A DNA stretch of 64,000 nt from Bacteroidota bacterium (GTDB taxonomy: Bacteria; Bacteroidota; Bacteroidia; UKL13-3). The stretch is taken from contig JAIXSO010000036.1 in NCBI GenBank assembly GCA_027484685.1, positions 1-64,000 of the forward strand, given 5' to 3'. Shown one piece after another: positions 1 through 64,000 of the stretch. Every line of letters begins with the position of its first letter. Within the stretch, counting starts at the first letter, position 1. The notes beneath the pieces were generated by a model. The model did not search any database. It saw only the letters and a list, made by a program, of their open reading frames with translations, and was not told the DNA's origin. Both the position numbers and the translations under genes were made by a program.

Positions 1-100
1 TATCTCTGTTTTTTACTGCAAAAACAATTTGAATATAAATTTGAGAAAATGTACCAGCCATATTATTAATTTTTGTTTTTATATTTAATTATTCGTTTTT

Positions 101-432
101 ATTGACCTTGAAAAGGTCAAATGTTTATAGATGTTCGGTTTTGTTGCAATGGTGCGACCCCGATGAGGTCGAATGTTGTTGGATTATGTTGCTATAAACA
201 TTTGATACCTTCGGCATCAATTTGTTTCAATTATATTATTTTCTATCAACATGTAATACCTTCGGTATCATTTTTTCGTTGTATTTCAATTTTCGTTTTT
301 ATTGACCTTGAAAAGGTCATATGTTTATAACAAAACGAGTTAGTTTCAGTTGTGCGACCCCGATGGGGTCGAATGTTGTTGGATTATCTGTCAGGTTTTT
401 GGGTTTAATAAACATTTGATACCTTCGGCATC
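101..432. repeat. Array of 15-nt mini-hairpins in a 200-bp tandem duplication
   Basis: Seven short palindromes with 5-6 bp arms and a 3-nt loop are visible. GACCTT-GAA-AAGGTC lies at 104-118 and 304-318. GACCCC-GAT-GAGGTC lies at 156-170, and its perfect form with GGGGTC at 356-370. GATACC-TTC-GGCATC lies at 204-218 and 418-432. A related ATACC-TTC-GGTAT lies at 256-268. The first two families recur exactly 200 bp apart, so this is a diverged tandem duplication. Short reading frames here are built from the repeats and are not credible genes. Bases 1-100 show nothing recognisable. Confidence 0.85.
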
Positions 433-449
433 AATTTGTTGTCCAAGGT

Positions 450-495
450 CGGTGTCCTCACCGCACCTTATTCGGTTGGTTGGGAAACCAACCGA
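450..495. repeat. Two further hairpins (CGGTG/CACCG and a 10-bp stem)
   Basis: CGGTG-TCCT-CACCG is followed by a perfect 10-bp inverted repeat TCGGTTGGTT / AACCAACCGA with loop GGGA at 472-495. No T-tract follows either one, so they look like members of the dispersed hairpin families and not terminators. Confidence 0.6.
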
Positions 496-526
496 GGACA
501 ATTATAATTACCAACTATTATACACC

Positions 527-566
527 AAAAAAGCCCAACCGAAAAAAATTCAATTGGGCTTTTTTT
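527..566 (-). terminator. Bidirectional rho-independent terminator
   Basis: AAAAAAGCCCAA at 527-538 pairs with TTGGGCTTTTTT at 554-565, giving a GC-containing stem flanked by A and T runs on both sides. It sits directly after the stop codon of the minus-strand PKD protein gene, so terminating that gene is its likely main role. Confidence 0.75.
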
Positions 567-582
567 ATAAGTTAATACTGCC

Positions 583-1197
583 TTATGGTTGGCAATATTT
601 AGCTACGTAAGTTTTATTTTTTAGGATTAAATAAACCACATATATACCACTGTTTAATGAATTTGTTTCAATATTTTTAATGGTTTCTGTGCTTTCTATA
701 TTGGTTTGATACACTAAATTGCCATTGGCATTTCTGATTTCAACTATTCCGTTATCGTTGGCTTTATTGGCAATTCTTATGATATTATTATCTAAATCGT
801 TACTAATATCGGCAGCTTGTTTATTTAATAAAGTTTCTTGGCTTAAGTCTAAATCGTAAGCATAATCGCCTTGTTCTAAAGTATTGGTATTAGGTATTAC
901 TGTTATCATGCCTTTTTTGCAAATAGTATCTACCTGAGCACCTTTTGATACAATCATTTTTACATCGTAAACACCTGGTTTGGTGTATTTATGAGCAGGG
1001 TTAATGGAGTATTCCATTTGTCCATCGCCAAAATCCCATTTTACCCAATCGTAATTTTCAGGGTTTTGGGTAACAAAATAAACTGCTACATTTATTTTAG
1101 TAGTAATGTTTTTGTTAGGAGTAAAATTGTGGTTTATTTCAGAAGCATTAGCTAATAAAGAAATAAAAAGAGCTGCGGTAAAGAATATGTTTTTCAT
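583..1197 (-). CDS. Secreted PKD-domain protein with probable T9SS C-terminal sorting domain
   Basis: This 204-residue protein has an N-terminal signal peptide (about residues 1-18, ending ...LLANA). A PKD-type beta-sandwich follows: the motif WDFGDG near residue 54 and HKY..PGVYDV near residues 69-79 are the usual PKD signatures. The last 75 residues read like a degenerate T9SS type A sorting domain (NGNLVYQTN ... LNSGIYVVYLILKNKTYVAKY), although the end CQP is atypical. It is probably exported to the cell surface or medium; PKD domains usually mediate protein or carbohydrate contacts. The start is an ATG directly before the signal peptide. It follows the M1 peptidase gene on the same strand, but a terminator lies between them, so it is probably a separate transcript. 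No specific function can be given. Confidence 0.75.
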   Translation of the reverse strand: MKNIFFTAALFISLLANASEINHNFTPNKNITTKINVAVYFVTQNPENYDWVKWDFGDGQMEYSINPAHKYTKPGVYDVKMIVSKGAQVDTICKKGMITVIPNTNTLEQGDYAYDLDLSQETLLNKQAADISNDLDNNIIRIANKANDNGIVEIRNANGNLVYQTNIESTETIKNIETNSLNSGIYVVYLILKNKTYVAKYCQP

Positions 1198-1367
1198 AAT
1201 GGTAAGGTTTATTATTTTTAAAATTATGAACCTTTTACGCAGTTACTTTTCAATAAGTTACTTTAAAATTGGTGTTTATACACCATTGGTAATAATTTAA
1301 ATATGAATGGTTAATTTAAGTGATTTAAATTTTCAGCAGCTTTGTAAACTGATTTGGTAAAAATAAA

Positions 1368-1402
1368 AAACCACCTAAATATTTATTGTATCTAGGTGGT
1401 TT
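1368..1402 (-). terminator. Rho-independent terminator of the M1 peptidase gene
   Basis: AAACCACCTA pairs with TAGGTGGTTT around a 15-nt loop. Read on the minus strand, the stem is followed by TTTTTTATTTTT, and it lies about 50 bp after the stop codon of the peptidase. Confidence 0.8.
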
Positions 1403-1450
1403 GAAAAATTATTAAGCTTAAGTATTAATAATGTATATCGTAATATATTA

Positions 1451-3805
1451 CTATTTCTTTTCTCTGGCTTTTTGCATTAAGTTTAAATCGCTGTTGTCAA
1501 ATCTACCAATACGTTTGGTTTTAAATATATCAAACCTGCTTTCTATAATTTGGTTTGGCCAAGTATTGTTGCTTTCATCTATATCGGCAGTTTCTTTGTA
1601 TGGGTCAATTACAATTGATTGCACTTGTTTGGCTTTTGCAAATGTTTTGGTAAACTTCTGCTCGTTTTTGCGCCAAATATAAGCGCTAATGTATTCTGTT
1701 TCGCTTGTTCCATCGGTATAATTCCATTGAATAATAACTGGCATAACACAACCACCTTTATTTGAAAAATGCAATTCGTAATAAAAATTACTTTCGTAAG
1801 CAGCACTTTCCTCTGGCGTTAAAAGTGTAAGTCTTTCGTTTACGTTTTTGGTAACCGATTCCGGAAAATCTTCAGTTTTAGTTTTGTTGTAATAATAAAA
1901 ATCGCGTAAAGTGGTATCAATATCTACATAAAAAGCCATACCACTTTGTTTATTTCTTAGTTTTGAAACATGTTGAAACTCCACTGGAACTTCTCTACGT
2001 TTAATAGTCTCTATTCTTTCAGGCACAGCTTTGGTATTGTTTACCCTGATTAAACTTACCGAATCTAAACTGATATCCACTGGGTCAATATCGTAAAACC
2101 AACCTCTCCAAAACCAATCTAAATCTACTCCTGAAGCATCTTCCATGGTGCGGTAAAAATCTGATGGAGTTGGGTGTTTAAATTGCCAGCGTTGTGCATA
2201 TTGTTTAAATGCAAAATCAAATAGTTCTCTGCCCATTACTGTTTCGCGTAAAATATTTAAAGCGGTAGCTGGTTTTCCATAAGCATTTGCACCAAAATTA
2301 TTGATGTTTTCGCTATTGGTCATAATAGGTTCTAGCTGGTCTTTGCTCAATCGCATATAATCCACTATTTTATGAGCAGGTCCGCGGCTACTTGGGTAAT
2401 TATTATCAAATTCTTGTTCGGTTAAAAATTGTACAAAAGTGTTTAAACCTTCGTCCATCCAACTCCATTGGCGCTCATCGCTATTAATAATCATAGGAAA
2501 AAAGTTGTGGCCAACTTCGTGTATAATTACACCAATCATTCCGTATTTGGTACGTTCAGTATAGGTTCCGTCTGTTTCGGTTCTGCCATAATTAAAGCAA
2601 ATCATTGGGTATTCCATTCCGCTTGCAGCTTCTACGCTGATGGCAGTTGGGTAAGAATAATTTACAGTAAATTTAGAATATGTTTTAATGGTGTGAGCCA
2701 CCACTTTAGTTGAGTATTTACTGTATAACGCATACGATTCTTTAGGATAATAACTCATACACATTACATTTTTTTCGCCTTGTTTTATGGCCATGGCATC
2801 CCACACAAATTTGCGAGAACTTCCCCAAGCAAAATCGCGCACATTTTCGGCTGTGTAAACCCAAGTTTTGTAATTGGTTTTATCAGGATTAGCTTCTTTG
2901 GCTTTAGCTTCATCAAGGGTAACTATTTCAATTGGGCTATTGGCACTTTGCGCTTTTTTCCATTTGGCTAATTGCGCAGCAGTTAATACTTCTTCGTAGT
3001 TTTTGCAAACACCTGTTGATGCAATTATATGATCAGCAGGCACTTTCATTTTTACTTTAAAATCGCCAAAGGCTAATGAAAACTCGCCTCTTCCGGTAAA
3101 TTGTTTGTTATTCCAACCACCATAATCGTTGTAAACACACATACGTGGATACCATTGAGAAATGGTAAATAAACAGTTGCCATTATCTTCAAAAAATTCG
3201 TAACCACCACGGCCACCAATTTTCATTCGTTCAGGAATTTTATAGTTCCATTTAATTTTAAAAACCAATTTACCTTTGCTTTTTAAAACCTTAGGTAAAT
3301 CAATGCGCATCATGGTATTGTTAATGGTGTAAGGTAAATTATTGCCCGCAATATCGGTTACAGAAATTATGTTTACACCATAACCATCTAGTTTTTTCTT
3401 TACATCAAGCCCAAATAATTCCACATCTGTAATTGGTTTCGAAATTTTACTACCATCAAAGTAGTTAGATTCTGTTTTTACATGATGCTCGTTTTCATCT
3501 AATTGCAACCATAAATAATTTAAATTATCAGGCGAATTATTGAAATAAGTAATTTTCTCTGAACCTTCTAGTTTTAATTCTTTTTCGTTTAAAAATGCAT
3601 CTATTTCATAATCGGCCTTTTGTTGCCAATATTGATTTCCAGGTGCACCTGAAGCAGTTCTAAAATTATTGGCATCGGGTAAAATGGTTCCCAATTGCTC
3701 AAACTTGTTTCCGTGGTTCGATTTTGGATTGTTTTGAATGTTTTGTGCTAAACACCAATTAACTGAAACAATAGAAACAAATGATAGAAGTAGGTTTTTA
3801 TACAT
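1451..3805 (-). CDS. Secreted M1-family zinc metallopeptidase (aminopeptidase-like)
   Basis: The 784-residue protein starts with a signal peptide (residues 1-20, ...NWCLA|QN). The gluzincin zinc site is intact: HEVGH at 429-433 followed after 18 residues by E452, so H429, H433 and E452 are the predicted zinc ligands and E430 the catalytic base. SGMEYP at 395-400 sits where M1 enzymes carry the GxMEN exopeptidase motif, here altered at the last position. An N-terminal beta-sandwich domain (about 60-270) precedes the catalytic domain and a beta-rich C-terminal region follows from about 590. It probably hydrolyses peptides in the periplasm or at the cell surface. It lacks an obvious T9SS sorting domain. 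A minus-strand terminator lies just downstream. Family assignment is firm; substrate is unknown. Confidence 0.92.
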   Translation of the reverse strand: MYKNLLLSFVSIVSVNWCLAQNIQNNPKSNHGNKFEQLGTILPDANNFRTASGAPGNQYWQQKADYEIDAFLNEKELKLEGSEKITYFNNSPDNLNYLWLQLDENEHHVKTESNYFDGSKISKPITDVELFGLDVKKKLDGYGVNIISVTDIAGNNLPYTINNTMMRIDLPKVLKSKGKLVFKIKWNYKIPERMKIGGRGGYEFFEDNGNCLFTISQWYPRMCVYNDYGGWNNKQFTGRGEFSLAFGDFKVKMKVPADHIIASTGVCKNYEEVLTAAQLAKWKKAQSANSPIEIVTLDEAKAKEANPDKTNYKTWVYTAENVRDFAWGSSRKFVWDAMAIKQGEKNVMCMSYYPKESYALYSKYSTKVVAHTIKTYSKFTVNYSYPTAISVEAASGMEYPMICFNYGRTETDGTYTERTKYGMIGVIIHEVGHNFFPMIINSDERQWSWMDEGLNTFVQFLTEQEFDNNYPSSRGPAHKIVDYMRLSKDQLEPIMTNSENINNFGANAYGKPATALNILRETVMGRELFDFAFKQYAQRWQFKHPTPSDFYRTMEDASGVDLDWFWRGWFYDIDPVDISLDSVSLIRVNNTKAVPERIETIKRREVPVEFQHVSKLRNKQSGMAFYVDIDTTLRDFYYYNKTKTEDFPESVTKNVNERLTLLTPEESAAYESNFYYELHFSNKGGCVMPVIIQWNYTDGTSETEYISAYIWRKNEQKFTKTFAKAKQVQSIVIDPYKETADIDESNNTWPNQIIESRFDIFKTKRIGRFDNSDLNLMQKAREKK

Positions 3806-3881
3806 ATATAAATTTTATTTTTTGCTGTAAAGTACAACAATAATAAAATTTATTGAATGAAACGTAGTTTCAATTCCTGAT

Positions 3882-4565
3882 TTAATTGGTAAAATAGTTC
3901 TTTAAAAACACATCATCATCCGAAATTTTGCCTACTACTTTGTAATCTGACTTTTCTAAAACCACCGATTCGGTTGCTTTTTCATTGACTACACAAAACG
4001 GAAATCGGCCACTGGCGTGGATAAAGCGCACTTCGTTAGTAGAGTCAATATAAATAAAACCGGTATGATTATCTAACCCAATGATGTAAATTCCTTTCCC
4101 TTTTTTGCTAATACCGTTTATAAAATTTTGCAAACTAAGGCTGTTAAAATGTGTAATATTTTGTTTTTGCACCAAGCTTCGTATCATTTCCTCTGATGCA
4201 CATTGGGCTAATTTTACCCTATTTAGTTTTACACCTGCGTGGCTTAAAGTGGTGGTTACAAAATAGCCACAAGCTATACTGCCATCGCCCGGAGTGGTGG
4301 TGTTGCCATAAAACGACCAACGTGTTCCGTACCAAAATGGAAAAATATGTTTGGTGAGCGCATTGATAAAAAACTGCTGTTGTTTTTGTTTGGATAGTTT
4401 TCCAAATTCAGTTTTTTGAGATTTTATAATAGTTAGCTCTTGTTTATACTTTTTGGGTGTAAAATAAAAGGCATGATAACCTGGCAAAATGGCTCTGTAA
4501 GGCGAAAACCAAATTATAATTACCAATATAACTGTGGTAATTAATATAATTTTTAATGCTTTCAT
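3882..4565 (-). CDS. Membrane-anchored NlpC/P60-like or transglutaminase-like cysteine hydrolase (tentative)
   Basis: I do not recognise a named family with certainty. One N-terminal membrane segment (about residues 4-20 of the ATG-started form) is followed by a soluble domain. The pattern WYGT.W...G.....PG.G.IACGYFV, with a cysteine at the start of a helix and later histidines in LDNHTGFIYI and FIHASG, resembles the Cys-His layout of NlpC/P60 or CHAP amidases. The ATG at 4565 is preferred over a TTG at 4574. The start lies 12 nt after the stop of pcm on the same strand, which suggests one transcript. A role in cell-wall or protein processing is inference only. Confidence 0.6.
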   Translation of the reverse strand: MKALKIILITTVILVIIIWFSPYRAILPGYHAFYFTPKKYKQELTIIKSQKTEFGKLSKQKQQQFFINALTKHIFPFWYGTRWSFYGNTTTPGDGSIACGYFVTTTLSHAGVKLNRVKLAQCASEEMIRSLVQKQNITHFNSLSLQNFINGISKKGKGIYIIGLDNHTGFIYIDSTNEVRFIHASGRFPFCVVNEKATESVVLEKSDYKVVGKISDDDVFLKNYFTN

Positions 4566-4577
4566 GTTAGCCAAAAT

Positions 4578-5222
4578 TTACCAAGCTTGCTCGCCAATTA
4601 AAGGCACAAACCTAAAGTTTTCTAGGGTAATTTCTTCAAAAGTGGTGGCCGATGTTTTTACTATGCTATGCATTTTTTGCGTTTGGCTATCGCCAATAGG
4701 AATAATTAAAATACCACCAATTTTTAATTGGTTTATGAGCGAATCGGGTAATACAGGTGCACCTGCGGTAACTATTATTTTATCGTAAGGAGCTGCCTCG
4801 GTATAACCTTTACTGCCATCGCCTAAAATGCAAGTGGCTTTGTAACCAAATTTGGCAATTCGGGTATGGGCTTTTTTAAAAAGTTCAGGTTGACGTTCAA
4901 TGGTGTAAAGTTCTACTCCAAGTTCTAATAATATAATGGATTGATAGGCTGAGCCTGTTCCTACTTCTAGTACTTTATCGCCTTTTTCTATTTGTAAAAG
5001 TTGGGTTTGATAGGCTACAGTGTAAGGTTGGCTTATAGTTTGTCCTGCATCTATTTTAAAGGCTTTATCCTGGTAAGCATGTGTTCTAAATTCAGGTTGA
5101 ATAAAAAAATGACGTGGAATTTTAAGCATAGCAGCCAATACTTTTTCATCTACTATGCCTTTGGTTTTTAGTTCTTCCATTAATCGCTTGCGTGCACCTC
5201 TGTCTTTAAAAGTATCTTCCAT
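4578..5222 (-). CDS. pcm: Protein-L-isoaspartate O-methyltransferase
   Basis: The 214-residue product matches the family length. It shows GQTISQPYTVA (60-70), the conserved substrate-side motif of PCMT, and the SAM-binding motif I VLEVGTGSAYQ (84-94). The later motif IIVTAGAP is also present. The enzyme transfers a methyl group from S-adenosylmethionine to isoaspartyl residues in aged proteins, starting their repair in the cytoplasm. The ATG start gives a full family N-terminus. The downstream cysteine-hydrolase-like gene is closely spaced and likely co-transcribed. The 250 bp upstream separate it from the divergent polysaccharide operon. Confidence 0.93.
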   Translation of the reverse strand: MEDTFKDRGARKRLMEELKTKGIVDEKVLAAMLKIPRHFFIQPEFRTHAYQDKAFKIDAGQTISQPYTVAYQTQLLQIEKGDKVLEVGTGSAYQSIILLELGVELYTIERQPELFKKAHTRIAKFGYKATCILGDGSKGYTEAAPYDKIIVTAGAPVLPDSLINQLKIGGILIIPIGDSQTQKMHSIVKTSATTFEEITLENFRFVPLIGEQAW

Positions 5223-5474
5223 TATTGTTTTGCAAAATAAGCAAGCGTTTTATAACCTTATTTACATATTTGCAGATAAAAACATTTGGTGTGTGAATAT
5301 TTTAAACTACTATACATTTTTGGGTAAAAATAGCTAAAGTGTACATTTTATATGTTAAATTGAATGTCGCTGTTTACAGTTTAGTGGCGTAAAATATTAT
5401 TTGAATGGCATTAGCGCTTAGTTTTGTTTTTGATTATTAAAGTATAAAAACCTAATCTATTTAAAAGCGTAACA

Positions 5475-6410
5475 ATGATTCAAATTGGTATAGCCGGAGC
5501 TAATGAGCTAAGCAAAAGACATATCGAAAAGATTTTAGAGATAAAAGATTTTAGATTAGTTGGTTTTTACGACCACGATGAACAAAGTAGTGAGCTTATA
5601 AGCAATACCTTTGGCTTAAAAAGATTTGAATCTTATGCCGATTTATTGGCTAATACCCAAGCTATTGATATTCTTTCGCCTGTTGGTACGCATTATAAAT
5701 ATGCTTTAAAAGCCATTGAAAATTGTCGTCATGTATTTATTGATAAAGTGTTAAGCGAAAATTTAGATGAAGCCAAAGAATTAGCTAACTTAGCTTATGA
5801 AGCTAATATTCAATTACATGTTAGTAGGTACGAACGTTTTCATCCTAATTTCCAATTATTAAAAAAGCTTCTTAATAATCCATTATATATCGAATCTTCT
5901 AAGTTCGATCCACACGTAATAAACCTTTCGCCCGATAATTTAGTTTTTGATTTATTGTTAAATGAGTTGGAATTGGTTTTAAATATTGTAAAAGCCAATG
6001 TGTTAAAAATTAGAACTACTGGTGTTTGCATGCACAGCGATACCATTGATTTTATAAATGTACGCTTGGAGTTTGACAATGGCTGTGTTTATAACATGGT
6101 AGGAGGGAGCTTTAAATCGGAACAGCGCAACAAGATTAAGTTTTTTCAAAAAAATAAAACCTATAGTTTTGATTTAACTAATTTTAGAATTTCGCTTTTA
6201 AACTCAAGCGAGGAAGTTAATGAAGTACAGGAAGAACAAATTTTAAGAAATTCAGGTAAAAACACTACCGAAATGATAAAGCGTGAGTTGGAGCATTTTG
6301 CTCAAAATATTACTCATCAATCATTGCGTTTACGCACTTATTACGATAATTATCAGGCCATAGAAGTAGCACATCGCATTATTGAAGATTTACAAAAACA
6401 CAAAAGGTAA
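5475..6410 (+). CDS. Gfo/Idh/MocA-family NAD(P)-dependent oxidoreductase
   Basis: A 311-residue protein opens with a Rossmann fold (IGIAGANELSKRHIEKI, residues 3-19; GxxGxxxxxxH variant). The family motif DILSPVGTHYKYALKAIENCRHVFIDKVLS follows at about 75-105, where the usual EKP is replaced by DKV. The C-terminal half is a GFO-type alpha/beta domain. Such enzymes oxidise or reduce sugar-derived substrates and often act in nucleotide-sugar synthesis for surface polysaccharides. It is the first gene of a plus-strand set with a lipoprotein and a sugar-phosphate transferase, which supports a role in glycan synthesis. The altered lysine motif suggests either an unusual substrate or an altered mechanism. 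Exact substrate is unknown. Confidence 0.85.
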   Translation: MIQIGIAGANELSKRHIEKILEIKDFRLVGFYDHDEQSSELISNTFGLKRFESYADLLANTQAIDILSPVGTHYKYALKAIENCRHVFIDKVLSENLDEAKELANLAYEANIQLHVSRYERFHPNFQLLKKLLNNPLYIESSKFDPHVINLSPDNLVFDLLLNELELVLNIVKANVLKIRTTGVCMHSDTIDFINVRLEFDNGCVYNMVGGSFKSEQRNKIKFFQKNKTYSFDLTNFRISLLNSSEEVNEVQEEQILRNSGKNTTEMIKRELEHFAQNITHQSLRLRTYYDNYQAIEVAHRIIEDLQKHKR

Positions 6411-6488
6411 TTTTTAGTTTTTTCTTTTGTCTGTAAAATTAGGAACATTATTAGGCTTTTTGCGCATTTATAGTACATTTGCCAATAT

Positions 6489-7370
6489 ATGCTAGCACAT
6501 AAAAGAAACTACATTATTTTTCTTTTGCTTTTTTTCATTGCATGCTCAATTGAGAAAGCAACCATACCCTCATACGTTTACATCAAAAAATTTAAACTAA
6601 CTACCAATCAAGCATTAATGGGCGATACATCGGCCGATATTCAAGATGTGTGGTTGTATCAAAACAACGAATTTAAAGGTTCGTTTGGTTTACCAACCTA
6701 TATTCCATTACCCGAAAAATCAAAGCAAAACATAACTCTTCGTGCTGGAGTAAAACGTTCAGGTCAAGACGATCAGCGCTTGCAATACCCTTTTTTTACT
6801 GATTATGACACCATTTTGCCGTTGGCCGATTTGCGAAGCGATACCATTCAACCAAGAGTAACTTATTTAAGCAATTGCAAGTTTCCAATCATACAAGATT
6901 ACGATGGTGCTGTAAATTTCTTTTCTATTTTTAGACCCAAAACAGGCGATAGTATAATTAAAGTAAACGATGTTACAGCATGGAAAATTAATAATAACTG
7001 TGCTAAGTTGGTTTTATCTGATTCTACTTATCAGTTAAATTATTTGTCAAAAGAAATAAGCGATTTACCATCTAATGGAATTAGCACTTATTTGGAAGTA
7101 GATTATAAATGCAATGACATGTTTGTTATAGGTTTAAATGTACTTTATACCGATGGTAGTTCTCGTGGATACAGTGTTTTTAGTGCGAATTCAACAGGTG
7201 GCGTTTGGAAAAAAGCCTATATTGATTATTCAACTGAAATTAGCTCTGAAATAGCACAAAGAGGAAAAGGTACTCAATTTCAAATACTTATTCAAGTTAC
7301 AAAATCGGGAACTCCGCTTACCGACAATACGCAATTATTTATAGATAATATTAAATTGATTCACTTTTGA
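6489..7370 (+). CDS. Lipoprotein of unknown function in polysaccharide operon
   Basis: The 293-residue product starts with a hydrophobic signal and a lipobox (FFIACS, cysteine about residue 19), so it should be lipid-anchored after export. The rest is predicted beta-rich without a motif I can name. Its stop codon overlaps the TTG start of the glycosyl-phosphate transferase (TTGA overlap at 7367-7370), which implies translational coupling. Similar lipoproteins often accompany polyprenyl glycosylphosphotransferase genes in Bacteroidota, but a specific activity cannot be given. Confidence 0.75.
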   Translation: MLAHKRNYIIFLLLFFIACSIEKATIPSYVYIKKFKLTTNQALMGDTSADIQDVWLYQNNEFKGSFGLPTYIPLPEKSKQNITLRAGVKRSGQDDQRLQYPFFTDYDTILPLADLRSDTIQPRVTYLSNCKFPIIQDYDGAVNFFSIFRPKTGDSIIKVNDVTAWKINNNCAKLVLSDSTYQLNYLSKEISDLPSNGISTYLEVDYKCNDMFVIGLNVLYTDGSSRGYSVFSANSTGGVWKKAYIDYSTEISSEIAQRGKGTQFQILIQVTKSGTPLTDNTQLFIDNIKLIHF

Positions 7371-8791
7371 TACGCAAAAGAAAACTATTTACCATTGCCC
7401 TTATTTTGTTTGATGCCTTGGCTGCTGCTTTGGCATGGTCAATGTTTTTTGCCTATAGAAAACTATTTATTGAAACCGATTTATATGGTAAAATAGATGT
7501 AGTGTTAGATAAAAATTTTTATTTAGGACTTATTTATATTCCTATATTTTGGGTAATACTTTATTTTTTAGCAGGAAATTATAAAGATGTTTGGCGTAAA
7601 TCGCGTATCAAAGAGGTTTCAAAAACTTTTAGCATAACTATTATTGGGGTTATATTGTTGTTTTTTACCCTATTATTAGACGATGCAGTTGGAAATTATC
7701 AAGCTTACTATCGCACTACTATTGCTTTATTTATTTTACAGTTTTCGTTAACGCTTACCGAGCGTTTGGTTTCTGCTACCTATATAATAAAAAAGTTACG
7801 TAAAAGACAATTAGGTTTTAATACATTAGTTATAGGTGACAATGAGCGAACGCTGCATTTGGTAAACGAACTCAATGCTAAAAATAATGCACAAGGTTTT
7901 TTAATTAAAGGATATATCAGCAATAAAAATAGCGTAGCTCATAATCATAAACTGAATAATGATTTAAAGTTTTTAGGCCATTATGCTGATTTGCCACATA
8001 TTATAAAAGAACTTGAAATTGAAGAAATTATTATTGGCATTGAAAGTAATAATCATAATGAATTGAATGTTATAACCAATTTGTTGGAAGACGAAAACGT
8101 GGTATTGCGCATTATTCCTGATACTTACGATTTAAGAAGCGGCTCAGTTCGTTTAGAAAACGTGGTTGGTACAGCCTTAATCGAAATCAATCAAGATGTA
8201 ATGCCCCAATGGCAAAAATTTATTAAACGTGCTTTAGATATTTTGATTTCAACCATTGTACTTGTTGGTTTATCCCCAGTTTTTATTTTAGTAGCACTTG
8301 GTGTTAAATTAAGTAGTCCGGGGCCAATTTTATTTAAACAAATACGTATTGGTTACAAAGGAAAGCCTTTTTATATTTTAAAGTTCAGGAGCATGTATGT
8401 AAATGCGGAATCTGATGGGCCTGCACTTTCTAGCGATAACGATGATAGAAGAACCAAGTTTGGCGTATTTATTCGTAAATACAGATTTGATGAATTGCCA
8501 CAATTTTACAACGTATTGGTTGGCGAAATGAGCTTAGTTGGTCCAAGGCCTGAACGTAAATTTTTTATTGATCAAATTATAAAAATTGCACCACATTATA
8601 AACATTTACAACGGGTAAAACCCGGTATTACCAGTTGGGGAATGGTTAAATATGGTTATGCCGAAAATATTGATGAAATGGTAGAACGCCTTCAGTTTGA
8701 TATTTTATATATCGAAAATCGTTCCATTGCCATTGATTTTAGAATATTGATTTATACCGCTCTCATCATTATTCAAGGCAGAGGTAAGTAA
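7367..8791 (+). CDS. Polyprenyl glycosylphosphotransferase (exopolysaccharide initiating sugar transferase)
   Basis: A 474-residue membrane enzyme. Four to five N-terminal helices (about 1-140) and a Rossmann-like segment (FNTLVIGDNERTLHLVNEL, about 155-175) precede the C-terminal bacterial sugar-transferase domain from about residue 285. That domain begins KRALDILIS, has one membrane helix (IVLVGLSPVFILVALGV), and contains FKQIRIGYKGKPFYILKFRSM, RKYRFDELPQFYNVL and GEMSLVGPRPER, the family hallmarks. It transfers a sugar-1-phosphate from a nucleotide sugar to undecaprenyl phosphate at the inner membrane, starting polysaccharide repeat-unit synthesis. The start is TTG, overlapping the stop of the preceding lipoprotein gene by 3 nt. 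Confidence 0.92.
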   Translation: MIRKRKLFTIALILFDALAAALAWSMFFAYRKLFIETDLYGKIDVVLDKNFYLGLIYIPIFWVILYFLAGNYKDVWRKSRIKEVSKTFSITIIGVILLFFTLLLDDAVGNYQAYYRTTIALFILQFSLTLTERLVSATYIIKKLRKRQLGFNTLVIGDNERTLHLVNELNAKNNAQGFLIKGYISNKNSVAHNHKLNNDLKFLGHYADLPHIIKELEIEEIIIGIESNNHNELNVITNLLEDENVVLRIIPDTYDLRSGSVRLENVVGTALIEINQDVMPQWQKFIKRALDILISTIVLVGLSPVFILVALGVKLSSPGPILFKQIRIGYKGKPFYILKFRSMYVNAESDGPALSSDNDDRRTKFGVFIRKYRFDELPQFYNVLVGEMSLVGPRPERKFFIDQIIKIAPHYKHLQRVKPGITSWGMVKYGYAENIDEMVERLQFDILYIENRSIAIDFRILIYTALIIIQGRGK

Positions 8792-8903
8792 CATTTTTGA
8801 GATTAATAAATGCACAACAATTTCTTGTTGTTGGCTAAACAACTTAATTTAAAAAATATTATAAGGTTTTGAATTTCGATTTTTCGAATTCGAATTTCAT
8901 AAA

Positions 8904-10544
8904 TTATTCTTTAACTAACTTTTGGCTATAATTTCCATTATTGGTTTTAAATATAACAGTATAAAATCCATTGTTTAAAGCTGATAAATCAATTAACAAT
9001 TCATTGTTTTTGCGAGGTTCTGTGTTCTCCAATTTATAAACTTCTTTACCTAATACATCAATAATGGTTAATTCAAAATGGTTTGTTTTTAGTGCATCAT
9101 AATTAATTACTACCTTATCGTTAGCTGGATTTGGAAATACCTTTAACAACTCGCTGTTTACATTATCAATTCCTAGTGACCATTCGCCTACTTTTATATT
9201 AATTCCTCTGGTAGCATAAGCTTTATATGGGCAATTTCTATCCATACCAGTTACAGTAAAAGCATGAGGTAGGTCTCTAATTGCGCTTGCAGGTGGAGTC
9301 CAACAAAATTTAAAACTATCAGCTTTTGGCCCATCAATAGTACGTTGGTTTAAAATATAATTTCGAGTAAAACTTGCGTTTGCTAAAACTGTATTATATA
9401 GCCCTGGGTTATTCCATTTTAAATCGGTGGTATCAGCTTCTATGGGTGGAGTAGTTGTATTATCTGCTTGGTCTTCGGCCACTATATCCAAACAAATTTG
9501 TTTGCCTTGTTGTACAAAAAAAACTTGACTTCCATTACTTAATTTCCCTTCTCTATAAATTTTAATTAATGGAATTCTATTGGTTTTACATGCCACAGTT
9601 GTATTAATCTGCAAATCTCTATTAGTAATGCCTACAAGGGTAGTTACATTACCAATTTTTCGCCATTGCGATACTTCCACATTTATATTTGCTATAAACA
9701 AACCAAGAGGCCTAAAGCTGATATTACCTGTTAATGGATCTATTCTTAAGTTGAGCGAAGTTTGATTAGGAGGTCCAAAATAGGGAAATGGAAATTTTTC
9801 TGAAAAGGGTGCAACAAAACTAACAGGAACTCCTTTTGCTTTAAAGCTGGGTACCATTTTATAGCTCAACGAATCTCCATCGGGGTCAATGGGGTTTAAC
9901 TCAAAAATATAATCAACTCCAGCGCAAATGGTAGCATGCGCATCGTTGGTAAATGTTGGTGATGAATTTTCAACACATTTATTGATTACACATTCAGTAT
10001 AAAATGCTTCAGGAATAATAGTAGTAAGCGATTTGTTTCTACTATTACTGCTTATACCAAGCGCTATATTACAACAGCCTAACGGCACTGAGCTTAAATC
10101 AACCAATCCTTCAAAAATGTATACTTCAACTCCTACTTTAAAAGTACCTGGAATACGCGTATTACAATTGGTACAAATGGAATTTATTTTTTCACATTTT
10201 TGAAACTCCACAATATCGTAAGCATTGGATATTCCTGTTACTATGTTTAAATTAAAATCTCCATAGTTTATGCCTTCAAAACCTTTATCCATTCCAATAA
10301 TGGCGGTGGTAAAACCTGCGTTTTTTAGTGTGCATCCATTGGTATTTCCGTTTGGAAATGGAGTTTCACAACCAGCACATAATACTTCTGCCGAGCAATC
10401 TCTATATATTTTTACATTTACCTTATAAATATTTTTATTGGAAGTAGCTTGGTAGCTTATATCGCAAGCATTAATTTGAGCAGCAGCAACTTTGTTTGTA
10501 CTAAAAAGAAAAATGACAATTAGTAGCGTAAAAATATTTTTCAT
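8904..10544 (-). CDS. T9SS-secreted cysteine-rich protein with type A sorting domain
   Basis: The protein begins MKNIFTLLIVIFLF with a signal peptide ending near AAA; an ATG nine codons upstream (10571) is possible, but the inner ATG puts the signal sequence at the N-terminus. The body is beta-rich with many cysteines, several in close pairs (CAGC, CTNC). The C-terminal 80 residues form a classic T9SS type A sorting domain: VFPNPANDKVVINY ... LTIIDVLGKEVYKL ... LNNGFYTVIFKTNNGNYSQKLVKE. The protein should cross the outer membrane through the type IX system and be anchored or released at the surface. Function of the body is unknown; disulfide-stabilised adhesin-like structure is a guess. Confidence 0.88.
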   Translation of the reverse strand: MKNIFTLLIVIFLFSTNKVAAAQINACDISYQATSNKNIYKVNVKIYRDCSAEVLCAGCETPFPNGNTNGCTLKNAGFTTAIIGMDKGFEGINYGDFNLNIVTGISNAYDIVEFQKCEKINSICTNCNTRIPGTFKVGVEVYIFEGLVDLSSVPLGCCNIALGISSNSRNKSLTTIIPEAFYTECVINKCVENSSPTFTNDAHATICAGVDYIFELNPIDPDGDSLSYKMVPSFKAKGVPVSFVAPFSEKFPFPYFGPPNQTSLNLRIDPLTGNISFRPLGLFIANINVEVSQWRKIGNVTTLVGITNRDLQINTTVACKTNRIPLIKIYREGKLSNGSQVFFVQQGKQICLDIVAEDQADNTTTPPIEADTTDLKWNNPGLYNTVLANASFTRNYILNQRTIDGPKADSFKFCWTPPASAIRDLPHAFTVTGMDRNCPYKAYATRGINIKVGEWSLGIDNVNSELLKVFPNPANDKVVINYDALKTNHFELTIIDVLGKEVYKLENTEPRKNNELLIDLSALNNGFYTVIFKTNNGNYSQKLVKE

Positions 10545-10673
10545 AATTAAATGAATTGTTTGTACGAACATAAATAATTCATTTTGAATTAAATACTTAA
10601 AAATGAAGGATTGGTTGATTTAAAGAATAAATATGTTAGACACATAAAATGTTCAAACCAATATGCATAAAAA

Positions 10674-10697
10674 AAACCTGCTCGTTTGGAGCAGGTT
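10674..10697 (-). terminator. Rho-independent terminator of the Omp28-like gene
   Basis: AAACCTGCTC-GTTT-GGAGCAGGTTT forms a GC-rich stem. On the minus strand it is followed by a run of seven T, and it lies about 25 bp after the stop codon of the gene that ends at 10722. Confidence 0.85.
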
Positions 10698-10721
10698 TAA
10701 TTAAGTATGTTAAAAAATTAG

Positions 10722-12755
10722 TTATTTAGCGATGTTCAATTTTTGGCTAGTTATTACACCATTAGCTTCAATTTGAACAATGTATAAACCATTGTTTAAT
10801 TGTGAGCAATCAATTAATTGATTCATTGAATTGATTGTAGTGTTATAAACTTCTTTACCATTTAAATCAATAATTCTTATTGAACCAGTAGTAGCATTTT
10901 TAAACTCTATGTTGAAAGTGCTTTGAGCTGGATTAGGATAAACACTGAATTGGTTATTTGAATTAGCTTTTTTAACACTTAAAGGGAATACTGAAGCAGT
11001 TGATTGTGATTGCCATACTTCTTTTTTAGTATCATCTTCAACAAAAACTACTGCATGTAAATTCCAGAATTCTTCAACCGAATTTTCAGTGGCTAAATTA
11101 ATGATATTTGCTGCTTGCCCATCATTAGGTAAACGATAGTTACCTGGGAAAGTAAAACTTTGGTTAAAATTAACTGCTGTACCGGTTGAGAAGCTAATTG
11201 CAGTTCCTGTAGCATTAGGTAACATTTTTTTATTTACATTGAAAAACTCAGTTTCACCATTTGTTTTAACATTTTGAGTTGTTCTACTTTCAACAATAGA
11301 AATTCTAAGTTTTAAATTAGAATTAGTAAATGCTTGAACAGGGGTAACTGTACCAGTTACAGTAAATGTTTTTCCTTCTAATTTGTGGTCTGCGGTAATA
11401 GCAACTAAAGATGGTTTTGAAGCAAATGAATTTAAAATATCTTGAGTGTAGCTATTAGCATTTTGATTCCATTGACCATCCACAGTTAACCAAGGAGCAA
11501 AATTAGCTGAATAGTATGAGAATCTGGTTCCAACTTCTGAAGTATAATAAGGGTCACCAGTTCCAGGAAAGTTTACTTGGTATTTTATTACATTCCAATT
11601 GTCTTTGTTTTCAGCTAAAATACCATCTAAATTTATGTTACCAGGATTACATGGTGGGCAAGTAGAGGAAGTAAAAACTTCATGTAATACTTTACGAGAA
11701 ATAACGCTATTAAATACTTCAGTAGAAATTGTTGCGGTATCATTTTTTCCATTCGAATCAGGATTTAAATTTGGATTATCAATCCAAGCTTTTATTGATT
11801 TAACACCCAAAGTAGAAAAATTTAATTTTGTAGGGAACGTAATAATTTCTGAACCTCCAGAGTTAGCAGTTGTTAAGCTAGGTAAAGTACCAGCAACAGT
11901 TGCACCACCATCTACCGAGTAATAAACTTTTATTGTTGTTAAATCTTCAGTACCATAGTTTATTAATGTTGCTTGCAAAGGTACGTCAACACTCTTACCA
12001 ACATAAACAGGTATACTTAATTTACTCAAAGAAGCATCATAAGCAGGTTGATTACCAGCAATGAATTTGTAAACAATCATATCTTTATTAGCTAAAATAG
12101 TTAAAGCTGAGGCAGTAATAGGGTAAGCAAAACTAGCTGTTTTACCAATCATTTTACCTTCAGTTCCATCAGCATTTTGATAACCAGCAACTCCTGAAAT
12201 TGAACCAGCTTTACCACCATAAATAATATCAAATCCACCAGCTTCGTATAATTTTACTGCCATGAATATAATATTACTACCATCAGGGGTAACGCCCTTT
12301 TTAGCCATTCCGTACCATTGTACTACATGCACTCTATTTGGAGAGCTTCCGTATGAATAGCTGAAAACTTGAGAGCGTTCAGAAGTATATTGTGTGTTTC
12401 CAATGCATTCCATATCACTCCAAAGTGCAAAAATTGCATTTTTAGGAGCTGAAACGTTTGGTAATGCCACTGGAGTATTTTGAGCAGTTGTTGCAGTTAA
12501 ATCAAAAGTTAAATAACCATTATCACTTACTTTGTATGAGGAGTAAGACGTTCCATTAAAGTTGTATGGAAAAGGAATTGTATTAGCTCCTGATAATACA
12601 TCATTTGAAGGTTTGTCTAAAATGATTGATGTAGAAGCAGTTGCTTGAAACTGATTGTAAGCATCGGTAACTCCAATGGTTTTGTAGTTCCAATAGCCTT
12701 GACTAAATGCACTTAAGCTGCATAATAGTGAGCTGAATAGTAAAATTTTTTTCAT
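10722..12755 (-). CDS. Omp28-related T9SS-secreted protein with CxxC thioredoxin-like motif
   Basis: The 677-residue protein has a signal peptide (MKKILLFSSLLCSLSAFSQG). Two beta-rich domains occupy about residues 20-345. An Omp28-type region follows, recognisable by EVFTSSTCPPCNPGN with a CPPC motif, as in thioredoxin-like folds. The C-terminus is a full T9SS type A sorting domain (QFSVYPNPAQSTFNIEF ... SIRIIDLNGKEVYN ... LNNGLYIVQIEANGVITSQKLNIAK). Export to the cell surface is therefore expected. Whether the CPPC pair is redox-active is unknown. A strong terminator follows, and the gene is separated from the divergent recF by 166 bp, so it is probably monocistronic. Confidence 0.88.
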   Translation of the reverse strand: MKKILLFSSLLCSLSAFSQGYWNYKTIGVTDAYNQFQATASTSIILDKPSNDVLSGANTIPFPYNFNGTSYSSYKVSDNGYLTFDLTATTAQNTPVALPNVSAPKNAIFALWSDMECIGNTQYTSERSQVFSYSYGSSPNRVHVVQWYGMAKKGVTPDGSNIIFMAVKLYEAGGFDIIYGGKAGSISGVAGYQNADGTEGKMIGKTASFAYPITASALTILANKDMIVYKFIAGNQPAYDASLSKLSIPVYVGKSVDVPLQATLINYGTEDLTTIKVYYSVDGGATVAGTLPSLTTANSGGSEIITFPTKLNFSTLGVKSIKAWIDNPNLNPDSNGKNDTATISTEVFNSVISRKVLHEVFTSSTCPPCNPGNINLDGILAENKDNWNVIKYQVNFPGTGDPYYTSEVGTRFSYYSANFAPWLTVDGQWNQNANSYTQDILNSFASKPSLVAITADHKLEGKTFTVTGTVTPVQAFTNSNLKLRISIVESRTTQNVKTNGETEFFNVNKKMLPNATGTAISFSTGTAVNFNQSFTFPGNYRLPNDGQAANIINLATENSVEEFWNLHAVVFVEDDTKKEVWQSQSTASVFPLSVKKANSNNQFSVYPNPAQSTFNIEFKNATTGSIRIIDLNGKEVYNTTINSMNQLIDCSQLNNGLYIVQIEANGVITSQKLNIAK

Positions 12756-12877
12756 ATATGTGTTTTTTTAAAAATCAATATTAAGAATTTTTTTAGAAAT
12801 TGCAATAAACACTTTTATAAATCATATTTCCCCAACAAACAATATTAAGTTACTGATTTTCACTGTTAATTTATGAT

Positions 12878-12911
12878 TTGAGTTTTTACAATATAAATAA
12901 AATTACCTTTG
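12878..12911 (+). promoter_or_regulatory. Candidate Bacteroidota-type promoter of recF
   Basis: TTG at 12878-12880 and TACCTTTG at 12904-12911 fit the Bacteroidota consensus TTG-N(17-23)-TAnnTTTG with a 23-nt spacer. Transcription would start a few bases before the recF ATG at 12922, giving a very short leader. Confidence 0.4.
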
Positions 12912-12921
12912 AAGCATTAAA

Positions 12922-14028
12922 ATGCATTTGTACTTAAAAAATCTACGTCTTTATAATTTTAAAAACTACCCAACTGCTAAGTTCGAATTTAGCAATCAAA
13001 TAAACTGTTTTACGGGTTTAAATGGTAGTGGCAAAACCAATGTGTTAGATGCTATTTATTATTTATGTTTTACTAAAAGTTATTTTCAAAATCAAGATTC
13101 GTTAAATATACTGAATGACGAAACTGAGATGAGTATAAATGGCAGTTTTATTAAGAACAACGACACCGAGCAAATTCAACTAATTATTCAAAAAGGAAGT
13201 AAAAAAAAACTAAAAGTTAATAATAACGAATATCCTAAATTGGCTGATCATATTGGTAGTTATCCTTTGGTAATAATTGCTCCAAACGATATTTATTTAA
13301 TACACGAAGGAAGTGAAGAAAGGCGTAAGTTTATAGACTCATTTATATCGCAATTTGATAAAAGTTATTTGCAAAACTTAATGCAATACAATAAGGCTTT
13401 GGAGCAAAGAAATGCTTTACTTAAAAGCTTTTTTGAACAACGCTATTTCGACAACAGTTTAATTGATACTTACAATCAAAAGTTAATAACTACTGGGCAA
13501 ATTATATTTGAACAACGTAAGCAGTTTATGCTCGATTTTGAGCAAATATTTTTAAAATACTATAACCAAATAAGTAGACAAACTGATGATGTTTCGCTTA
13601 AGTACGAAAGTCAATTATTGGAAGATAACTTGGCTAATTTATTAGTTCAAAATTTGGGTAACGACAAAGCTGCTCAGCGCACCACAAAAGGCATTCATAA
13701 GGATGATTTATTGTTTGAAATAAATGGGTTTCCTTTAAAAAAAATGGGAAGTCAAGGGCAACAAAAGTCGTTTATAATTGCTTTAAAATTGGCTCAATAT
13801 GAATTTTTAAATGTTAAATCGGGTATTAAACCATTGCTTTTGTTAGACGATATTTTTGAAAAGTTAGATAACAACAGGTTAGCCATTATTTTAACCATGA
13901 TAGCTGAAGATAATTTTGGACAAATTTTTATAAGTGATACCGATAAAAAAAGGCTTGAAGAAATGTTTAAAAATCTTCAAGCCCAAATAAAATATTTTGA
14001 AATAAATAAAGGTTCTGTAATAGCTTAG
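12922..14028 (+). CDS. recF: DNA replication and repair protein RecF
   Basis: The 368-residue length fits RecF. The Walker A motif GLNGSGKTN (residues 32-40) follows the typical start LKNLRLYNFKNY. The ABC-type signature GSQGQQKSF and Walker B PLLLLDDIFEKLD are both present near the C-terminus. RecF is a SMC-like ATPase that helps load RecA at gaps in damaged DNA. The gene is convergent with the receiver-domain gene and their stop codons overlap by a few bases (14025-14028). It is not beside dnaA, dnaN or gyrB here. Confidence 0.95.
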   Translation: MHLYLKNLRLYNFKNYPTAKFEFSNQINCFTGLNGSGKTNVLDAIYYLCFTKSYFQNQDSLNILNDETEMSINGSFIKNNDTEQIQLIIQKGSKKKLKVNNNEYPKLADHIGSYPLVIIAPNDIYLIHEGSEERRKFIDSFISQFDKSYLQNLMQYNKALEQRNALLKSFFEQRYFDNSLIDTYNQKLITTGQIIFEQRKQFMLDFEQIFLKYYNQISRQTDDVSLKYESQLLEDNLANLLVQNLGNDKAAQRTTKGIHKDDLLFEINGFPLKKMGSQGQQKSFIIALKLAQYEFLNVKSGIKPLLLLDDIFEKLDNNRLAIILTMIAEDNFGQIFISDTDKKRLEEMFKNLQAQIKYFEINKGSVIA

Positions 14029-14393
14029 CTCTGCGCGCTTAGTGCTAATTCCACAGCTTGTTGCACCATTTGAGGTGTAATTGGTTTTGATAAAAATCCA
14101 TGGCTGTTGGTTTCGCTAATGCGTTTGAAGGTATCGCTTTCTTTATGACCTGATGTGAAAATAATTTTAGTTTTATCGCCAATAATTTTAGCGGTATCTA
14201 CACCATCTAATTTATTGTTTAACTCAATATCCATAATACAAATGTCTATTTTGTCTTTACGAATAATATCAATGGCTTCAAAACCGTTATTGCAAGATAA
14301 AATGTTTTTATAATTTAATCCCAATAAGGTTTTACGTAAAACTTCACGTGTTAAATCGTCATCTTCAACAATTAAGAAAGTAGTGTTTTTCAT
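14025..14393 (-). CDS. Single-domain response regulator (CheY-like)
   Basis: The 122-residue protein is a lone receiver domain: acidic cluster EDDD (10-13), phosphorylatable D55 in IMDIEL, T80 in FTSG and K103 in LSKP are in the expected places. No output domain follows, so it should act by protein contact or as a phosphate relay. No partner kinase is adjacent; the PAS kinase at 47-50 kb is one possible source but there is no direct evidence. Its 3' end overlaps recF on the opposite strand. Confidence 0.88.
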   Translation of the reverse strand: MKNTTFLIVEDDDLTREVLRKTLLGLNYKNILSCNNGFEAIDIIRKDKIDICIMDIELNNKLDGVDTAKIIGDKTKIIFTSGHKESDTFKRISETNSHGFLSKPITPQMVQQAVELALSAQS

Positions 14394-14504
14394 TTTTAGT
14401 TATTATTTCAACAAATGTTATAAATATTTTAAATAATTAGCAAAAAAAATAATTGATTTATTACCAGAAAATTGTTGTTATACTAATTGATTGGACGGGT
14501 TTTT

Positions 14505-14767
14505 GAAAAATGCGGAATGTGGAAAGTTGAATGCAGGCTGCTAGCTTCTGGCTGCTAGCTGGGAGAATTTTAAATGCACAGACAAACCATCAACTAACTT
14601 AGCACGGGAACAATTCCCCCTTGTGAATTGGACTTGTGCGCAAGCGAAGGGGGGTAGGGCAATGTTTTCAAATTATGAGTTATGACCCTTCTTTGAATTC
14701 AGGGTGACATTTGAATGCTTAATTTTGAAATCAACTGACAACTGACAACCAACAACTAACAACTAAC
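14505..14767. repeat. Composite intergenic repeat block upstream of queE
   Basis: The 377-bp gap 14394-14770 holds no gene. It contains GCTGCTAGCTTCTGGCTGCTAG near 14528, then a TTCCCCCTTGTG ... AAGGGGGG element at about 14610-14658 related to the 36.6-36.9 kb block. A CCCTTCTTTGAATTCAGGGTGACA element follows at about 14688, and finally an AACTGACAACTGACAACCAAC-type tract at 14730-14767. Each family recurs elsewhere in the window. Confidence 0.7.
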
Positions 14768-14770
14768 AAA

Positions 14771-15376
14771 CTAAGGTATTTGCAAAAACTTATGAGTTTG
14801 CAAGCTAATTTTCCATTTAGGATTTTGTTTTACATATTCAATAATTAGCGGAAGCATTTGGCTAGATTTATCCCACTCTGGTTGTAAATAAAGCTTACAA
14901 TTAGAGTTTACCAAAGCTGCATATTTTTCTGCCCATTCAAAATCAGATTTATTAAAAACCACTATTTTTAATTCGTTGGCTTTTTCAATCACTTCTAATA
15001 AAGGTTCTTTAAATTTTTTTGGCGAAAGGCAAATCCAATCCCAGCTGCCACTTAACGGGCTAGAACCACTTGTTTCAATATTGGTTTCAATATGATTTGA
15101 TTGTAGTAATTCGGTTAGTTCATTTAAATTATGCAAAAGAGGCTCTCCACCTGTTATTACAGCCATTTCGGCTTTAGCTTCTTGTATGTACTGAAGCATG
15201 GTATTTAATCCAACTTTTGGATGACTATTTGCATCCCAACTTTCTTTTACATCACACCAAACACAGCCCACATCGCAACCGCCTAAACGTAAAAAATAGG
15301 CAGCCCTCCCAGTATGAAAACCTTCACCTTGCAGTGTATAAAAATGTTCCATTAACGGAAGTGTGATGTTACTCAT
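14771..15376 (-). CDS. queE: 7-carboxy-7-deazaguanine synthase (radical SAM)
   Basis: The 201-residue product carries the radical-SAM cluster motif C34-x3-C38-x2-C41 (GGCDVGCVWCDVKESW), preceded by HFYTLQGEGFHTGRAAYFLRL, typical of QueE. The GGEPLLH motif follows. QueE converts 6-carboxytetrahydropterin to 7-carboxy-7-deazaguanine, the step that creates the deazaguanine ring of queuosine and related modified bases. Other queuosine genes are not in the window. The end of the gene abuts a low-complexity repeat tract, but the C-terminus (WKISLQTHKFLQIP) is family-like and complete. Confidence 0.93.
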   Translation of the reverse strand: MSNITLPLMEHFYTLQGEGFHTGRAAYFLRLGGCDVGCVWCDVKESWDANSHPKVGLNTMLQYIQEAKAEMAVITGGEPLLHNLNELTELLQSNHIETNIETSGSSPLSGSWDWICLSPKKFKEPLLEVIEKANELKIVVFNKSDFEWAEKYAALVNSNCKLYLQPEWDKSSQMLPLIIEYVKQNPKWKISLQTHKFLQIP

Positions 15377-15428
15377 GGTGTAATAAATTTACTGCAAAGA
15401 AAACGGAAAGATTGGTAAAACGAAAGTA

Positions 15429-15659
15429 TTAAGCAGTTTCTATTTCCTTTGTATAAAGTACTTTGTCGTTATGTTGGTACAATACCACATTTTCAGGATT
15501 AATAACCACGGGTTTATCCTTTAAGAAAAATAAGATGAATAAAGATACAATAGGTAAAAATAAACCAATAGTAAACCATAACCAAAAACTGCGTCCTTTA
15601 CAAATGGCTAAATAACCCATAACAGGCGCATAAAAAACAAGTAATACTAAAGCTTCCAT
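15429..15659 (-). CDS. Small two-helix membrane protein
   Basis: This 76-residue protein has two hydrophobic segments (about 2-18 and 27-46) separated by a short polar turn containing GRSFWLWF. A short hydrophilic tail follows. It resembles the small two-helix membrane proteins often annotated as phospholipase D N-terminal-like or superinfection-immunity-like (about 60-80 residues), but I cannot assign a function. It lies 50 bp upstream of queE on the same strand and may share its transcript. Confidence 0.55.
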   Translation of the reverse strand: MEALVLLVFYAPVMGYLAICKGRSFWLWFTIGLFLPIVSLFILFFLKDKPVVINPENVVLYQHNDKVLYTKEIETA

Positions 15660-15743
15660 TTTTAATTTATTTGTATTACAAATGTACTTTTAAACAAAAA
15701 TTTAAAAAGATGATTTTATATTGCAATACCTTTTTAATTGTAC

Positions 15744-16445
15744 ATGCTAAACAAAACTTTTAAATATCCGATTGAATTAATTTTATTGCTAAATGTAAAT
15801 CAGTTATTTGCCCAAAGTAAATGGAGCCTCGGAGGGAGTGCATCTATTGATTATTGTTATAGATTTTATAGTAATAGTAATACTTCTGCAGTGACAAAAA
15901 AGTTGTTAGATACAGTTGAAGTCGGTAATTTAGGCTATAATTTAGGCTTAAAAGCAAAATATGCTATAAATAACAATTGGTCTGTCATATCAGGAATTAG
16001 CTATTATTTTCATTCTTATAAATCAAAGGAGATTCAATTGGTTGTAATAGATCCAAGTGATCCTAATATTCCTAAATCGTCCAATTACGTTTATAAAAGT
16101 GGGTTTATACAAATACCAATAGTAATTTCGTTTTACAAAGGCAAAAAACTTAAATTTGGATTTACCACGGGAGTATTACTCAATAAAGCATTTTTTATTG
16201 ATAGTTACAGAAACTTAAGCTTTGAAAATCATACAGAAACCGTTTCTTTTAGCCAATTGGATAATAAAGGTGTAGGTAAATTATATTTATCAGGATTAAT
16301 TGGTGTAGGGGTTTCTTATCCATATAAAAAATTTGAATTTAGGGCTGAACCAACAGCAGTTAGTCAAGTTTATACCATTGATGGTGCAAATGAATTATAC
16401 CTATGGAATGCAGGTTTAAATTTGAGTGTTTTTTATAATTTGTAA
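15744..16445 (+). CDS. Outer-membrane beta-barrel protein, copy 1 of a tandem pair
   Basis: A signal peptide (residues 1-23, ...LLNVNQLFAQ) precedes a beta-strand-rich body beginning SKWSLGGSASIDY and ending LWNAGLNLSVFYNL with an aromatic C-terminal residue close to the end, typical of outer-membrane barrels. The ATG at 15744 is preferred over a TTG two codons upstream. The next gene is a clear paralog: SKWSLGGSAS.DY, AKY.I, QIPI.VSFY..KLK.GF..G and LWNAGLNLSVFY are shared. Barrels of this size in Bacteroidota are PorT/OmpW-like; no substrate is known. Confidence 0.75.
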   Translation: MLNKTFKYPIELILLLNVNQLFAQSKWSLGGSASIDYCYRFYSNSNTSAVTKKLLDTVEVGNLGYNLGLKAKYAINNNWSVISGISYYFHSYKSKEIQLVVIDPSDPNIPKSSNYVYKSGFIQIPIVISFYKGKKLKFGFTTGVLLNKAFFIDSYRNLSFENHTETVSFSQLDNKGVGKLYLSGLIGVGVSYPYKKFEFRAEPTAVSQVYTIDGANELYLWNAGLNLSVFYNL

Positions 16446-16510
16446 AGAAAAAAATAAAGAAAAAAATGATACAAGTACTAAATAATAAACAAAATACATT
16501 TTATACATTT

Positions 16511-17215
16511 ATGAAAAATTTAATTGTTTTACTGTTTATTCTTTTTACGAATTTAGTATTTGCACAAAGCAAATGGAGCCTTGGTGGCAGCGCATCTGTT
16601 GATTACAGTTATAGATTTCACGAAAATGGTGGTGATATCTACTTTTGGGAGGGTAAAACTTTAAACTATTACGAATATGGTCAAGTAGGTTTTACAGTAG
16701 CTGTAAAAGCTAAATACCAAATTACTAAAAAGTTTTCCATAATTAGTGGCTTAGGTTTTTGGCAAAATAATTACCGTACAAGAAACATTAGTACGGCCAA
16801 TTTAATTCCTATTGATCCAAATGACCCCATACCATTTCCATCCGATTATGATTTCAGGTATAGCAGAGAATATTTTCAAATTCCTATTTTAGTATCATTT
16901 TATTGGGGAAATAAATTAAAACTTGGCTTCTCTGCTGGTACAGCCATAAATTTTGCTACTTCTCAACAAATGACAAGTAATTTTTATTTTAAGGATAGGC
17001 CTTCGGTAACACAAAGTACAAATCTGTTGGACAAGAGTGGAGCAGATTTACTTTTTATGTCGGGAATTATAGCTGCGGGAGCTGCATATAATTACAATAA
17101 CCTAGAGTTTAGGCTAGAACCTACATTCAATTGTAAATTTTATGATATTAGCCCTAAATCACCCATTTCACTTTGGAATGCAGGTTTAAATTTAAGTGTT
17201 TTTTATAAGCTTTAA
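16511..17215 (+). CDS. Outer-membrane beta-barrel protein, copy 2 of a tandem pair
   Basis: Paralog of the preceding gene, 65 bp downstream. The ATG at 16511 starts MKNLIVLLFILFTNLVFAQ, a clean signal peptide; the frame is open 15 codons further upstream but that would bury the signal. The mature part starts SKWSLGGSASVDYSYRF and ends SLWNAGLNLSVFYKL. A proline-aspartate-rich loop (IPIDPNDPIPFPSDY) matches a similar loop (DPSDPNIPKSSNY) in copy 1. The pair arose by tandem duplication followed by strong divergence. Its stop codon lies 1 bp from the convergent GldM-like gene. Confidence 0.75.
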   Translation: MKNLIVLLFILFTNLVFAQSKWSLGGSASVDYSYRFHENGGDIYFWEGKTLNYYEYGQVGFTVAVKAKYQITKKFSIISGLGFWQNNYRTRNISTANLIPIDPNDPIPFPSDYDFRYSREYFQIPILVSFYWGNKLKLGFSAGTAINFATSQQMTSNFYFKDRPSVTQSTNLLDKSGADLLFMSGIIAAGAAYNYNNLEFRLEPTFNCKFYDISPKSPISLWNAGLNLSVFYKL

Positions 17216-17216
17216 T

Positions 17217-17918
17217 TTATTCCACTTCCGCTTCTAATATTTGTTTACTTTTTGAAACTATGCCTGTAGGTGAATTTTTCATATAAACATCTTTTAGAAT
17301 AATTTTATCTCCAGTTTTTACATTTCGTAATTCCATTCTAAAATCAGATTCAATTATATTTCCTTTATTATTGGTATAAGTTATGGTATCACCTGACGTT
17401 TTAATTAATTCAATAGTAAAAGATTTTACATCGTATTTAAAATATTGTAGAACACAGTCTGGCACTATAGCATATACTGCGTTAGCATCTTTTATCTTAG
17501 CAATATTTGTTTTCCCATTTTTACTAATAGAACCCAATTGGATTTCTGGACTTGGTAGATTCTTTAACCTGTAAATATGTTTTCCAACTAATGTAGTATC
17601 TACTTTATTTATTTTAAATACTGAAATGGTTTCCAATTGATAACCATCAACTCCATTAGAATCAGAATAATAAACATATTCATTTTCTAACAAACCTTTT
17701 CTTACATTTCCATTTTCAGCAATAACAAATATTTTATCTTTTTCTACTCCCGGAACAGCTATTCTCATTGGATTTTCTATTCCCCTATAAAGCACATTTA
17801 AATTAGAAACAGCAATAACTGATTTTGGATTAATTACCAAAGAATCAATTTCATCATTTTGAGAAAAAGCTTTTGAAAATGATGTAAATAACAGAAATAT
17901 TGAAAATAGATATTTCAT
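17217..17918 (-). CDS. Secreted protein related to the C-terminal domains of gliding protein GldM
   Basis: The 233-residue product has a signal peptide (MKYLFSIFLLFTSFSKAFSQ). The segment VIAVSNLNVLYRGIENPMRIAVPGV (about 34-58) closely resembles the repeat start in the periplasmic region of GldM, the motor-coupling T9SS component (pattern MNVxYxGxxNPxxIxVPG). The rest, with IVP.CVLQYFKYDVKSFTIELI and a paired beta pattern, fits a D3/D4-like pair of GldM domains. It lacks the GldM transmembrane helix and N-terminal domain. It may be a stand-alone periplasmic protein that mimics or binds the T9SS trans-envelope complex. The link to T9SS is inference from this similarity. Confidence 0.65.
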   Translation of the reverse strand: MKYLFSIFLLFTSFSKAFSQNDEIDSLVINPKSVIAVSNLNVLYRGIENPMRIAVPGVEKDKIFVIAENGNVRKGLLENEYVYYSDSNGVDGYQLETISVFKINKVDTTLVGKHIYRLKNLPSPEIQLGSISKNGKTNIAKIKDANAVYAIVPDCVLQYFKYDVKSFTIELIKTSGDTITYTNNKGNIIESDFRMELRNVKTGDKIILKDVYMKNSPTGIVSKSKQILEAEVE

Positions 17919-17925
17919 TTTATTA

Positions 17926-18270
17926 TTACAAAAATCCCAATTGTAATTTGGCGGCTTCGCTCATTAAGTCTTGGCTCCAAGGTGGATCAAAAGTTACACG
18001 AACCTCCACTTCATTTACACCTTCAATAGCGCTTAACTTTTCTTTTATTTCAGCAGGCATACTTTGCGCTGCAGGGCAAAATGGCGAAGTTAAACTCATT
18101 ACAATTTCAATGTTTAATTCATTAGAAACATTTACTTCATAAATTAAACCTAATTCGTAAATGTTTACAGGAATCTCAGGATCGTACACTGTTTGAATAA
18201 CTTGTATAGCTTCGTTTTGTACATCTACAAAAGTGCGAAGTGGTTTATGTTCTATGTTGGTTTCTTCCAT
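17926..18270 (-). CDS. SUF-associated DUF59/MIP18-family Fe-S assembly protein
   Basis: The 114-residue protein matches the MIP18/DUF59 family: VIQTVYDPEIPVNIYELGLIYEV at about 23-45 and MSLTSPFCPAAQSMP with the conserved cysteine, then VEVRVTFDPPWSQDLMSE. In Bacteroidota this gene commonly closes the suf operon and helps Fe-S cluster assembly or delivery. Here it is the last gene of the minus-strand suf set, 85 bp after sufE, with a repeat tract between. Annotated in some genomes as SufT-like. Confidence 0.88.
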   Translation of the reverse strand: MEETNIEHKPLRTFVDVQNEAIQVIQTVYDPEIPVNIYELGLIYEVNVSNELNIEIVMSLTSPFCPAAQSMPAEIKEKLSAIEGVNEVEVRVTFDPPWSQDLMSEAAKLQLGFL

Positions 18271-18279
18271 GTTTTTTTA

Positions 18280-18372
18280 CTTCTGGCCGCTGGCTACTAG
18301 CCGCTGGCGTTTTAAAACTCTTTATTATTACAATTTATCAGCTAGAAGCTAGTGGCTAGTGGCCAGCAGCCT
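18280..18372. repeat. GGCTACTAGCCGCTGGC-type tract between DUF59 gene and sufE
   Basis: CTGGCCGCTGGCTACTAGCC and, about 60 bp on, GCTAGAAGCTAGTGGCTAGTGG form a loose inverted pair. The tract runs into the 3' end of sufE, so the last codons of sufE (AAGH, stop) are written in repeat sequence. The same family occurs at about 14528, 18838 and 37000. Confidence 0.65.
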
Positions 18373-18784
18373 TATAAGCTAATGCATACATTTTTATTTG
18401 TTTAATCATGCTAGAAAATCCATTGCTTCGTTGGCTTCCAATCATGCGGCTCATGCCTATTTTTTCTATAAAAAACAATTCACTGTTTAATATCTCGTCA
18501 GGGGTTTGGTTGCTCCAAACTTGTACCAATAAACTCACCAAACCTTTTGTTATTTCGGTATTGCTATCTGCTTCAAAAATAACTTTGCCATCAACAAAAC
18601 TTGGATAAACCCAAACTTTACTTTGGCAACCTTTCACTATAAAATCTTCTGTTTTATGAGCTTCGGGCATGGCAGGTAGTTTTTTACCTAAATCCATTAA
18701 GTAAAACAATATGCTTTCCATATCGCCATCAAATAACTCAAAGTTGTCGATGATTTCGTTTTGTATGTCTGTTATATTTTTCAA
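18356..18784 (-). CDS. sufE: Cysteine desulfuration protein SufE
   Basis: The 142-residue product has the SufE layout: helical N-terminus, LPAMPEAHKTEDFIVKGCQSKVWV with the sulfur-accepting cysteine C53, and a C-terminal helix with MIGSQRSNGFSSMIKQIK. SufE takes persulfide sulfur from SufS and passes it to the SufBCD scaffold. The only start that gives the full N-terminus is TTG at 18784; the next Met is residue 22. The C-terminal AAGH is encoded by the neighbouring repeat tract. The gap to sufS contains an unrelated lipoprotein gene and two repeat tracts. Confidence 0.92.
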   Translation of the reverse strand: MKNITDIQNEIIDNFELFDGDMESILFYLMDLGKKLPAMPEAHKTEDFIVKGCQSKVWVYPSFVDGKVIFEADSNTEITKGLVSLLVQVWSNQTPDEILNSELFFIEKIGMSRMIGSQRSNGFSSMIKQIKMYALAYKAAGH

Positions 18785-18862
18785 ATAGTTCTTAGTTATA
18801 AGTTCTTAGTTATAAGTTTTTAGTTCATAGTTTTTTGCCACTAGCAACTAGCTTCTAGCCTG
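18785..18862. repeat. AGTTCTTAGTTATAAG tract and GCAACTAGCTTCTAGCC tract
   Basis: About 45 bp of near-tandem 'AGTTCTTAGTTATA' units precede the sufE start, followed by a short CTAGCAACTAGCTTCTAGCC block. Both families recur in other intergenic gaps of the window. They occupy the sufE leader region, which may matter for translation from its TTG start. Confidence 0.6.
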
Positions 18863-18913
18863 TGATTTATTTATTTGATAATTTTTTCTGAGCAATCTGT
18901 TGCTATCTTTTAT

Positions 18914-19324
18914 TTATTTGTTTATTTCAATATTTGAAAAGTTTTGTTCTACTCCATTTACTTTAAATTTAGTATAAACTTCCTCCGATGTTCCGCTGCC
19001 AATAGCACATTCATTACATGGTTGGTTGGTTTTTGTAAAGTCGTTTATTAAATAAATTTTATTACTAGCCAAAACAGTTACTTTATAATCTTTTGTAAAA
19101 TCTGTAATTCTATATTCATTAATATAATTATATAAGTAAATACTATCAATTGCTTTTGAAAAATTGGTGTTTGAAGTAAATATTTTAATCTCAACCGAAT
19201 CAAGTAAAGTTAAGGTATTCCCTTTTACAATTTTTGAAGGACCTTCGCCACACGCAACTTTTGTACAACAACTTGTTATAGTTATTGCAATTAGAAATAG
19301 AGAAAATGATAAAATTGTTTTCAT
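18914..19324 (-). CDS. Small lipoprotein of unknown function inside the suf operon
   Basis: The 136-residue product begins MKTILSFSLFLIAITITSC, a lipoprotein signal with lipobox ITSC (C19), followed by more cysteines (CCTKVAC) and a CNEC pair near residue 100. No family is recognised. It lies between sufE and sufS but has no visible link to Fe-S assembly; with repeat tracts on both sides it looks like an inserted passenger gene. Confidence 0.6.
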   Translation of the reverse strand: MKTILSFSLFLIAITITSCCTKVACGEGPSKIVKGNTLTLLDSVEIKIFTSNTNFSKAIDSIYLYNYINEYRITDFTKDYKVTVLASNKIYLINDFTKTNQPCNECAIGSGTSEEVYTKFKVNGVEQNFSNIEINK

Positions 19325-19407
19325 GGTAAATTCATTTTAAATTTGTCAAATATCTTACAATTTTCAATGATTTCGTTTTAAATGTTTTATATTACTTTCA
19401 TTTTCCT

Positions 19408-19504
19408 AAGTTAAACCGCTAAGGTCGCTATGTTATTTCGCAAAGTTCGCGAAGCTTTTCTTTGTGCTCTTTGCGTTTTTACTTTGTGTGCTTTGCGGTT
19501 AATA
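19408..19504. repeat. GCTTTGCGGTTAA / AACCGCTAAGGTCGC tract overlapping the 3' end of sufS
   Basis: The tract starts AAACCGCTAAGGTCGC and ends TGTGCTTTGCGGTTAA, so the two ends form a loose inverted repeat. It is the same family as the 360-bp tract upstream of sufS. Its last 26 bp lie inside the sufS frame and encode the final residues LTAKHTK. Confidence 0.75.
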
Positions 19505-20756
19505 CTACTAATTTCTTTACTGCTTCCAAAAATACATCTATTTCTTCTAAGGTATTATAAACCGAAAACGAAGCTCGAATGGTTCCATCTAAACCCAATC
19601 GGTTCATTAATGGTTGTGTGCAATGATGACCCGTTCTTACCGCAATTCCTTTGGCATCCAACATCATTCCTGCATCAAAATGATGCATTCCGTTAATTAC
19701 AAATGATTGAACTGAAACCTTTTGTTTTGCTGTTCCGATTAGGGTTATTGGTTGTTCTTGTAGAGACGTATAATTATACGTCTCTACGGATTTGTTGATT
19801 TGTTCCAATTCTTCCATGCAATGTTTTAATAATGCATTTTCGTGGGTGGCAATGTTTTCTTTGCCAATTTCATTTACAAAATCTAAAGCATATTTAAAGG
19901 CAATTACATCGCCAATATTGGGTGTTCCTGCTTCAAATTTGTAAGGAATTTCGTTGTAAGTAGTTTTTTCAAAACTTACTTCTTTTATCATTTCGCCTCC
20001 ACCTTGATAAGGCGGCATGGCTTCTAATAATTCTCTTTTGCCATAAAGCACTCCAACACCAGTTGGGCCGTATAATTTATGAGATGAAACGGCTAAAAAA
20101 TCGCAATCTAAATCTTGTACATCAACTGCTAAATGCGAACAAGCTTGTGCGCCATCCAATAAAACTTTAGCTCCTACAGCATGTGCTTTTTGTATAATTT
20201 CCTTTACAGGATTAATGGTTCCTAAAGCATTACTTACCCAAACACAAGCTATCATTTTAGTTTTTGATGAAAGCATTTTATCATACTCATCCATCAATAA
20301 TTCACCAGCTTCGTTTATTGGAATTACCTTTAAAATAACACCTTTTTCTTCGCAAATCATTTGCCAAGGAACAATATTGCTATGGTGTTCCATGGTGGTA
20401 ATGATTACTTCATCGCCTGCTTGCAAAAATGTTCGACCCCAAGTTTGAGCAACTAAATTAATACTTTCAGTTACTCCTTTGGTAAAAATGCATTCTTCGG
20501 CTTCCTTCGCATTGATAAATGTTTGAATGGTTTTGCGCGTATCTTCAAACATGTCAGTAGAGCGAGCTGCTAACGTGTGAGCTGCTCGGTGAATGTTTGC
20601 ATTATCGGTGCTATAATATTTAACCAAAGCATCAATTACAGATTTTGGTTTTTGCGTAGTAGCAGCATTGTCAAAATAAACCAATGGCTTTCCATTTACC
20701 TCTTGATGAAGTATTGGAAACTGATTTCTTATTGATGTTATATCTATATTTGACAT
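19479..20756 (-). CDS. sufS: Cysteine desulfurase SufS (with in-frame palindromic insertion)
   Basis: From the ATG at 20756 the protein has 425 residues. It is a class V PLP enzyme: YFDNAATTQKP (28-37), TMEHHSNIVPW (121-131), DGAQACSH (201-208), the PLP lysine K227 in SSHKLYGPTG, and the active-site cysteine C379 in RTGHHCTQP. It removes sulfur from cysteine for Fe-S assembly, passing it to SufE. The frame stays open 27 codons upstream, but that part is translated repeat tract and is rejected. Residues 324-333 (VETYNYTSLQ) come from a perfect 28-bp palindrome at 19760-19787 that is identical to one in the RAYT transposase gene. The end LTAKHTK is also encoded by repeat. Catalytic residues are all intact. 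Confidence 0.95.
   Translation of the reverse strand: MSNIDITSIRNQFPILHQEVNGKPLVYFDNAATTQKPKSVIDALVKYYSTDNANIHRAAHTLAARSTDMFEDTRKTIQTFINAKEAEECIFTKGVTESINLVAQTWGRTFLQAGDEVIITTMEHHSNIVPWQMICEEKGVILKVIPINEAGELLMDEYDKMLSSKTKMIACVWVSNALGTINPVKEIIQKAHAVGAKVLLDGAQACSHLAVDVQDLDCDFLAVSSHKLYGPTGVGVLYGKRELLEAMPPYQGGGEMIKEVSFEKTTYNEIPYKFEAGTPNIGDVIAFKYALDFVNEIGKENIATHENALLKHCMEELEQINKSVETYNYTSLQEQPITLIGTAKQKVSVQSFVINGMHHFDAGMMLDAKGIAVRTGHHCTQPLMNRLGLDGTIRASFSVYNTLEEIDVFLEAVKKLVVLTAKHTK
19760..19787. repeat. 28-bp REP-like palindrome inside sufS
   Basis: GTAGAGACGTATAA is followed directly by its reverse complement TTATACGTCTCTAC. It is identical to the copy at 62397-62424. In the sufS frame it reads VETYNYTSL and keeps the frame open. 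It lies in the segment just before LIGTAKQKVSVQSF, where SufS homologs usually have a short loop. Confidence 0.95.
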
Positions 20757-21121
20757 ATTTTTTAGGTTTCTAACCGCAAAGGTTACAAAGGATTTATATG
20801 CGTTCTTTGCTTTTTTTCTAACCGCAAAGATCGCCAAGTTGTTTCGCTAAGGTCACAAAGTTTTTTTGTTCTTTGTTGTTATATCCTTTAACCGCTAAGT
20901 TCACATAATTCTCAAAGGTTTTCTTCGTGTTCTTTGCGTATTTTTCTTTGTGTTCTTTGCGGTTCTCTATCTTAACAGCAAAGGTCACAAAGGATTTATA
21001 TGCGTTCTTTGCTTTTTCTAATTACAAAGGTTGCTAAGTTGTTTCGCTAAGCTCACAAAGGTTTTCTTTGCGCTCTTTGCGTATTTTTCTTTGTGTTCTT
21101 TGCGGTTAATCTTCTTGACTA
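20757..21121. repeat. Tandem AACCGCAAAGGTCACAAAGG tract between sufS and GxxExxY gene
   Basis: The whole 365-bp gap consists of degenerate repeats. CAAAGGATTTATATGCGTTCTTTGC occurs at about 20779 and 20992. AAGTTGTTTCGCTAAG occurs at 20836 and 21034. TTTTCTTTGTGTTCTTTGCGG recurs at about 20940 and 21085. Forward units (CCGCAAAGGTCACAAAG) and reverse-type units (TTTGTGTTCTTTGCGGTT) alternate, giving potential hairpins. No gene is present. The last copy ends next to the GxxExxY stop codon. Confidence 0.85.
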
Positions 21122-21520
21122 TTAGTTTTCTATTTTATTAGCTACTCTTTTAAGTCCATTTTTCAAAAGAGTTACATTAAAGTTTATCAAAAGACCTAGT
21201 CTAAAATCGCCTATTTTTAAATAAGTTAGTGTTTGTGCTAAATCAACATCATTCAAGGCTTCTTTTGACTTTATTTCTATTACCAATTTTTTCTCTACTA
21301 GTAGATCTATTCTATAACCAATTTCTAATTTAACCTCTTCATAAATTAAAGGCATTGGCTTTTCTTTTTCAACAAATAAACCAGCTTTTATCATTTCATA
21401 ATATAAGCATTCTTTGTATGCTGATTCCAATAAGCCAGGTCCTAATGCTTTATGAACCTTGATTGCACAACCAATTACTTTTTTAGCTATTTCTTCTATA
21501 TTTAAATTACCTTCAATCAT
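21122..21520 (-). CDS. GxxExxY protein (PDDEXK-like small protein)
   Basis: The 132-residue product is a typical GxxExxY family member: IAKKVIGCAIKVHKALGPGLLESAYKECLYYE with G29-x2-E32-x2-Y35, then IDLLVEKKLVIEIKSKEALNDVDLAQTLTYLKI, a PDDEXK-nuclease-like pattern (D..(14)..E.K), and LLINFNV. These genes are frequent in Bacteroidota and other phyla, typically flanked by repeat tracts; their function is unknown. Here it separates sufD from sufS, with sufD only 27 bp upstream and a 365-bp repeat tract downstream, consistent with insertion as a repeat-linked passenger. Confidence 0.9.
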   Translation of the reverse strand: MIEGNLNIEEIAKKVIGCAIKVHKALGPGLLESAYKECLYYEMIKAGLFVEKEKPMPLIYEEVKLEIGYRIDLLVEKKLVIEIKSKEALNDVDLAQTLTYLKIGDFRLGLLINFNVTLLKNGLKRVANKIEN

Positions 21521-21546
21521 GTAATCTATGCAATCTGTGGCTAATC

Positions 21547-22833
21547 TTATATCTTTTTCTCTATTTCTTGTTCTAGCAATTCAACCAATTCTGGAATTTT
21601 AATTCTTTCAGCTATGTCATCGGCAAATGCGTTTAATAACATTTTTCTGGCCACATCTGCAGGAATTCCTCTGCTTCGTAAATAAAACATAGGTTCTTCA
21701 TCTAATTGACCAATAGTTGCGCCATGCGTACATTTTACATCATCGGCAAAAATTTCTAACTGTGGTTTGGTATTTACCGTTGCTTCATTGCTCAATAAAA
21801 TGTTTTGATTGCGTTGGTAAGCGTTGGTTTTTTGCGCATCTAAATGCACCATAATTTTTCCATTAAACACCGCCACCGATTTATCCATCATAATGCCTTT
21901 GTATAATTCATCGCTATGGCAATTTGGAAATGCGTGGTCAACACGAGTGTGGTTATCAACTAACTCTGTTCCATGAGGCATGTACAAACCATACAATAAA
22001 CTATTGCAGTTTTGTCCGTTCATGAAAAAATGCAAGTTGTTACGCACCAAAGTACCACTTAATGTTAAAGTTACGTGGTTTATATTGGTGTTTGCTTCTT
22101 GAAAAATTTGGGTAAAATTATTGTGGTAACTTTCACCTTCTTGGTTTTGAATTTTATAATGTTCAATATGCGCATTTTCATTTGCATAAACTTCGTTAAC
22201 CACATTGGTAAACGAAGGATTATTGCCAACGGCATAAAAAGTTTCAACCAAAGTTAATGAAGCACTTTTTTCTACAATTATTAAATTGCGAGGTTGGCAC
22301 AATACATTTACATCGGTTGAATCAGCAATATTAACAATGATAACAGGATTAGTTACTGTTTTATTATTGGGAACATATATAAAAGCTCCATCGCTTAATA
22401 AAGCAGTATTCATGGCATTTAAGCCTTGTCCTTCAATGGGTGCATATTTGCCAAAGTGTTTGTTAAACAATTCGCTATGAGCTGTTTTTGCTTTGGCTAA
22501 AGTAGAAATAACAATGCTTTCGTCAGTTTCGATAATTGTTGAAAGTTCTGGTCTAAAACTTCCATTCACAAAAACCAATTTATTAGCTGTTAGCTCTTTT
22601 AAAAATGCGTGCGATAACATCAATTCTGTTTCAATGGTACTTTCGCAAGTTGATTGAAACGACTGATTGGTAATGTTTTTAAGGTTGGTATATTTCCATT
22701 CCTCGTTTTTGGTGGTAGGAAAACCAACTTTTTCAAATTCAGCAAAAGCTTCTTCACGCTTCAAAAAGAAATCACTTTTCTCCGCTTGATTTTTGTATAA
22801 ATTAAACTCTGCTTTTATATTTTCTACTAACAT
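21547..22833 (-). CDS. sufD: SUF scaffold protein SufD
   Basis: The 428-residue protein has the SufD pattern: an N-terminal helical part with FPTTKNEEWKYTNLKNI, a long beta-helix, and the C-terminal segment DDVKCTHGATIGQLDEEPMFYLRSRGIP, which carries the conserved CTHG histidine involved in cluster assembly. It forms the SufBC2D scaffold with SufB and SufC. It follows sufC after about 160 bp of repeat sequence and precedes the GxxExxY gene by 26 bp. Confidence 0.94.
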   Translation of the reverse strand: MLVENIKAEFNLYKNQAEKSDFFLKREEAFAEFEKVGFPTTKNEEWKYTNLKNITNQSFQSTCESTIETELMLSHAFLKELTANKLVFVNGSFRPELSTIIETDESIVISTLAKAKTAHSELFNKHFGKYAPIEGQGLNAMNTALLSDGAFIYVPNNKTVTNPVIIVNIADSTDVNVLCQPRNLIIVEKSASLTLVETFYAVGNNPSFTNVVNEVYANENAHIEHYKIQNQEGESYHNNFTQIFQEANTNINHVTLTLSGTLVRNNLHFFMNGQNCNSLLYGLYMPHGTELVDNHTRVDHAFPNCHSDELYKGIMMDKSVAVFNGKIMVHLDAQKTNAYQRNQNILLSNEATVNTKPQLEIFADDVKCTHGATIGQLDEEPMFYLRSRGIPADVARKMLLNAFADDIAERIKIPELVELLEQEIEKKI

Positions 22834-22847
22834 TATTTTTTAAATTT

Positions 22848-22988
22848 TAGCCATAGATTTCACTGATGACACTGATTTATTCCGTTTATTTTTTAGCCAC
22901 AGATTTTACAAATTAATCGTTTAGTACACTAATTTTTCTGATTAATTTCTGTGTAATCTGTGCAATCTGTGGCTGTTTTGTTTCTGGC
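22848..22988. repeat. AGCCACAGATT / AATCTGTGGC tract between sufC and sufD
   Basis: TTTTAGCCATAGATTTCACTG opens and GTGTAATCTGTGCAATCTGTGGCTG closes the gap as a loose inverted repeat; another AGCCACAGATTTTACA lies in the middle. A short piece, CTATGCAATCTGTGGCTAA, also occurs at 21526-21545 beside the GxxExxY start. No gene is present. Confidence 0.75.
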
Positions 22989-22994
22989 TAATTA

Positions 22995-23753
22995 TTATGA
23001 ATTAGCTTCTACTTCTTGTTTAATCCAGTCGTAGCCTTTTTCTTCCAATTCTTTAGCTAAACTTGCATCGCCACTTTTTACAATGCGGCCTTTATATAAT
23101 ACATGAACAAAATCAGGAACGATATAATCCAATAAGCGTTGGTAATGCGTAATTACAATAAACGAACGCTCTTTGTTGCGTAATTTATTTACACCTTCCG
23201 ACACCAAACGCAATGCATCAATATCTAATCCTGAATCGGTTTCATCTAAAATGCCTAATTTAGGTTCAAGCATAGCCATTTGGAAAATTTCGTTGCGTTT
23301 TTTCTCACCACCACTAAAACCTTCGTTTAACGAACGGCTGGTTAACGATTTATCCATCTCAACCAATTCCATTTTTTCGCGCATCATTTTCAAAAAGTCG
23401 GTAGCTTCCATTGGCTCTAAACCTTGGTATTTACGCTTTTCGTTGATGGCTGTTTTTAGGAAATTGGTATTGCTTACACCTGGAATTTCAATTGGGTATT
23501 GAAAAGCTAAAAACACACCTTCACGTGCTCTATCTTCTGGACTTAATTCTAATAAATCTTTGCCATCAAAGTCAACAGTTCCTTCGGTTACTTCGTAATC
23601 TGCTCTACCAGCCAATACTGCCGATAAAGTACTTTTACCTGCACCATTTGGCCCCATGATTGCATGCACCTCGCCTGCCTTTACTTCAAGGTTTAATCCA
23701 TTTAGAATTTTTTTACCTTCTATTTCTGCTTTTAGATTTTTTATACTTAACAT
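22995..23753 (-). CDS. sufC: SUF ATPase SufC
   Basis: The 252-residue ABC-type ATPase has Walker [10 protein letters not shown] (about 34-42), signature [12 protein letters not shown], Walker [13 protein letters not shown] with the family-typical substitution ending in D-E-T-D, and the H-loop ITHYQRLL. SufC drives conformational change of the SufBC2D scaffold during Fe-S assembly. It lies between the four-helix-bundle gene upstream and sufD downstream. Confidence 0.96.
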
Positions 23754-23755
23754 GT

Positions 23756-23806
23756 TGTAGTTCTTAGTTCTCAGTTCTTAGTTCTTAGTTGAACAGAACA
23801 GAACTT
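23756..23806. repeat. AGTTCTTAGTTCTCAGTTCTTAG tract after the four-helix-bundle gene
   Basis: Near-tandem AGTTCTTAGTTCTC units, then AACAGAACAGAAC, fill the gap between the four-helix-bundle stop codon and the sufC start. A reverse-oriented counterpart lies on the other side of the small gene at 24191-24225, so the small gene is bracketed by inverted tracts. Confidence 0.7.
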
Positions 23807-24196
23807 TTATTTATATTTTATTCCTTTTAATTCTGATTTACTCAAATAATTCATAAAACCTGTAATTAATTTACCTATTTCTTCTGAATCATTTTTTAAT
23901 TTATTATATTCAATGTCATTTATGTAACCAATTTCAAATGCTATTATCAATTGAGTTTTTAGTTCATATAATGAACCTTTTGCAATTGATAAAAACTGAA
24001 GAAATTCTTTATTTCCTCCTCTTCCAAACCCTTCGGCAATATTTGAAGGTATTGAAACTGCTGCTCTTTGTATTTGATTGCAAAGTCCAAAATCTTTTGA
24101 GAATGAACTGTTTTTAGTAATCTTATAAATTTCAATGGTTAAATCTTTTGATTTTTGCCATGAAATTAATTCCTCCACCTTTTCAATTTTACTCAT
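23807..24196 (-). CDS. Four-helix-bundle protein (S23 / 23S rRNA intervening-sequence family)
   Basis: The 129-residue product contains the family hallmarks LISWQKSKDLTIEIYKIT, LCNQIQRAAVSIPSNIAEGFGRGGNKEFLQFLSIAKGSLYELKTQL. Family members are known from intervening sequences in 23S rRNA genes and from repeat-rich gaps of Bacteroidota chromosomes; a nucleic-acid-linked role is suspected but not established. No rRNA lies here. The gene splits sufB from sufC and is bracketed by inverted AGTTCTTAG-type tracts, as expected for a repeat-associated passenger. Confidence 0.9.
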   Translation of the reverse strand: MSKIEKVEELISWQKSKDLTIEIYKITKNSSFSKDFGLCNQIQRAAVSIPSNIAEGFGRGGNKEFLQFLSIAKGSLYELKTQLIIAFEIGYINDIEYNKLKNDSEEIGKLITGFMNYLSKSELKGIKYK

Positions 24197-24225
24197 AACT
24201 AAGTACTTAGAACTAAGAACTCAAA
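24191..24225. repeat. Inverted AAGTACTTAGAACTAAGAACT tract upstream of the four-helix-bundle gene
   Basis: ATAACTAAGTACTTAGAACTAAG is the reverse-complement counterpart of the AGTTCTTAG tract at 23756-23790. The two bracket the small gene in opposite orientation. Confidence 0.65.
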
Positions 24226-24233
24226 ACTATTGT

Positions 24234-25685
24234 CTATCCAACACTTCCTTCCAAACTTACCGCTAAAAGCTTTTGTGCTTCAACTGCGAATTCCATTGGT
24301 AATTGGTTTAATACTTCTTTACAGAAACCGTTTACAATTAATCCAATCGCTTCTTCAGTTCCTATGCCTCGTTGGTTGCAATAAAATATTTGATCTTCAC
24401 CAATTTTACTAGTACTTGCCTCATGTTCTACTGTGGCGGTATTATTGCTAATTTCTAGGTAAGGAAAAGTATGCGCTCCGCTTCGGCTACCAATTAACAT
24501 ACTATCGCATTGGGTATGGTTACGGGCATTTTCAGCTTTTTTATTTACTTTTACTAAACCTCGGTAAGTATTATGCGATTTTCCGGCTGAAATTCCCTTT
24601 GATACAATTCTACTTTTGGTGTTTTTACCAATGTGAATCATTTTGGTTCCAGTATCGGCTTGTTGCATATTATTGGTAACTGCTACTGAGAAAAACTCTC
24701 CGTTTGAGTAATCACCTTTTAAAATACAGCTTGGATATTTCCAAGTGATGGCACTTCCTGTTTCTACTTGTGTCCAGCTAATTTTAGAGTGCGCACCTTC
24801 GCAGCTTCCACGTTTGGTTACAAAATTATAAATACCACCTTTTCCGTCTTTATCGCCAGGATACCAGTTTTGAACAGTTGAGTATTTGATTTCAGAACTT
24901 TCCATTGCAATTAATTCCACAACAGCTGCGTGCAATTGGTTTTCATCTCGCATAGGAGCGGTACAACCTTCTAAATAACTAACATAGCTATTATCGTCTG
25001 CAATGATTAAAGTACGCTCAAACTGACCTGTATTTTCGGCATTGATTCGGAAATAGGTAGACAATTCCATTGGGCAACGAACGCCTTTTGGAATATAAAC
25101 AAAACTTCCATCGCTGAATACGGCTGCGTTTAGCGCTGAAAAATAATTATCGGTATAAGGAACCACTGAGCCAATGTATTTTTTTACCAATTCAGGATGC
25201 TCGTGTAAAGCTTCGCTGATGGCACAAAAAATTACACCTTTTTCGGCTAGTTGGTCTTTAAAAGTAGTTGCAATTGAAACTGAATCAAAAACTGCATCAA
25301 CTGCTACGCCTGTTAAACGCTTTTGTTCAGTTAGGCTGATTCCAAGTTTTTCGAAAGTTTTTAGTAATTCAGGATCAACTTGATCTAAACTATCTAATTT
25401 TATTTTTTCTTTAGGAGCAGCGTAATATATAATTTTTTGATAATCAATTGGATCTAGATTAAAGTTTTGCCAATTAGGTTCTTCCAAGGTTAACCAATAG
25501 CGATAAGCTTTTAAGCGCCATTCTAGCATCCATTCTGGCTCATTTTTTTTAGCCGAAATAAATCTTACAATGTCTTCGCTTAAACCCATTGGGGCCGAAT
25601 CCATTTCTATATCGGTAGTAAATCCGTATTTATATTCTTGACTAACTACTTGGTCAATTATATCAACTTCTTGTGTATCAGACAT
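24234..25685 (-). CDS. sufB: SUF scaffold protein SufB
   Basis: The 483-residue protein matches SufB over its length: [45 protein letters not shown], the beta-helix core with [16 protein letters not shown] and [11 protein letters not shown], and the C-terminal [22 protein letters not shown] carrying the conserved cysteine. SufB is the site of Fe-S cluster assembly on SufBC2D. It is the first gene of the minus-strand suf operon; the upstream gap contains a TAnnTTTG box and a perfect 15-bp palindrome. The next suf gene, sufC, is displaced by the four-helix-bundle gene. Confidence 0.96.
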
Positions 25686-25714
25686 TTTCTAACTTTTGTT
25701 TAAGTTTAGGGTGG

Positions 25715-25759
25715 CAAATTTAAACTAAATAATGAAACTATTTATATTTAGTCTAAATA
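25715..25759 (-). promoter_or_regulatory. Candidate suf promoter with palindromic operator
   Basis: On the minus strand TAAATTTG (25722 down to 25715) fits the Bacteroidota -7 box, 30 nt before the sufB ATG. A perfect 7-1-7 palindrome TATTTAG-T-CTAAATA lies at 25745-25759, about where a regulator would meet the -33 region. No good -33 TTG is seen. A regulator such as an Rrf2-type protein is a guess; no such gene is in the window. Confidence 0.35.
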
Positions 25760-25931
25760 GAAATACAAAAAAAGTACATAAGTGTTTTACAAACTGATTA
25801 AGTTCTTTATTTCAGTTCGAAGTTTTCAGTTCGAAGTACTTAGTTTGGGTTTCTTGGTTGCGAGTTATTTATTGCGGGTTATTATTTTCATAATTCATAA
25901 TTCATCTTTTATAATTCATAATTCAATCCAT

Positions 25932-26058
25932 GCGTAAGGGATAGCAGCGGAAATCCTTTTTTGTTTTGGCTTTGTGGTTTTGGTAAAAAAGATTGGAGCG
26001 AATAGCCCGACCCATTTTGGCTTGCAATGGCCTCAGAATTGGGCCAAATGGGTTACGC
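25932..26058. ncRNA. Candidate structured RNA element (three-way fold) or dispersed structured repeat
   Basis: GCGTAA (25932-25937) pairs with TTACGC (26053-26058) and encloses two arms. Arm one pairs AATCCTTTTTTG near 25961 with TAAAAAAGATT near 25984. Arm two pairs GACCCATTTTGGC near 26009 with GGCCAAATGGGT near 26042. Conserved-looking single-stranded parts read AGGGATAGCAGCGGA and GGAGCGAATAGCCCGA. I recall similar AGCGGAAATCC ... AGCGAATAGCCCGACCC sequences scattered in Bacteroidota genomes, but I cannot name a family. The 588-bp gap 25686-26273 has no gene; 25800-25930 holds AGTTCGAAG and ATAATTCATAATTC tracts. Confidence 0.45.
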
Positions 26059-26104
26059 CTAAAAATAAATTTAAAAATTGAGGTAAGTAGCTAATATGTA
26101 TTTA

Positions 26105-26204
26105 ATACCGCTTCTATATTTTATGGCTAAAATTACTTTACAGCGGTATAACACCATTTAAGATTTACACCAAATACGCGGGCTTATTTGTAAATCAAAA
26201 TGGT
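26105..26204. other. Two adjacent hairpins upstream of psd
   Basis: ATACCGCT (26105-26112) pairs with AGCGGTAT (26142-26149). Immediately after, ACCATTTAAGATTTACA (26154-26169 region) pairs with TGTAAATCAAAATGGT (26189-26204) with one offset. They lie 70-170 bp before the psd start and before a TATATTTG box at 26243, so they are upstream of the likely transcription start. Confidence 0.4.
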
Positions 26205-26242
26205 ATAATTAAAAAAACGGTAGGCAATTTAGTAGCTTTATT

Positions 26243-26250
26243 TATATTTG
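26243..26250 (+). promoter_or_regulatory. Candidate -7 box of psd promoter
   Basis: TATATTTG fits the TAnnTTTG consensus 24 nt before the psd ATG. A matching -33 TTG is not visible at the usual spacing, so this is weak. Confidence 0.25.
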
Positions 26251-26273
26251 CCGATTAATTAAAAACACAAAAC

Positions 26274-26924
26274 ATGCTACATAAAGAAGGAAAAGCTACC
26301 ATATTAATTACGCTATTAGGATTATTTGCCTTAAATTTTGCCATTGGTTTTACTGAAATTGATTGGTTAATAAAAGTTATTTTAGGTTTATCGATAGTAT
26401 TTTTGATAATTATTCTTCAATTTTTTAGAAATCCAACTGTTACTGTTACTCAAAACGAAAATCATGTTATTTGCCCTGCAGATGGAAAAGTGGTGGTAAT
26501 TGAGGAAGTAATGGAAACTGAATATTACAACGAAAAAAGATTACAGGTTTCGGTATTTATGAGTCCTTTTAATGTGCATGTAAACCGCAACCCAATTGGT
26601 GGTTTGGTAAAATATTTTAAATACCATCCGGGTTTATATTTAGTGGCTTGGCATCCAAAATCGTCAACCGAAAATGAGCGTACTACTACTGTAATTGAAA
26701 AGCCAAATGGAGTTTCGGTATTGTTCCGTCAAATTGCGGGTGCTTTGGCTAAGCGTATTGTTTGGTATGTAAAAGAAGGACAACAAGCGGAGCAAGGTGC
26801 TGAAATGGGTTTTATTAAATTTGGTTCAAGGGTTGATTTGTATTTGCCTTTAGATGCTAAAATAAATGTTACTTTAAATCAAGTGGTTAAAGGTGGTAAA
26901 ACCGTAATTGCTGAGATTAAATAA
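26274..26924 (+). CDS. psd: Phosphatidylserine decarboxylase
   Basis: The 216-residue product is the short form of the enzyme. Two N-terminal membrane helices (about 6-50) precede CPADGKVVVIEEV, SVFMSPFNVHVNRNPIGG and the self-cleavage site FGSRVDLYLP near residue 184-193, where the GS bond is cut to make the pyruvoyl group. It converts phosphatidylserine to phosphatidylethanolamine at the inner membrane. It stands alone between the suf operon (divergent) and rlmN. A long inverted repeat directly follows the stop codon. Confidence 0.95.
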   Translation: MLHKEGKATILITLLGLFALNFAIGFTEIDWLIKVILGLSIVFLIIILQFFRNPTVTVTQNENHVICPADGKVVVIEEVMETEYYNEKRLQVSVFMSPFNVHVNRNPIGGLVKYFKYHPGLYLVAWHPKSSTENERTTTVIEKPNGVSVLFRQIAGALAKRIVWYVKEGQQAEQGAEMGFIKFGSRVDLYLPLDAKINVTLNQVVKGGKTVIAEIK

Positions 26925-26936
26925 AGTTTTCATTTT

Positions 26937-26993
26937 GTCATTGCGAGGAACGAAGCAATCTCTCAGTTAGATTGCTTCGTTCCTTGCAATGAC
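26937..26993. repeat. 25-bp inverted repeat, GTCATTGCGAGGAACGAAGC type
   Basis: GTCATTGCGAGGAACGAAGC... (26937-26961) pairs with its near-exact reverse complement at 26969-26993 across a 7-nt loop, with a single mismatch. It lies between psd and rlmN, and could end psd transcription, though no T run follows. A related, interrupted copy lies at 28280-28315. Confidence 0.9.
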
Positions 26994-27024
26994 GAATAAG
27001 TAGTTATTTTAGCCCTCAAAAATT

Positions 27025-28083
27025 TTGAACAAAATAGATATACGCGAACTTACGCTTGACGAATTAAAAGACATTTTTGTAAAAAAAGGTCAGCCTGCTT
27101 TTAGGGGTAAGCAAGTGTATGAATGGCTTTGGAAAAAGTCGGCTACCAGTTTTGATGAAATGAGTAATCTTTCTATCGAATTGCGTAATCTTCTGAACGA
27201 AGAGTTTTGTATCAATCATATAAAAGTTCAAGATAAACAGGTTAGCGAAGATAGAACAATAAAAAGTAGTTTTAGGCTTCATGATGGATTTTTGGTAGAA
27301 GGAGTTTTAATTCCAGCCGAAGACAGAATGACGGCTTGTGTTAGCAGTCAAGTGGGTTGTAGTTTAACGTGTAAGTTTTGTGCTACCGGTACCATGAAAC
27401 GCGAGCGTAATTTGACACCTGCCGAAATATACGACCAAGTGGTTCATATAAAAAATTGGGCTCAAAATCATTATGGAAAACCATTGACCAATATTGTTTT
27501 CATGGGCATGGGGGAGCCGTTGTTAAATTACAGCAATGTAATGGCGGCCATTAAAAAAATTACTTTACCCGAAGGTTTGGGTATGAGTAATGAGCGCATT
27601 ACAGTAAGTACTGCTGGTATTGCCAAAATGATAGAAAAGTTGGGCGATGATAATGTAAAGTTTCGTTTGGCACTTTCGCTACACGCAGCAAGCGATGAAA
27701 AACGAAACTTAATAATGCCTATTAACGAAAGCAACAGTTTAGAAGCGGTAGGCAAGGCATTACAACATTTTTACAATAAAACCAAAAGCCGCATTACCTT
27801 TGAATACATAGCCTTTAAAGATTTTAACGAAAGCATTGAAGATGCTAAAATGCTCCTTAAATTCTGCAAAAAAGTTCCTGCTAAAGTTAATGTAATAGAA
27901 TATAATCCCACTGGTGACGGTCAGTTTGAAAAAGCTGATAGCAAAAAAATAGATGCTTTTTGTGCCTATTTAGAAAAAAACGGTGTGAAAGCTACCGTGC
28001 GCAGAAGCCGTGGTAAAGACATAGATGCAGCTTGTGGCCAGTTAGCCAATAAAAAGCACGATGATGCTTTGATGGAAGGGTAA
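27025..28083 (+). CDS. rlmN: Dual-specificity RNA methyltransferase RlmN
   Basis: The 352-residue protein starts at TTG (27025) and shows QPAFRGKQVYEWLWKK, then CVSSQVGCSLTCKFCATG with radical-SAM cysteines C112, C116, C119, and the methyl-transfer cysteine pair C105 and C337 (AACGQL). NIVFMGMGEPLLNY and LALSLHAA are further family motifs. RlmN methylates C2 of A2503 in 23S rRNA and A37 of some tRNAs by a radical mechanism with a protein-bound methyl. It is apparently monocistronic, between repeat blocks on both sides. Confidence 0.96.
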   Translation: MNKIDIRELTLDELKDIFVKKGQPAFRGKQVYEWLWKKSATSFDEMSNLSIELRNLLNEEFCINHIKVQDKQVSEDRTIKSSFRLHDGFLVEGVLIPAEDRMTACVSSQVGCSLTCKFCATGTMKRERNLTPAEIYDQVVHIKNWAQNHYGKPLTNIVFMGMGEPLLNYSNVMAAIKKITLPEGLGMSNERITVSTAGIAKMIEKLGDDNVKFRLALSLHAASDEKRNLIMPINESNSLEAVGKALQHFYNKTKSRITFEYIAFKDFNESIEDAKMLLKFCKKVPAKVNVIEYNPTGDGQFEKADSKKIDAFCAYLEKNGVKATVRRSRGKDIDAACGQLANKKHDDALMEG

Positions 28084-28432
28084 AAGTTCGGAATGCGGAG
28101 TGACAAAAATGCGGAATAAATGCTTCCCTTCGTCAGATAGCTATCGAACAAGTTCAGTGTGACATTGGAATATTGGTTGCTGAGCGAAGCCGAAGCATGA
28201 ATGATAATCACGCAAGGCGTGAATGAATGTTTTAAATTTAGTATTCTTATACTTTAACGAAAATCCACTAACAACAAACGTCATTGCGATCACGCCTTAG
28301 CGTGAGAAGCAATCTCAAACGAGCATTTCCCGCACCATGTTAAGATGCTTTCCTGCTTTGGCGAGACAGGTTGTTCCTCAGCATGACGAACAACCTTCAA
28401 CGATCAACGAAATCACGCAAGGCGTGAATCAA
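28084..28432. repeat. Composite repeat block between rlmN and DUF1015 gene
   Basis: The 349-bp gap has no gene. It contains CCCTTCGTCAGATAGC ... GTTCAGTGTGACA near 28125 and GGTTGCTGAGCGAAGCCGAA at about 28174. Perfect mini-hairpins TCACGC-AAG-GCGTGA occur at 28208-28222 and 28413-28427. The hybrid repeat at 28280-28315 is listed separately, and a CCTCAGCATGACG arm lies near 28377. The last hairpin ends five bases from the DUF1015 stop codon. Confidence 0.75.
28280..28315. repeat. Hybrid repeat: mini-hairpin nested in a GTCATTGCGA...GAAGCAATCT element
   Basis: GTCATTGCGA (28280-28289) and GAAGCAATCT (28306-28315) match the left arm of the repeat at 26937 exactly. The central GGAAC of that copy is replaced by TCACGC-CTTA-GCGTGA (28290-28305), a hairpin of the same family found nearby at 28208 and 28413. 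This looks like a small hairpin inserted into, or exchanged with, the core of a larger repeat. Confidence 0.8.
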
Positions 28433-29680
28433 CTAAACTGTTTCGTAAATAACCAATCCTGTTCTAATTTTGGGTTCTATCCAAGTTGATTTTGGAGGCA
28501 TAATTAAATTCTCGTCTGCTACTTGTTTAACTTCCGATATACTGGTTGGGAATAAAGTAATAGCCAAATCAAAATCGCCACTATCTACCGCGCTTTGTAA
28601 GGTTAATAAACCACGGCTTCCATCTATAAAACTTAAGCGTTTATCGGTTTTACTATCGGTAATATTAAATATGCGTTTTAAAATAAACTCTTCTACAATG
28701 CTTACATCTAAATTAGCTAATGTACCTAATAGTGCATTTTCAAACTCAGGTTTTAACGTAATTACATAAGCATCGTTATTTAAGTAAATACCAAACTCGC
28801 GTTTGGCTAATGGCTGCACTGGCACATGCCCACTTGGAATAATATTAAAATACTCGCCAATTTGGGCCATAAAATTACCGCCATTTACCATGGCTTCGTC
28901 TTTTACCAAACGGTGGTATTCAAAAATATGTAGCTTGTTAAATGGAATTAAACAAACAGGGAAAAAGTTAAATAATTCTTGACCGTTATAATCAGGGTTT
29001 TTACTACGCATGATATCGCAGTAAGTAGCACAACCAGCACTGCGATGGTGTCCATCGGCAATGTATAAATTACTCATGGTGCCAAAAGCGGCTTCAATGG
29101 TAGCAATATCAGCTTTGTTATGAATAGGCCAAAGGTTATGTTTTAGTTGGTCTTGGCTTATAAAATTATACTCAGGCGCATGGCTGGCAATGGTGCGGTT
29201 TACTACCTCTTCTATATCGTTATTATCAGGATAGGTAAGTAATACAGGATTTCCTAAACCGCTGTAAAACTCTATATGTTCGGCTAACTCGTTTTGTTTT
29301 TCGGTTAACGTATTTTCGTGTTTTAAAATTACATTATTCTTATAATCATCAACCGAGGCCGAGGCTATAAGCGAAGTGTAGGCCACACTGCCTTTAATTA
29401 ACCTATACACATAAAAACTAGGTTCACTGTCTTTAATTAACACTTGCTCGGCCTTAAATTTATTTAAGTATTCTAATCCTAATGGAAAATGTTTTTCAGG
29501 ATTTTTCTTTTCGCCTTTAAAATGCAAATACGGTTTTACTACATGTAAGTAACTGTATGGATTACGCATAATTTCGTGGGTTGAAAGTTCGCGCAATGTA
29601 CTATCGTAACTTGGGGCAGATACTTGTGCTGCTTTATCTCTAGCTGGGCGCAATGCCGCAAAAGGTTTAATAATGGCCAT
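28433..29680 (-). CDS. DUF1015 family protein
   Basis: The 415-residue product matches DUF1015: it opens IIKPFAALRPARDKAAQVSAPSYD, has NPYSYLHVVKP near 40, FYVYR near 86, and the characteristic NLYIADGHHRSAGC near 210, followed by FFPVCLIPFNKLHIFEYHRLV. The GHHR motif resembles that of ParB/sulfiredoxin-fold kinases, so an ATP-dependent small-molecule kinase role has been proposed for relatives, but the reaction here is not established. In many genomes this gene sits near serine-pathway genes; that context is not visible here, where repeat blocks flank both sides. Confidence 0.9.
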   Translation of the reverse strand: MAIIKPFAALRPARDKAAQVSAPSYDSTLRELSTHEIMRNPYSYLHVVKPYLHFKGEKKNPEKHFPLGLEYLNKFKAEQVLIKDSEPSFYVYRLIKGSVAYTSLIASASVDDYKNNVILKHENTLTEKQNELAEHIEFYSGLGNPVLLTYPDNNDIEEVVNRTIASHAPEYNFISQDQLKHNLWPIHNKADIATIEAAFGTMSNLYIADGHHRSAGCATYCDIMRSKNPDYNGQELFNFFPVCLIPFNKLHIFEYHRLVKDEAMVNGGNFMAQIGEYFNIIPSGHVPVQPLAKREFGIYLNNDAYVITLKPEFENALLGTLANLDVSIVEEFILKRIFNITDSKTDKRLSFIDGSRGLLTLQSAVDSGDFDLAITLFPTSISEVKQVADENLIMPPKSTWIEPKIRTGLVIYETV

Positions 29681-29699
29681 AGGTATGTGTTAACGGCTG

Positions 29700-30085
29700 C
29701 AATTATATAGTTTTTAGTTCTTAGTTCATAGTATTTAGTGCATAGTTTACAGTACTAAGTTAGTTGCGGGTTTGTAGGGTTGCAGGTTTTTTAAAGTACG
29801 GTTGCTGAGCGGAGCCGAAGCATGGTTGCGGGTTGCGGGTTTAGGAGTTGCGGGTTTGTAGGGTTGCGAGTTTTTTAAAGAACGGTTGCTGAGCGGATCC
29901 GAAGCATGGTTGCGGGTTTTTGGGTTGCGGGTTTAGGAGTTGCGAGTTTAGGAGTTGCGAGTTGTTGGGTTACGAGTTTTTTAAAGACGGTTGATGAGCG
30001 GAGCCGAAGCATGGTTGCGGGTTGTTGGGTTACGAGTTTGTTTATTCATAATTTACCTGTCACCCTGAGCATGTCGAAGGGCATC
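29700..30085. repeat. GTTGCGGGTTTGTAGGG tract with periodic GGTTGCTGAGCGGAGC elements
   Basis: After an AGTTCTTAGTTCATAG tract (29706-29760) comes about 290 bp of degenerate GTTGCGGGTT units. Embedded are three copies of a 24-bp element beginning GGTTGCTGAGCGGAGCC at 29800, 29884 and 29989 (the last with one change). A GTCACCCTGAGCATGTCGAA element closes the block at 30059. The remaining part of the 779-bp gap, 30090-30412, shows no clear repeat or gene. The unequal spacing (84 and 105 bp) and lack of unique spacers exclude CRISPR. Confidence 0.75.
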
Positions 30086-30412
30086 CTTTCCACATTTAAC
30101 AGATTTATTCAAATAGTTTTGCAGCATCGAGTTTACACACTTTTTTCGACAGTCTCTTGCTATCCCTTTCCACTAATCTTCTATGACCTGAAAATTTATT
30201 TCTGAGTCCTTCAAATAAACTTTTATGTAATCCAAATTAGCTTTTAAGAATTCAATCTTACTGCTAAAAAAGTAACAAAATATCAACATTGATTCTGCTT
30301 AAATTTTTGATAATACTAGTACTTAGAAACTTATACTATAGTCTAAGTTTATGGTTAAAAGTTCACTTATAGCCTATGTTTTGAGGCGCGCTTTTAAAAT
30401 AAGTTGCGTGTT

Positions 30413-30466
30413 ATGGACATTTCTGAAAAAGTAGGAATTAGGATAAAAAGTATTAGAAAATGGTAA
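30413..30466 (+). pseudogene. Fragment resembling the start of an Xre-type regulator
   Basis: The 17-codon frame reads MDISEKVGIRIKSIRKW and stops. The segment resembles the first helix of HTH_3/Xre regulators (IGxRIKxIRxxKGLSQ) but the rest of the domain is missing. It overlaps the start of the zinc-ribbon gene by 7 nt. It is either a remnant of a lost regulator at the left edge of the island or a short translated leader. Confidence 0.4.
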
Positions 30467-30654
30467 ATTATTTTGAAGTTTATATTTTTTCAGATCAACC
30501 TACAACTTGTCCAAAATGTGGAAGTAGGTCAGATATTATTTTAGACTTGTCTCATACAAATTCTAAAACAGAAATACATTTTTGTCTTTTAAAAAATTGT
30601 AATTATGAATTTATCATGCAATTTGATGAAGATTTTGATAATGGGTTGTTGTAA
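30460..30654 (+). CDS. Small zinc-ribbon-like protein
   Basis: The 64-residue product carries C17-x2-C20 (TTCPKCGSRSD) and C42-x4-C47 (HFCLLKNCNYEF), a plausible four-cysteine zinc site. No family is recognised. Similar short CPKCG proteins are common on accessory islands of Bacteroidota. The gene lies 117 bp upstream of the Nudix gene on the same strand and could belong to the same module. Real translation is likely but unproven. Confidence 0.55.
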   Translation: MVNYFEVYIFSDQPTTCPKCGSRSDIILDLSHTNSKTEIHFCLLKNCNYEFIMQFDEDFDNGLL

Positions 30655-30771
30655 TGATAGAATCGGGATATTATGTATTCGTTAGCATTTTACGATTTTG
30701 TGGATTTATTGTTGTAAATCTTAATTTACTAATTAATTTATATTATTTTAATTGCATGAAAAATAATTAGT

Positions 30772-31164
30772 TTGAAAGTTATAAATGTTACATGTGCAAT
30801 TATTTTGAAGGATAATAAAATTTTAGTAACTCAAAGAAGTGAAAAAATGAGCTTGCCTTTAAAATGGGAATTTCCAGGAGGAAAACTAGAACAAGGAGAA
30901 AATGAAGTAGAATGTATTATCAGGGAGATAAAAGAGGAGTTAAATATTGAGATTGAAGTTTTAGAAAGGTTAACACCAAACATTCACTTTTACGAATCAT
31001 TTTCAATAAATCTAATCCCATTTATAGCTAGTTATAAATCAGGAGAAATAAATCTCATGGAACATGCTACATATAAATTATTAGATAAAAATAATTTATT
31101 AAGTTTGGATTGGGCAGAAGCAGACTTGCCGATTTTACATGAGTTAATTAACATAAAACTATGA
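30772..31164 (+). CDS. Nudix hydrolase (MutT-like nucleoside triphosphate pyrophosphohydrolase)
   Basis: The 130-residue product has a complete Nudix box: G37-x5-E43-x7-R51-E52-x2-E55-E56, with N58 where Gly is usual. It is preceded by QRSEKMSLPLKWEFPGGKLE, typical of (deoxy)nucleotide pyrophosphohydrolases such as MutT. It should hydrolyse a nucleotide triphosphate, possibly oxidised or modified, to the monophosphate. The start is TTG at 30772; an ATG 16 bp upstream is followed at once by a stop. Its TGA overlaps the ATG of the helicase gene (ATGA at 31161-31164), so the two are translationally coupled. That pairing suggests a joint role in nucleic-acid defence or repair. Confidence 0.9.
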   Translation: MKVINVTCAIILKDNKILVTQRSEKMSLPLKWEFPGGKLEQGENEVECIIREIKEELNIEIEVLERLTPNIHFYESFSINLIPFIASYKSGEINLMEHATYKLLDKNNLLSLDWAEADLPILHELINIKL

Positions 31165-34100
31165 ACCAAGGTATATATGAAGAGCTTGTAACTAAGCTTA
31201 TAAATATTAAGTTAAATGATATAGATAAAGACTTATTTTTCGTTGATGATAAAACAATTATTGACAAAGCCGAGGCTGCTGAAATTTTATCAAATCATGT
31301 TGGTAAATCTATAAAACACGCTTTAAATTTTATAAAAGGAGAAGATGCGCTTCAAACTCAAATACTAGTTGCAAACAAAATAATTCAATTTTTAAAAGAA
31401 GAATTAAATAAGGAAGAATTTGAAGATGATTTAATTGTTACTGAAGGTAAAATTTTAAAAGCAATTTTTTCAAAAGTAGATTCTCACTTCTCCGATTTGG
31501 ACTTACACTTAAAGGAAATAACACCTTATACAAGATTAACACATAGCGAATTATTTACGGGTGGAAACGCTGGACTTTCTTTAGAAAGTGAGTTGAAAAA
31601 AGAAATTTTATCATCGGATAAAATAGATTTATTAGTTTCATTTATTAAATGGAAAGGTATTATTATTTTAGAAAGGGAGCTAAGGGAATTTACTGAAAGA
31701 GGAGGAAAACTCAGAGTTATAACAACTACCTATATGGGCGCTTCCGATTTTAAAGCAATTCAATTATTGTCAAGTTTAAAGAATACTGAAGTAAAGATTT
31801 CATATAATACTGGAAATGAGAGGTTGCACGCCAAAGCCTATTTATTCCATAGAAATACAGGATTTCATACGGGATACATTGGTTCATCAAATTTTTCTCG
31901 TTCAGCTCTTACTGATGGTTTGGAATGGAACATAAAAATAACAACAAAAGAGGTAAGTCATATTATAGACAAATTTCAAAAAACTTTTGAAGCCTATTGG
32001 CAAAGTAGAGATTTTGAACTTTTTGATGTTAAAATACATTCTGAAAAGTTAACTAATGCTTTGAAGCAGGGTAAAATATCAAAGGAGTACGTGAATACTA
32101 CAGCATATTTTGATTTAAAACCTCATAATTATCAATCTGAAATTTTAAAAAAGCTTGAAGTTGAAAGAAATGTTCATCAAAGATTTAGAAACTTAATTGT
32201 AGCAGCTACAGGTACTGGAAAAACTGTTATTTCAGGTTTTGATTATCAGCAATTCAAACTAAAGAACAAATCAGCTAAATTATTATTTATTGCACATAGA
32301 AAAGAAATATTAACACAAGCTAGATCAACATTTCAAGGTGTTTTAAAAGACAATAACTTTGGCGAACTTTGGGTAGATGGAATTGTACCAAATAACTTCG
32401 AATATGTATTTGCTTCGGTTCAATCTTTAAATAATAAAATCAATGATTTGAAGTTAACTCCTGAATATTATGATTTTATTATTGTTGATGAAGTTCATCA
32501 TATTTCTGCATCTAGTTACAGGCCTATTATAAATTACTTCAAACCTAAAATTTTACTCGGATTAACAGCCACTCCTGAGAGAATGGACAATGAAAATATT
32601 TTAGAAGATTTCTGTAATAAAATTGCTGCTGAAATTAGGTTGCCGGAGGCTTTGAATCAAAAATTACTTTCACCCTTTCAGTATTTTGGAATTTCTGATA
32701 GTATTGATTTATCAAATGTTGCTTGGCAGAATGGAAAATATGTTGCGAGTGAATTAACCAATTTATATACTGCAAACGATAGACGCGTTAATGAAATTAT
32801 TAACAATCTGAATAAGTATACTAAGGATATTTATGATTTACGAACATTAGGTTTTTGTGCTTCAATAGAACATGCAAAATATATGGCAGAAAAGTTTTGT
32901 TTGGCAGGTTTGAAAGCTGAATATCTAACAAGTACAAATACTCAGAATAGGGAATTTTTGAAACAACAATTAATAAAAAAAGAAATTAACTATTTATTTG
33001 TAGTTGATATATTTAATGAAGGAGTAGATATTCCCGAAATAGATACAGTTTTATTTTTAAGACCGACAGAAAGTTTAACAGTTTTTCTTCAACAACTAGG
33101 ACGAGGCTTGCGTTTAGCTCATGGAAAGGATTGTTTAACAATCCTTGATTTTGTTGGCAATGCAAGACCTGAATATAATTTTGAAAACAAATTCAGAGCG
33201 CTAATAGGTAAAACAAACACGACTGTTCAAAAAGAATTAGAAGATAACTTCCCTCATTTACCATTAGGCTGTTCTATTATTTTGGAGAAAAAAGCTAAAG
33301 AAAATATATTGAAAAATATTATTGCTGCTACTAGTTTAAACAGAAATCAAATAATACAGAAAATTAGAAACTATCAGCACCAAACTACTTTACCTTTAAC
33401 TTTAAACAACTTTATAGAATTCAATAATATTCCAATTCAATCTATCTATTCAAAAGATAGTTGGAAAAGGCTTTGTCAAATTGCAGGTGTTATTGATAAT
33501 TTTGATTCTTTGAATGAAAAACAAATTGTTTCAGGCATTTATAAAAAACTCCTTTCAACAAATTCATTAAGTTATTTTACTTTTTTTCTAAAAATAGCTA
33601 ATAAAAATTTTGACATTAAAACGTCTGATTTTAGCAACGAAGAACAAGCTATGCTATTGATGATTCATTACGATATTTGGCAAAATGCAGGTGGTTTTAT
33701 TTCATTAGAAGAAAGTATAAAAGAGATAGGTAAAAACAAGATTATGGTAAAAGAAATAATTGAAGTTTTGGAGTATTTAATTGAAAAAATTGATTTTAAG
33801 GAAATAGATATTGATCTTCCATATAGTCAACCTTTAAAACTTCACTCAAGGTATACAAGAGACCAAATCTTAGTAGCATTTAGAATGAACAAGTTTGATA
33901 AATCTTCTTCAAATAGAATTGGCGTAGGGGTTGCTGAAAACAAGGATCTAAACACTGAAATTTTGTTCATAGATTTGGTAAAATCTGAAGAAAATTTTTC
34001 TCCTACAACCATGTATAATGATTATGCAATTAGTGAGTTGCTTTTTCATTGGCAAAGTCAAAATTCAGCTAGACCTGAAATTGGAAAAGGCTTATCCTAC

Positions 34101-34310
34101 ATAAAACAATTTGAAAATAATAAACACATATTATTATTTGTTAGAGAAAAGGCCAAAAATGAATTCAAAAATACAATGGGTTATGTATTTGTTGGAAAAG
34201 CTAAATTTGTAAATAGTGAAGGCGAAAAACCAATGAATATTACATGGGAATTGAATGAACCAATGCCTCATTATTTATGGAAGGATTCAGCTAAAATGTC
34301 AATTGGATAG
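31161..34310 (+). CDS. PLD-nuclease / superfamily 2 helicase / DUF3427 protein
   Basis: The 1049-residue protein has four parts. Residues 1-130 are helical and unassigned. A phospholipase-D-like nuclease domain (about 130-285) shows LHAKAYLF (H223, K225) and GSSNFS (241-246), one HKD-type site with Asp missing. An SF2 helicase core follows: ATGTGKT (349-355), DEVHH (443-447), TATPE (469-473), and motif VI QQLGRGLR (644-651). The C-terminal part from about 840 (LHSRYTRDQILVAFRMNKF ... PHYLWKDSAKMS) is DUF3427. Proteins of this build are thought to act on DNA or RNA and occur in defence-linked islands; the exact role is unknown. It is coupled to the Nudix gene by an ATGA overlap. Arginine codons look mostly AGA, unlike the CGT/CGC-using neighbours, which would fit transfer. 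Confidence 0.9.
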   Translation: MNQGIYEELVTKLINIKLNDIDKDLFFVDDKTIIDKAEAAEILSNHVGKSIKHALNFIKGEDALQTQILVANKIIQFLKEELNKEEFEDDLIVTEGKILKAIFSKVDSHFSDLDLHLKEITPYTRLTHSELFTGGNAGLSLESELKKEILSSDKIDLLVSFIKWKGIIILERELREFTERGGKLRVITTTYMGASDFKAIQLLSSLKNTEVKISYNTGNERLHAKAYLFHRNTGFHTGYIGSSNFSRSALTDGLEWNIKITTKEVSHIIDKFQKTFEAYWQSRDFELFDVKIHSEKLTNALKQGKISKEYVNTTAYFDLKPHNYQSEILKKLEVERNVHQRFRNLIVAATGTGKTVISGFDYQQFKLKNKSAKLLFIAHRKEILTQARSTFQGVLKDNNFGELWVDGIVPNNFEYVFASVQSLNNKINDLKLTPEYYDFIIVDEVHHISASSYRPIINYFKPKILLGLTATPERMDNENILEDFCNKIAAEIRLPEALNQKLLSPFQYFGISDSIDLSNVAWQNGKYVASELTNLYTANDRRVNEIINNLNKYTKDIYDLRTLGFCASIEHAKYMAEKFCLAGLKAEYLTSTNTQNREFLKQQLIKKEINYLFVVDIFNEGVDIPEIDTVLFLRPTESLTVFLQQLGRGLRLAHGKDCLTILDFVGNARPEYNFENKFRALIGKTNTTVQKELEDNFPHLPLGCSIILEKKAKENILKNIIAATSLNRNQIIQKIRNYQHQTTLPLTLNNFIEFNNIPIQSIYSKDSWKRLCQIAGVIDNFDSLNEKQIVSGIYKKLLSTNSLSYFTFFLKIANKNFDIKTSDFSNEEQAMLLMIHYDIWQNAGGFISLEESIKEIGKNKIMVKEIIEVLEYLIEKIDFKEIDIDLPYSQPLKLHSRYTRDQILVAFRMNKFDKSSSNRIGVGVAENKDLNTEILFIDLVKSEENFSPTTMYNDYAISELLFHWQSQNSARPEIGKGLSYIKQFENNKHILLFVREKAKNEFKNTMGYVFVGKAKFVNSEGEKPMNITWELNEPMPHYLWKDSAKMSIG

Positions 34311-34435
34311 TTTTAAAAATAAATCACTTTAACACTTCGATCCTCAACACTTCAACACCTAAAAACATCAACTACATCCACACTTAATAACTTGAACACA
34401 GCAAGAGGAAAAAAAATAATATATTGTGCCTCTTT

Positions 34436-36565
34436 ATGCACGAAACAGATTTTATAGCCATTATTGCGCAGCAACTTGGTATTCAGGCCAGGCAAGTAGC
34501 TGCTACCATTAAATTATTAAACGAAGGCAGCACCGTACCATTTATATCGCGGTACAGAAAGGAACTTACGCAGGCTTTAGACGAAGTACATATTGAAAAC
34601 ATAAGGTTATTAAATTTAAAATATACCGAATTAGTTAAGCGCAAACTTACCATTATAGATACCATAAAAGAGCAAGGAAAACTAACGCCTGCTTTAGAAA
34701 AAAGTATTGTAGATTGTTGGGATACCAACTTGCTAGAGGATATTTATTTACCATACAAACCAAAGCGTAAAACCAAGGCTAGTATAGCCCGCGAAAAAGG
34801 TTTGGAGCCTTTGGCTTTATGGTTACTGAAAGAAAATAACAACAGTGTAGAAATAGAAGCAGCGCGTTATTTAAAAAATGGCGTGCAAACCGAAGATGAA
34901 GCATTGCAAGGCGCTAGAGATATTATAGCCGAAATAGTGAACGAAGACCCCAAGGCACGTAACTTGGTGCGTAATCAGTTTGAAAAACATGCAGTGGTTT
35001 ATACCAAAGTGGCTAAAGGCAAGGAAGCAGAAGGCAGTAAATACCAAGATTATTTTAAGTACGATGAACCATTGAATCGTTGTCCATCGCACAGGCTTTT
35101 GGCAGTGTTTAGAGGCGAAGAAGAAGGTTTTTTAAAATTAAACATTGAGCCTGATGAAGACATAGCAGTTCAAAAACTGGAGTTTCAGTTTATAAAACGC
35201 AATAACGATAGCAGTTATCAAATAGAATTGGCTGTGAAAGATGCTTACAAACGATTGTTGGCACCTTCTATGGAAACTGAGTTTAGAAATTTAGCTAAAG
35301 CCAAAGCCGATGAAGAAGCCATTAGGGTTTTTGCCGAAAATTTAAAGCAATTATTACTGTCGGCACCTTTGGGTAGCAAGCGTATTTTAGCCATAGACCC
35401 AGGTTTTAGGTCGGGCTGTAAAGTGGTATGCTTAAATGAAGAAGGAAAGTTATTGGCCGATGATATTATTTATCCTCACGAGCCGCAACGCGATGCACAA
35501 CAGGCCATTGCTAAGCTTGCTTTTTTGGTTGAAAAGTATAATATAGAAGCTATTGCCATAGGCAACGGTACTGCGGGCCGCGAAACAGAAGATTTGGTAA
35601 GAGGCATTAACTTTAAAAACGAGCCACAACTGTTTATGGTGAACGAAAATGGTGCTTCGGTTTACTCGGCTAGTGAAGTGGCTAGAGATGAATTTCCGGA
35701 TAAAGATGTAACAGTGCGCGGTGCAGTATCTATTGGTCGTAGGCTTGCCGATCCATTGGCTGAGTTGGTAAAAATTGATGCCAAGTCGATAGGAGTGGGG
35801 CAGTACCAACACGATGTGGATCAAAATAAATTGAAACAAAGTTTGGATGTGGTGGTGCAAAGTTGTGTAAACCAAGTAGGAGTTAACCTAAATACTGCTA
35901 GTAAAAGTTTGCTTACTTATGTTTCGGGTTTAAGTGCGCAAACGGCTCAAAATATTATTAATTTTAGGAATGAACATGGGGCATTTACCTCGCGCAGTCA
36001 GTTGAAAAAAATACCACGTTTGGGTGAAAAAACTTTTGAACAATGTGCAGCTTTTTTACGTATTCCTGATGCTAAAAATGTGTTAGATAACAGTGCGGTG
36101 CATCCTGAAAGTTATGGAATAGTGGAGCAAATGGCCAAACAAAATGGTTGCAAGGTAGAAGATTTGGTAAAAAACGAAGTGATTAGAAAGGCTATAAAGC
36201 CCGAAAATTATATAACAGAAACAGCAGGTTTATTAACCATCAACGATATTTTAAAGGAGTTAGCCAAACCTGGCCGCGACCCGAGGGAAACACTTAAGCC
36301 GTTTACTTTTGCCAATGTTAAAAAACCAGAAGATTTATATGAAGGCATGGTATTACCAGGCATTGTAACCAATATTACCAAGTTTGGTTGTTTTGTAGAT
36401 ATTGGGGTAAAACAAGATGGTATGGTTCATATATCGCAATTGGCCGATAAATACATTTCGGATCCTAACCAAGTAGTAAAACTGCAACAACAGGTTCAAG
36501 TAAAAGTATTGGAAGTTGATTTGGCTAGGAAAAGAATTAGTTTGAGTATGAAGGGGGTTAATTGA
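34436..36565 (+). CDS. tex: Tex-family RNA-binding transcription accessory protein
   Basis: From the ATG at 34436 the protein has 709 residues. It shows the Tex layout: N-terminal helical part with LLNEGSTVPFISRYRKELTQALDEVHI, a YqgF-like RNase-H fold (ILAIDPGFRSGCKVV ... AIGNGTAGRETE ... VNENGASVYSASEVARDEFP), helix-hairpin-helix repeats (LNTASKSLLTYVSGLS, SRSQLKKIPRLGEKTFEQCAAFLRI), and a C-terminal S1 domain (GMVLPGIVTNITKFGCFVDIGVKQDGMVHISQL). Tex binds RNA and the elongating transcription machinery. A TTG four codons upstream is an alternative start. It is intact and housekeeping-like, marking the right edge of the accessory island; the 112-bp gap before it is an AACACTTCAACACC-type tract. 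Confidence 0.95.
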   Translation: MHETDFIAIIAQQLGIQARQVAATIKLLNEGSTVPFISRYRKELTQALDEVHIENIRLLNLKYTELVKRKLTIIDTIKEQGKLTPALEKSIVDCWDTNLLEDIYLPYKPKRKTKASIAREKGLEPLALWLLKENNNSVEIEAARYLKNGVQTEDEALQGARDIIAEIVNEDPKARNLVRNQFEKHAVVYTKVAKGKEAEGSKYQDYFKYDEPLNRCPSHRLLAVFRGEEEGFLKLNIEPDEDIAVQKLEFQFIKRNNDSSYQIELAVKDAYKRLLAPSMETEFRNLAKAKADEEAIRVFAENLKQLLLSAPLGSKRILAIDPGFRSGCKVVCLNEEGKLLADDIIYPHEPQRDAQQAIAKLAFLVEKYNIEAIAIGNGTAGRETEDLVRGINFKNEPQLFMVNENGASVYSASEVARDEFPDKDVTVRGAVSIGRRLADPLAELVKIDAKSIGVGQYQHDVDQNKLKQSLDVVVQSCVNQVGVNLNTASKSLLTYVSGLSAQTAQNIINFRNEHGAFTSRSQLKKIPRLGEKTFEQCAAFLRIPDAKNVLDNSAVHPESYGIVEQMAKQNGCKVEDLVKNEVIRKAIKPENYITETAGLLTINDILKELAKPGRDPRETLKPFTFANVKKPEDLYEGMVLPGIVTNITKFGCFVDIGVKQDGMVHISQLADKYISDPNQVVKLQQQVQVKVLEVDLARKRISLSMKGVN

Positions 36566-37030
36566 TTAATTGTTAAATTGTTGGATGGTTATATTGTTTG
36601 ATTGTTGTAACTCAAGGCGTGATTGGGTTGTTGGTTTGTGCGGGAAATATTCCCCCTTGTGGGTAGGAAAGGCAAGGCCGAAGGGGGATGTGTTTTTTAA
36701 TTATCATACACATACATCCCCCTTACCGAAAGCTTTCGGTACCCTTCTCTTTCGCCCAAGTCCAACACTCAAGGGGGAAGCGTTTGTTGCGAAAATGTTT
36801 GTTGGTAAAATTTTTTGAAAATAAAAGTGCGGGTAATGTTCCCCCTTGTGGGGAGGAAAAGAATTACGCACACACATCCCCCTAACCCCCTTCTCTTTTG
36901 CGCAAGTCCAACGCACAAGGGGGAATTATTCCCGCGCTTTGTTAGTTGACGGTTTTTCGATGTCTAATATTCGTTTAATTCATCACTCTCCAAGCCAGCT
37001 GCCAGAGGCCAGCAGCTAGTAGCCCGCATT
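36566..37030. repeat. Large inverted repeat block, TTCCCCCTTGTGGG...AAGGGGGA family
   Basis: The 600-bp gap 36566-37168 has no gene. An ATTGTTAAATTGTTGGATGG tract (36570-36610) leads into four related arms. TTCCCCCTTGTGGGTAGG lies near 36649 with GAAGGGGGATGTG near 36680. ACATCCCCCTTACCG lies near 36712 with ACTCAAGGGGGAAG near 36768. TTCCCCCTTGTGGGGAGG lies near 36840, and CAACGCACAAGGGGGAAT near 36908. They can fold into one or several long hairpins. A CCAGCTGCCAGAGGCCAGC tract follows near 36993; 37030-37168 shows nothing clear. Confidence 0.8.
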
Positions 37031-37168
37031 CCGAACTCTTTCAAACTTCATCATTTAAAATCCAACATTTAACATTTCCTCCAGAATTGTAATTTTTTTG
37101 TTTTAGTTTAAATTAAGTGTGGTTAGCTCACAAATATTTGTAAATTGCTCAGCATTAATGGTTAATCT

Positions 37169-40100
37169 TTGGTGCTAACTCTACTAAATAAGTATATTAT
37201 TAAAACAATAAATGCAATGCCTAAAAGCGTGGTAATGGCGCTGTTATTGTGTAGTTTTAGCTTGGCTTCATGGGCCATAGGCGATGCTAAATTTCAAATA
37301 AAATTTATCGAAAATAAAGGTCAGTGGATACCCGAGGTTTTGTTTAAAGCCGACATTCCTGGTGGGCATTTATTTGTATCAAAAAATTGTTTAACTTATT
37401 ACTTAATTGATAAAAAAGCCGTTCACGATCATCAACATGGTGATAAAATAACGCAAGCCAATGCGCAAGTAGTAAAAGTTTTTTTTGAAAATGGCACTCC
37501 AGAAAATGTAACAGTAGAGGCCAATATGCCTTTTGCGGAGTATTATAATTTTTTTAATGGCAGTCAAGATAATTGGCGCAGTAAGGTAAGAGCTTATGGA
37601 CAAATTGTGTTAAAAAATGTATATAAAGGCATTGATTTAGAAATAAACAGCAATGGTTATTATGCTAAATCTAATTTTATAGTAAAGCCCAATATTAACC
37701 CCAATCAAATAAAATTAAGGTACGAAGGTGCTGATTCTATTTTTAAAGAAAATGAAGATTTAATGGTAAAAACTTGGGTTGGAACCATTGTAGAACAAAA
37801 GCCTGAATCGTTTCAACGTTTAAAGAATATTTCAACCAGTATATATTCATCGTATCAATTAAATAAAAATGTACTCAGTTTTAACATAGGCGAGTACCAA
37901 AGAGACCGAGAATTAATCATTGATCCAACTTTAATTTTTGGAACTTATGTAGGTTCAATTTCTGATAATTTTGGTTTTTGTTCAGCCTTTGATTTAAATG
38001 GAAATGCCTTTGCAGGTGGAACCATTTATGGTGCTAATTTTCCAAAAACTACCGGAAGGTTCCAAGCTAGTTTTGCAGGTGGAAATGGAATAGGCAATGA
38101 ATATGCTCGCGATTGTATTGTTGCTAAGTTTTCGCCTGATGGCACCAATATGATTTGGGCTACTTATTTAGGAGGAAGTAATAATGAGCAACCGCATAGT
38201 ATGAGTGCAAATAGTGTTGGTGATTTGGTAGTAATGGGTTCAACTTATTCTTCTAATTTTCCGGTATCAAGTAGTGGCTACGATAGAAGTTTTAATGGCA
38301 TAACCGATATTTTTGTAAGTAAACTTAGCAATGACGGAATAACGCTTATAGGTTCTACTTTTTTAGGTGGTGCTGCTCGCGATGGTATTTCAGGAACCGA
38401 AGAACATGGCTACCCAAGTGCTAATGGTATATTGTGTTATAATTATGCCGATTGGTACAGGGGAGAGGTAATTGTTGACATGTTTGATAACATTTATATT
38501 TCAAGCGTTACCTCATCAAAAAATGCTGATTTATTACCATTGCCAAATGCTTTTCAACCAACTTATGGTGGTGGAAACATAGATGGTTTGATAGCGAGAT
38601 TTAATAATTCGCTTACCAATTTAAATTTTTGTACTTATGTGGGTGGTTCGGGCGATGATGCTTGTTATGCCATTATCATTGATGTATTGAATAATTTGTA
38701 CGTAACAGGTGGAACTACTTCTAGTAATTTACCGGGAACATCTGTTATCTATCCTTACAAAGGTGGTGTAGATGGTTATATTTTAAGAACGAATACAAAC
38801 GGTTCTGGAACACCAACTACGGTTTATGTTGGCACTCCCTCGTACGATCAATCATTTTTAATTCAGGTAAACGATAGGGGAGATGTTTATGTAATTGGAC
38901 AAACCGCTGGTGCCATCAATGTAACTCCTGGTGTTTATAATGTACCCAATGGAAAACAATTTATAAAAGGATTTAACCGCAATTTATCAACAGAAATAGT
39001 ATCAACCACTTTTGGTAAATCGGCTTTGTATCCAAGTTTATCGCCAACTGCGTTTGTAATTGATAAATGTGATAGGTTGTATTTTAGTGGATGGGGCGGT
39101 AGTGTAAATTTGATTAATAATCCTAATTTAGATAATACCAATGGATTGCCCACAACAACCAATGCCTTTCAACGGACTACAGACGGGAGTGATTTCTACT
39201 TAATGATTTTAGGTGATGGTTTAAAAGAACTTACTTATGCCAGTTTTTATGGTGGGGCTTTAAGTGCTGAACATGTTGATGGAGGTACCAGTCATTTTGA
39301 TAAAAACTTCATTATTTACCAAACAGTGTGTGCAGGATGTTGGGGAAATAATGATTTCCCAACAACAGTTGGCGCTTGGAGTAATGTTAACCCTGGAAGG
39401 AATAATAAATTTGTAGGCAATGCTGGCTGTAATATTGGTGTGTTTAAATTTAATTTAGATGCATCAATTTATCCACCCGAATTTAGAGATACAATTTTAT
39501 ACGTTAATGCTGGCGATACCTTAAATTTTTTAGCCAATATTATTGATAGAGATAATGATTCTATTTCGGTTTTAGCCAGTGGAAAGGTTTTATTGCCGGG
39601 TATTAATCCAGCTATTTTTACTATTGAAAGCCGAGCAAAAGGTTTAACCCAAGCTAGGTTAAAATGGGCTACTTTATGTAAAGATTTTGTGAACGATACT
39701 TTTGTGGTAGATTTAAGTTTGATGGATGATGCTTGTCCAATTTCAAAAACAGGGTCGGGTAAAATAAAAATTGTAGTGTTATCACCTCCAATACCAAGTC
39801 CGTTTTTAGCTTGTTTAACCTCAATTGATGATAATACTGTAAATATAAAATGGAATGCTTATGCCACTAAACCAGCTACATTTGGCCATTTAAAATTACT
39901 AAAAAGTATAAACAATAGTCCTTTTGTTCAAATTGATACCATTGCTAATTGGAAGACCATTAATAGGATAGATATTAATGCATTAAATCATAAAGTTTTA
40001 CAAACACAGTATAAGTTAGTAAGTATAAATAACTGCGGTATTATTGGCGATACAAGCAGGGTTATAAGCAGTATTTATGTGGGCGATACCATTAATAATC

Positions 40101-41557
40101 CTAGCTTTTTAGATGTAGCAGATACAGTTATCAATATTATTCAAACTGATACTTTAGATGCGCAGTTTTTGGTTTCGGCCATTGAGTCAAAAGATTCAAT
40201 GTTTATTTCACTTTCAGGTTCTTTATTAGATTTTAATAATATAGCTTTTACTAAAATAAATGGTTTAGGACAGGCTACAGTTAGTTTTAGAATGATAACT
40301 GATTGTAATACGCCAATAAAATCTTACGTTTTGTATTACAAAGTTAGAGATAATCAATGTCCGCAACCGCGCGAAAAAACCAAGGTTATTACCGTAAATG
40401 TTTTGCCAATTGGTAGTTTGCCTGTGCCAGACATCAATTGCCCAATAAGAATTAATAACCAAGCAGTAAAAGTTACTTTACCTCAATTTAGCAGCACTAA
40501 ATATTTTAAAAAATTAAAGTTGGTGAGGTACAACGAAAGTAATTTTGCTACTGCAGTAGGCGAGTACGGTACATTGCCTTCTGATTTAATTATTACCGAT
40601 AGCAATGCTACTAATAACAGAGTGGTGAATTATTGTTATCAAACCATTAGTTACGATGTGTGCGATTATCCTGTTGATAGTTCTAACAGGGTTTGTATGC
40701 AAATAACTGATGGCAATTATCCTGAAAAGTTAACTTGGTACACCGTAACTGTTAAGGATGATAAAGAGGTAAAATTAGTTTGGAATAAATCGAAAAACGA
40801 TAGTAAAGCGTTTTTAAATTATTCTATTTACAAAATGCAAGATAGAAACGGAAACGGTTTTAATTTTATTGGTACTGTTAATAATATAAGCGATACTTCT
40901 TTTATTGATAAGGATGTAAAAGTTGACGACCATTCGTATTGTTACAAAGTAACCAATTCAAATGCATGTGGAATTGAAAGTATCAATAATGACTCGGCTT
41001 GCAGTATATTACTTAAAGGTGTTTCTGAAAAATTAACACATACCTTAGAGTGGCAAGATTATAATTATTGGACATTGGGAGCTCAAAAATTTGACTTATT
41101 ACGTGCCAATGCTTACGACCCAACTTTTGTTAATATTTTACCTAATAATACCAAACAATTGGTGGTTCAAGATACCAAGTTAGATTATAATGTTGGGTTA
41201 TATTATTACCAAACAGTTGCACATCAAAATCCAAATATTGGCAATGCTACTAGCGAGTCGAATATTATAGAACTAGTGCAAGCGCCTTATGTATATGCAC
41301 CAAATGCTTACACCGCCAATGGCGATAACTTAAACGATGTATGGAAAGTATCGCATGCTTTTGTTAAAGAATATAATCTTAAAATATACAACCGTTGGGG
41401 GCAATTAATTTTTGAAACCAACGATAAAAACAAACCATTTAATTTAACTATTGGCAGTCAAATTATAGCTAATGATGTGTACGTATATTTAATTGAATTC
41501 AATGGTTGGAATGGAGAAAGCAATACTTTAAAAGGAAACTTTACCGTTTTGAAGTAG
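37169..41557 (+). CDS. Giant T9SS-secreted beta-propeller protein with CHU_C gliding-type sorting domain
   Basis: The 1462-residue protein has a signal peptide around VVMALLLCSFSLASWA. Residues about 45-250 form the domain that often precedes SBBP repeats (FIENKGQWIPEVLFKADIPGG ... LIIDPTLIFGTYVG). SBBP-type propeller blades follow to about 780 (ATYLGGSNNEQ, STFLGGAARDG, CTYVGGSGDDACYAI). After that come Ig/fibronectin-like regions. The C-terminal 90 residues are a gliding motility-associated CHU_C domain: APNAYTANGDNLNDVWKV ... YNLKIYNRWGQLIFET ... FTVLK. It should be exported by T9SS and attached to the surface, likely as an adhesin. The start is uncertain: the frame opens at TTG 37169, while ATG at 37217 gives MPKSVVMALLL and may be the true start. 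Confidence 0.9.
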   Translation: MVLTLLNKYIIKTINAMPKSVVMALLLCSFSLASWAIGDAKFQIKFIENKGQWIPEVLFKADIPGGHLFVSKNCLTYYLIDKKAVHDHQHGDKITQANAQVVKVFFENGTPENVTVEANMPFAEYYNFFNGSQDNWRSKVRAYGQIVLKNVYKGIDLEINSNGYYAKSNFIVKPNINPNQIKLRYEGADSIFKENEDLMVKTWVGTIVEQKPESFQRLKNISTSIYSSYQLNKNVLSFNIGEYQRDRELIIDPTLIFGTYVGSISDNFGFCSAFDLNGNAFAGGTIYGANFPKTTGRFQASFAGGNGIGNEYARDCIVAKFSPDGTNMIWATYLGGSNNEQPHSMSANSVGDLVVMGSTYSSNFPVSSSGYDRSFNGITDIFVSKLSNDGITLIGSTFLGGAARDGISGTEEHGYPSANGILCYNYADWYRGEVIVDMFDNIYISSVTSSKNADLLPLPNAFQPTYGGGNIDGLIARFNNSLTNLNFCTYVGGSGDDACYAIIIDVLNNLYVTGGTTSSNLPGTSVIYPYKGGVDGYILRTNTNGSGTPTTVYVGTPSYDQSFLIQVNDRGDVYVIGQTAGAINVTPGVYNVPNGKQFIKGFNRNLSTEIVSTTFGKSALYPSLSPTAFVIDKCDRLYFSGWGGSVNLINNPNLDNTNGLPTTTNAFQRTTDGSDFYLMILGDGLKELTYASFYGGALSAEHVDGGTSHFDKNFIIYQTVCAGCWGNNDFPTTVGAWSNVNPGRNNKFVGNAGCNIGVFKFNLDASIYPPEFRDTILYVNAGDTLNFLANIIDRDNDSISVLASGKVLLPGINPAIFTIESRAKGLTQARLKWATLCKDFVNDTFVVDLSLMDDACPISKTGSGKIKIVVLSPPIPSPFLACLTSIDDNTVNIKWNAYATKPATFGHLKLLKSINNSPFVQIDTIANWKTINRIDINALNHKVLQTQYKLVSINNCGIIGDTSRVISSIYVGDTINNPSFLDVADTVINIIQTDTLDAQFLVSAIESKDSMFISLSGSLLDFNNIAFTKINGLGQATVSFRMITDCNTPIKSYVLYYKVRDNQCPQPREKTKVITVNVLPIGSLPVPDINCPIRINNQAVKVTLPQFSSTKYFKKLKLVRYNESNFATAVGEYGTLPSDLIITDSNATNNRVVNYCYQTISYDVCDYPVDSSNRVCMQITDGNYPEKLTWYTVTVKDDKEVKLVWNKSKNDSKAFLNYSIYKMQDRNGNGFNFIGTVNNISDTSFIDKDVKVDDHSYCYKVTNSNACGIESINNDSACSILLKGVSEKLTHTLEWQDYNYWTLGAQKFDLLRANAYDPTFVNILPNNTKQLVVQDTKLDYNVGLYYYQTVAHQNPNIGNATSESNIIELVQAPYVYAPNAYTANGDNLNDVWKVSHAFVKEYNLKIYNRWGQLIFETNDKNKPFNLTIGSQIIANDVYVYLIEFNGWNGESNTLKGNFTVLK

Positions 41558-41560
41558 GTT

Positions 41561-42361
41561 TTAAAAGTTCAAAATAATTCCAATTGAATAAACGCCTAAA
41601 TCAGTATCGGTATATTTATTTTCGTATGATTGTAGGTTGCCAAAACTATCAAATTGAATGGTTTTAGGGTCTATTATCTTGGAGCTATTACCAAAGTTTT
41701 TTAGATAACGAAATTCAAATTTTAATCCTTTTACTAAATTAAACTTTATACCTCCACCATAACCATATATTTGCGAAGCATCACCTTCTAAGTTTTTGGT
41801 ATCAGTTTGTTTGTTATTTTGTGCATCAAAATAATGAATATTCTGGCGAGTATAAAAAAATCGTCCGCCCCAAAATGCGGTTCCAAAAAAGGTGATTGGC
41901 CAATTGGGTCCTAACTCCAAATCGGCATAAGGATACCACCCGTAAGCATTGCTGTTAATGGCTACATCTACATTATTTGTTTGACTAATTTTTTTACCTC
42001 CAAAATACAAGTAATCAAATCCCAAACCAGTATATAATGCAACAGGAGCATCTTTTATTAAGTTAAATCCTAATTTGAATCCAAAACCAAAACCGTTATC
42101 TAAAATATCGCTACTGTTTAAGCTGGTTCCATAATTTAAACTAGCGCCTAGTTGAAGACTATTATTATTATTGTCAAAAGCACCAGGCGATAATGGTCGG
42201 TTTGGCGAAGATACAGCAGAGTTAGTATTGGTTTGGTTATTAATGCTGGTATCGCTTTGGTAATTAGGATTTATTTTGCCAGCGTTGGTGTTGGGGTTGC
42301 GCTGCGCAAATATTACTAAAACATGTAATATGTTGATAGTTAATAGAATATAGCCTTTCAT
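41561..42361 (-). CDS. Outer-membrane beta-barrel protein
   Basis: From the ATG at 42361 the product begins MKGYILLTINILHVLVIFAQ, a signal peptide. A low-complexity Asn/Ser/Pro-rich linker follows (about 25-70), then a barrel with alternating strands (LQLGASLNYG, FGFGFKLGFNLI, VALYTGLGFDYLYFGG) that ends in a terminal phenylalanine (YSIGIILNF), the usual outer-membrane assembly signal. It is not a clear PorP/SprF member. It is convergent with the giant T9SS protein gene, 3 bp between stops. PorP-like partners often lie beside CHU_C-domain proteins, so a pairing is possible but unproven. Confidence 0.75.
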   Translation of the reverse strand: MKGYILLTINILHVLVIFAQRNPNTNAGKINPNYQSDTSINNQTNTNSAVSSPNRPLSPGAFDNNNNSLQLGASLNYGTSLNSSDILDNGFGFGFKLGFNLIKDAPVALYTGLGFDYLYFGGKKISQTNNVDVAINSNAYGWYPYADLELGPNWPITFFGTAFWGGRFFYTRQNIHYFDAQNNKQTDTKNLEGDASQIYGYGGGIKFNLVKGLKFEFRYLKNFGNSSKIIDPKTIQFDSFGNLQSYENKYTDTDLGVYSIGIILNF

Positions 42362-42581
42362 ATATTGCAAGTAATAAAATATTTTATGGGTTTACTAAAA
42401 TCGTACCAAAAATGTAAAAATTTAATTCGGTATAAACATTCACTCCACCATTAAGAAATTTTGGTTTACATATTCAGGTATTGATTTTTACGCTTCATAC
42501 TAAAAAAAATACATTTGGTAGTTCATTGATTTAGTAGGTGGTACATAAACTACATTTTTGTTCCATAATTATTTACAAACA

Positions 42582-44951
42582 ATGAAACACACAATTAACT
42601 ACTTATTTATGTTTTTATTTTTAGGCTTTGGGGTAGCAAAAGCTCAAAATAGCAAACAAACAGTTAGAGGAACTGCATTTGATAAAGAAACAAAACAGCC
42701 TTTGATAGGTGCTACCGTTATTATTTTAAACGATCAAAAAAAGTTGGGTACAGTAACCGATGCAAATGGAGAATTTAAAATTTTGGAAGTGCCTGTAGGC
42801 AGACAAACCTTAAAAGTAACTTATATAGGTTATGAACCATTGGTAATTCCTGATATTATAGTTACAGCAGGTAAAGAAGTGGTGCTTGAATTAGGTCTAA
42901 CAGAAGCCTTGAAAAAAATGAATGAAGTAGTAATATCGTACGATAGAAAAAAGGATAGAACGGTAACTAACAATGAAATGGCTACAGTTAGTTCTCGCTC
43001 ATTTAACCCCGATGATACTAAAAAATTTGCTGGTGCTTTAGGCGACCCAAGCAGAATGGCTGCTAACTTTGCTGGTGTGGTAGCTGGTAACGATAGCAGA
43101 AACGATATAGTAGTGCGTGGAAACTCGCCAAGTGCTATGCTCTGGCAATTAGAAGGCGTTAATATTCCTAACCCTAATCACTTTGGAAGTAATTTTGGTA
43201 CTGGTGGTCCGGTAAGTATGTTAAATGCTAATAATATTGGTAAATCAGACTTTTTTACCAGTGCTTTCCCTGCGCAATATGGTAATGCCAATGGTGGTGT
43301 TTTTGATTTAGTAATGCGCGAAGGTAATAACCAAAAACGCGAGTTTATTGGTCAGGTAGGATTTAACGGATTTGAGTTAGGTGCCGAAGGTCCGTTTAGT
43401 AAAAAATCAAAAGCATCTTATATTTTTAATTATCGTTATTCTACTTTGGGTTTGTTTAAAACCATTGGAGTTAACGTGGGAACAGGCGCAGCTACTCCAT
43501 TATATCAAGATATGAACTTTAAAATTGCTATACCATTTAAAAATAAAAGTAAATTAACTTTTTTTGGAATGGGTGGCATTAGTGCCATTGATTTATTGGC
43601 CAAAGATGTTGATACTTCAGGAATTGATTTTTATGGAAATGTAAACCAAAATCAAATACCACGTTTCAGTAAATTATTTGTTGGTTCAGCATTTGAAAAA
43701 AGTTTAAGTAATAAAACTTGGGCTAAATTTACCATTGCTTATAGCCGCAGCAATGATAATTTTAAAGCAGATAGTATTAATTTACCCAATGAAAAAACAT
43801 ACAGACAAGCAGAAGGTAGTTTTTTAGATAATAAATATTCGGCAGTATTAAATATTACCCATAAATTCAATGCTAAAAACACTTTGAATATTGGTTTTAC
43901 TAACGATTTAACGCAATTTGATTATAGCAATAAAGATTTTTTTAACCAAGGAACAATTGACACAATTAGGGTAAAGCAAGCAGGAAATGTAATTTTATCT
44001 CAAGCTTACGCACAGTTAAAACATCGTTTCAATAATCGCTTAACTTTAAATATTGGTGTGCATTCGCAATATTTATCGGTAAATGAAAAGGCTGTAATTG
44101 AACCTAGAATGGGCTTAAGATATGCCATAAATGAAAAATCGAATATAAATTTTGGTTATGGTTTACACCACCAATCTTTAACCATTTACAATTTATTTGT
44201 AAAAGATAATTTAGGCAATGAACCAAATAAAAAACTTGATTTTATTAGATCAAACCACTTGGTATTAGGGTACGAAAACCTATTAACTAAATTAGTTAAA
44301 TTTAAAGTAGAAGCCTACTATCAATATATTGACAAAGCGCCTGTGAATAGTTTTGTATCGAGCTATTCAGCTTTAAACTTTGGTGCCTCATTTGTACCTA
44401 GCGATGAATATCAATTAGTAAGCAATGGAACTGGATATAATTATGGATTAGAGCTAACTTTAGAAAGATATTTTAACAAAGGATTTTACTTTTTGCTAAC
44501 AGGTTCTGTATTTGATAGTAAATATAAAGGTAGCGATGGAATTGAACGTAATACTGCATTTAATACCAATTATGCTGCTAACTTTTTAGCTGGAAAAGAA
44601 GTTACTTTAGGCAAAAAAGGAAATGTAGTTTATGCCAATATTAAGTTAACAACCATTGGAGGTAAGTATATTACGCCAATTAATTTAGCAGCTTCTGCTG
44701 CTAAGGGCGAAGCAGTGTTTAATGAAAATGAAGCATTTTCGGATAAACAATCTGCTTATTTTAGAACAGATTTTAAAATTGGATATAGAAGAGATTATAA
44801 AAAGAGTTCATTAGAGTTTGCTGTTGATTTTCAGAATATAACCAACCACCAAAACATATTTAGTCAAGGTTATAATAGAACCAGAAACACCATTTCGACC
44901 GAGTACCAACAAGGATTTTTTCCTGTACCCATGTTTAGATATACCTTTTAG
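42582..44951 (+). CDS. TonB-dependent outer-membrane receptor with carboxypeptidase-like domain
   Basis: The 789-residue product (ATG at 42582) has a signal peptide (MKHTINYLFMFLFLGFGVAKAQ). A carboxypeptidase-D-regulatory-like domain follows (VRGTAFDKETKQPLIGATVIILNDQKKLGTVTDANGEFKILEVPVGRQTLKVTYIGYEP). The plug (NDIVVRGNSPSAMLWQLEGVNIPNPNHFG) and a large barrel ending in aromatic FRYTF come next. It imports a substrate by TonB energy. No SusD partner is adjacent, so it is not a classic SusCD pair. The substrate is unknown. Confidence 0.93.
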   Translation: MKHTINYLFMFLFLGFGVAKAQNSKQTVRGTAFDKETKQPLIGATVIILNDQKKLGTVTDANGEFKILEVPVGRQTLKVTYIGYEPLVIPDIIVTAGKEVVLELGLTEALKKMNEVVISYDRKKDRTVTNNEMATVSSRSFNPDDTKKFAGALGDPSRMAANFAGVVAGNDSRNDIVVRGNSPSAMLWQLEGVNIPNPNHFGSNFGTGGPVSMLNANNIGKSDFFTSAFPAQYGNANGGVFDLVMREGNNQKREFIGQVGFNGFELGAEGPFSKKSKASYIFNYRYSTLGLFKTIGVNVGTGAATPLYQDMNFKIAIPFKNKSKLTFFGMGGISAIDLLAKDVDTSGIDFYGNVNQNQIPRFSKLFVGSAFEKSLSNKTWAKFTIAYSRSNDNFKADSINLPNEKTYRQAEGSFLDNKYSAVLNITHKFNAKNTLNIGFTNDLTQFDYSNKDFFNQGTIDTIRVKQAGNVILSQAYAQLKHRFNNRLTLNIGVHSQYLSVNEKAVIEPRMGLRYAINEKSNINFGYGLHHQSLTIYNLFVKDNLGNEPNKKLDFIRSNHLVLGYENLLTKLVKFKVEAYYQYIDKAPVNSFVSSYSALNFGASFVPSDEYQLVSNGTGYNYGLELTLERYFNKGFYFLLTGSVFDSKYKGSDGIERNTAFNTNYAANFLAGKEVTLGKKGNVVYANIKLTTIGGKYITPINLAASAAKGEAVFNENEAFSDKQSAYFRTDFKIGYRRDYKKSSLEFAVDFQNITNHQNIFSQGYNRTRNTISTEYQQGFFPVPMFRYTF

Positions 44952-45080
44952 TTGTTAGTTGACAGTTGTTGGTTGATAGTTGACAGTTTTTGGTTGATAT
45001 TAGTTGGTTGATAGACCATAAATATTATTCCATAAACTAAGAACTAAGTACTAAAAACTAAGAACTAAAAACTAAAATAC
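44952..45080. repeat. GTTGACAGTTGTTGGTTGATAG and ACTAAGAACTAAGTACT tracts
   Basis: The gap before the sensor kinase gene holds about 60 bp of GTTGACAGTTGTTGGTTGAT units and about 40 bp of ACTAAGAACTAAGTACTAA units. Both families recur elsewhere, the second in reverse orientation around the four-helix-bundle gene. Confidence 0.7.
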
Positions 45081-45127
45081 GCAAGGCGCAAAAAAACCTA
45101 TATTGCATAAAAAATAGAAACAAATAA

Positions 45128-46174
45128 ATGGCTATTTCATCAAAAGCATTTCAAAAACTTTCAAGTTCTAAAGACATTATAGTAAGGCATTTAATCATTG
45201 CGGTTATTTCTCTTGCTTTTGGATACTTGTCGTATTTAGGCGCTCCTAAAGGTGTAAGCCATTTTTTTATACGAGCTTATTTTTCAAACTTTATATACAT
45301 AGCCCTTATTTGGAATGGAAACATTTTATTGATGGGCATTGTAGACAAATATTACGACATAAATACTGAAGTTAAAAAAAAGCTATTGCTGTGCGCAGCA
45401 GTAGCTTTATTTTTACCTATTATAATGCATTATACCTATAGTTTTTGGTTTTTTCCATTGGTTAATGGTTTTGATTGTACGTTAAATTCAAAAGAAAGTT
45501 ATACCTATTTAATTGTCTCGGTGGTTACTACTTTATTGGTTAATAGTGTTTATATGTCGATAGATTTTTTTAACCATTGGCGAAAAACATTGGTAGAAAA
45601 AGAAGAGTTTAAGCGTACCAGTTTAAGTGCCGAATTTGAAGCTTTAAAGAATCAAGTTAATCCTCATTTTTTGTTTAATTCATTAAATACTTTGAGTAGT
45701 TTAATTGATGAAAATCCGGTGCAAGCCAATGAGTTTGTTCAAAAATTATCTAGCGTTTATCGTTATGTATTAACCCACCGCGATAAAGAAACTGTGTTGT
45801 TACAAGATGAGGTAGATTTTATAAAATCGTATATATTTTTGAATAAAATACGTTTTGGCGAAAACTTAAATATTCATATTAATTTAAATGAGGCTTGTTT
45901 GCAATTGAATATTCCAACTTTAACGCTGCAAATGTTGGTAGAAAATGCCATCAAACACAATGTTATCTCAGCCAGTAAACCATTAACAGTTTATATTAAT
46001 TGCGATAATGAATACATAGAAGTAACCAATAATTTACAAGCTAAGCTAATGACCGTAGAAAGCAGCGGAATTGGATTGAGCAATATTATTGAAAGATATA
46101 AATACTTAACTACCAAGCAGGTTTTTATTAATAAAACCGAAACAAATTTTAGTGTAAAAGTCCCATTGGTTTAA
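45128..46174 (+). CDS. LytS/YehU-type sensor histidine kinase
   Basis: The 348-residue protein has four membrane helices (about 18-150). A short linker leads to the His_kinase domain with the phospho-acceptor H180 in NQVNPHFLFNSLNTL. The ATP-binding domain follows, with LQMLVENAIKHN and SSGIGLSNIIERY. It autophosphorylates in response to an unknown envelope or membrane signal. The LytTR regulator gene lies 24 bp downstream, and the two form a two-component pair. Confidence 0.93.
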   Translation: MAISSKAFQKLSSSKDIIVRHLIIAVISLAFGYLSYLGAPKGVSHFFIRAYFSNFIYIALIWNGNILLMGIVDKYYDINTEVKKKLLLCAAVALFLPIIMHYTYSFWFFPLVNGFDCTLNSKESYTYLIVSVVTTLLVNSVYMSIDFFNHWRKTLVEKEEFKRTSLSAEFEALKNQVNPHFLFNSLNTLSSLIDENPVQANEFVQKLSSVYRYVLTHRDKETVLLQDEVDFIKSYIFLNKIRFGENLNIHINLNEACLQLNIPTLTLQMLVENAIKHNVISASKPLTVYINCDNEYIEVTNNLQAKLMTVESSGIGLSNIIERYKYLTTKQVFINKTETNFSVKVPLV

Positions 46175-46198
46175 TGCTATTATATTAAAAAATTTGAA

Positions 46199-46960
46199 AT
46201 GAAAATAATAATTATTGAAGATGAAACGCCTGCTTTAAACCGCATAAAAAAAATGGTTTTAGAGGTGGAGCCAAGTATAGAAATACTTGATACAGCTGAT
46301 AGCATTGAGCAATCGGTTCAAGTTATTGAAAAACACCAAGGTACTATTGATTTGATATTAATGGATATAGAACTTGCCGATGGGCAAAGTTTTGAAATAT
46401 TTAACCTTGCAGAAGTAAAATACCCAGTAATTTTTACTACTGCTTACGATGAGTTTGCGTTAAAAGCATTTAAAGTTAACAGTATTGATTATTTGCTAAA
46501 ACCTATTGATAAACAAGAGTTAAAAGCTGCATTCCAAAAGTTTAAATCCATTCAAAAAAGTGCTAATAATGTAGATGCGTTAAAGGAAATGTTGGCTCAA
46601 ATTTCAGCGCCTAAAAATGGTTTTAAAGAACGATTTTTAGTAAAATTAGGCGAAAGGTTGATTTCAGTTCCTGCTAACGATATTGCCTACTTTTTATCGA
46701 AAGATAAATTGACTTATTTGATTACAAAAAATAACAATAAATATGTGGTGGACTATACTTTGGAGGATTTAAATACCATGCTTGATAGCAAACAATTCTT
46801 TCATTTAAACAGACAGTTTATAGCATCCATAAATAGCATTACCAATATTCATACTTATTTTAACGGAAAACTAAAGGTACAATTAAACCCTAATTTTGAA
46901 GATGAAGTATTGGTAAGCCGCGAAAAAGCAAGTGATTTGAAAGTTTGGTTAAATAATTAA
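46199..46960 (+). CDS. LytTR-family response regulator
   Basis: The 253-residue protein has a receiver domain (acidic residues at 7-9, phospho-acceptor D56 in LILMDIEL, T84-like FTTAYDEFA, K107-like LLKPID). A LytTR DNA-binding domain follows (about 145-250: FLVKLGERLISVPANDIAYFLSKDKLTYL ... FFHLNRQFIASINSI). It should bind DNA when phosphorylated by the adjacent LytS-like kinase. Targets are not apparent in the window. Confidence 0.94.
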   Translation: MKIIIIEDETPALNRIKKMVLEVEPSIEILDTADSIEQSVQVIEKHQGTIDLILMDIELADGQSFEIFNLAEVKYPVIFTTAYDEFALKAFKVNSIDYLLKPIDKQELKAAFQKFKSIQKSANNVDALKEMLAQISAPKNGFKERFLVKLGERLISVPANDIAYFLSKDKLTYLITKNNNKYVVDYTLEDLNTMLDSKQFFHLNRQFIASINSITNIHTYFNGKLKVQLNPNFEDEVLVSREKASDLKVWLNN

Positions 46961-47075
46961 ATAATAATTTCAAAAATTTCTATGGGATTAATTTTTTAAT
47001 CATTAATTTGTAAAACCATTTTATTTCTAAAAAAACGTTTTATAACGTTTAAGAACTAGAATAAGGTTTTAATTC

Positions 47076-50054
47076 ATGTTATCACAATCAAATAATAAAT
47101 TTCATACTAAAATTGCTGATGCTATATTTCATACATCACCGGTTTCAATATTTATTGTTGATAATAATGGCATTATAAAAAGTGCCAATAAAAGTGCCTC
47201 AGCCTTACTTGTTTTAAGCGAAGATATATTGGTATCTAAATCAATTTTTGATTTAATTCCTAAAGTACATATTTTATTTCCTCGCACTTGGTGGCAAAAG
47301 GTGTTAAACAGAACCAACGAGGTAGTAACGCAACTACATGATAACAATGGCAATAAAATAAAAGTAAAAATTAGTGCACAGTTTAATATTGAGCAAGATT
47401 TACATTTATTATACATTTTACCAATTAACGATTCAACTCCACTTACTCCAGGATATTTAAAATCGGAAGATAAATTAGCGGCTTATTTTAACAGCACCAG
47501 CGAGCTAATAGTGCTGGTAAGTCCTCAAAAATTAATAGTTTCTTTCAATAAAATATTTGAGCAGTATGTTCAAATGGTTTTTGAAAAAACAGTTAACGAA
47601 GGCGACCCAATAATAAATTTTATTGTTCCTGATTCAAAAATTGAATTTCATAAAAACTTTGATTCAGCCTTTAATGGCAAAGAGGTAAAGCTTGAAAAAG
47701 AAGTAAAATATGCTGGTTTAAGCATTTGGTGGGCTATTACTTATTTGCCTATTAGAAATGAATTTGATGAAATATTAGGAGTAGCATTTATACTTCAAAA
47801 TATTGATGATAGAAAAATAGCCGAAGAGTCATTGATTAAAAGCGAAGAACGTTTTAAACTTGTAATTGAAGGTTCAAACGAAGGTTGGTGGGATTGGGAT
47901 TTAACCAATAATTCATTGTTTTACTCCCCTAAATGGTGGCATACACTTGGTTACGAAAATAATGAGTTAATTAATATTGCTAATTTTTGGGAAAAAATAG
48001 TTCATTCAAACGATTTAGAGTTTATTCAGCTAACTTTTAAAGAGATACTTGCTAATAAAAATGAAAATAAATATCAAATAGAGTACAATGCAAAACATAA
48101 GGAAGGTTACTTTATTCCCATGTTATCGCGTGGCTTTATAAAGCGCGATGAAAATGGAAATGCCTTAAGGGTTACAGGCTCTGATATGGATTTGCGTGAA
48201 AGACAAAAATCGGAAAGTTTATTAATTGAGAATCAGCGCAAATTACAAATAGCTCAAAAACTTGCTTTAATTGGTAATTATGAAGTTGATTTAAAAACCT
48301 TAACTTGGAAAGGTTCTATTGCTGTTTTTGAAATTTTGGGAATTGATGCCAATTTTACACATACCCTATTAGGGTTGCGTAAACTGTTGCATTACCAATT
48401 TGCTGAACCTGTAATTAATTTTTACAAAAATGCCATATTCAATAAAAAGCCATTTACTTATGAGTATAAAATAGTAAAACCAGGCACTGGCCAAGTAGTA
48501 TGGATTTCTGATTTCTTAGATATTGATTACGATGAAAAAGGCAATGCTGTGAGGCTGATTGGCGCTATTCAGAATATTAATGATAGAAAAAAAGGTGAAG
48601 ATAATTTATACAAAAGTGAAATTAAATACCGTAGTTTAATTGAAAACATGGACTTAGGTATTTTGGAGGTTGATAATAATGAAATTATTTTAAAAGCCTA
48701 TCCTAAGTTTTGCGAAATGGTAGGTTATACCGAAAATGAGTTATTAGGCAAAAATGCTAAAGAGGTATTTTTACCTAAACTTGAAGTTGATAATTATAAT
48801 AACTCTATACAAGCAAGACAAGCAGGTCTTTCTAATGCTTACGAAGTTCAAATTTTAAATAAAAAACAAGAAGTTTTACATGTAATTATTAGTGGTACAC
48901 CTATTTTTAACGAAAATGGAAAAGTAGTGGGTTCTATTGGTATTCATTACAATATTACCAATAGAAAAAGAACTGAGAAAGAATTGACTGAAAGTCAAGA
49001 AACTTTTAAAATGTTATTTTCGTTATCACCAATTCCTTTAATTATAACCGAACCTTCATCTGGCGAGATAAAACTAGCCAATAAAGCTATGCAAGCTATT
49101 TTAAGTATGCCTGAAAATGATTTAGTTGGACGGGAAACAACACTTATTTTTGAAAATTTAAGTGAACGTAATAATATCAATAACTTAATTAATAAAAACG
49201 GTAGCGTTAAAGATTATCAAACTCATATTATAGATTCTCATGGTAATTTATTATTGGTTTTACTTTCGGTTGAAGTAATTGAAATGAAAGGCAAAAAAAT
49301 GTATTTGAAAAGTTTTATTGATATTACGGAGCGTATAAAAATTGAACAAGAGCTAACCAATTCACTAAATTTAGTAACTGAACAAAACAAACGCTTATTA
49401 AATTTTTCATATATCGTTTCGCATAATTTAAGGTCACATACAAGTAATATAAAATCGATAGTTAACTTTTTAAATACTAGCACCGAAGAAGGCGAAAGAG
49501 TAGAGTTAACTAGTCATTTAACCAATGTTTCAGAAATGTTAGATGAAACTTTGAATAACTTAAATGAAGTATTATCTATCCAAAAAAATGTAAATATTAC
49601 GGTTGAAAAAATTAATTTAAGTTTTTATATAGATAAAGCTTTAAGTGTTTTAAAAGATCAAATTGAGAAAAAAAACATACAGATTATAAGTAATTATGAT
49701 ACTAGTTTAGAAGTTAATTTTAATGCTGCTTACCTAGAAAGTATAGTATATAACTTAATTTCTAATGCCATAAAATACAGCAAGCAAAATAATATGGTTC
49801 CATCGTTTATTAGAATAAATACAGTAGTAAACGATAATAAATACAGCTTATCTATTGCGGATAATGGAATTGGGATGGATATGGTAAAAAATGGCGATAA
49901 ACTATTTGGCATGTACAAAACATTTCATGATAATGAGGATGCAAGAGGAATTGGACTTTTTATAACTAAAAATCAAATAGAAGCTATGGGAGGAAAAATT
50001 GAAGTATTTAGTGAATTAGGAGTAGGTACTACTTTTAAAATTACTTTTAAATAG
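47076..50054 (+). CDS. Multi-PAS sensor histidine kinase
   Basis: The 992-residue cytoplasmic protein carries about six PAS/PAC modules in tandem (starts near 12, 125, 260, 385, 520 and 640; the PAC-like ends DDRKIAEESL, DLRERQKSES, NDRKKGEDNL, TNRKRTEKEL and TERIKIEQEL mark the boundaries). The kinase core follows, with H783 in FSYIVSHNLRSHTSN, N-box NLISNAIKYS, G1 DNGIGMD and G2 GIGLF. The N-terminus has no membrane helix, so it senses an internal cue. It has no adjacent regulator; the single-domain receiver at 14 kb is an orphan candidate. It is convergent with the alpha/beta hydrolase gene. Confidence 0.93.
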   Translation: MLSQSNNKFHTKIADAIFHTSPVSIFIVDNNGIIKSANKSASALLVLSEDILVSKSIFDLIPKVHILFPRTWWQKVLNRTNEVVTQLHDNNGNKIKVKISAQFNIEQDLHLLYILPINDSTPLTPGYLKSEDKLAAYFNSTSELIVLVSPQKLIVSFNKIFEQYVQMVFEKTVNEGDPIINFIVPDSKIEFHKNFDSAFNGKEVKLEKEVKYAGLSIWWAITYLPIRNEFDEILGVAFILQNIDDRKIAEESLIKSEERFKLVIEGSNEGWWDWDLTNNSLFYSPKWWHTLGYENNELINIANFWEKIVHSNDLEFIQLTFKEILANKNENKYQIEYNAKHKEGYFIPMLSRGFIKRDENGNALRVTGSDMDLRERQKSESLLIENQRKLQIAQKLALIGNYEVDLKTLTWKGSIAVFEILGIDANFTHTLLGLRKLLHYQFAEPVINFYKNAIFNKKPFTYEYKIVKPGTGQVVWISDFLDIDYDEKGNAVRLIGAIQNINDRKKGEDNLYKSEIKYRSLIENMDLGILEVDNNEIILKAYPKFCEMVGYTENELLGKNAKEVFLPKLEVDNYNNSIQARQAGLSNAYEVQILNKKQEVLHVIISGTPIFNENGKVVGSIGIHYNITNRKRTEKELTESQETFKMLFSLSPIPLIITEPSSGEIKLANKAMQAILSMPENDLVGRETTLIFENLSERNNINNLINKNGSVKDYQTHIIDSHGNLLLVLLSVEVIEMKGKKMYLKSFIDITERIKIEQELTNSLNLVTEQNKRLLNFSYIVSHNLRSHTSNIKSIVNFLNTSTEEGERVELTSHLTNVSEMLDETLNNLNEVLSIQKNVNITVEKINLSFYIDKALSVLKDQIEKKNIQIISNYDTSLEVNFNAAYLESIVYNLISNAIKYSKQNNMVPSFIRINTVVNDNKYSLSIADNGIGMDMVKNGDKLFGMYKTFHDNEDARGIGLFITKNQIEAMGGKIEVFSELGVGTTFKITFK

Positions 50055-50070
50055 TAATTTTAATTTTTAG

Positions 50071-50910
50071 TTACTCTAAATGCAAAAGCTCTTTTCTAAC
50101 TAATTCAAAATTTGTCCAAGGTATAAAATGGTCAGTATCTTTTAAGGTAATTGCTTTTAAAGTATCTGCACCTGTTATATTTTCTTTCATGTATTTTAAG
50201 TTGCCATAAGCAACCAATTTGTCTTTATCACCATGTATAGCAATAGTTTTGCAGGTAATTTTATTTAAGTTTTTGTCTAAATCCTCCAAATCGTTTTTAA
50301 GCCACCATAATTCGTGGTTACTTGGATTGAGTGCTCCTGGAACCATCATTTCTAACGGATTATTCATGAATATTTTTCGCCATTTTTCAGGGTTTTCTAA
50401 TGCTAAACTTAAAGCTCCAGCTAAAATTACTATGCCATTTATTTTTTTATTTTCAATAGCCATGCTTGCTACCAATGGTCCTCCATACGAGTGACCAACC
50501 AAATAAATAGGTTTGTTATTATCAATTGATTGAATAAACTTATTTAAAATAGTAGTTTGAGTTTTTAAAGTTTGTGGTTCATTGAAATTACTATGTCCAA
50601 AACCAGTTCTATCTACACTAATTAAGCGGTATTTTTTTATTAGTAAACTATCCATTAAATAGGCTTCAAAAGCATCCCAAGATCCAGGAGAACCATGCAC
50701 AAAAATGATGGTTGATGCACTATCGTTGCCAGTTTTTGCATAGTGAATTTTTAAGTCATTTTTTATAAAATCATTAAATATAAGTTTTACTCCTTTCAGT
50801 TCAAATTGTTTGATGGCTTTATTGTCATTTACCCTCATTCGTAAGCAACTTTGGGCAAAAACTATATAGCTTAAAACACCAATAAAAGTAATAACTTTCC
50901 ACTTCTTCAT
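50071..50910 (-). CDS. Alpha/beta-hydrolase lipoprotein
   Basis: The 279-residue product starts with a lipoprotein-type signal (MKKWKVITFIGVLSYIVFAQSC, lipobox AQSC). The hydrolase fold shows the oxyanion-side motif IIFVHGSPGSWDAF, the nucleophile elbow GHSYGG, an acidic residue region (AIHGDKDKLV) and a late histidine (LKDTDHFIPW). It is probably an esterase or epoxide-hydrolase-like enzyme anchored in the envelope. It is the third gene of an operon after the TIGR01777 and photolyase genes (16-bp gap), so it might belong to the light-response set. Confidence 0.82.
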   Translation of the reverse strand: MKKWKVITFIGVLSYIVFAQSCLRMRVNDNKAIKQFELKGVKLIFNDFIKNDLKIHYAKTGNDSASTIIFVHGSPGSWDAFEAYLMDSLLIKKYRLISVDRTGFGHSNFNEPQTLKTQTTILNKFIQSIDNNKPIYLVGHSYGGPLVASMAIENKKINGIVILAGALSLALENPEKWRKIFMNNPLEMMVPGALNPSNHELWWLKNDLEDLDKNLNKITCKTIAIHGDKDKLVAYGNLKYMKENITGADTLKAITLKDTDHFIPWTNFELVRKELLHLE

Positions 50911-50925
50911 AGTTGCAATATTATA

Positions 50926-52236
50926 TTATTTATTGCTCAAAGCTTCTTTATATACTTCTAAACATCTTTTGCGGGCAAACTCATGGTTTACAATAGGTTT
51001 GGTATAAGTTGAAAATAAAACCTCAGGTACCCATTTTTTAATGTATTCGCCTTTTTTATCAAATTTTTCGGTTTGTAAAGTAGGGTTAAATACTCTAAAA
51101 TATGGAGCAGCATCGGTACCCGAACCTGCAGCCCATTGCCAACCTCCATTATTGGCACTTAAATCAAAGTCCAATAATTTTTGAGCAAAATAAGCCTCGC
51201 CCCAACGCCAATCTATTAACAAATGTTTGGTTAAAAAACTTGCCACAATCATACGCACACGGTTATGCATAAACCCTGTTGCATTCAACTCGCGCATACC
51301 TGCATCTACAATTGGGTAGCCCGTTTTTCCATCGCACCAATTTTTAAAATCTTGCTCATTGTTTACCCATTTTATCTTGTCGTATTCGGGTCTAAATGCC
51401 CCATTAACTACATGCGGAAAATGATATAAAATCATCATATAAAAGTCACGCCAAATTAACTCATTTAAAAATGTTTCACTTATATCTTTACATTTTCGTG
51501 CTTTTTCGCGTATGCTAATGGTTCCAAATCTGAAGTGAACACCTAACCTGCTTGTTCCAACTATTGCTGGAAAATTTCTGTCATCAGCATAGTTTTTTAT
51601 AATGGCTAAAGTGGTTTGTTTTGATGAAAATTCAAAATCACATTTTGTAAAACCCATTTGCTCCAAACTGATTAAAGTTTGTGGGTTTGGTGCTTTATAA
51701 AAGTTTTGGAAATACTTTTCGGTTGGATAAGCTTTTAAGTAATAATCATTCAATTTTGCTTTCCATTTTTTAGAGTAAGGTGTAAAAACGGTATAAGGTT
51801 TTCCATCATCTTTAGTAACTTCCTCTTTTTCAAAAATACATTGGTCTTTAAAAGTTAAAAATTCAATGCCTTTTGTTGTTAAATTTTTTTTTACTTGCTC
51901 ATCACGCTCAGTGGCATAAGGTTCATAATCGTGGTTGGTAAATACTTTCTTTACCTTGTATTGCTTATCAATATTTTGCCAAATAGCCATTGGGTCGCCA
52001 TATTCCACCTGAATATCTGTTCCTAATTGTTTGTATTCAGCTTTTAACTCAGCTATTTGTTCATGTATAAAAGTTACCCTTTTATCTTCCTTATCTTCTA
52101 ATTTATCTAAAATATTTTTATCAAAAATAAACAAAGGCAAAACAGGTAAACCACTTTTTAAAGCATGGTATAAGCCAGCATTATCAGTATTTCTTATATC
52201 TCTGCGGTGCCAAAAAATGGCAATTTCTGTACTCAT
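50926..52236 (-). CDS. Cryptochrome/photolyase family protein (DNA photolyase class I-like)
   Basis: The 436-residue product begins IAIFWHRRDIRNTDNAGLYHAL, the photolyase alpha/beta domain. The FAD-binding domain carries TSRLGVHFRFGTIS, NELIWRDFYMMILYHFP, GYPIVDAGMRELNATGFMHNRVRMIVASFLTKHLLIDWRWGE and LDFDLSANNGGWQWAAGSGTDAAPYFRVFNP, all family hallmarks. It should repair UV-induced pyrimidine dimers with blue-light energy. It sits in an operon divergent from a CarH-like B12 photoreceptor regulator, which makes light induction likely. Confidence 0.93.
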   Translation of the reverse strand: MSTEIAIFWHRRDIRNTDNAGLYHALKSGLPVLPLFIFDKNILDKLEDKEDKRVTFIHEQIAELKAEYKQLGTDIQVEYGDPMAIWQNIDKQYKVKKVFTNHDYEPYATERDEQVKKNLTTKGIEFLTFKDQCIFEKEEVTKDDGKPYTVFTPYSKKWKAKLNDYYLKAYPTEKYFQNFYKAPNPQTLISLEQMGFTKCDFEFSSKQTTLAIIKNYADDRNFPAIVGTSRLGVHFRFGTISIREKARKCKDISETFLNELIWRDFYMMILYHFPHVVNGAFRPEYDKIKWVNNEQDFKNWCDGKTGYPIVDAGMRELNATGFMHNRVRMIVASFLTKHLLIDWRWGEAYFAQKLLDFDLSANNGGWQWAAGSGTDAAPYFRVFNPTLQTEKFDKKGEYIKKWVPEVLFSTYTKPIVNHEFARKRCLEVYKEALSNK

Positions 52237-52245
52237 TTTAGTAAA

Positions 52246-53148
52246 TTACTTTTTGTAAATATTCTTCAAAGCTTCATCTACAGTTTCAAATTCAAATTTA
52301 AAACCTGCATTTGTGGTTTTTTGAGCTGAAATATTCTGACTCATCAATATAACAGCGGCCATTTCGCCAAAAATTAATTTTAATGCAAAAGCCGGAACAT
52401 TGGGCATAAAAAATGGTCGGTGTAATGCTTTGGCTATTTGTTTGGTTATTTCGTAATTGGTAACTGGGTTTGGAGCTACTGCATTGTATACGCCTTTTAA
52501 ATTTTCTTTTTTAGCAGCAAACAAAAATAAGTCAGCTAAATCGTTAATATGAATCCAACTGGTTATCATTTTACCATTGCCTAAAGAGCTCGCAAAACCC
52601 CATTTGGCTGGAGCTGCCACTTTTTGTAAATAACCTCCATCAGCACTTAAAACTATACCTATTCTTAATTTTACTACTCGTATCCCAATATTTTCGAATT
52701 GATTTACTGCATTTTCCCAATCTTTGGTTAGGGTGGCTAAAAAATCTGTTCCTTGTTCACTTTCTTCGTTTAGTAAAAGGTCGTCTTGATTTTTATAAAT
52801 TCCAATGGCAGAGGCTGCCACAATTACCTTTGGTTTATTGGCCAAATTTTTAACTGAATCAAAAAGCAGTTGAGTTGATTTTATTCTGCTGTCAATAAGT
52901 TCTTTTTTTCGTTTTTCGGTCCAATTTTTTTCAGCAACACCTGCTCCCGCAAGGTGAATTATGGCATCTACATTGGTAAAACAGTTGGTGTCAATTTCGT
53001 TTTTATCAATATTCCAGTTAAAACAGCTAACATTTTTTTGTTCTTTTTTTGAACTAGTAAGCCAATTAACTTGCTCATTTTGAGTTAAAATTTTACTAGT
53101 TATAACTTTTCCTACAAGCCCACTTCCCCCTGAAATTAAGTATTTCAT
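52246..53148 (-). CDS. TIGR01777 family NAD-dependent epimerase-like protein
   Basis: From the ATG at 53148 the product begins MKYLISGGSGLVGKVIT, a Rossmann motif. GAGVAEKNWTEKRKKELIDSRI, the Ser/Tyr-lacking extended SDR core, and SWIHINDLADLFLFA follow. The C-terminal DUF1731 segment is present (FFMPNVPAFALKLIFGEMAAVILMSQNISAQKTTNAGFKFEF). Function is unproven; relatives are related to YfcH and plant cell-division proteins. It leads the operon with photolyase and alpha/beta hydrolase genes, divergent from the MerR/B12 regulator, a neighbourhood that I recall as frequent in light-response clusters. The frame extends 12 codons upstream, but the inner ATG gives a proper Rossmann start. Confidence 0.88.
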   Translation of the reverse strand: MKYLISGGSGLVGKVITSKILTQNEQVNWLTSSKKEQKNVSCFNWNIDKNEIDTNCFTNVDAIIHLAGAGVAEKNWTEKRKKELIDSRIKSTQLLFDSVKNLANKPKVIVAASAIGIYKNQDDLLLNEESEQGTDFLATLTKDWENAVNQFENIGIRVVKLRIGIVLSADGGYLQKVAAPAKWGFASSLGNGKMITSWIHINDLADLFLFAAKKENLKGVYNAVAPNPVTNYEITKQIAKALHRPFFMPNVPAFALKLIFGEMAAVILMSQNISAQKTTNAGFKFEFETVDEALKNIYKK

Positions 53149-53170
53149 ACATTTTTTGTTTATTATCGAA

Positions 53171-53191
53171 ACATATTGCAGCAATTAATGT
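53171..53191. promoter_or_regulatory. Candidate operator between the photolyase operon and MerR/B12 gene
   Basis: ATTGC-A-GCAAT (53175-53185) is an odd palindrome, extended imperfectly to ACATATTGC ... GCAATTAATGT (53171-53191). It lies in the 78-bp divergent gap, where a CarH-type repressor would act on one or both promoters. The site is inferred from symmetry and location only. Confidence 0.3.
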
Positions 53192-53226
53192 TTAAAAAAT
53201 AATAAAAATAAAACACAACATAAAAA

Positions 53227-54132
53227 TTGGCTAATTTTTCAATCAAAGATATCGAATCCTTAACCGGCATTAAAGGCCACACATTGCGCATTTGGGAGCA
53301 GCGATATGGAATTATTAAACCAAAACGATCTGAAACTAATATTCGTTATTACGATGATGACGATTTGAAATTATTATTGAGCATCAGTATTTTAAACGAA
53401 CATAACTTTAAAATTTCGGAAATTGCAAAAATGACTGAAGCCGAAATTTCGGAAGCGGTTTTGAAATTAACCACTGTTACTGGCGAATTTTCCAATCAAA
53501 TAAAAACTATTATTTCTGCCATGATGCTGTTTGATGAGGTGGAGTTTCATGCCAAGTTAAATAGTTATATTGCCGAATATGGTTTAGAAGAAACTTATAT
53601 AAAAATACTTTTACCTTTTTTGGTTGAAGTTGGAATTTTATGGCAAATTGGTTCTATTCAACCCTCGCACGAGCACTTTGTTACCAATATTATCAAACAA
53701 AAACTGTTTGCTTCTATTGATAGTCAAATTGGAAATAAAGGCGACTGCAAAAAGAAATTTTTATTGTTTTTACCTGAAACCGAAACACATTCACTAAGTC
53801 TTTTATTTGCCAATTATGTAATTCGTTCAAGAGGTCACGATGTTATTTTCTTAGGACAAGAGGTGCCTTTGGCTGATTTGAAAAACGCATTTAAAAACGA
53901 AGCTCCAGATTATATTTACACCACAGCCACCATTGCTCACTTAAAAATTTCGATGCAAGAAATGTTAGATTTTTTAAGTAGTAATTGGCCACATTCTCAA
54001 ATTTTGGTTTCTGGTTATCAGTTTTTAATGGCCGATTTAAAAATTCCTCAAAATGTACATTTGCTTAAAAAAGCGGAGGATTTTATTGAATTTATCAATG
54101 GCATTTCAGCTGAATACGTAAGGAATAGTTAA
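53227..54132 (+). CDS. CarH-like MerR family regulator with cobalamin-binding domain
   Basis: The 301-residue protein starts at TTG and has an N-terminal MerR winged helix (FSIKDIESLTGIKGHTLRIWEQRYGIIKPKR, ...NIRYYDDDD). A four-helix bundle with W139-x9-E149-H150 follows, the exact Wx9EH motif that packs on the upper face of adenosylcobalamin in CarH. A Rossmann-type B12 domain completes it, where PETETHSLSL places H188 as the likely lower ligand. In CarH, light breaks the cobalt-carbon bond and releases DNA. It probably represses the divergent photolyase operon in the dark. Its own target site may be the palindrome at 53171. Confidence 0.9.
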   Translation: MANFSIKDIESLTGIKGHTLRIWEQRYGIIKPKRSETNIRYYDDDDLKLLLSISILNEHNFKISEIAKMTEAEISEAVLKLTTVTGEFSNQIKTIISAMMLFDEVEFHAKLNSYIAEYGLEETYIKILLPFLVEVGILWQIGSIQPSHEHFVTNIIKQKLFASIDSQIGNKGDCKKKFLLFLPETETHSLSLLFANYVIRSRGHDVIFLGQEVPLADLKNAFKNEAPDYIYTTATIAHLKISMQEMLDFLSSNWPHSQILVSGYQFLMADLKIPQNVHLLKKAEDFIEFINGISAEYVRNS

Positions 54133-54375
54133 CAATTTTTTTTTAAGGATTGTTATATTGTGGTATTATTGGATGGCTAAATTGCTACATTGTTAAATGT
54201 TTGTCCCGATAAATCGGGAGTTAAATTGTTGTGTGGTTAAATTGCTAAATTGTATAACTTAATTAACCGACAACTCACCAATGCGTAACTCGTCAATCCG
54301 CAACTCTTCAACCCGCCACCTTCAAACTTGCCAACTCGTAACCCCGTAACTTTTAAACTCGCAACTCTTTACCCG
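54133..54375. repeat. ATTGCTAAATTG and CGCAACTCTTCAACCCG tracts with TCCCGATAAATCGGGA hairpin
   Basis: The 246-bp gap has no gene. An ATTGTTAAATTG-like tract with a 6-bp-stem hairpin TCCCGA-TAAA-TCGGGA (54204-54219) is followed by about 110 bp of AACTCGTCAATCCGCAACTC units. The latter are the reverse complement of the GTTGCGGGTT family at 29.76-30.05 kb. Confidence 0.7.
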
Positions 54376-54378
54376 CAA

Positions 54379-55068
54379 CTATTTCATCATTTCGTTGGCT
54401 AACTCTTCTTCGTCTTTCACCATTTTATAGGCAGCGCCCACCTCAAAAAGTTTATCACTCATCTCTTCTTTTACTATTTGTCGTACACGCATAGTTATAC
54501 GCATTTCTCCTTGATTTACAGTATATTCTAAAAGCCCTCCATCTAGCTTTGAAAATATGGCATCTTGGTCGTTTCCCATATTTATTTTAGGTATTTCGCT
54601 ATTATACCAATACTCGCTCACTACCGATTTTCCGTTTAAAGTAGCTGTAACAATGGCTTTGGTGCCTTTATAACCTGCAATCATTTTGGTTTCCTTGGTA
54701 ATTTCTACATTTATTTTTACTTTATTGGTATCGGCAAGTGCATTTTTTACCTCTTCATCGGTTTTTTTAAAAGCTACTTTTTTCTTCTTTTCTATGTTAT
54801 TAAATGCAAAAAGAAATTCCTTTTTTTGTAAATCTCTTATAATAATCATTTTGCCAAATGGAGTAGGGGTTTCCACTCGGGTTTTACCTTCTTTAAAATA
54901 GGCGGTAGCATCTTTAGGCAACATACTTGCCATCATTTGTTTTTGCTCAGCAGGAATATCAGGAAAGGCCATTTCATAAAATATTTTCCCTTGTTTGATA
55001 ACATTTTGAGCAATTAGTATTTGTGTAAAAACAACAAAAAATAATGGTAAAATAATTCGTTTTAGCAT
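54379..55068 (-). CDS. Secreted DUF4412-like protein
   Basis: From the ATG at 55068 the protein has a signal peptide (MLKRIILPLFFVVFTQILIAQ) and a beta-rich body: QGKIFYEMAFPDIPAEQKQMM, AYFKEGKTRVETPTPFGKMIIIRDLQKKEFLF, IAGYKGTKAIVTATLNGKSVVSEYWYNSEIP. This pattern (an ionic beta barrel-like fold tracking a 'text-like' extension of a small lipoprotein domain) resembles DUF4412 proteins. No function is known. The 16 residues before the chosen Met are likely non-translated. It is not closely linked to its neighbours. Confidence 0.65.
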   Translation of the reverse strand: MLKRIILPLFFVVFTQILIAQNVIKQGKIFYEMAFPDIPAEQKQMMASMLPKDATAYFKEGKTRVETPTPFGKMIIIRDLQKKEFLFAFNNIEKKKKVAFKKTDEEVKNALADTNKVKINVEITKETKMIAGYKGTKAIVTATLNGKSVVSEYWYNSEIPKINMGNDQDAIFSKLDGGLLEYTVNQGEMRITMRVRQIVKEEMSDKLFEVGAAYKMVKDEEELANEMMK

Positions 55069-55186
55069 ATTGCAATTAATTATAAAAATTTGGATTGTAA
55101 TTAACCATTTATCCAAATAATTTTCGGTGATTTATAAACTATTATTTCTTAGTTTGGGTAAACTTGTTAATTACAGTTTTTTTATT

Positions 55187-56074
55187 TTAAAAGTTTGATT
55201 TTATTATTTTATGGTAGGAAACTTTGCGGTTTACTTCATCTTCAATTGATAAGATATATATACCTTCGTCCAAGTCAGCTAAATCAATATTAGCATCACC
55301 ATCATTAACAGATAAATAAGTTTCTTTCAAAAATTTACCTATTATGGTGTGTACTTTTAAGTTTAATTTATTAGACAGCACATCATTTTTAAAAACAATC
55401 TTTACATTGTTTTTAAATGGATTAGGGCTAATTGTTAAATTAATATTTTCTATTTTATTTAAGCTATTATTCCTAAGCTTTTCAAAAAAAGCAACTGTAA
55501 GTGAAAAAGCAAAAACATTAAATTGCCTGTTGCAATTAAATAAGGGTGATTCTCCAAATGCCTCAATAGAATCTCTATTAAAGTAAATTTTATTTTTCTG
55601 TGTGCCCATTAAAAAAAATTGTACTCTATCTATACCTCCAATATATCCATTATAGGATCTAAGAATACAGTTTGATGCAAAATATTTGTTTAATGTATCT
55701 TCATATAAAAAATCTGAGGTATCCCAACTCATAGAAATACTTCCACCAATGGCATAAAAATCAAATCTAGTTTCGCCATATTTCATTTTTTTTATGTTGT
55801 ATTTTAAATTACCGCAATCGGTATTAAACTGGTTTTGTACCAAACTATCATGGCTAAGTATTTTATTTACACTTCCTACGGTATCAAACACATCAAGTCC
55901 TTCTTGGTACCCTTCATCGCCTAAGCTATCTAACCCAAACCAAATCGTATCGGTAGCAGCTTTGTTATTGCTATCTAAAAAGTGAATAAATAGTTTTGCT
56001 CGCCAAGGCTTTTGCGCAAAAACTAATTGCACTAAAACTAAATATAAAATCAAGAAGAATATTCGTTTTATCAT
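55187..56074 (-). CDS. T9SS-secreted protein with type A sorting domain
   Basis: The 295-residue product has a signal peptide (MIKRIFFLILYLVLVQLVFAQ). A beta-rich body of about 190 residues follows (WRAKLFIHFLDSNNKAATDTIWFGLDSLGDEGY). The C-terminal T9SS sorting domain reads NLTISPNPFKNNVKIVFKN ... LNLKVHTIIGKFLKE ... LDEGIYILSIEDEVNRKVSYHKIIKSNF. It should be exported by T9SS to the cell surface. No specific role is visible. The gene is a minus-strand unit divergent from icmF. Confidence 0.82.
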   Translation of the reverse strand: MIKRIFFLILYLVLVQLVFAQKPWRAKLFIHFLDSNNKAATDTIWFGLDSLGDEGYQEGLDVFDTVGSVNKILSHDSLVQNQFNTDCGNLKYNIKKMKYGETRFDFYAIGGSISMSWDTSDFLYEDTLNKYFASNCILRSYNGYIGGIDRVQFFLMGTQKNKIYFNRDSIEAFGESPLFNCNRQFNVFAFSLTVAFFEKLRNNSLNKIENINLTISPNPFKNNVKIVFKNDVLSNKLNLKVHTIIGKFLKETYLSVNDGDANIDLADLDEGIYILSIEDEVNRKVSYHKIIKSNF

Positions 56075-56212
56075 AAAGCAATTTATTAAAGAAATACAGT
56101 AATTAATTAACCTTTTATCAAAAATAAATTGTATAAACTTTACTGAACTAAATTAGTGTATGGTTTTTAGTAAAATCTCTTATTTTCGCCCAATATCATC
56201 AATATTACAAAT

Positions 56213-59200
56213 ATGGAAATTGTAGAAAAATATACTCCTGTAAATAAAATTAGAATTGTTACTGCTGCTGCTTTGTTCGATGGACATGATGCTGCCATAA
56301 ACATTATGCGCAGAATTATCCAATCAACTGGTGCTGAGGTTATTCATTTAGGACATGATAGAAGTGCTGAAGAAGTGGTTGATACTGCCATTCAGGAAGA
56401 TGCAAATGCAATAGCCATGACAAGCTACCAAGGTGGGCATGTGGAGTATTTTAAGTTTATGTATGATTTGCTGCAAGAAAAAGGTTGCGGACATATAAAA
56501 ATATTTGGAGGAGGCGGTGGTGTAATTTTACCTACTGAAATAGCTGAATTACATGCTTATGGAATTTCCAGAATTTACTCACCTGATGATGGTAGAGCAA
56601 TGGGACTGCAAGGCATGATTAACGATATGTTGCAACAATCTGATTTTGCCACGGGCGCAAATTTATTAGCCGAAGCAAATGAAATCAACCAAAAAGTTAA
56701 AGAACAAGATTATAAATCAATTGCTAAATTAATTTCGGCAGCCGAAAATTTCCCTGACGAATTTGCTGTTTACAATCAACAAATCAACAATTCAACAGTC
56801 ATCCTGAGCGAAGTCGAAGGACAACAATCTAACACGCCAGTGTTAGGAATTACCGGAACCGGTGGCGCAGGTAAATCATCATTGGTAGATGAATTGGTGC
56901 GCAGATTTTTGATGGATTTTGAAAATAAAACCATTGCCATTATTTCGGTTGACCCAAGTAAACGCAAAACTGGTGGTGCTTTATTAGGCGATAGAATTAG
57001 AATGAATTCAATCAAAAATCCTCGTGTTTATATGCGTTCGTTGGCTACTCGTCAAAGTAATTTAGCATTATCAAAATATGTGAAAGAAGCCATTGATGTT
57101 ATAAAAGCTGCGCAATTTGATTTGATTATTTTAGAAACTTCGGGCATTGGCCAAAGCGATACTGAAATAATTGAACACAGCGATATGAGTTTGTATGTAA
57201 TGACACCAGAATATGGTGCTGCTACACAACTTGAAAAAATTGATATGTTGGATTTTGCCGACATCATTGCGTTAAATAAATTTGATAAAAAAGGTTCGTT
57301 AGATGCGCTGAGAGATGTAAAAAAACAATACCAACGTAACCATCAGTTGTTTGATAAAAACCCGGATGATATGCCAGTTTTTGGTACCATTGCTTCGCAG
57401 TTTAACGACCCAGGTATGAATAGATTGTACAAATCTATCATGAATAAATTGGTGGAGAAAACGGGTGCTAATTTGAAATCGGATTACCACATTAGCAAGG
57501 AAATGAGCGAAAAGATTTATATCATTCCTCCTGCAAGAAATCGTTACTTATCTGAAATTTCAGAGAATAACCGTAACTATGATAAATGGGTTGCTAAACA
57601 AGCTGAGATTGCTGATAAATTATTTGGTTTAAAATCATCAATAGAAACCATTGCGGCTTCTAAAATGGATGACAAAGACCGTTTGTTAAAAGGCTTAGAA
57701 GAAGCATATCAAACAGTAAATTTAGATTTAGATCCTCGTAATAAAATATTGCTAGAAACTTGGAGCGAAAAAATTGCTCAATACCAAAACGAGTTTTATA
57801 TTTTTAAAGTGCGTGATAAAGAAATCAAAATCAAAACACATTCTGAATCCTTATCGCATTTGCAAATACCAAAAGTTGCTGTGCCTAAATTCAAAGGTTG
57901 GGGCGATATTTTGCGTTGGTCGTTGCAAGAAAATTTCCCTGGCGAATTTCCTTACACTGCGGGTATTTATCCATTTAAGCGTGAAGGCGAAGACCCAACT
58001 AGAATGTTTGCCGGTGAAGGCGGACCAGAAAGAACCAACAAACGTTTTCATTATGTGAGCAAAGGCATGCCAGCTAAGCGTTTAAGTACAGCATTTGATT
58101 CAGTTACTTTATACGGACAAGACCCTGACCACAGACCAGATATTTATGGAAAAGTTGGTAATTCAGGGGTGAGTGTTTGGAGTTTAGATGCTGCCAAAAA
58201 ATTATATTCAGGCTTTAATTTAGCTGATCCTAAAACTTCCGTATCCATGACCATTAATGGGCCTGCGGCAATTATTTGTGCATTTTTTATGAATGCTGCC
58301 ATTGACCAACAATGCGAAATTTACATCAAACAAAATGGTTTGGAAGATGAAGTAAACAAAAAATTAGAAGCCATTTTTAAAGCAAGAGGAACAGCAAGAC
58401 CAACTTATAACGAAGAAATTCCAGAAGGAAATGATGGTTTAGGTTTAATGCTTTTGGGCGTTACGGGCGATATGGTTTTACCTGCCGATGTGTATCAAAA
58501 AATTAAAGTAGAAACTTTAAAACAAGTTCGTGGAACGGTTCAAGCTGATATTTTAAAAGAAGACCAAGCACAAAATACGTGTATATTCTCAACTGAGTTT
58601 TCTTTGCGTGTAATGGGCGATGTACAGCAATATTTTATCAATAACGCAGTGCGTAATTTTTATTCGGTTTCTATTAGCGGTTATCATATTGCCGAGGCAG
58701 GTGCAAACCCAATTACGCAATTGGCTTTAACACTTTCAAACGGATTTACTTTTGTAGAATACTACCTAAGCCGCGGAATGAATATTGATGATTTTGCGCC
58801 AAATCTTTCATTCTTCTTTAGCAATGGAATTGACCCTGAATATTCAGTAATTGGAAGGGTAAGCCGCAGAATTTGGGCCAAAGCCATGAAGTTAAAATAT
58901 GGTGGAAACGAACGCAGCCAAATGATGAAATACCATATTCAAACAAGTGGTAGAAGTTTGCATGCGCAAGAAATTGATTTCAATGATATTCGTACAACCT
59001 TACAAGCACTTTACGCCATTTACGATAACTGTAATTCGTTACACACCAATGCCTATGACGAAGCCATCACTACACCAACAGAAGAATCGGTGCGCAGGGC
59101 AATGGCTATTCAGTTAATCATTAACCGTGAGTTAGGTTTGGCTAAAAACGAAAATCCTTTACAAGGTTCGTTTATCATTGAAGAATTAACTGATTTGGTA

Positions 59201-59629
59201 GAAGAAGCTGTACTGGCAGAATTTGATAAAATTAACGAGCGTGGTGGAGTTTTAGGTGCCATGGAAACCATGTACCAACGCAATAAAATACAAGAAGAAA
59301 GTATGTATTACGAAATGTTAAAACATACTGGCGAATACCCAATTATTGGTGTAAATACTTTTTTAAGTTCAAAAGGTTCGCCAACCGTTATTCCGCAAGA
59401 AGTAATTCGTTCAACAACGGAAGAGAAAGAATTCCAGATTACGATGTTGAATCAATTAAAGCAAAGCAACGAAGAAAAAGGAAAAGAAATGTTGGCTAAA
59501 ATTCAACAAGTAGCCATTCATAACGGAAACATATTTGAAGCCTTAATGGAAACAGTAAAATACTGCTCATTAGGACAAATTACCAACGCCTTATTTGAAG
59601 TAGGCGGACAGTATAGAAGGAATATGTAA
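56213..59629 (+). CDS. icmF: Fused isobutyryl-CoA mutase (B12 domain, G-protein chaperone, mutase)
   Basis: The 1138-residue protein joins three parts. An N-terminal B12-binding domain (about 12-150) has DGHDAA (23-28, H25 lower ligand). A MeaB-like GTPase follows (Walker [10 protein letters not shown] 215-223, then [15 protein letters not shown]), and the (beta/alpha)8 mutase domain runs from about 560. In the substrate pocket, F599 ([10 protein letters not shown]) and Q787 ([13 protein letters not shown]) replace the Tyr and Arg of methylmalonyl-CoA mutase, the accepted mark of isobutyryl-CoA mutase. It interconverts isobutyryl-CoA and n-butyryl-CoA, with adenosylcobalamin. Residues 196-204 (VILSEVEGQ), in the linker before the GTPase, come from a dispersed repeat inserted in frame. 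The start ATG is clear; the operon context is isolated. Confidence 0.94.
56798..56825. repeat. GTCATCCTGAGCGAAGTCGA repeat inside icmF
   Basis: The sequence at 56798-56825 belongs to the CCCTTCGAC...GCTCAGGGTGAC family found between genes at about 14688, 28125, 30059 and 59638. Here it reads VILSEVEGQ in the icmF frame and forms the linker between the B12 and GTPase domains. Confidence 0.85.
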
Positions 59630-59637
59630 GAGATGTT

Positions 59638-59723
59638 GCCCTTCGACTGCGCTCAGGGTGACAATGAATGATGAATGTTGAATGATGTTCGAACCGATGC
59701 CATCGCTTTAAGCGATGGCATCG
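59638..59723. repeat. CCCTTCGACTGCGCTCAGGG element and 13-bp-stem hairpin after icmF
   Basis: GCCCTTCGACTGCGCTCAGG lies at 59638, 9 bp after the icmF stop, in reverse orientation to the copy inside icmF. CGATGCCATCGCT-TTA-AGCGATGGCATCG at 59695-59723 is a perfect 13-bp inverted repeat with a 3-nt loop. No T run follows, so terminator use is possible but not typical. Confidence 0.8.
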
Positions 59724-59856
59724 ATATAAAACAAATTACTAATTTTATATTGGAAGTAGCCGCTAAGCATCAAAAATATGTAGGATTATAAATGAATAAT
59801 GTGATAATTTGCGTCATGCAAAAATGTTCTTACAAATAAAATAAACGATTTTAATA

Positions 59857-60924
59857 ATGAAGAATCAACTAAATATAATTATTCTCTTTATCATTGCCTT
59901 TACTAGTTGTAAAAAAGAAACTAATGAAAAGCCAATTGAAAATGTTATTGCAACTGAATCTTGGAAAATGTTAGACGATAGTATCATTGCTGTGACTGAT
60001 AGAAATATTCTAACTGCTAGCAACTCTTACAATAAATTGTTTTTTCAAACGCCATCAGTTTTTTACGAAATTGACTCAAATGTAAGACTCAAAAATGCTT
60101 GGGTAATGGGTCCTGATTTTGATAATGGATCTATGAAACCTTTTATCGGAAAAAACTATGTTATATACTTTGATAACCCCAAACCGCAGTATATAGAAAT
60201 TTTTGATAAAAATGATATTCATAGTCACTCACAAACTTCAATTAATCTAAAAGATAATGTATTTAATAATTACTACCGTCAAAACAGTTTTAGTAATGTA
60301 GATGATCAAAATAATTTTTGTCATTCATTCTTAAGTGGCCCTGGTAATTTTGATACATGCACATTTTATATAAACAAGTATCATCTGAGAACAGATTTTT
60401 ATTCAGATTATGATTTACTGTTTTCTAAAGCCATTATGAGGGATTTTAACTTAAGCGTTTCAAATATACACCTCATTGATGATATAATATACTATAACTT
60501 AAATGGGTTAGGTTTCAGATACCAGAGTAGCAATGGACAAATTGATACACTCGAGTTTAATTTAAGAAAAATGTTAAAAATTAATGATGTAATTTATGCA
60601 ACAAGTCAGTTCAGCGGTTACAAGGGAATAGCAAGAAACCCAAGTCTTTATTGCTCGTTTGATAATGGAAGAAATTGGCAAATTATTGGAAGTGGCGGTA
60701 GTTTTGGATATGCAAATAATCTTTCAAATATTGGAGGTAAGTTAGTTGCATCTAGCGCTCTTTGGGCTATATGTCTTGATTTTACTAGTAATTCAATTAA
60801 AACCATTAATACTAAAGATCTTCGCGCTCAAATTAAAACTATAACTGAGTTCAATAATAAAGTATACATCGGAACAGATGCTGGAGTTTATTATAAATCT
60901 CTATCCGGTTTTTTTAACGATTAA
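59857..60924 (+). CDS. Lipoprotein of unknown function, possibly propeller-like
   Basis: The 355-residue product begins MKNQLNIIILFIIAFTSC, a lipoprotein signal with lipobox FTSC (C18). The body is beta-rich; RNPSLYCSFDNGRNWQIIGSG and NNKVYIGTDAGVYYKS resemble BNR/Asp-box and two-component-sensor-like propeller repeats (DNGRxW, GTDAGVYxS). It is likely a surface or periplasmic lipoprotein of propeller fold. No function is known. It is followed by another secreted protein gene 70 bp downstream. Confidence 0.7.
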   Translation: MKNQLNIIILFIIAFTSCKKETNEKPIENVIATESWKMLDDSIIAVTDRNILTASNSYNKLFFQTPSVFYEIDSNVRLKNAWVMGPDFDNGSMKPFIGKNYVIYFDNPKPQYIEIFDKNDIHSHSQTSINLKDNVFNNYYRQNSFSNVDDQNNFCHSFLSGPGNFDTCTFYINKYHLRTDFYSDYDLLFSKAIMRDFNLSVSNIHLIDDIIYYNLNGLGFRYQSSNGQIDTLEFNLRKMLKINDVIYATSQFSGYKGIARNPSLYCSFDNGRNWQIIGSGGSFGYANNLSNIGGKLVASSALWAICLDFTSNSIKTINTKDLRAQIKTITEFNNKVYIGTDAGVYYKSLSGFFND

Positions 60925-60994
60925 ATATTGATATGTTACCCTTTAGTTTATTAAAATAAATTTTAAAGAGGCAAAATAAATTCCGCCAAATTCC

Positions 60995-61951
60995 ATGAAA
61001 CACATTTTTATTGTATTATTTATTCTTTTTTCCTTCCATTCATATGCACAGAAATTTTTTTATCATGAAACATACTTTGATAAAGTGAATGGAGTTGTTG
61101 ATTCATACTTTGGAAATATCAAGTATGAATTCAACAATAAAATAAAGCAAAATAAAATATTTTTTTATTCAAATAAAACTTTGACTGAAAAAATTGATAG
61201 TGCTAATTGTAATGAATACTTTAACAAAAAAGCACAAATTTTAGTAAATTTTGATAGTTTGTATTTTTATGATGAGATAGACCCAATTGAACCATTAGCT
61301 ACATTTAATAAAATAAGAATAGACAAGAATGGATTTGAATTTATTTTGAATACAAAACTTTGGTGCAGATCATTAGATTGTATCAAGACCTTAAAAGACA
61401 CAGATATCAGTATTTTTTACATTAATAATGAAAATTTAAACAAACTTACTGACTCTCCAATCGGTAAATCAATTTTGTTTCATTATCAAAATAATCTTAG
61501 AGAGGTAAAAGAGATTTCGACAAAAACTTATGCAATTTTTTTAGTTGATATGCAAAGAGAAATGCTTAATCCTAAAATAAGAAAATACGTAAAACGAATT
61601 GAGGGCTTTAAATATAAAAACTTAGATTCAACAATGAGTAATGAGTTGTCTAACTTAAGATATTTGAAATTCAGCAAAAAATTTGACTATTCAATTGATA
61701 TAAAAAATGTAATTAATGAAAGTAGATTGGTAATTGATTATGATATGGACAGTAAATCCGGTAAATTTATTTTGCAAGGAGTAGGTTTTGAATTTTGTCC
61801 AGGTGAATGCATGTGGATTGGTTCCAGATATCCTTTTGATTATTATTTCATTGAATCAAAGGATTTAAAAAAGGTTTTTTCTAAAGAAAATGTTGACTTA
61901 ATTTATTTATTAATAGATTCTTATGTGAATAGGATGAATTGTGATAATTGA
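60995..61951 (+). CDS. Secreted protein of unknown function
   Basis: The 318-residue product begins with a signal peptide (MKHIFIVLFILFSFHSYAQ) and then KFFYHETYFDKVNGVVDSYFGNIKYEF. I see no known motif. There are six cysteines, including a pair near CPGECMWIG at about 284-291. It has no T9SS sorting domain. It is closely downstream of the lipoprotein gene and may be co-transcribed. The REP/RAYT unit begins 26 bp after its stop. Confidence 0.6.
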   Translation: MKHIFIVLFILFSFHSYAQKFFYHETYFDKVNGVVDSYFGNIKYEFNNKIKQNKIFFYSNKTLTEKIDSANCNEYFNKKAQILVNFDSLYFYDEIDPIEPLATFNKIRIDKNGFEFILNTKLWCRSLDCIKTLKDTDISIFYINNENLNKLTDSPIGKSILFHYQNNLREVKEISTKTYAIFLVDMQREMLNPKIRKYVKRIEGFKYKNLDSTMSNELSNLRYLKFSKKFDYSIDIKNVINESRLVIDYDMDSKSGKFILQGVGFEFCPGECMWIGSRYPFDYYFIESKDLKKVFSKENVDLIYLLIDSYVNRMNCDN

Positions 61952-61977
61952 AGTTTTACATTATTAATATTTCACAC

Positions 61978-62036
61978 GTAGAGACGTTGCACGCTACGTC
62001 TTCATTAATAAAAGACGTTGCGTGCAACGTCTCTAC
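61978..62036. repeat. REP-like inverted repeat upstream of RAYT gene
   Basis: GTAGAGACGTTGCACG (61978-61993) pairs perfectly with CGTGCAACGTCTCTAC (62021-62036). The left arm continues into GCTACGTC and the right side contains GACGTTGCGTGCAACGTC, a second internal palindrome, so two REP copies have probably fused. Confidence 0.85.
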
Positions 62037-62099
62037 AGCATTGTTATAAATTATGGAAATGGTTTAATTTCAACAAATTTTTTCTAATTTTGATTTATC

Positions 62100-62660
62100 A
62101 TGTCTGATAAATTCAATGATAAATACCGAATCAAATCTGCTAGATTAGAAGGATATGATTACAGAAATGAAGGTCTTTATTATATAACCATTTGCACCAA
62201 AAACAGAACACATTATTTTGGAGAATGTAATGATGGAATCATGTTTTTAAATGATTTGGGTAAAGTGGCAGAAGATTGTTGGTTAGCAATTCCAACACAT
62301 TTTCCAAATGTGTCATTAGATGAATTTGTCATTATGCCAAACCATATTCATGGAATTGTTTGTATAAATGAAAAAATTGAAATTGGACGGACAACGGTAG
62401 AGACGTATAATTATACGTCTCTACAAACGCCCAAAAATTCACATTTTCAAAATTTATCAGCACCTGCCAAATCACTATCTACCATTATTAGGGCATTTAA
62501 AACTGTTGTGACAACAGAATCTCGAAAAATCAATCCAAATTTTGCATGGCAACCGCGTTTTCACGACCATATTATTCGGGATGCGCAATCATTTGAAAAT
62601 ATCAAAAAATACATCATCAATAATCCAATCAATTGGAAGGAAGATGAATATTATTTGTAG
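62100..62660 (+). CDS. REP-associated tyrosine transposase (RAYT, Y1 family)
   Basis: The 186-residue product has the Y1/HUH layout: YDYRNEGLYYITICTKNRTHYFGE, then the HUH motif in FVIMPNHIHGIVC (H82, H84), and the C-terminal FHDHIIRDAQSFENIKKYIINNPINW with Y171 as the probable catalytic tyrosine. RAYTs cut single-stranded DNA at REP palindromes and are thought to spread them. Residues 100-109 (VETYNYTSLQ) are encoded by a perfect copy of the palindrome inside the gene. Upstream and downstream palindromes flank it. Start and length fit the family, so it may be active. Confidence 0.92.
   Translation: MSDKFNDKYRIKSARLEGYDYRNEGLYYITICTKNRTHYFGECNDGIMFLNDLGKVAEDCWLAIPTHFPNVSLDEFVIMPNHIHGIVCINEKIEIGRTTVETYNYTSLQTPKNSHFQNLSAPAKSLSTIIRAFKTVVTTESRKINPNFAWQPRFHDHIIRDAQSFENIKKYIINNPINWKEDEYYL
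62397..62424. repeat. 28-bp REP-like palindrome inside the RAYT gene
   Basis: GTAGAGACGTATAA plus its reverse complement, perfect, identical to 19760-19787 in sufS, and in the same reading frame (VETYNYTSLQ). It sits between the HUH motif and the last catalytic helix, in a variable loop. Confidence 0.95.
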
Positions 62661-62688
62661 GTAAAGACGTTTAATTAAACGTCTCTAC
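62661..62688. repeat. REP-like palindrome directly after the RAYT stop codon
   Basis: GTAAAGACGTTTAA pairs with TTAAACGTCTCTAC, a 28-bp palindrome with one mismatch (AAAG versus GAGA side). The first base follows the RAYT TAG stop directly. Confidence 0.9.
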
Positions 62689-62692
62689 GGAT

Positions 62693-62814
62693 GCGTATCA
62701 ACCTAAATTCGCTTTCACGACAGTATAATTAGGTATGCGCAATCATTTACCAATATTCAAAATTACATCATAAACAATACTACCAATTGGATGAATGATG
62801 AATATAATAGTTGA
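62693..62814 (+). pseudogene. Remnant of a second RAYT gene (C-terminal end)
   Basis: Translation gives AYQPKF, then after a frameshift near 62711-62713 FHDSIIRYAQSFTNIQNYII and NNTTNWMNDEY up to TGA at 62812-62814. This aligns with the intact RAYT end AWQPRFHDHIIRDAQSF.NIKKYIINNPINWKEDEY. The remnant starts next to the palindrome at 62661, so a tandem RAYT pair has decayed to one gene. Confidence 0.85.
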
Positions 62815-62818
62815 TTCT

Positions 62819-64000
62819 TTACAGTTGCTTTTTTAATAAATGAATCAATTCATCTACCTCGTGGGTGTTATTATAAATATGGGTGGATATGCGCAATGAA
62901 TTCAATCCATTTTCAGGAACTACGCGTATTTTTATTTTGTTATCATTTGCTGTTTGGTAAAATTTAGCTGATTCTATTCCTTTAATTTTAAACCCATTTA
63001 CTGCACATCTTGATTGTGGTTCGGTTGGGGTAATCAGTTCTATTTTATCGCCTAATTTCAGCAATTCATCTTGTGTGTATTTGCCTAAATAGTTAATGCG
63101 GTTGTAAATATTTTGTTGCCCAATGTTTTCAATAAAATCAATTGCTGCATCAACTCCTTTATACAAACCTAAAGATTGTGTTCCTCCATAATACCTGTGA
63201 GCAGAGGTGGCATAATTTTCCATTTTGGGCGGATTGCTCATCATATTCCATTTGTTATCATCGCCACCCGCACCAATAAAATAAGTTTGTAAAGTATCCT
63301 GAAAATCTTTTCGAATATAAATAAAACCTGTTCCTTTAGGGCCAAGCATCCATTTATGGCAACAACTTATATATACATCGCAACCAATTTGGTGTAAATT
63401 AAGTGGCATCATTCCAGCGCCATGAGCACCATCAATTACCGAAAAAATATTTTTACTTTTAGCTAAATTCACTATTTCTTGAATAGGGAAAATTTGGCCT
63501 TGAGTGCAAGGAATATGAGGCACTGCAATGGCTTTTGTTTTTTTTGTGATTAATGCTTCAATGCTTTTTAAAGTTTCAGCGGCAGTTAATGATGGCGTAA
63601 AAGTTTTTATTACTATACCATGAACTTTTTGTCTGTTAAGCCAAGGCAATGCATTGCCTACATGCTCATGCGTATTCATAATTACTTCATCACCTTTTTT
63701 TAATGGCAAACCCCAACAAGCTATGTTTATTCCTTCGGTTACATTATGGGTTAATGCTATTTCATCATCGTTTACATTTACAAATTTGGCAAGCTTGGTA
63801 GCGGTGTTTTCCCAACCGCTATAACTTCCTAGTTGGTCGCCATCCATCATTCCTTTTTTTACTGCTTCAATTACAGGGTAAGGCGATGGTCCCATGGTTC
63901 CATTATTCAAATAAATAAAGTCCTTACTTAAAGGAAATAATTGCCTAATGGTATGCCAATATTTTTCATCATTAAAAGCTACTTCTACACTGCCAGTATT
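62819..64000 (-). CDS. PLP-dependent aminotransferase class V (cysteine desulfurase-like), 5' partial
   Basis: The frame continues without a stop to the window edge (30 more codons past 63910, ending ...WHTIRQLFPLSKDFIYLNNGTMGPSP), so the start lies beyond 64000. The YLNNGTMGP opening, THNVTEGINIA, DGAHGAGM, the PLP lysine in SCCHKWMLGPKGTGFIYI and the late RISTHIYN mark a class V aminotransferase of the isopenicillin-N-epimerase/selenocysteine-lyase-like type. Relatives often carry a twin-arginine signal, but that end is outside the window. Substrate is unknown. Stop TAA-side ends 5 bp from the RAYT remnant. Confidence 0.9.
   Translation of the reverse strand, partial: NTGSVEVAFNDEKYWHTIRQLFPLSKDFIYLNNGTMGPSPYPVIEAVKKGMMDGDQLGSYSGWENTATKLAKFVNVNDDEIALTHNVTEGINIACWGLPLKKGDEVIMNTHEHVGNALPWLNRQKVHGIVIKTFTPSLTAAETLKSIEALITKKTKAIAVPHIPCTQGQIFPIQEIVNLAKSKNIFSVIDGAHGAGMMPLNLHQIGCDVYISCCHKWMLGPKGTGFIYIRKDFQDTLQTYFIGAGGDDNKWNMMSNPPKMENYATSAHRYYGGTQSLGLYKGVDAAIDFIENIGQQNIYNRINYLGKYTQDELLKLGDKIELITPTEPQSRCAVNGFKIKGIESAKFYQTANDNKIKIRVVPENGLNSLRISTHIYNNTHEVDELIHLLKKQL

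What the first reader, a model, noticed from the sequence alone, without database searches (positions are those of the whole stretch)
30413..34310. Compact Nudix + PLD-helicase-DUF3427 module, possible defence system
An accessory island between repeat tracts and tex holds a decayed Xre-like start, a zinc-ribbon protein, a Nudix hydrolase and a 1049-residue nuclease-helicase. The Nudix and helicase genes overlap by ATGA, so they are made together. A nucleotide hydrolase coupled to a nucleic-acid-cutting helicase suggests sensing or clearing of modified nucleotides, or phage DNA attack. I cannot name a described system with this exact set.
Basis: partly seen in the sequence, partly recalled or inferred. 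Interest (0 to 1): 0.75.

Follow-up and report, generated by a model that had tools for sequence, protein, structure and literature searches.

The report
Restriction enzyme paired with nucleotide cleaner
Next to a bacterial enzyme that probably shreds foreign DNA carrying modified cytosine sits a small enzyme that probably destroys modified-cytosine building blocks; the same pairing recurs across bacteria and archaea, including beside the well-studied Staphylococcus aureus enzyme SauUSI, and may be how the cell keeps its own DNA from becoming a target.

Summary
A 130-aa Nudix hydrolase (30772-31164) overlaps by ATGA a 1049-aa PLD nuclease-SF2 helicase-DUF3427 protein (31161-34310). The large protein is a homologue of SauUSI, the ATP-dependent type IV enzyme that shreds 5mC/5hmC DNA (PDB 7clg, E 8.6e-81; PADLOC mREase_IV, 3.9e-229). 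It lies in a sister clade with an extra N-terminal domain and Val where SauUSI has Tyr831 in the methylcytosine pocket. A Nudix gene adjoins 67 of 80 named SauUSI-family loci, in three layouts, in four bacterial phyla and archaea; 29 of 29 SauUSI-bearing Staphylococcus genomes, S. aureus included; and 0 of 40 McrC loci. Linked Nudix proteins are not one clade (AU p 1e-8), so the pairing probably arose repeatedly. A characterised relative (B. fragilis Q5LBB1) hydrolyses 5-methyl- and 5-hydroxymethyl-dCTP. Best explanation: the Nudix removes these precursors so that the host's own DNA does not become a restriction target (inferred). Nudix-less homologues count against a strict need. The 'decayed Xre start' is a relic of a controller gene; in a same-genus genome the intact gene precedes a C5-methyltransferase R-M system near the same flanking gene. 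The link was noted in print in passing; I found no mechanism proposed.

The parts
29707..30039 (.). degenerate tandem repeats between DUF1015 and the island
   Evidence: Tandem Repeats Finder
30317..30466 (+). relic of an R-M controller (Xre) gene: upstream region plus 17 codons and a stop (ATG 30413)
   Evidence: 75% DNA match over 147 bp to same-genus locus L377, where the intact gene precedes a C5-methyltransferase and an MvaI/BcnI-type endonuclease
30460..30654 (+). 64-aa zinc-ribbon protein, role unknown; possibly an accessory of the window's clade
   Evidence: homologues beside the enzyme in L012, L017/L156 and L018/L155; only copy in the genome
30772..31164 (+). Nudix hydrolase, TTG start, complete Nudix box; probable 5-methyl/5-hydroxymethyl-dCTP pyrophosphohydrolase (inferred)
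   Evidence: Pfam NUDIX 1.7e-15, PADLOC PDC-S07 9.2e-49, PDB 5x1x 2.9e-28, 3gwy 7.7e-19 and NudG 2rrk 3e-13
31161..34310 (+). SauUSI-like modification-dependent restriction enzyme, 1049 aa; overlaps the Nudix gene by ATGA
   Evidence: 7clg 8.6e-81; mREase_IV 3.9e-229; Foldseek 4.2e-47 to 7clg
31161..31580 (+). N-terminal ~140-residue domain of the window's clade, not found in SauUSI
   Evidence: no Pfam or PDB relative by sequence
31617..32000 (+). PLD nuclease domain, H223/K225
   Evidence: Pfam PLDc_2; HxK in all 112 aligned homologues
32115..33116 (+). SF2 helicase-like ATPase, Walker A K354
   Evidence: ResIII and Helicase_C
33672..34283 (+). DUF3427, the SRA-type target recognition domain (pocket F936, D954, W964; V924 in place of SauUSI Tyr831)
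   Evidence: Pfam; residue mapping; SauUSI pocket from PMC7913695

Best explanation
A two-gene modification-dependent (type IV) restriction module. (1) The 1049-aa protein is a SauUSI-like enzyme: an SRA-like C-terminal domain flips out a 5-modified cytosine, this switches on the SF2 motor, the enzyme runs along the DNA, and a dimer of PLD domains cuts (from homology and conserved residues; not assayed). [quoted passage not shown] (3) Its role is self-protection: shredded foreign DNA, or phage metabolism, puts 5-modified dCMP into the pool; if rephosphorylated it would be built into the host chromosome and make it a restriction target. The Nudix keeps the chromosome free of the mark, so it is the functional counterpart of the methyltransferase of an ordinary R-M system but acts on the precursor pool. 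The recurrent linkage of Nudix and enzyme is shown; steps 2 and 3 are hypotheses.
For: Enzyme; pocket D954 and W964 in 26/26 of the clade and F936 in 24/26. SauUSI cuts 5mC and 5hmC DNA (PMC3874153; PMC7913695). Linkage: 67 of 80 named loci, three layouts, four bacterial phyla and archaea; 29 of 29 SauUSI-bearing Staphylococcus genomes against 2 of 32 without SauUSI (Fisher 2e-15); 18 of 25 Bacteroidia loci against 0 of 40 McrC loci. Linked Nudix not one clade, p-AU 1e-8. Substrate: Q5LBB1/3gwy kcat/Km 4.8e6 for 5-Me-dCTP and 4.4e6 for 5-hydroxymethyl-dCTP, and NudG prefers 5-Me-dCTP (PMC5158307); Asp118 shared with both and kept in 84 of 86 linked Nudix. Feasibility: both nucleotides are incorporated like dCTP by a DNA polymerase (PMC10742078). 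The host has no C5-methyltransferase.
Against: No assay of either protein. Nudix-less members exist: most of the window's clade outside Bacteroidia, eight Lactobacillaceae, and G108, which has a full-length enzyme beside a Nudix remnant lacking the Nudix box. None of the seven Nudix-less Bacteroidia carriers has a 3gwy-type Nudix elsewhere at E 1e-12. McrBC, also 5mC-dependent, has no such neighbour. Asp118 also occurs in 3hhj, named MutT, so it does not fix the substrate. The window Nudix is only 39% identical to 3gwy. SauUSI-family carriers do not avoid C5-methyltransferases (9/25 against 125/270, p 0.40).
Confidence: 0.5

Rival explanations
1. Offensive role: the Nudix destroys the 5-hydroxymethyl-dCTP (or other modified dNTP) that a phage makes for its own genome, starving its replication, while the nuclease attacks the modified DNA that is still made.
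For: Relatives hydrolyse 5-hydroxymethyl-dCTP as fast as 5-Me-dCTP (PMC5158307); PADLOC lists the Nudix alone as a defence candidate, PDC-S07.
Against: Removing the modified precursor would lower the mark that the nuclease needs. Linked Nudix are not found next to McrBC, which would gain equally. In Bacteroidia several related Nudix stand alone in non-defence neighbourhoods.
Confidence: 0.15
2. General housekeeping: the Nudix removes oxidised or otherwise damaged nucleotides (5-OH-dCTP, 8-oxo-dGTP) that arise during stress, and is only loosely connected to restriction.
For: Family is close to NudG and MutT; Q5LBB1 also acts on 5-OH-dCTP, about 50-fold less well.
Against: Specific and repeated linkage to one enzyme family, not to McrBC. 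In Staphylococcus the gene is nearly confined to genomes with SauUSI (31 against 29). MutT and NudG NCBIfam cut-offs are not reached (70.9 against 97.9 and 79.7 against 156 bits).
Confidence: 0.2
3. The enzyme is a DNA repair helicase-nuclease (RadD/XPB-like) and the Nudix its repair partner.
For: The ATPase core matches RadD (7r7j, Foldseek 9.8e-19; best VIA-align Z 31 over about 340 residues).
Against: The match is confined to the motor. Full-length similarity, PLD nuclease and SRA pocket follow SauUSI. RadD's NCBIfam cut-off is missed widely (120 against 720 bits). Distribution is patchy: of ten sampled genomes of the window's family besides its own, one has it.
Confidence: 0.05
4. The Nudix tunes the nuclease or acts on a signal (ATP/dATP, ADP-ribose or another nucleotide) rather than on modified dCTP.
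For: SauUSI uses ATP or dATP (PMC3874153); Nudix enzymes are diverse.
Against: Linked Nudix resemble pyrimidine dNTP-type Nudix (NudG, 3gwy), not ADP-ribose or Ap4A hydrolases.
Confidence: 0.08
5. The adjacency is mere hitch-hiking inside a defence spot.
For: The locus near DUF1015 is variable in the genus.
Against: Overlapping genes, three layouts, several Nudix lineages, several phyla.
Confidence: 0.02

Closest known systems
SauUSI (S. aureus type IV restriction enzyme, PDB 7clg; PMC7913695)
   Same: PLD nuclease, SF2 ATPase, coupler and DUF3427/SRA target domain in the same order; HxK; pocket Phe, Asp and Trp; Nudix gene adjoining.
   Different: About 27% identical; window protein belongs to a sister clade with an extra ~140-residue N-terminus and Val for Tyr831; activity not assayed.
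Q5LBB1_BACFN (PDB 3gwy) and E. coli NudG (2rrk), 5-substituted dCTP pyrophosphohydrolases
   Same: Nudix fold, catalytic box, Asp118, EH motif.
   Different: 39% identical to 3gwy; substrate of the window protein not measured; whether 3gwy itself adjoins a SauUSI homologue in B. fragilis was not determined.
PADLOC PDC-S07 (candidate defence gene)
   Same: The Nudix matches at 9.2e-49; co-localised with type IV R-M in 23 of 23 S. suis cases (PMC12813430).
   Different: Listed as a stand-alone candidate, no function proposed.
MutT-like 'DNA repair' genes beside SauUSI homologues in Streptococcus (Bell et al. 2020, PMC7641849, Fig. 9 legend)
   Same: Same gene pair, noted in a figure legend.
   Different: Only Streptococcus; in the passages I read no role is proposed, and the spread over phyla and repeated origin are not described.
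Ordinary type II R-M with C5-methyltransferase (G385, L377)
   Same: Sits near the same flanking gene; the relic in the window is its controller start.
   Different: It marks DNA with 5mC to protect self; the window's system probably attacks that mark.

Membership tests
SauUSI-type type IV restriction enzyme | PLD nuclease domain with HxK | tested here: met
   PLDc_2 2.2e-12; H223/K225, invariant in both clades. The E126 position is variable in both clades.
SauUSI-type type IV restriction enzyme | SF2 helicase-like ATPase in the same chain | tested here: met
   ResIII 2.1e-39, Helicase_C
SauUSI-type type IV restriction enzyme | C-terminal DUF3427/SRA target domain with 5mC pocket | tested here: met
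   DUF3427 1.9e-28; F936, D954, W964 kept; structural alignment to 7clg runs to residue 1045
SauUSI-type type IV restriction enzyme | Tyr831, methyl-contacting residue of SauUSI | tested here: not met
   Val924; Val in 24 of 26 of the clade. So it is filed as a homologue in a sister subfamily, not as SauUSI.
SauUSI-type type IV restriction enzyme | inside the SauUSI clade | tested here: not met
   sister clade, SH-aLRT 100
SauUSI-type type IV restriction enzyme | no cognate methyltransferase | tested here: met
   none adjacent; no PF00145 in the genome
SauUSI-type type IV restriction enzyme | ATP-dependent cleavage of 5mC/5hmC DNA | not testable with these tools
   needs protein
5-substituted dCTP pyrophosphohydrolase (NudG/Q5LBB1 type) | complete Nudix box | tested here: met
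   G37, E43, R51, E52, E55, E56
5-substituted dCTP pyrophosphohydrolase (NudG/Q5LBB1 type) | groups with characterised members | tested here: inconclusive
   in a 63-row group with NudG (SH-aLRT 95) but apart from 3gwy; 125 columns only
5-substituted dCTP pyrophosphohydrolase (NudG/Q5LBB1 type) | NCBIfam NudG equivalog cut-off | tested here: not met
   79.7 against 156 bits; not filed as NudG
5-substituted dCTP pyrophosphohydrolase (NudG/Q5LBB1 type) | hydrolysis of 5-Me-dCTP and 5-hydroxymethyl-dCTP | not testable with these tools
   needs protein
MutT (8-oxo-dGTP) | NCBIfam equivalog cut-off | tested here: not met
   TIGR00586 70.9 against 97.9 bits
PADLOC PDC-S07 | matches the model | tested here: met
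   9.2e-49
RadD repair helicase | NCBIfam equivalog cut-off | tested here: not met
   NF053632 120 against 720 bits

The most novel reading that the evidence does not exclude
A widespread form of restriction in which self is protected at the level of DNA precursors: a Nudix enzyme keeps 5-methyl- and 5-hydroxymethyl-dCTP out of the nucleotide pool so that the partner modification-dependent nuclease (SauUSI itself included) never finds its mark in the host chromosome. The partner was recruited several times from different Nudix lineages.
Probability: 0.42. Interest if true: 0.82.

Novelty: new variant of a known kind. Interest (0 to 1): 0.6.

Why it matters
Type IV enzymes have no cognate methyltransferase, and how their hosts avoid cutting themselves when modified cytosine nucleotides enter the pool is rarely asked. 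If the pairing works as proposed, SauUSI, a major barrier to gene transfer in S. aureus and to genetic work in staphylococci, is really a two-component system whose second gene has been overlooked. A listed but unexplained defence candidate (PDC-S07) would get a function. The question becomes directly testable with one enzyme assay and one gene deletion in a laboratory strain.

Tried and rejected
The 187-aa 'Nudix' hit downstream of the enzyme in L005/L152 reads as an isopentenyl-diphosphate isomerase, so it was not counted (identified by eye from sequence motifs). Neighbours of the Nudix-less lactobacillar enzymes were read for an alternative pyrophosphohydrolase; none was evident. Expected avoidance of C5-methyltransferases by carriers of the enzyme: not seen. 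Loss order in Staphylococcus (broken SauUSI with intact Nudix in G339, G357, G372, G382; no intact SauUSI without Nudix): the enzyme gene is about seven times longer, so the asymmetry carries little weight and is not used as evidence. Empty-site test: tex was not found next to DUF1015 in any of five relatives' regions, so no clean empty site could be shown. No Rfam element at 28000-36500. The first AlphaFold2 run with 12 sequences was poor (pLDDT 68); the 33-sequence run gave 80.4 and was used. Papers: the two that hold both 'Nudix' and 'type IV restriction' did not, by title and abstract, concern this pair; nor did those on 5-methyl-dCTP with McrBC; none held Nudix with 5-hydroxymethyl-dCTP and restriction endonuclease. 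The 2011 SauUSI paper is not held, so a remark there cannot be excluded.
Full report
WHAT IS THERE. A TTG-started Nudix gene (30772-31164) shares ATGA with a 3150-bp gene (31161-34310). In front lie a 64-aa zinc-ribbon ORF (30460-30654) and 17 codons of an Xre-like gene (30413-30463) that end in a stop. DUF1015 is upstream and tex downstream. The island has 28.0% G+C against 36-39% for rlmN, DUF1015 and tex, though other window genes are also low.

THE LARGE PROTEIN. Pfam gives PLDc_2, ResIII, Helicase_C and DUF3427. The best PADLOC model is mREase_IV at 3.9e-229. The best solved structure by sequence is 7clg, SauUSI (8.6e-81, residues 147-997), and the predicted model (33-sequence alignment, mean pLDDT 80.4) has 7clg as its top Foldseek match at 4.2e-47. 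SauUSI is an ATP-dependent type IV enzyme that cuts DNA with 5mC and 5hmC (PMC3874153), shreds DNA between sites, and has an SRA fold in its C-terminal domain (PMC7913695). The pocket residues proposed there map as F841 to F936, D858 to D954 and W868 to W964, all conserved; Tyr831, placed at the methyl group, is V924 here. In the window's clade Val occurs in 24 of 26, in the SauUSI clade Tyr in 83 of 86. So the enzyme very probably reads a modified cytosine, but not necessarily the same one.

TWO CLADES. A tree of 117 enzymes (quick method, LG+G4) splits off the window's clade: members of about 1050 aa with an extra ~140-residue N-terminal domain that matches no Pfam or PDB family. It is sister to the SauUSI clade, which holds S. 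aureus SauUSI and homologues from Bacillota, Actinomycetota, Bacteroidota, Vibrio and archaea.

THE NUDIX BELONGS TO THE SYSTEM. In 80 named loci found with a SauUSI-headed alignment a Nudix lies next to the enzyme in 67: 48 upstream on the same strand (mostly overlapping or nearly so), 11 downstream on the same strand, 8 downstream and convergent. Of the 13 without, eight are Lactobacillaceae and four (L043, L064, L090, L101) are cut by the contig end on the side where close relatives carry the gene. From Nudix density in 29 of these genomes (2.2 per Mb) a neighbour within 1.1 kb on either side is expected about 0.5% of the time; the loci are related, so the binomial figure overstates significance. 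In Staphylococcus 29 of 61 genomes have SauUSI and all 29 have the Nudix next to it (28 at a nearly constant spacing; the other is G382, with a wrecked SauUSI); 2 have the Nudix alone and 30 have neither. The S. aureus-type Nudix is identical to PDB 5x1x over the 125 residues compared, in the genome whose enzyme is 100% identical to 7clg. As a control for defence loci and for other 5mC-dependent restriction, 40 McrC places in the same 295 Bacteroidia genomes have no such Nudix, against 18 of 25 SauUSI-family places (Fisher 1e-10). The 18 are 9 of 9 SauUSI-type and 9 of 16 window-type enzymes.

REPEATED RECRUITMENT. Linked Nudix proteins do not form one clade: holding them together against 25 solitary or reference Nudix costs 201 log units, p-AU 1e-8. 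Broadly, Bacillota/Actinomycetota linked Nudix (with the S. aureus one) form one group, Lachnospiraceae/Methanobrevibacter another, Bacteroidota/Methanolobus a third (with 3gwy), and the window-type Nudix sit among solitary Bacteroidia Nudix in a larger group with NudG (short alignment, many weak forks). Two viral-contig Nudix (L174, L179) stand near NudG. Within the window's clade the Nudix is absent from Pseudoalteromonas, Hymenobacter, Peptoclostridium, Acetoanaerobium and Arthrobacter, upstream in Bacteroidia, and downstream in L174, L176 and L262. The simplest reading is several independent gains, but counts of changes (27 of layout, 15 of presence) cannot tell gain from loss.

LIKELY SUBSTRATE. 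The catalytic Nudix box is intact, and Asp118, shared with NudG and 3gwy, is kept in 84 of 86 linked Nudix. The B. fragilis enzyme Q5LBB1 (taken here as 3gwy, from my own knowledge of the entry) was measured: 5-Me-dCTP 4.8e6, 5-hydroxymethyl-dCTP 4.4e6, 5-OH-dCTP 8.5e4 per M per s (PMC5158307). E. coli NudG prefers 5-Me-dCTP to CTP (same paper). Thus the base that the nuclease reads in DNA and the base that the Nudix relatives remove from the pool are the same; this match, with the linkage, is the core of the argument. A DNA polymerase incorporates both nucleotides like dCTP; the likely source of 5-Me-dCTP is degraded methylated DNA; and phage kinases for 5-Me-dCMP and 5-hydroxymethyl-dCMP are reported (PMC10742078).

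MECHANISM. Shown: linkage, intact active-site residues, homology. Inferred: the enzyme recognises 5-modified cytosine; the Nudix hydrolyses the matching dNTPs; by doing so it stops the host chromosome from acquiring the mark. SauUSI's habit of shredding DNA would feed modified mononucleotides into salvage; this may be why SauUSI, but not McrBC, carries the partner (speculation).

THE XRE RELIC EXPLAINED. A 147-bp stretch around 30317-30460 matches a same-genus genome, G385 (75%). There the same codons open an intact Xre/controller gene, followed by a C5-cytosine methyltransferase (PF00145, 2.4e-98) and an MvaI/BcnI-family endonuclease (PF15515, 2.3e-46). That system also lies close to DUF1015, with a pair of genes that read as HipB/HipA-like between. 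So the site beside DUF1015 is a variable spot, and here a type II system that marks DNA with 5mC seems to have been replaced by one that probably attacks 5mC. The host genome has no PF00145 methyltransferase. In the class as a whole, carriers do not avoid such enzymes (9/25 against 125/270, p 0.40), so this is one coherent case, not a rule.

WHAT IS KNOWN. Bell et al. 2020 note in a figure legend that small 'DNA repair' genes beside SauUSI homologues in Streptococcus are MutT homologues (PMC7641849). A 2026 S. suis survey reports PDC-S07 and type IV R-M co-localised in 23 of 23 cases, without explanation (PMC12813430). I found no paper that ties the Nudix to the enzyme's target base, but the library lacks most subscription papers and the 2011 SauUSI paper.

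VERDICT. A real two-gene type IV restriction module, a new variant of a known kind. The pairing is solid and general; the self-protection mechanism is attractive and testable but unproven, and Nudix-less homologues, including G108 with a decayed Nudix beside a full-length enzyme, show that it is not indispensable everywhere.

Noticed in passing
L060:5866-9291 (and length-matched relatives L059, L068, L077, L081, L082, L020, L022-L027): Bacteroidota SauUSI-type enzymes of about 1130-1150 aa carry a C-terminal Peptidase_S24 (LexA/UmuD-type) domain (Pfam 3.7e-7 in L060, above its cut-off), which suggests SOS-linked self-cleavage of a restriction enzyme.
   Followed up: partly
31161-31580: The ~140-residue N-terminal domain of the window's clade is predicted helical and matches nothing by sequence in Pfam or PDB.
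   Followed up: partly
30460-30654; L012:1306-1461; L155:4749-5048; L156:8158-8379: A small zinc-ribbon gene recurs beside window-clade enzymes, elsewhere convergent and downstream; very weak resemblance to Lar/Ogr-type zinc fingers.
   Followed up: partly
L377:7637-10460: Same-genus genome G385 has a controller + C5-methyltransferase + MvaI/BcnI-type R-M system near DUF1015, the source of the Xre relic in the window.
   Followed up: yes
33930-33935 (V924) and aligned homologues: The window's clade has a near-fixed Val where SauUSI has its methyl-contacting Tyr831 (24/26 against 83/86 Tyr), so it may read another cytosine modification.
   Followed up: partly
L175, L177, L254-L259, L263: Window-clade enzymes occur on large plasmids and in phage or viral contigs, mostly without the Nudix.
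   Followed up: no
L157:9540-10060: G108 keeps a full-length window-type enzyme beside the C-terminal remnant of a deleted Nudix, in a genome with two McrC genes and a C5-methyltransferase.
   Followed up: partly

What the first reader, a model, noticed from the sequence alone, without database searches (positions are those of the whole stretch)
61978..62814. RAYT gene with three palindromes and a decayed second RAYT end
Palindromes lie upstream (61978-62036), inside (62397-62424) and immediately after the stop (62661-62688), followed by a frameshifted remnant of another RAYT C-terminus. The layout records a tandem RAYT duplication and loss. A transposase gene carrying its own presumed target as coding sequence raises the question of whether cleavage within the gene limits its activity.
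Basis: partly seen in the sequence, partly recalled or inferred. Interest (0 to 1): 0.7.

Follow-up and report, generated by a model that had tools for sequence, protein, structure and literature searches.

The report
Transposase gene carrying its own repeat
A bacterial transposase-like gene carries, as translated code in a floppy loop, a copy of the short palindromic repeat that it probably acts on; this kind was already described, but in this genus the same repeat also sits, with different centres in different species, inside a few core genes such as tRNA synthetases.

Summary
A 186-aa RAYT (62100-62660) has an inverted repeat pair upstream (61978-62036), a perfect 28-bp palindrome in frame (62397-62424), another directly after the stop (62661-62688), and a frameshifted second RAYT end behind it. 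[quoted passage not shown] the in-gene palindrome is therefore a known kind.

What I add: 58 of 80 related RAYT genes carry such a palindrome (1.48/kb, against 0.083/kb in 249 neighbouring ORFs). It matches the flanking repeat of the same locus (0 of 2000 permutations), but presence shows no phylogenetic signal. It lies in the one disordered inner loop. I read it as fast turnover in a permissive loop, not a conserved switch. In the genus, 34 of 131 repeats lie in long open frames of only eight gene families: RAYT, ValRS, AspRS, AlaRS, LeuRS, SufS, IcmF, MetH. Orthologous loops carry different cores; the stop-containing core TTTAATTAAA never occurs in genes.

The second RAYT end resembles that of other species more than the gene's own: an older end was displaced. 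Self-limiting cleavage is untested; the inner palindrome folds with its GTAG foot paired, perhaps a poor substrate.

The parts
62100..62660 (+). RAYT / TnpA-REP gene, 186 aa, subclass 2.4-like (NHIH 81-84, WQ 150-151, YIINNP 171-176)
   Evidence: ORF; Pfam Y1_Tnp 27.5 bits over cut-off 23; NCBIfam REP_Tyr_transpos 61 bits, below its cut-off of 80; model matches TnpA-REP 4er8 and IS200/IS605 transposases
61978..62036 (.). inverted pair of REP units upstream of the gene
   Evidence: 25-nt arms, 96%; same pair before the RAYT in G006 and G009
62397..62424 (.). in-gene REP GTAGAGACGTATAATTATACGTCTCTAC, encodes about residues 100-109 (VETYNYTSL)
   Evidence: inside disordered loop 96-121
62661..62688 (.). 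REP directly after the stop codon, core TTTAATTAAA (no open frame through it)
62689..62808 (+). frameshifted remnant of a second RAYT 3' end, closest to RAYT ends of G004 and G009
19479..20837 (-). SufS-family cysteine desulfurase gene with an in-frame REP
   Evidence: ORF; TIGR01979 565.7 bits over cut-off 475.1
19760..19787 (.). REP inside sufS, same 28-mer as in the RAYT gene
56213..59629 (+). IcmF (fused isobutyryl-CoA mutase), neighbour of the RAYT also in six of the other genomes examined
   Evidence: NF045497 1782.9 bits over cut-off 1500; positions
56798..56821 (.). a different repeat (GTCATCCTGAGCGAAGTCGAAGGA) in the IcmF loop that holds a REP in six relatives

Best explanation
The gene is a TnpA-REP (RAYT group 4 / subclass 2.4) and the palindromes are its cognate REP family. 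The in-gene palindrome is a REP that entered the long, disordered loop between the HuH strand and the next helix, where about ten extra residues are tolerated. It persists because its core (TATAATTATA) is stop-free in the frame used, unlike the commonest intergenic core TTTAATTAAA. Such in-gene REPs are gained, lost and exchanged quickly, probably by RAYT-promoted insertion or exchange acting mainly close to the RAYT gene (inferred), so the copy usually resembles the REPs around it. The same happens in loops of a few core genes. The 3' end of this RAYT was replaced in an ancestor by an end that came with a REP, and the older end remains behind it as a fragment (inferred). Shown: identity, position, frame, repeat family, enrichment, core switching, remnant. 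Inferred: that RAYT drives it, that exchange happens in place, that the insert is functionally neutral.
For: 58 of 80 relatives with an inner palindrome, 1.48/kb against 0.083/kb in 249 ORFs of the same loci (Fisher 1.6e-28); 57 of 69 palindromes between the HuH and W motifs, centres 17-52 aa from HuH (10-90%) and in two frames; inner REP matches own flanking REP, mean best half-arm distance 0.156 against 0.364 permuted, 0 of 2000, 23 loci; presence changes 20 times on a tree of 75, shuffled 19.2; L195 and L221, nearly the same protein outside the loop, carry different inner REPs in different frames and numbers; loop 96-121 is the only inner stretch with pLDDT under 50; genus census: core TTTAATTAAA 34 outside genes and 0 inside, TATAATTATA 1 outside and 11 inside; filled, empty and core-switched states of the same loop across species. 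Published parallel: PMC6006769 sections 13 and 23.
Against: In syntenic or near-syntenic orthologues (G000, G004, G006, G016) the inner REP stays a palindrome: 28, 27 and 26 of 28 bases match the window's, and the G016 change is two-sided (P 0.03, 0.21 and 0.008 at the genes' mean identities), which allows selection on the DNA. Frame has some phylogenetic signal (11 changes against 14.5, 8 of 300), so part is inherited. Double-foot REPs are over-represented in RAYT genes of the genus (5 of 7 against 14 of 124, p 0.0007), which plain insertion does not explain. No insertion event was caught with clean ends. The tree is poorly resolved (36 of 72 inner branches open).
Confidence: 0.72

Rival explanations
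1. The in-gene REP is a kept regulatory part: RAYT binds it in its own gene or message and limits or times its own expression, or cleaves it.
For: Over-representation in RAYT genes and match to flanking REPs; palindrome kept in syntenic orthologues; 12-bp DNA hairpin, -10.3 kcal/mol, with the GTAG foot paired.
Against: 22 of 80 genes lack it; presence has no phylogenetic signal; position, frame and copy number vary; in the own genome it is a 99-bp tandem array in one paralogue; enzymes with no link to RAYT carry it too.
Confidence: 0.15
2. One ancient in-frame insertion, inherited vertically; the different cores arose by point mutations under selection for pairing.
For: Same loop in most relatives; two-sided change TATAATTATA to CATAATTATG between G000 and G016; some phylogenetic signal of frame.
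Against: Variable offset, two frames, a second loop about 50 aa upstream; L195/L221 differ completely; TTGCATGCAA to TATAATTATA needs several simultaneous changes; IcmF switches frame as well as core.
Confidence: 0.08
3. For the tail (a separate question from the inner REP): RAYT tandem duplication followed by deletion of most of the second copy, unrelated to REP movement.
For: A second RAYT 3' end lies directly behind the first; L188 shows two RAYT genes about 2 kb apart.
Against: The remnant resembles the ends in G004 and G009 more than its own neighbour, and starts close behind the REP, which also fits REP-directed arrival of a new 3' end.
Confidence: 0.45

Closest known systems
TnpA-REP subclass 2.4 (Quentin et al. 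2018, PMC6006769; RAYT group 4 of Bertels et al. as mapped there)
   Same: NH[IFV]H, WQ and YIxNNP motifs, large HuH-Y distance (median 88 there, about 89 here), GT[AG]G REPs around and in frame inside the gene, 'double foot' REPs, Bacteroidetes
   Different: The sections and passages read give no count of genes with inserts, no test against neighbouring genes and no report of REPs in core genes of Bacteroidetes; the 3'-end remnant is specific to this locus and G006 among the loci read
GTAG REPs inside genes (Di Nocera et al. 2013, PMC3733652)
   Same: GTAG-tagged palindromes in frame in genes, tRNA synthetases among them; recB of two Xanthomonas with different REPs at about the same site
   Different: Their GTAG families are listed for Proteobacteria, Cyanobacteria, Chloroflexi and PVC, not Bacteroidetes; here orthologous loops are compared in up to 24 genomes and show empty, filled and core-switched states
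Rickettsia palindromic elements (recalled; mentioned in PMC3733652)
   Same: short palindromes translated inside unrelated proteins
   Different: described there as CGTC-tagged and without a dedicated transposase; sequence not compared here
REPINs / REPtrons (PMC3116915 seen in search listing only; REPtron passage in PMC3733652)
   Same: inverted REP pair next to a RAYT gene at 61978-62036
   Different: spread of this particular pair as a unit was not counted

Membership tests
TnpA-REP subclass 2.4 / RAYT group 4 | HuH motif NH[IFV]H, WQ, Y motif YIxNNP | tested here: met
   NHIH 81-84, WQ 150-151, YIINNP 171-176; definition in PMC6006769 Table 1
TnpA-REP subclass 2.4 / RAYT group 4 | long, variable insertion between strand beta3 and helix alphaC | tested here: met
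   strand 82-89, disordered 96-121, helix 126-141; variable in alignments
TnpA-REP subclass 2.4 / RAYT group 4 | GT[AG]G REPs near the gene and inside it, in frame | tested here: met
TnpA-REP subclass 2.4 / RAYT group 4 | placement in the published subclass by its own HMM or tree | not tested
   the published profiles and trees were not available
TnpA-REP subclass 2.4 / RAYT group 4 | nuclease activity on the cognate REP | not testable with these tools
   -
NCBIfam NF047646 REP_Tyr_transpos | score over the curated cut-off of 80 bits | tested here: not met
   61 bits; 53.8 bits in the genome scan, where the members over the cut-off that I read look like other Y1 subclasses
REP repeat family | many copies, palindrome with a GTAG foot, linked to RAYT | tested here: met
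   53 copies, control 0; link to RAYT in 58 genomes
IS200/IS605 insertion sequence | autonomous element, present in several near-identical copies at new sites | tested here: not met
   RAYT lies near IcmF in seven of the genomes examined, two of the copies only partial or split matches; the other RAYT matches of the genome are only about 42-64% identical

The most novel reading that the evidence does not exclude
In this Bacteroidota lineage REPs are a shifting coding cassette: RAYT exchanges whole REP cores in place inside permissive loops of its own gene and of a few core genes (mostly tRNA synthetases), so that stop-free core lineages such as TATAATTATA exist almost only inside genes and swap peptides such as VETLHATSL, VETYNYTSL and RDAINRVS between species.
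Probability: 0.25. Interest if true: 0.75.

Novelty: new member of a known kind. Interest (0 to 1): 0.45.

Why it matters
How REPs move, and what RAYTs do to their own genes, is open. The in-gene copy itself is known, but loops in essential enzymes that are empty in one species, filled in the next and filled with another core in a third give a natural record of REP gain and exchange at sites where orthology is certain. The count also argues that the in-gene copies of RAYTs are mostly turnover, not a conserved switch, which corrects the tempting self-limiting reading.

Tried and rejected
Self-limiting cleavage as main reading: set aside because presence lacks phylogenetic signal and unrelated enzymes carry the same insert. 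'REPs without any RAYT' in G005: in my notes, rejected after one search showed five NF047646 matches there (one over the cut-off); only the window-type RAYT is missing. Link of the second repeat (CTTCGACTnCGCTCAG type) to one of the other Y1 genes: none of the 21 loci scanned (20 plus L304) had it within 350 nt of the open frame. Clean insertion boundaries: not obtained; loops differ too much between filled and empty states. Literature; two searches gave nothing of use.

Faults of my own: genes on the minus strand were not flipped, so the open frames printed for them are meaningless; only the palindrome strings were used, and the alignments use the right strand. The intragenic rule (open frame at least 130 codons, at least 20 on either side) drops some sites near gene ends, e.g. 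G006 C10:100860, G004 C220:13446 and G005 C3:434070. The 131-site census allows 2 mismatches and so misses the AlaRS and LeuRS copies of the own genome (4 mismatches). The 80 loci are the best of 570 by likeness to the query set, not a random sample; three of them (L194, L212 with a stop, L244 out of frame) are not intact but stay in the count of 80; 75 entered the tree. The chance estimate for tRNA synthetases uses an assumed 22 such genes of 3000 and is not relied on.

Full report
What is there. The window is contig C60 of a 4.5-Mb genome in 72 contigs. The gene is a Y1 HuH protein: Pfam Y1_Tnp 27.5 bits over its cut-off, NCBIfam REP_Tyr_transpos 61 bits under its cut-off of 80. An AlphaFold model from 45 sequences (mean pLDDT 82.9, pTM 0.76) matches IS200/IS605 transposases and TnpA-REP 4er8; the profile search of solved structures returns 4er8 alone.

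The repeat. Full palindrome GTAGAGACG-N10-CGTCTCTAC, up to 3 mismatches: 53 sites in the own genome, 0 for the reversed control. Up to 2 mismatches in 58 related genomes: 20 have it, all 10 of the genus with 6-23 sites. A RAYT of the window's kind is found in 25 of 58; both together in 16, Fisher 6e-5. [quoted passage not shown]

Known kind. Quentin et al. 2018 (PMC6006769; passages and sections 13 and 23 read) describe subclass 2.4 with REPs inserted in frame within the tnpA-REP gene, between HuH and Y, and regard them as probably harmless in a peripheral loop. Di Nocera et al. 2013 (PMC3733652; abstract, passages and section 15 read) list GTAG REPs in genes, tRNA synthetases included. So the in-gene palindrome by itself is not new.

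How general. In 80 RAYT loci from named genomes (best 80 of 570) 58 genes hold an inner palindrome (arms at least 10 nt). There are 69 in all, 49 of them perfect and 49 double-footed. Density is 1.48/kb against 0.083/kb in 249 control ORFs of the same loci (21 palindromes in 253 kb). 57 of 69 lie between HuH and W, at varying distance and in two frames, and a few in a second loop about 50 residues upstream of HuH. Where a REP-like palindrome also lies within 600 nt outside (23 loci), the inner one resembles the own flanking one far more than those of other loci (0.156 against 0.364, 0 of 2000). Presence on the tree of 75 intact genes changes 20 times against 19.2 for shuffled labels; frame 11 against 14.5 (8 of 300). 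L195 and L221, nearly identical in the catalytic parts, have different inner REPs. In the own genome the paralogue on C63 has an array of palindromes in 99-bp repeats inside a 368-aa frame.

Core genes. In the 10 genomes of the genus 131 sites were classified: 34 in long open frames, 97 not. The 34: ValRS 8, RAYT 7, AspRS 6, IcmF 5, SufS 3, AlaRS 2, LeuRS 2, MetH 1; gene names of the seven enzymes were checked by NCBIfam for one member each (all over a cut-off). 18 of the 27 non-RAYT sites are in four tRNA synthetases. Orthologous loops: AspRS filled in 5 of 9 genomes (two with TATAATTATA, three with the TTGCATGCAA type), ValRS in 7 of 9 (two of them decayed), AlaRS 5 of 11, LeuRS 4 of 12, SufS 2 of 8. 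IcmF (24 genomes aligned): filled in 6 with four cores and two frames. In the sister genus the repeats are again in ValRS, IcmF and RAYT among others: 3 of 16 sites of G016 and 4 of 21 of G027; in G041, another family, 4 of 12 sites lie in other genes. Cores: TTTAATTAAA 0 in genes and 34 outside; TATAATTATA 11 and 1; TTGCATGCAA 11 and 30. All 34 genic 28-mers have an open frame, against 69 of 97 of the others.

Neighbourhood. The RAYT lies a few kilobases from IcmF in G000, G004, G006, G009, G014, G016 and G018 (places; in G014 and G018 the RAYT matches are partial or split), so it is inherited with its place. In the window the IcmF loop carries another repeat, and the SufS loop of G004, G005 and G008 carries a repeat of similar look: the loops are permissive for more than one repeat family.

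The tail. The fragment behind the REP is a RAYT 3' end. Its bases ACCAATATTCAAAATTACATCATAAACAAT equal those of the G009 RAYT, while the gene's own end goes with G006. G006 has a short RAYT-like piece behind the same REP (1 of 1000 shuffles reach its score), G004 none (793 of 1000). I infer displacement of an older end by a newer end that came with a REP, in a common ancestor of G000 and G006.

Does the inner REP limit the gene? Not decidable here. The inner palindrome folds into a 12-bp hairpin that includes the GTAG foot, the one after the stop into 8 bp with free feet. For the E. coli enzyme a stronger palindrome was reported to abolish cleavage (PMC3733652, passage), so the inner copy may be a poor substrate; this is inference. 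Within the genus, RAYT genes hold more double-foot REPs than other places (5 of 7 against 14 of 124), the one pattern that plain insertion does not explain.

Noticed in passing
window 19760-19787 (sufS, 19479-20837 -): The same 28-mer as in the RAYT gene lies in frame in the SufS cysteine desulfurase gene 42 kb away; relatives have an empty site, another core or another repeat there.
   Followed up: yes
L044, L055, L058, L060 (own genome): LeuRS, ValRS, AlaRS and AspRS of the own genome carry the repeat in frame; tRNA synthetases look over-represented among target genes for an unknown reason.
   Followed up: partly
window 56798-56821 and 59640-59663; L098, L100, L071: A second repeat family (CTTCGACTnCGCTCAG / CTGAGCGnAGTCGAAG type) sits in the IcmF loop of the window and after that gene; a similar-looking repeat is in the SufS loop of three relatives. 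Its transposase was not found.
   Followed up: partly
L062 (G000:C63:12735-13841 -): RAYT paralogue whose linker has grown into a 99-bp (33-aa) tandem repeat, each unit with two palindromes, still open over 368 codons.
   Followed up: partly
L053, L054, L056 (G000 C39, C41): Recurrent pairs of REPs with cores TAACATGTTA and TTTAATTAAA about 96 nt apart, possibly a longer mobile unit.
   Followed up: no
L335-L349, L354: The genus has many other Y1 proteins of different kinds with their own flanking palindromes (e.g. GTTGTTGGTGAAGAACACCAACAAC, CCTTTGTCAAAGTTCAAGACTTTGACAAAGG).
   Followed up: no
window 59857-61951: Two ORFs without Pfam or NCBIfam match lie between IcmF and the RAYT; this interval differs in the relatives compared (G006, G009, G016).
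   Followed up: no
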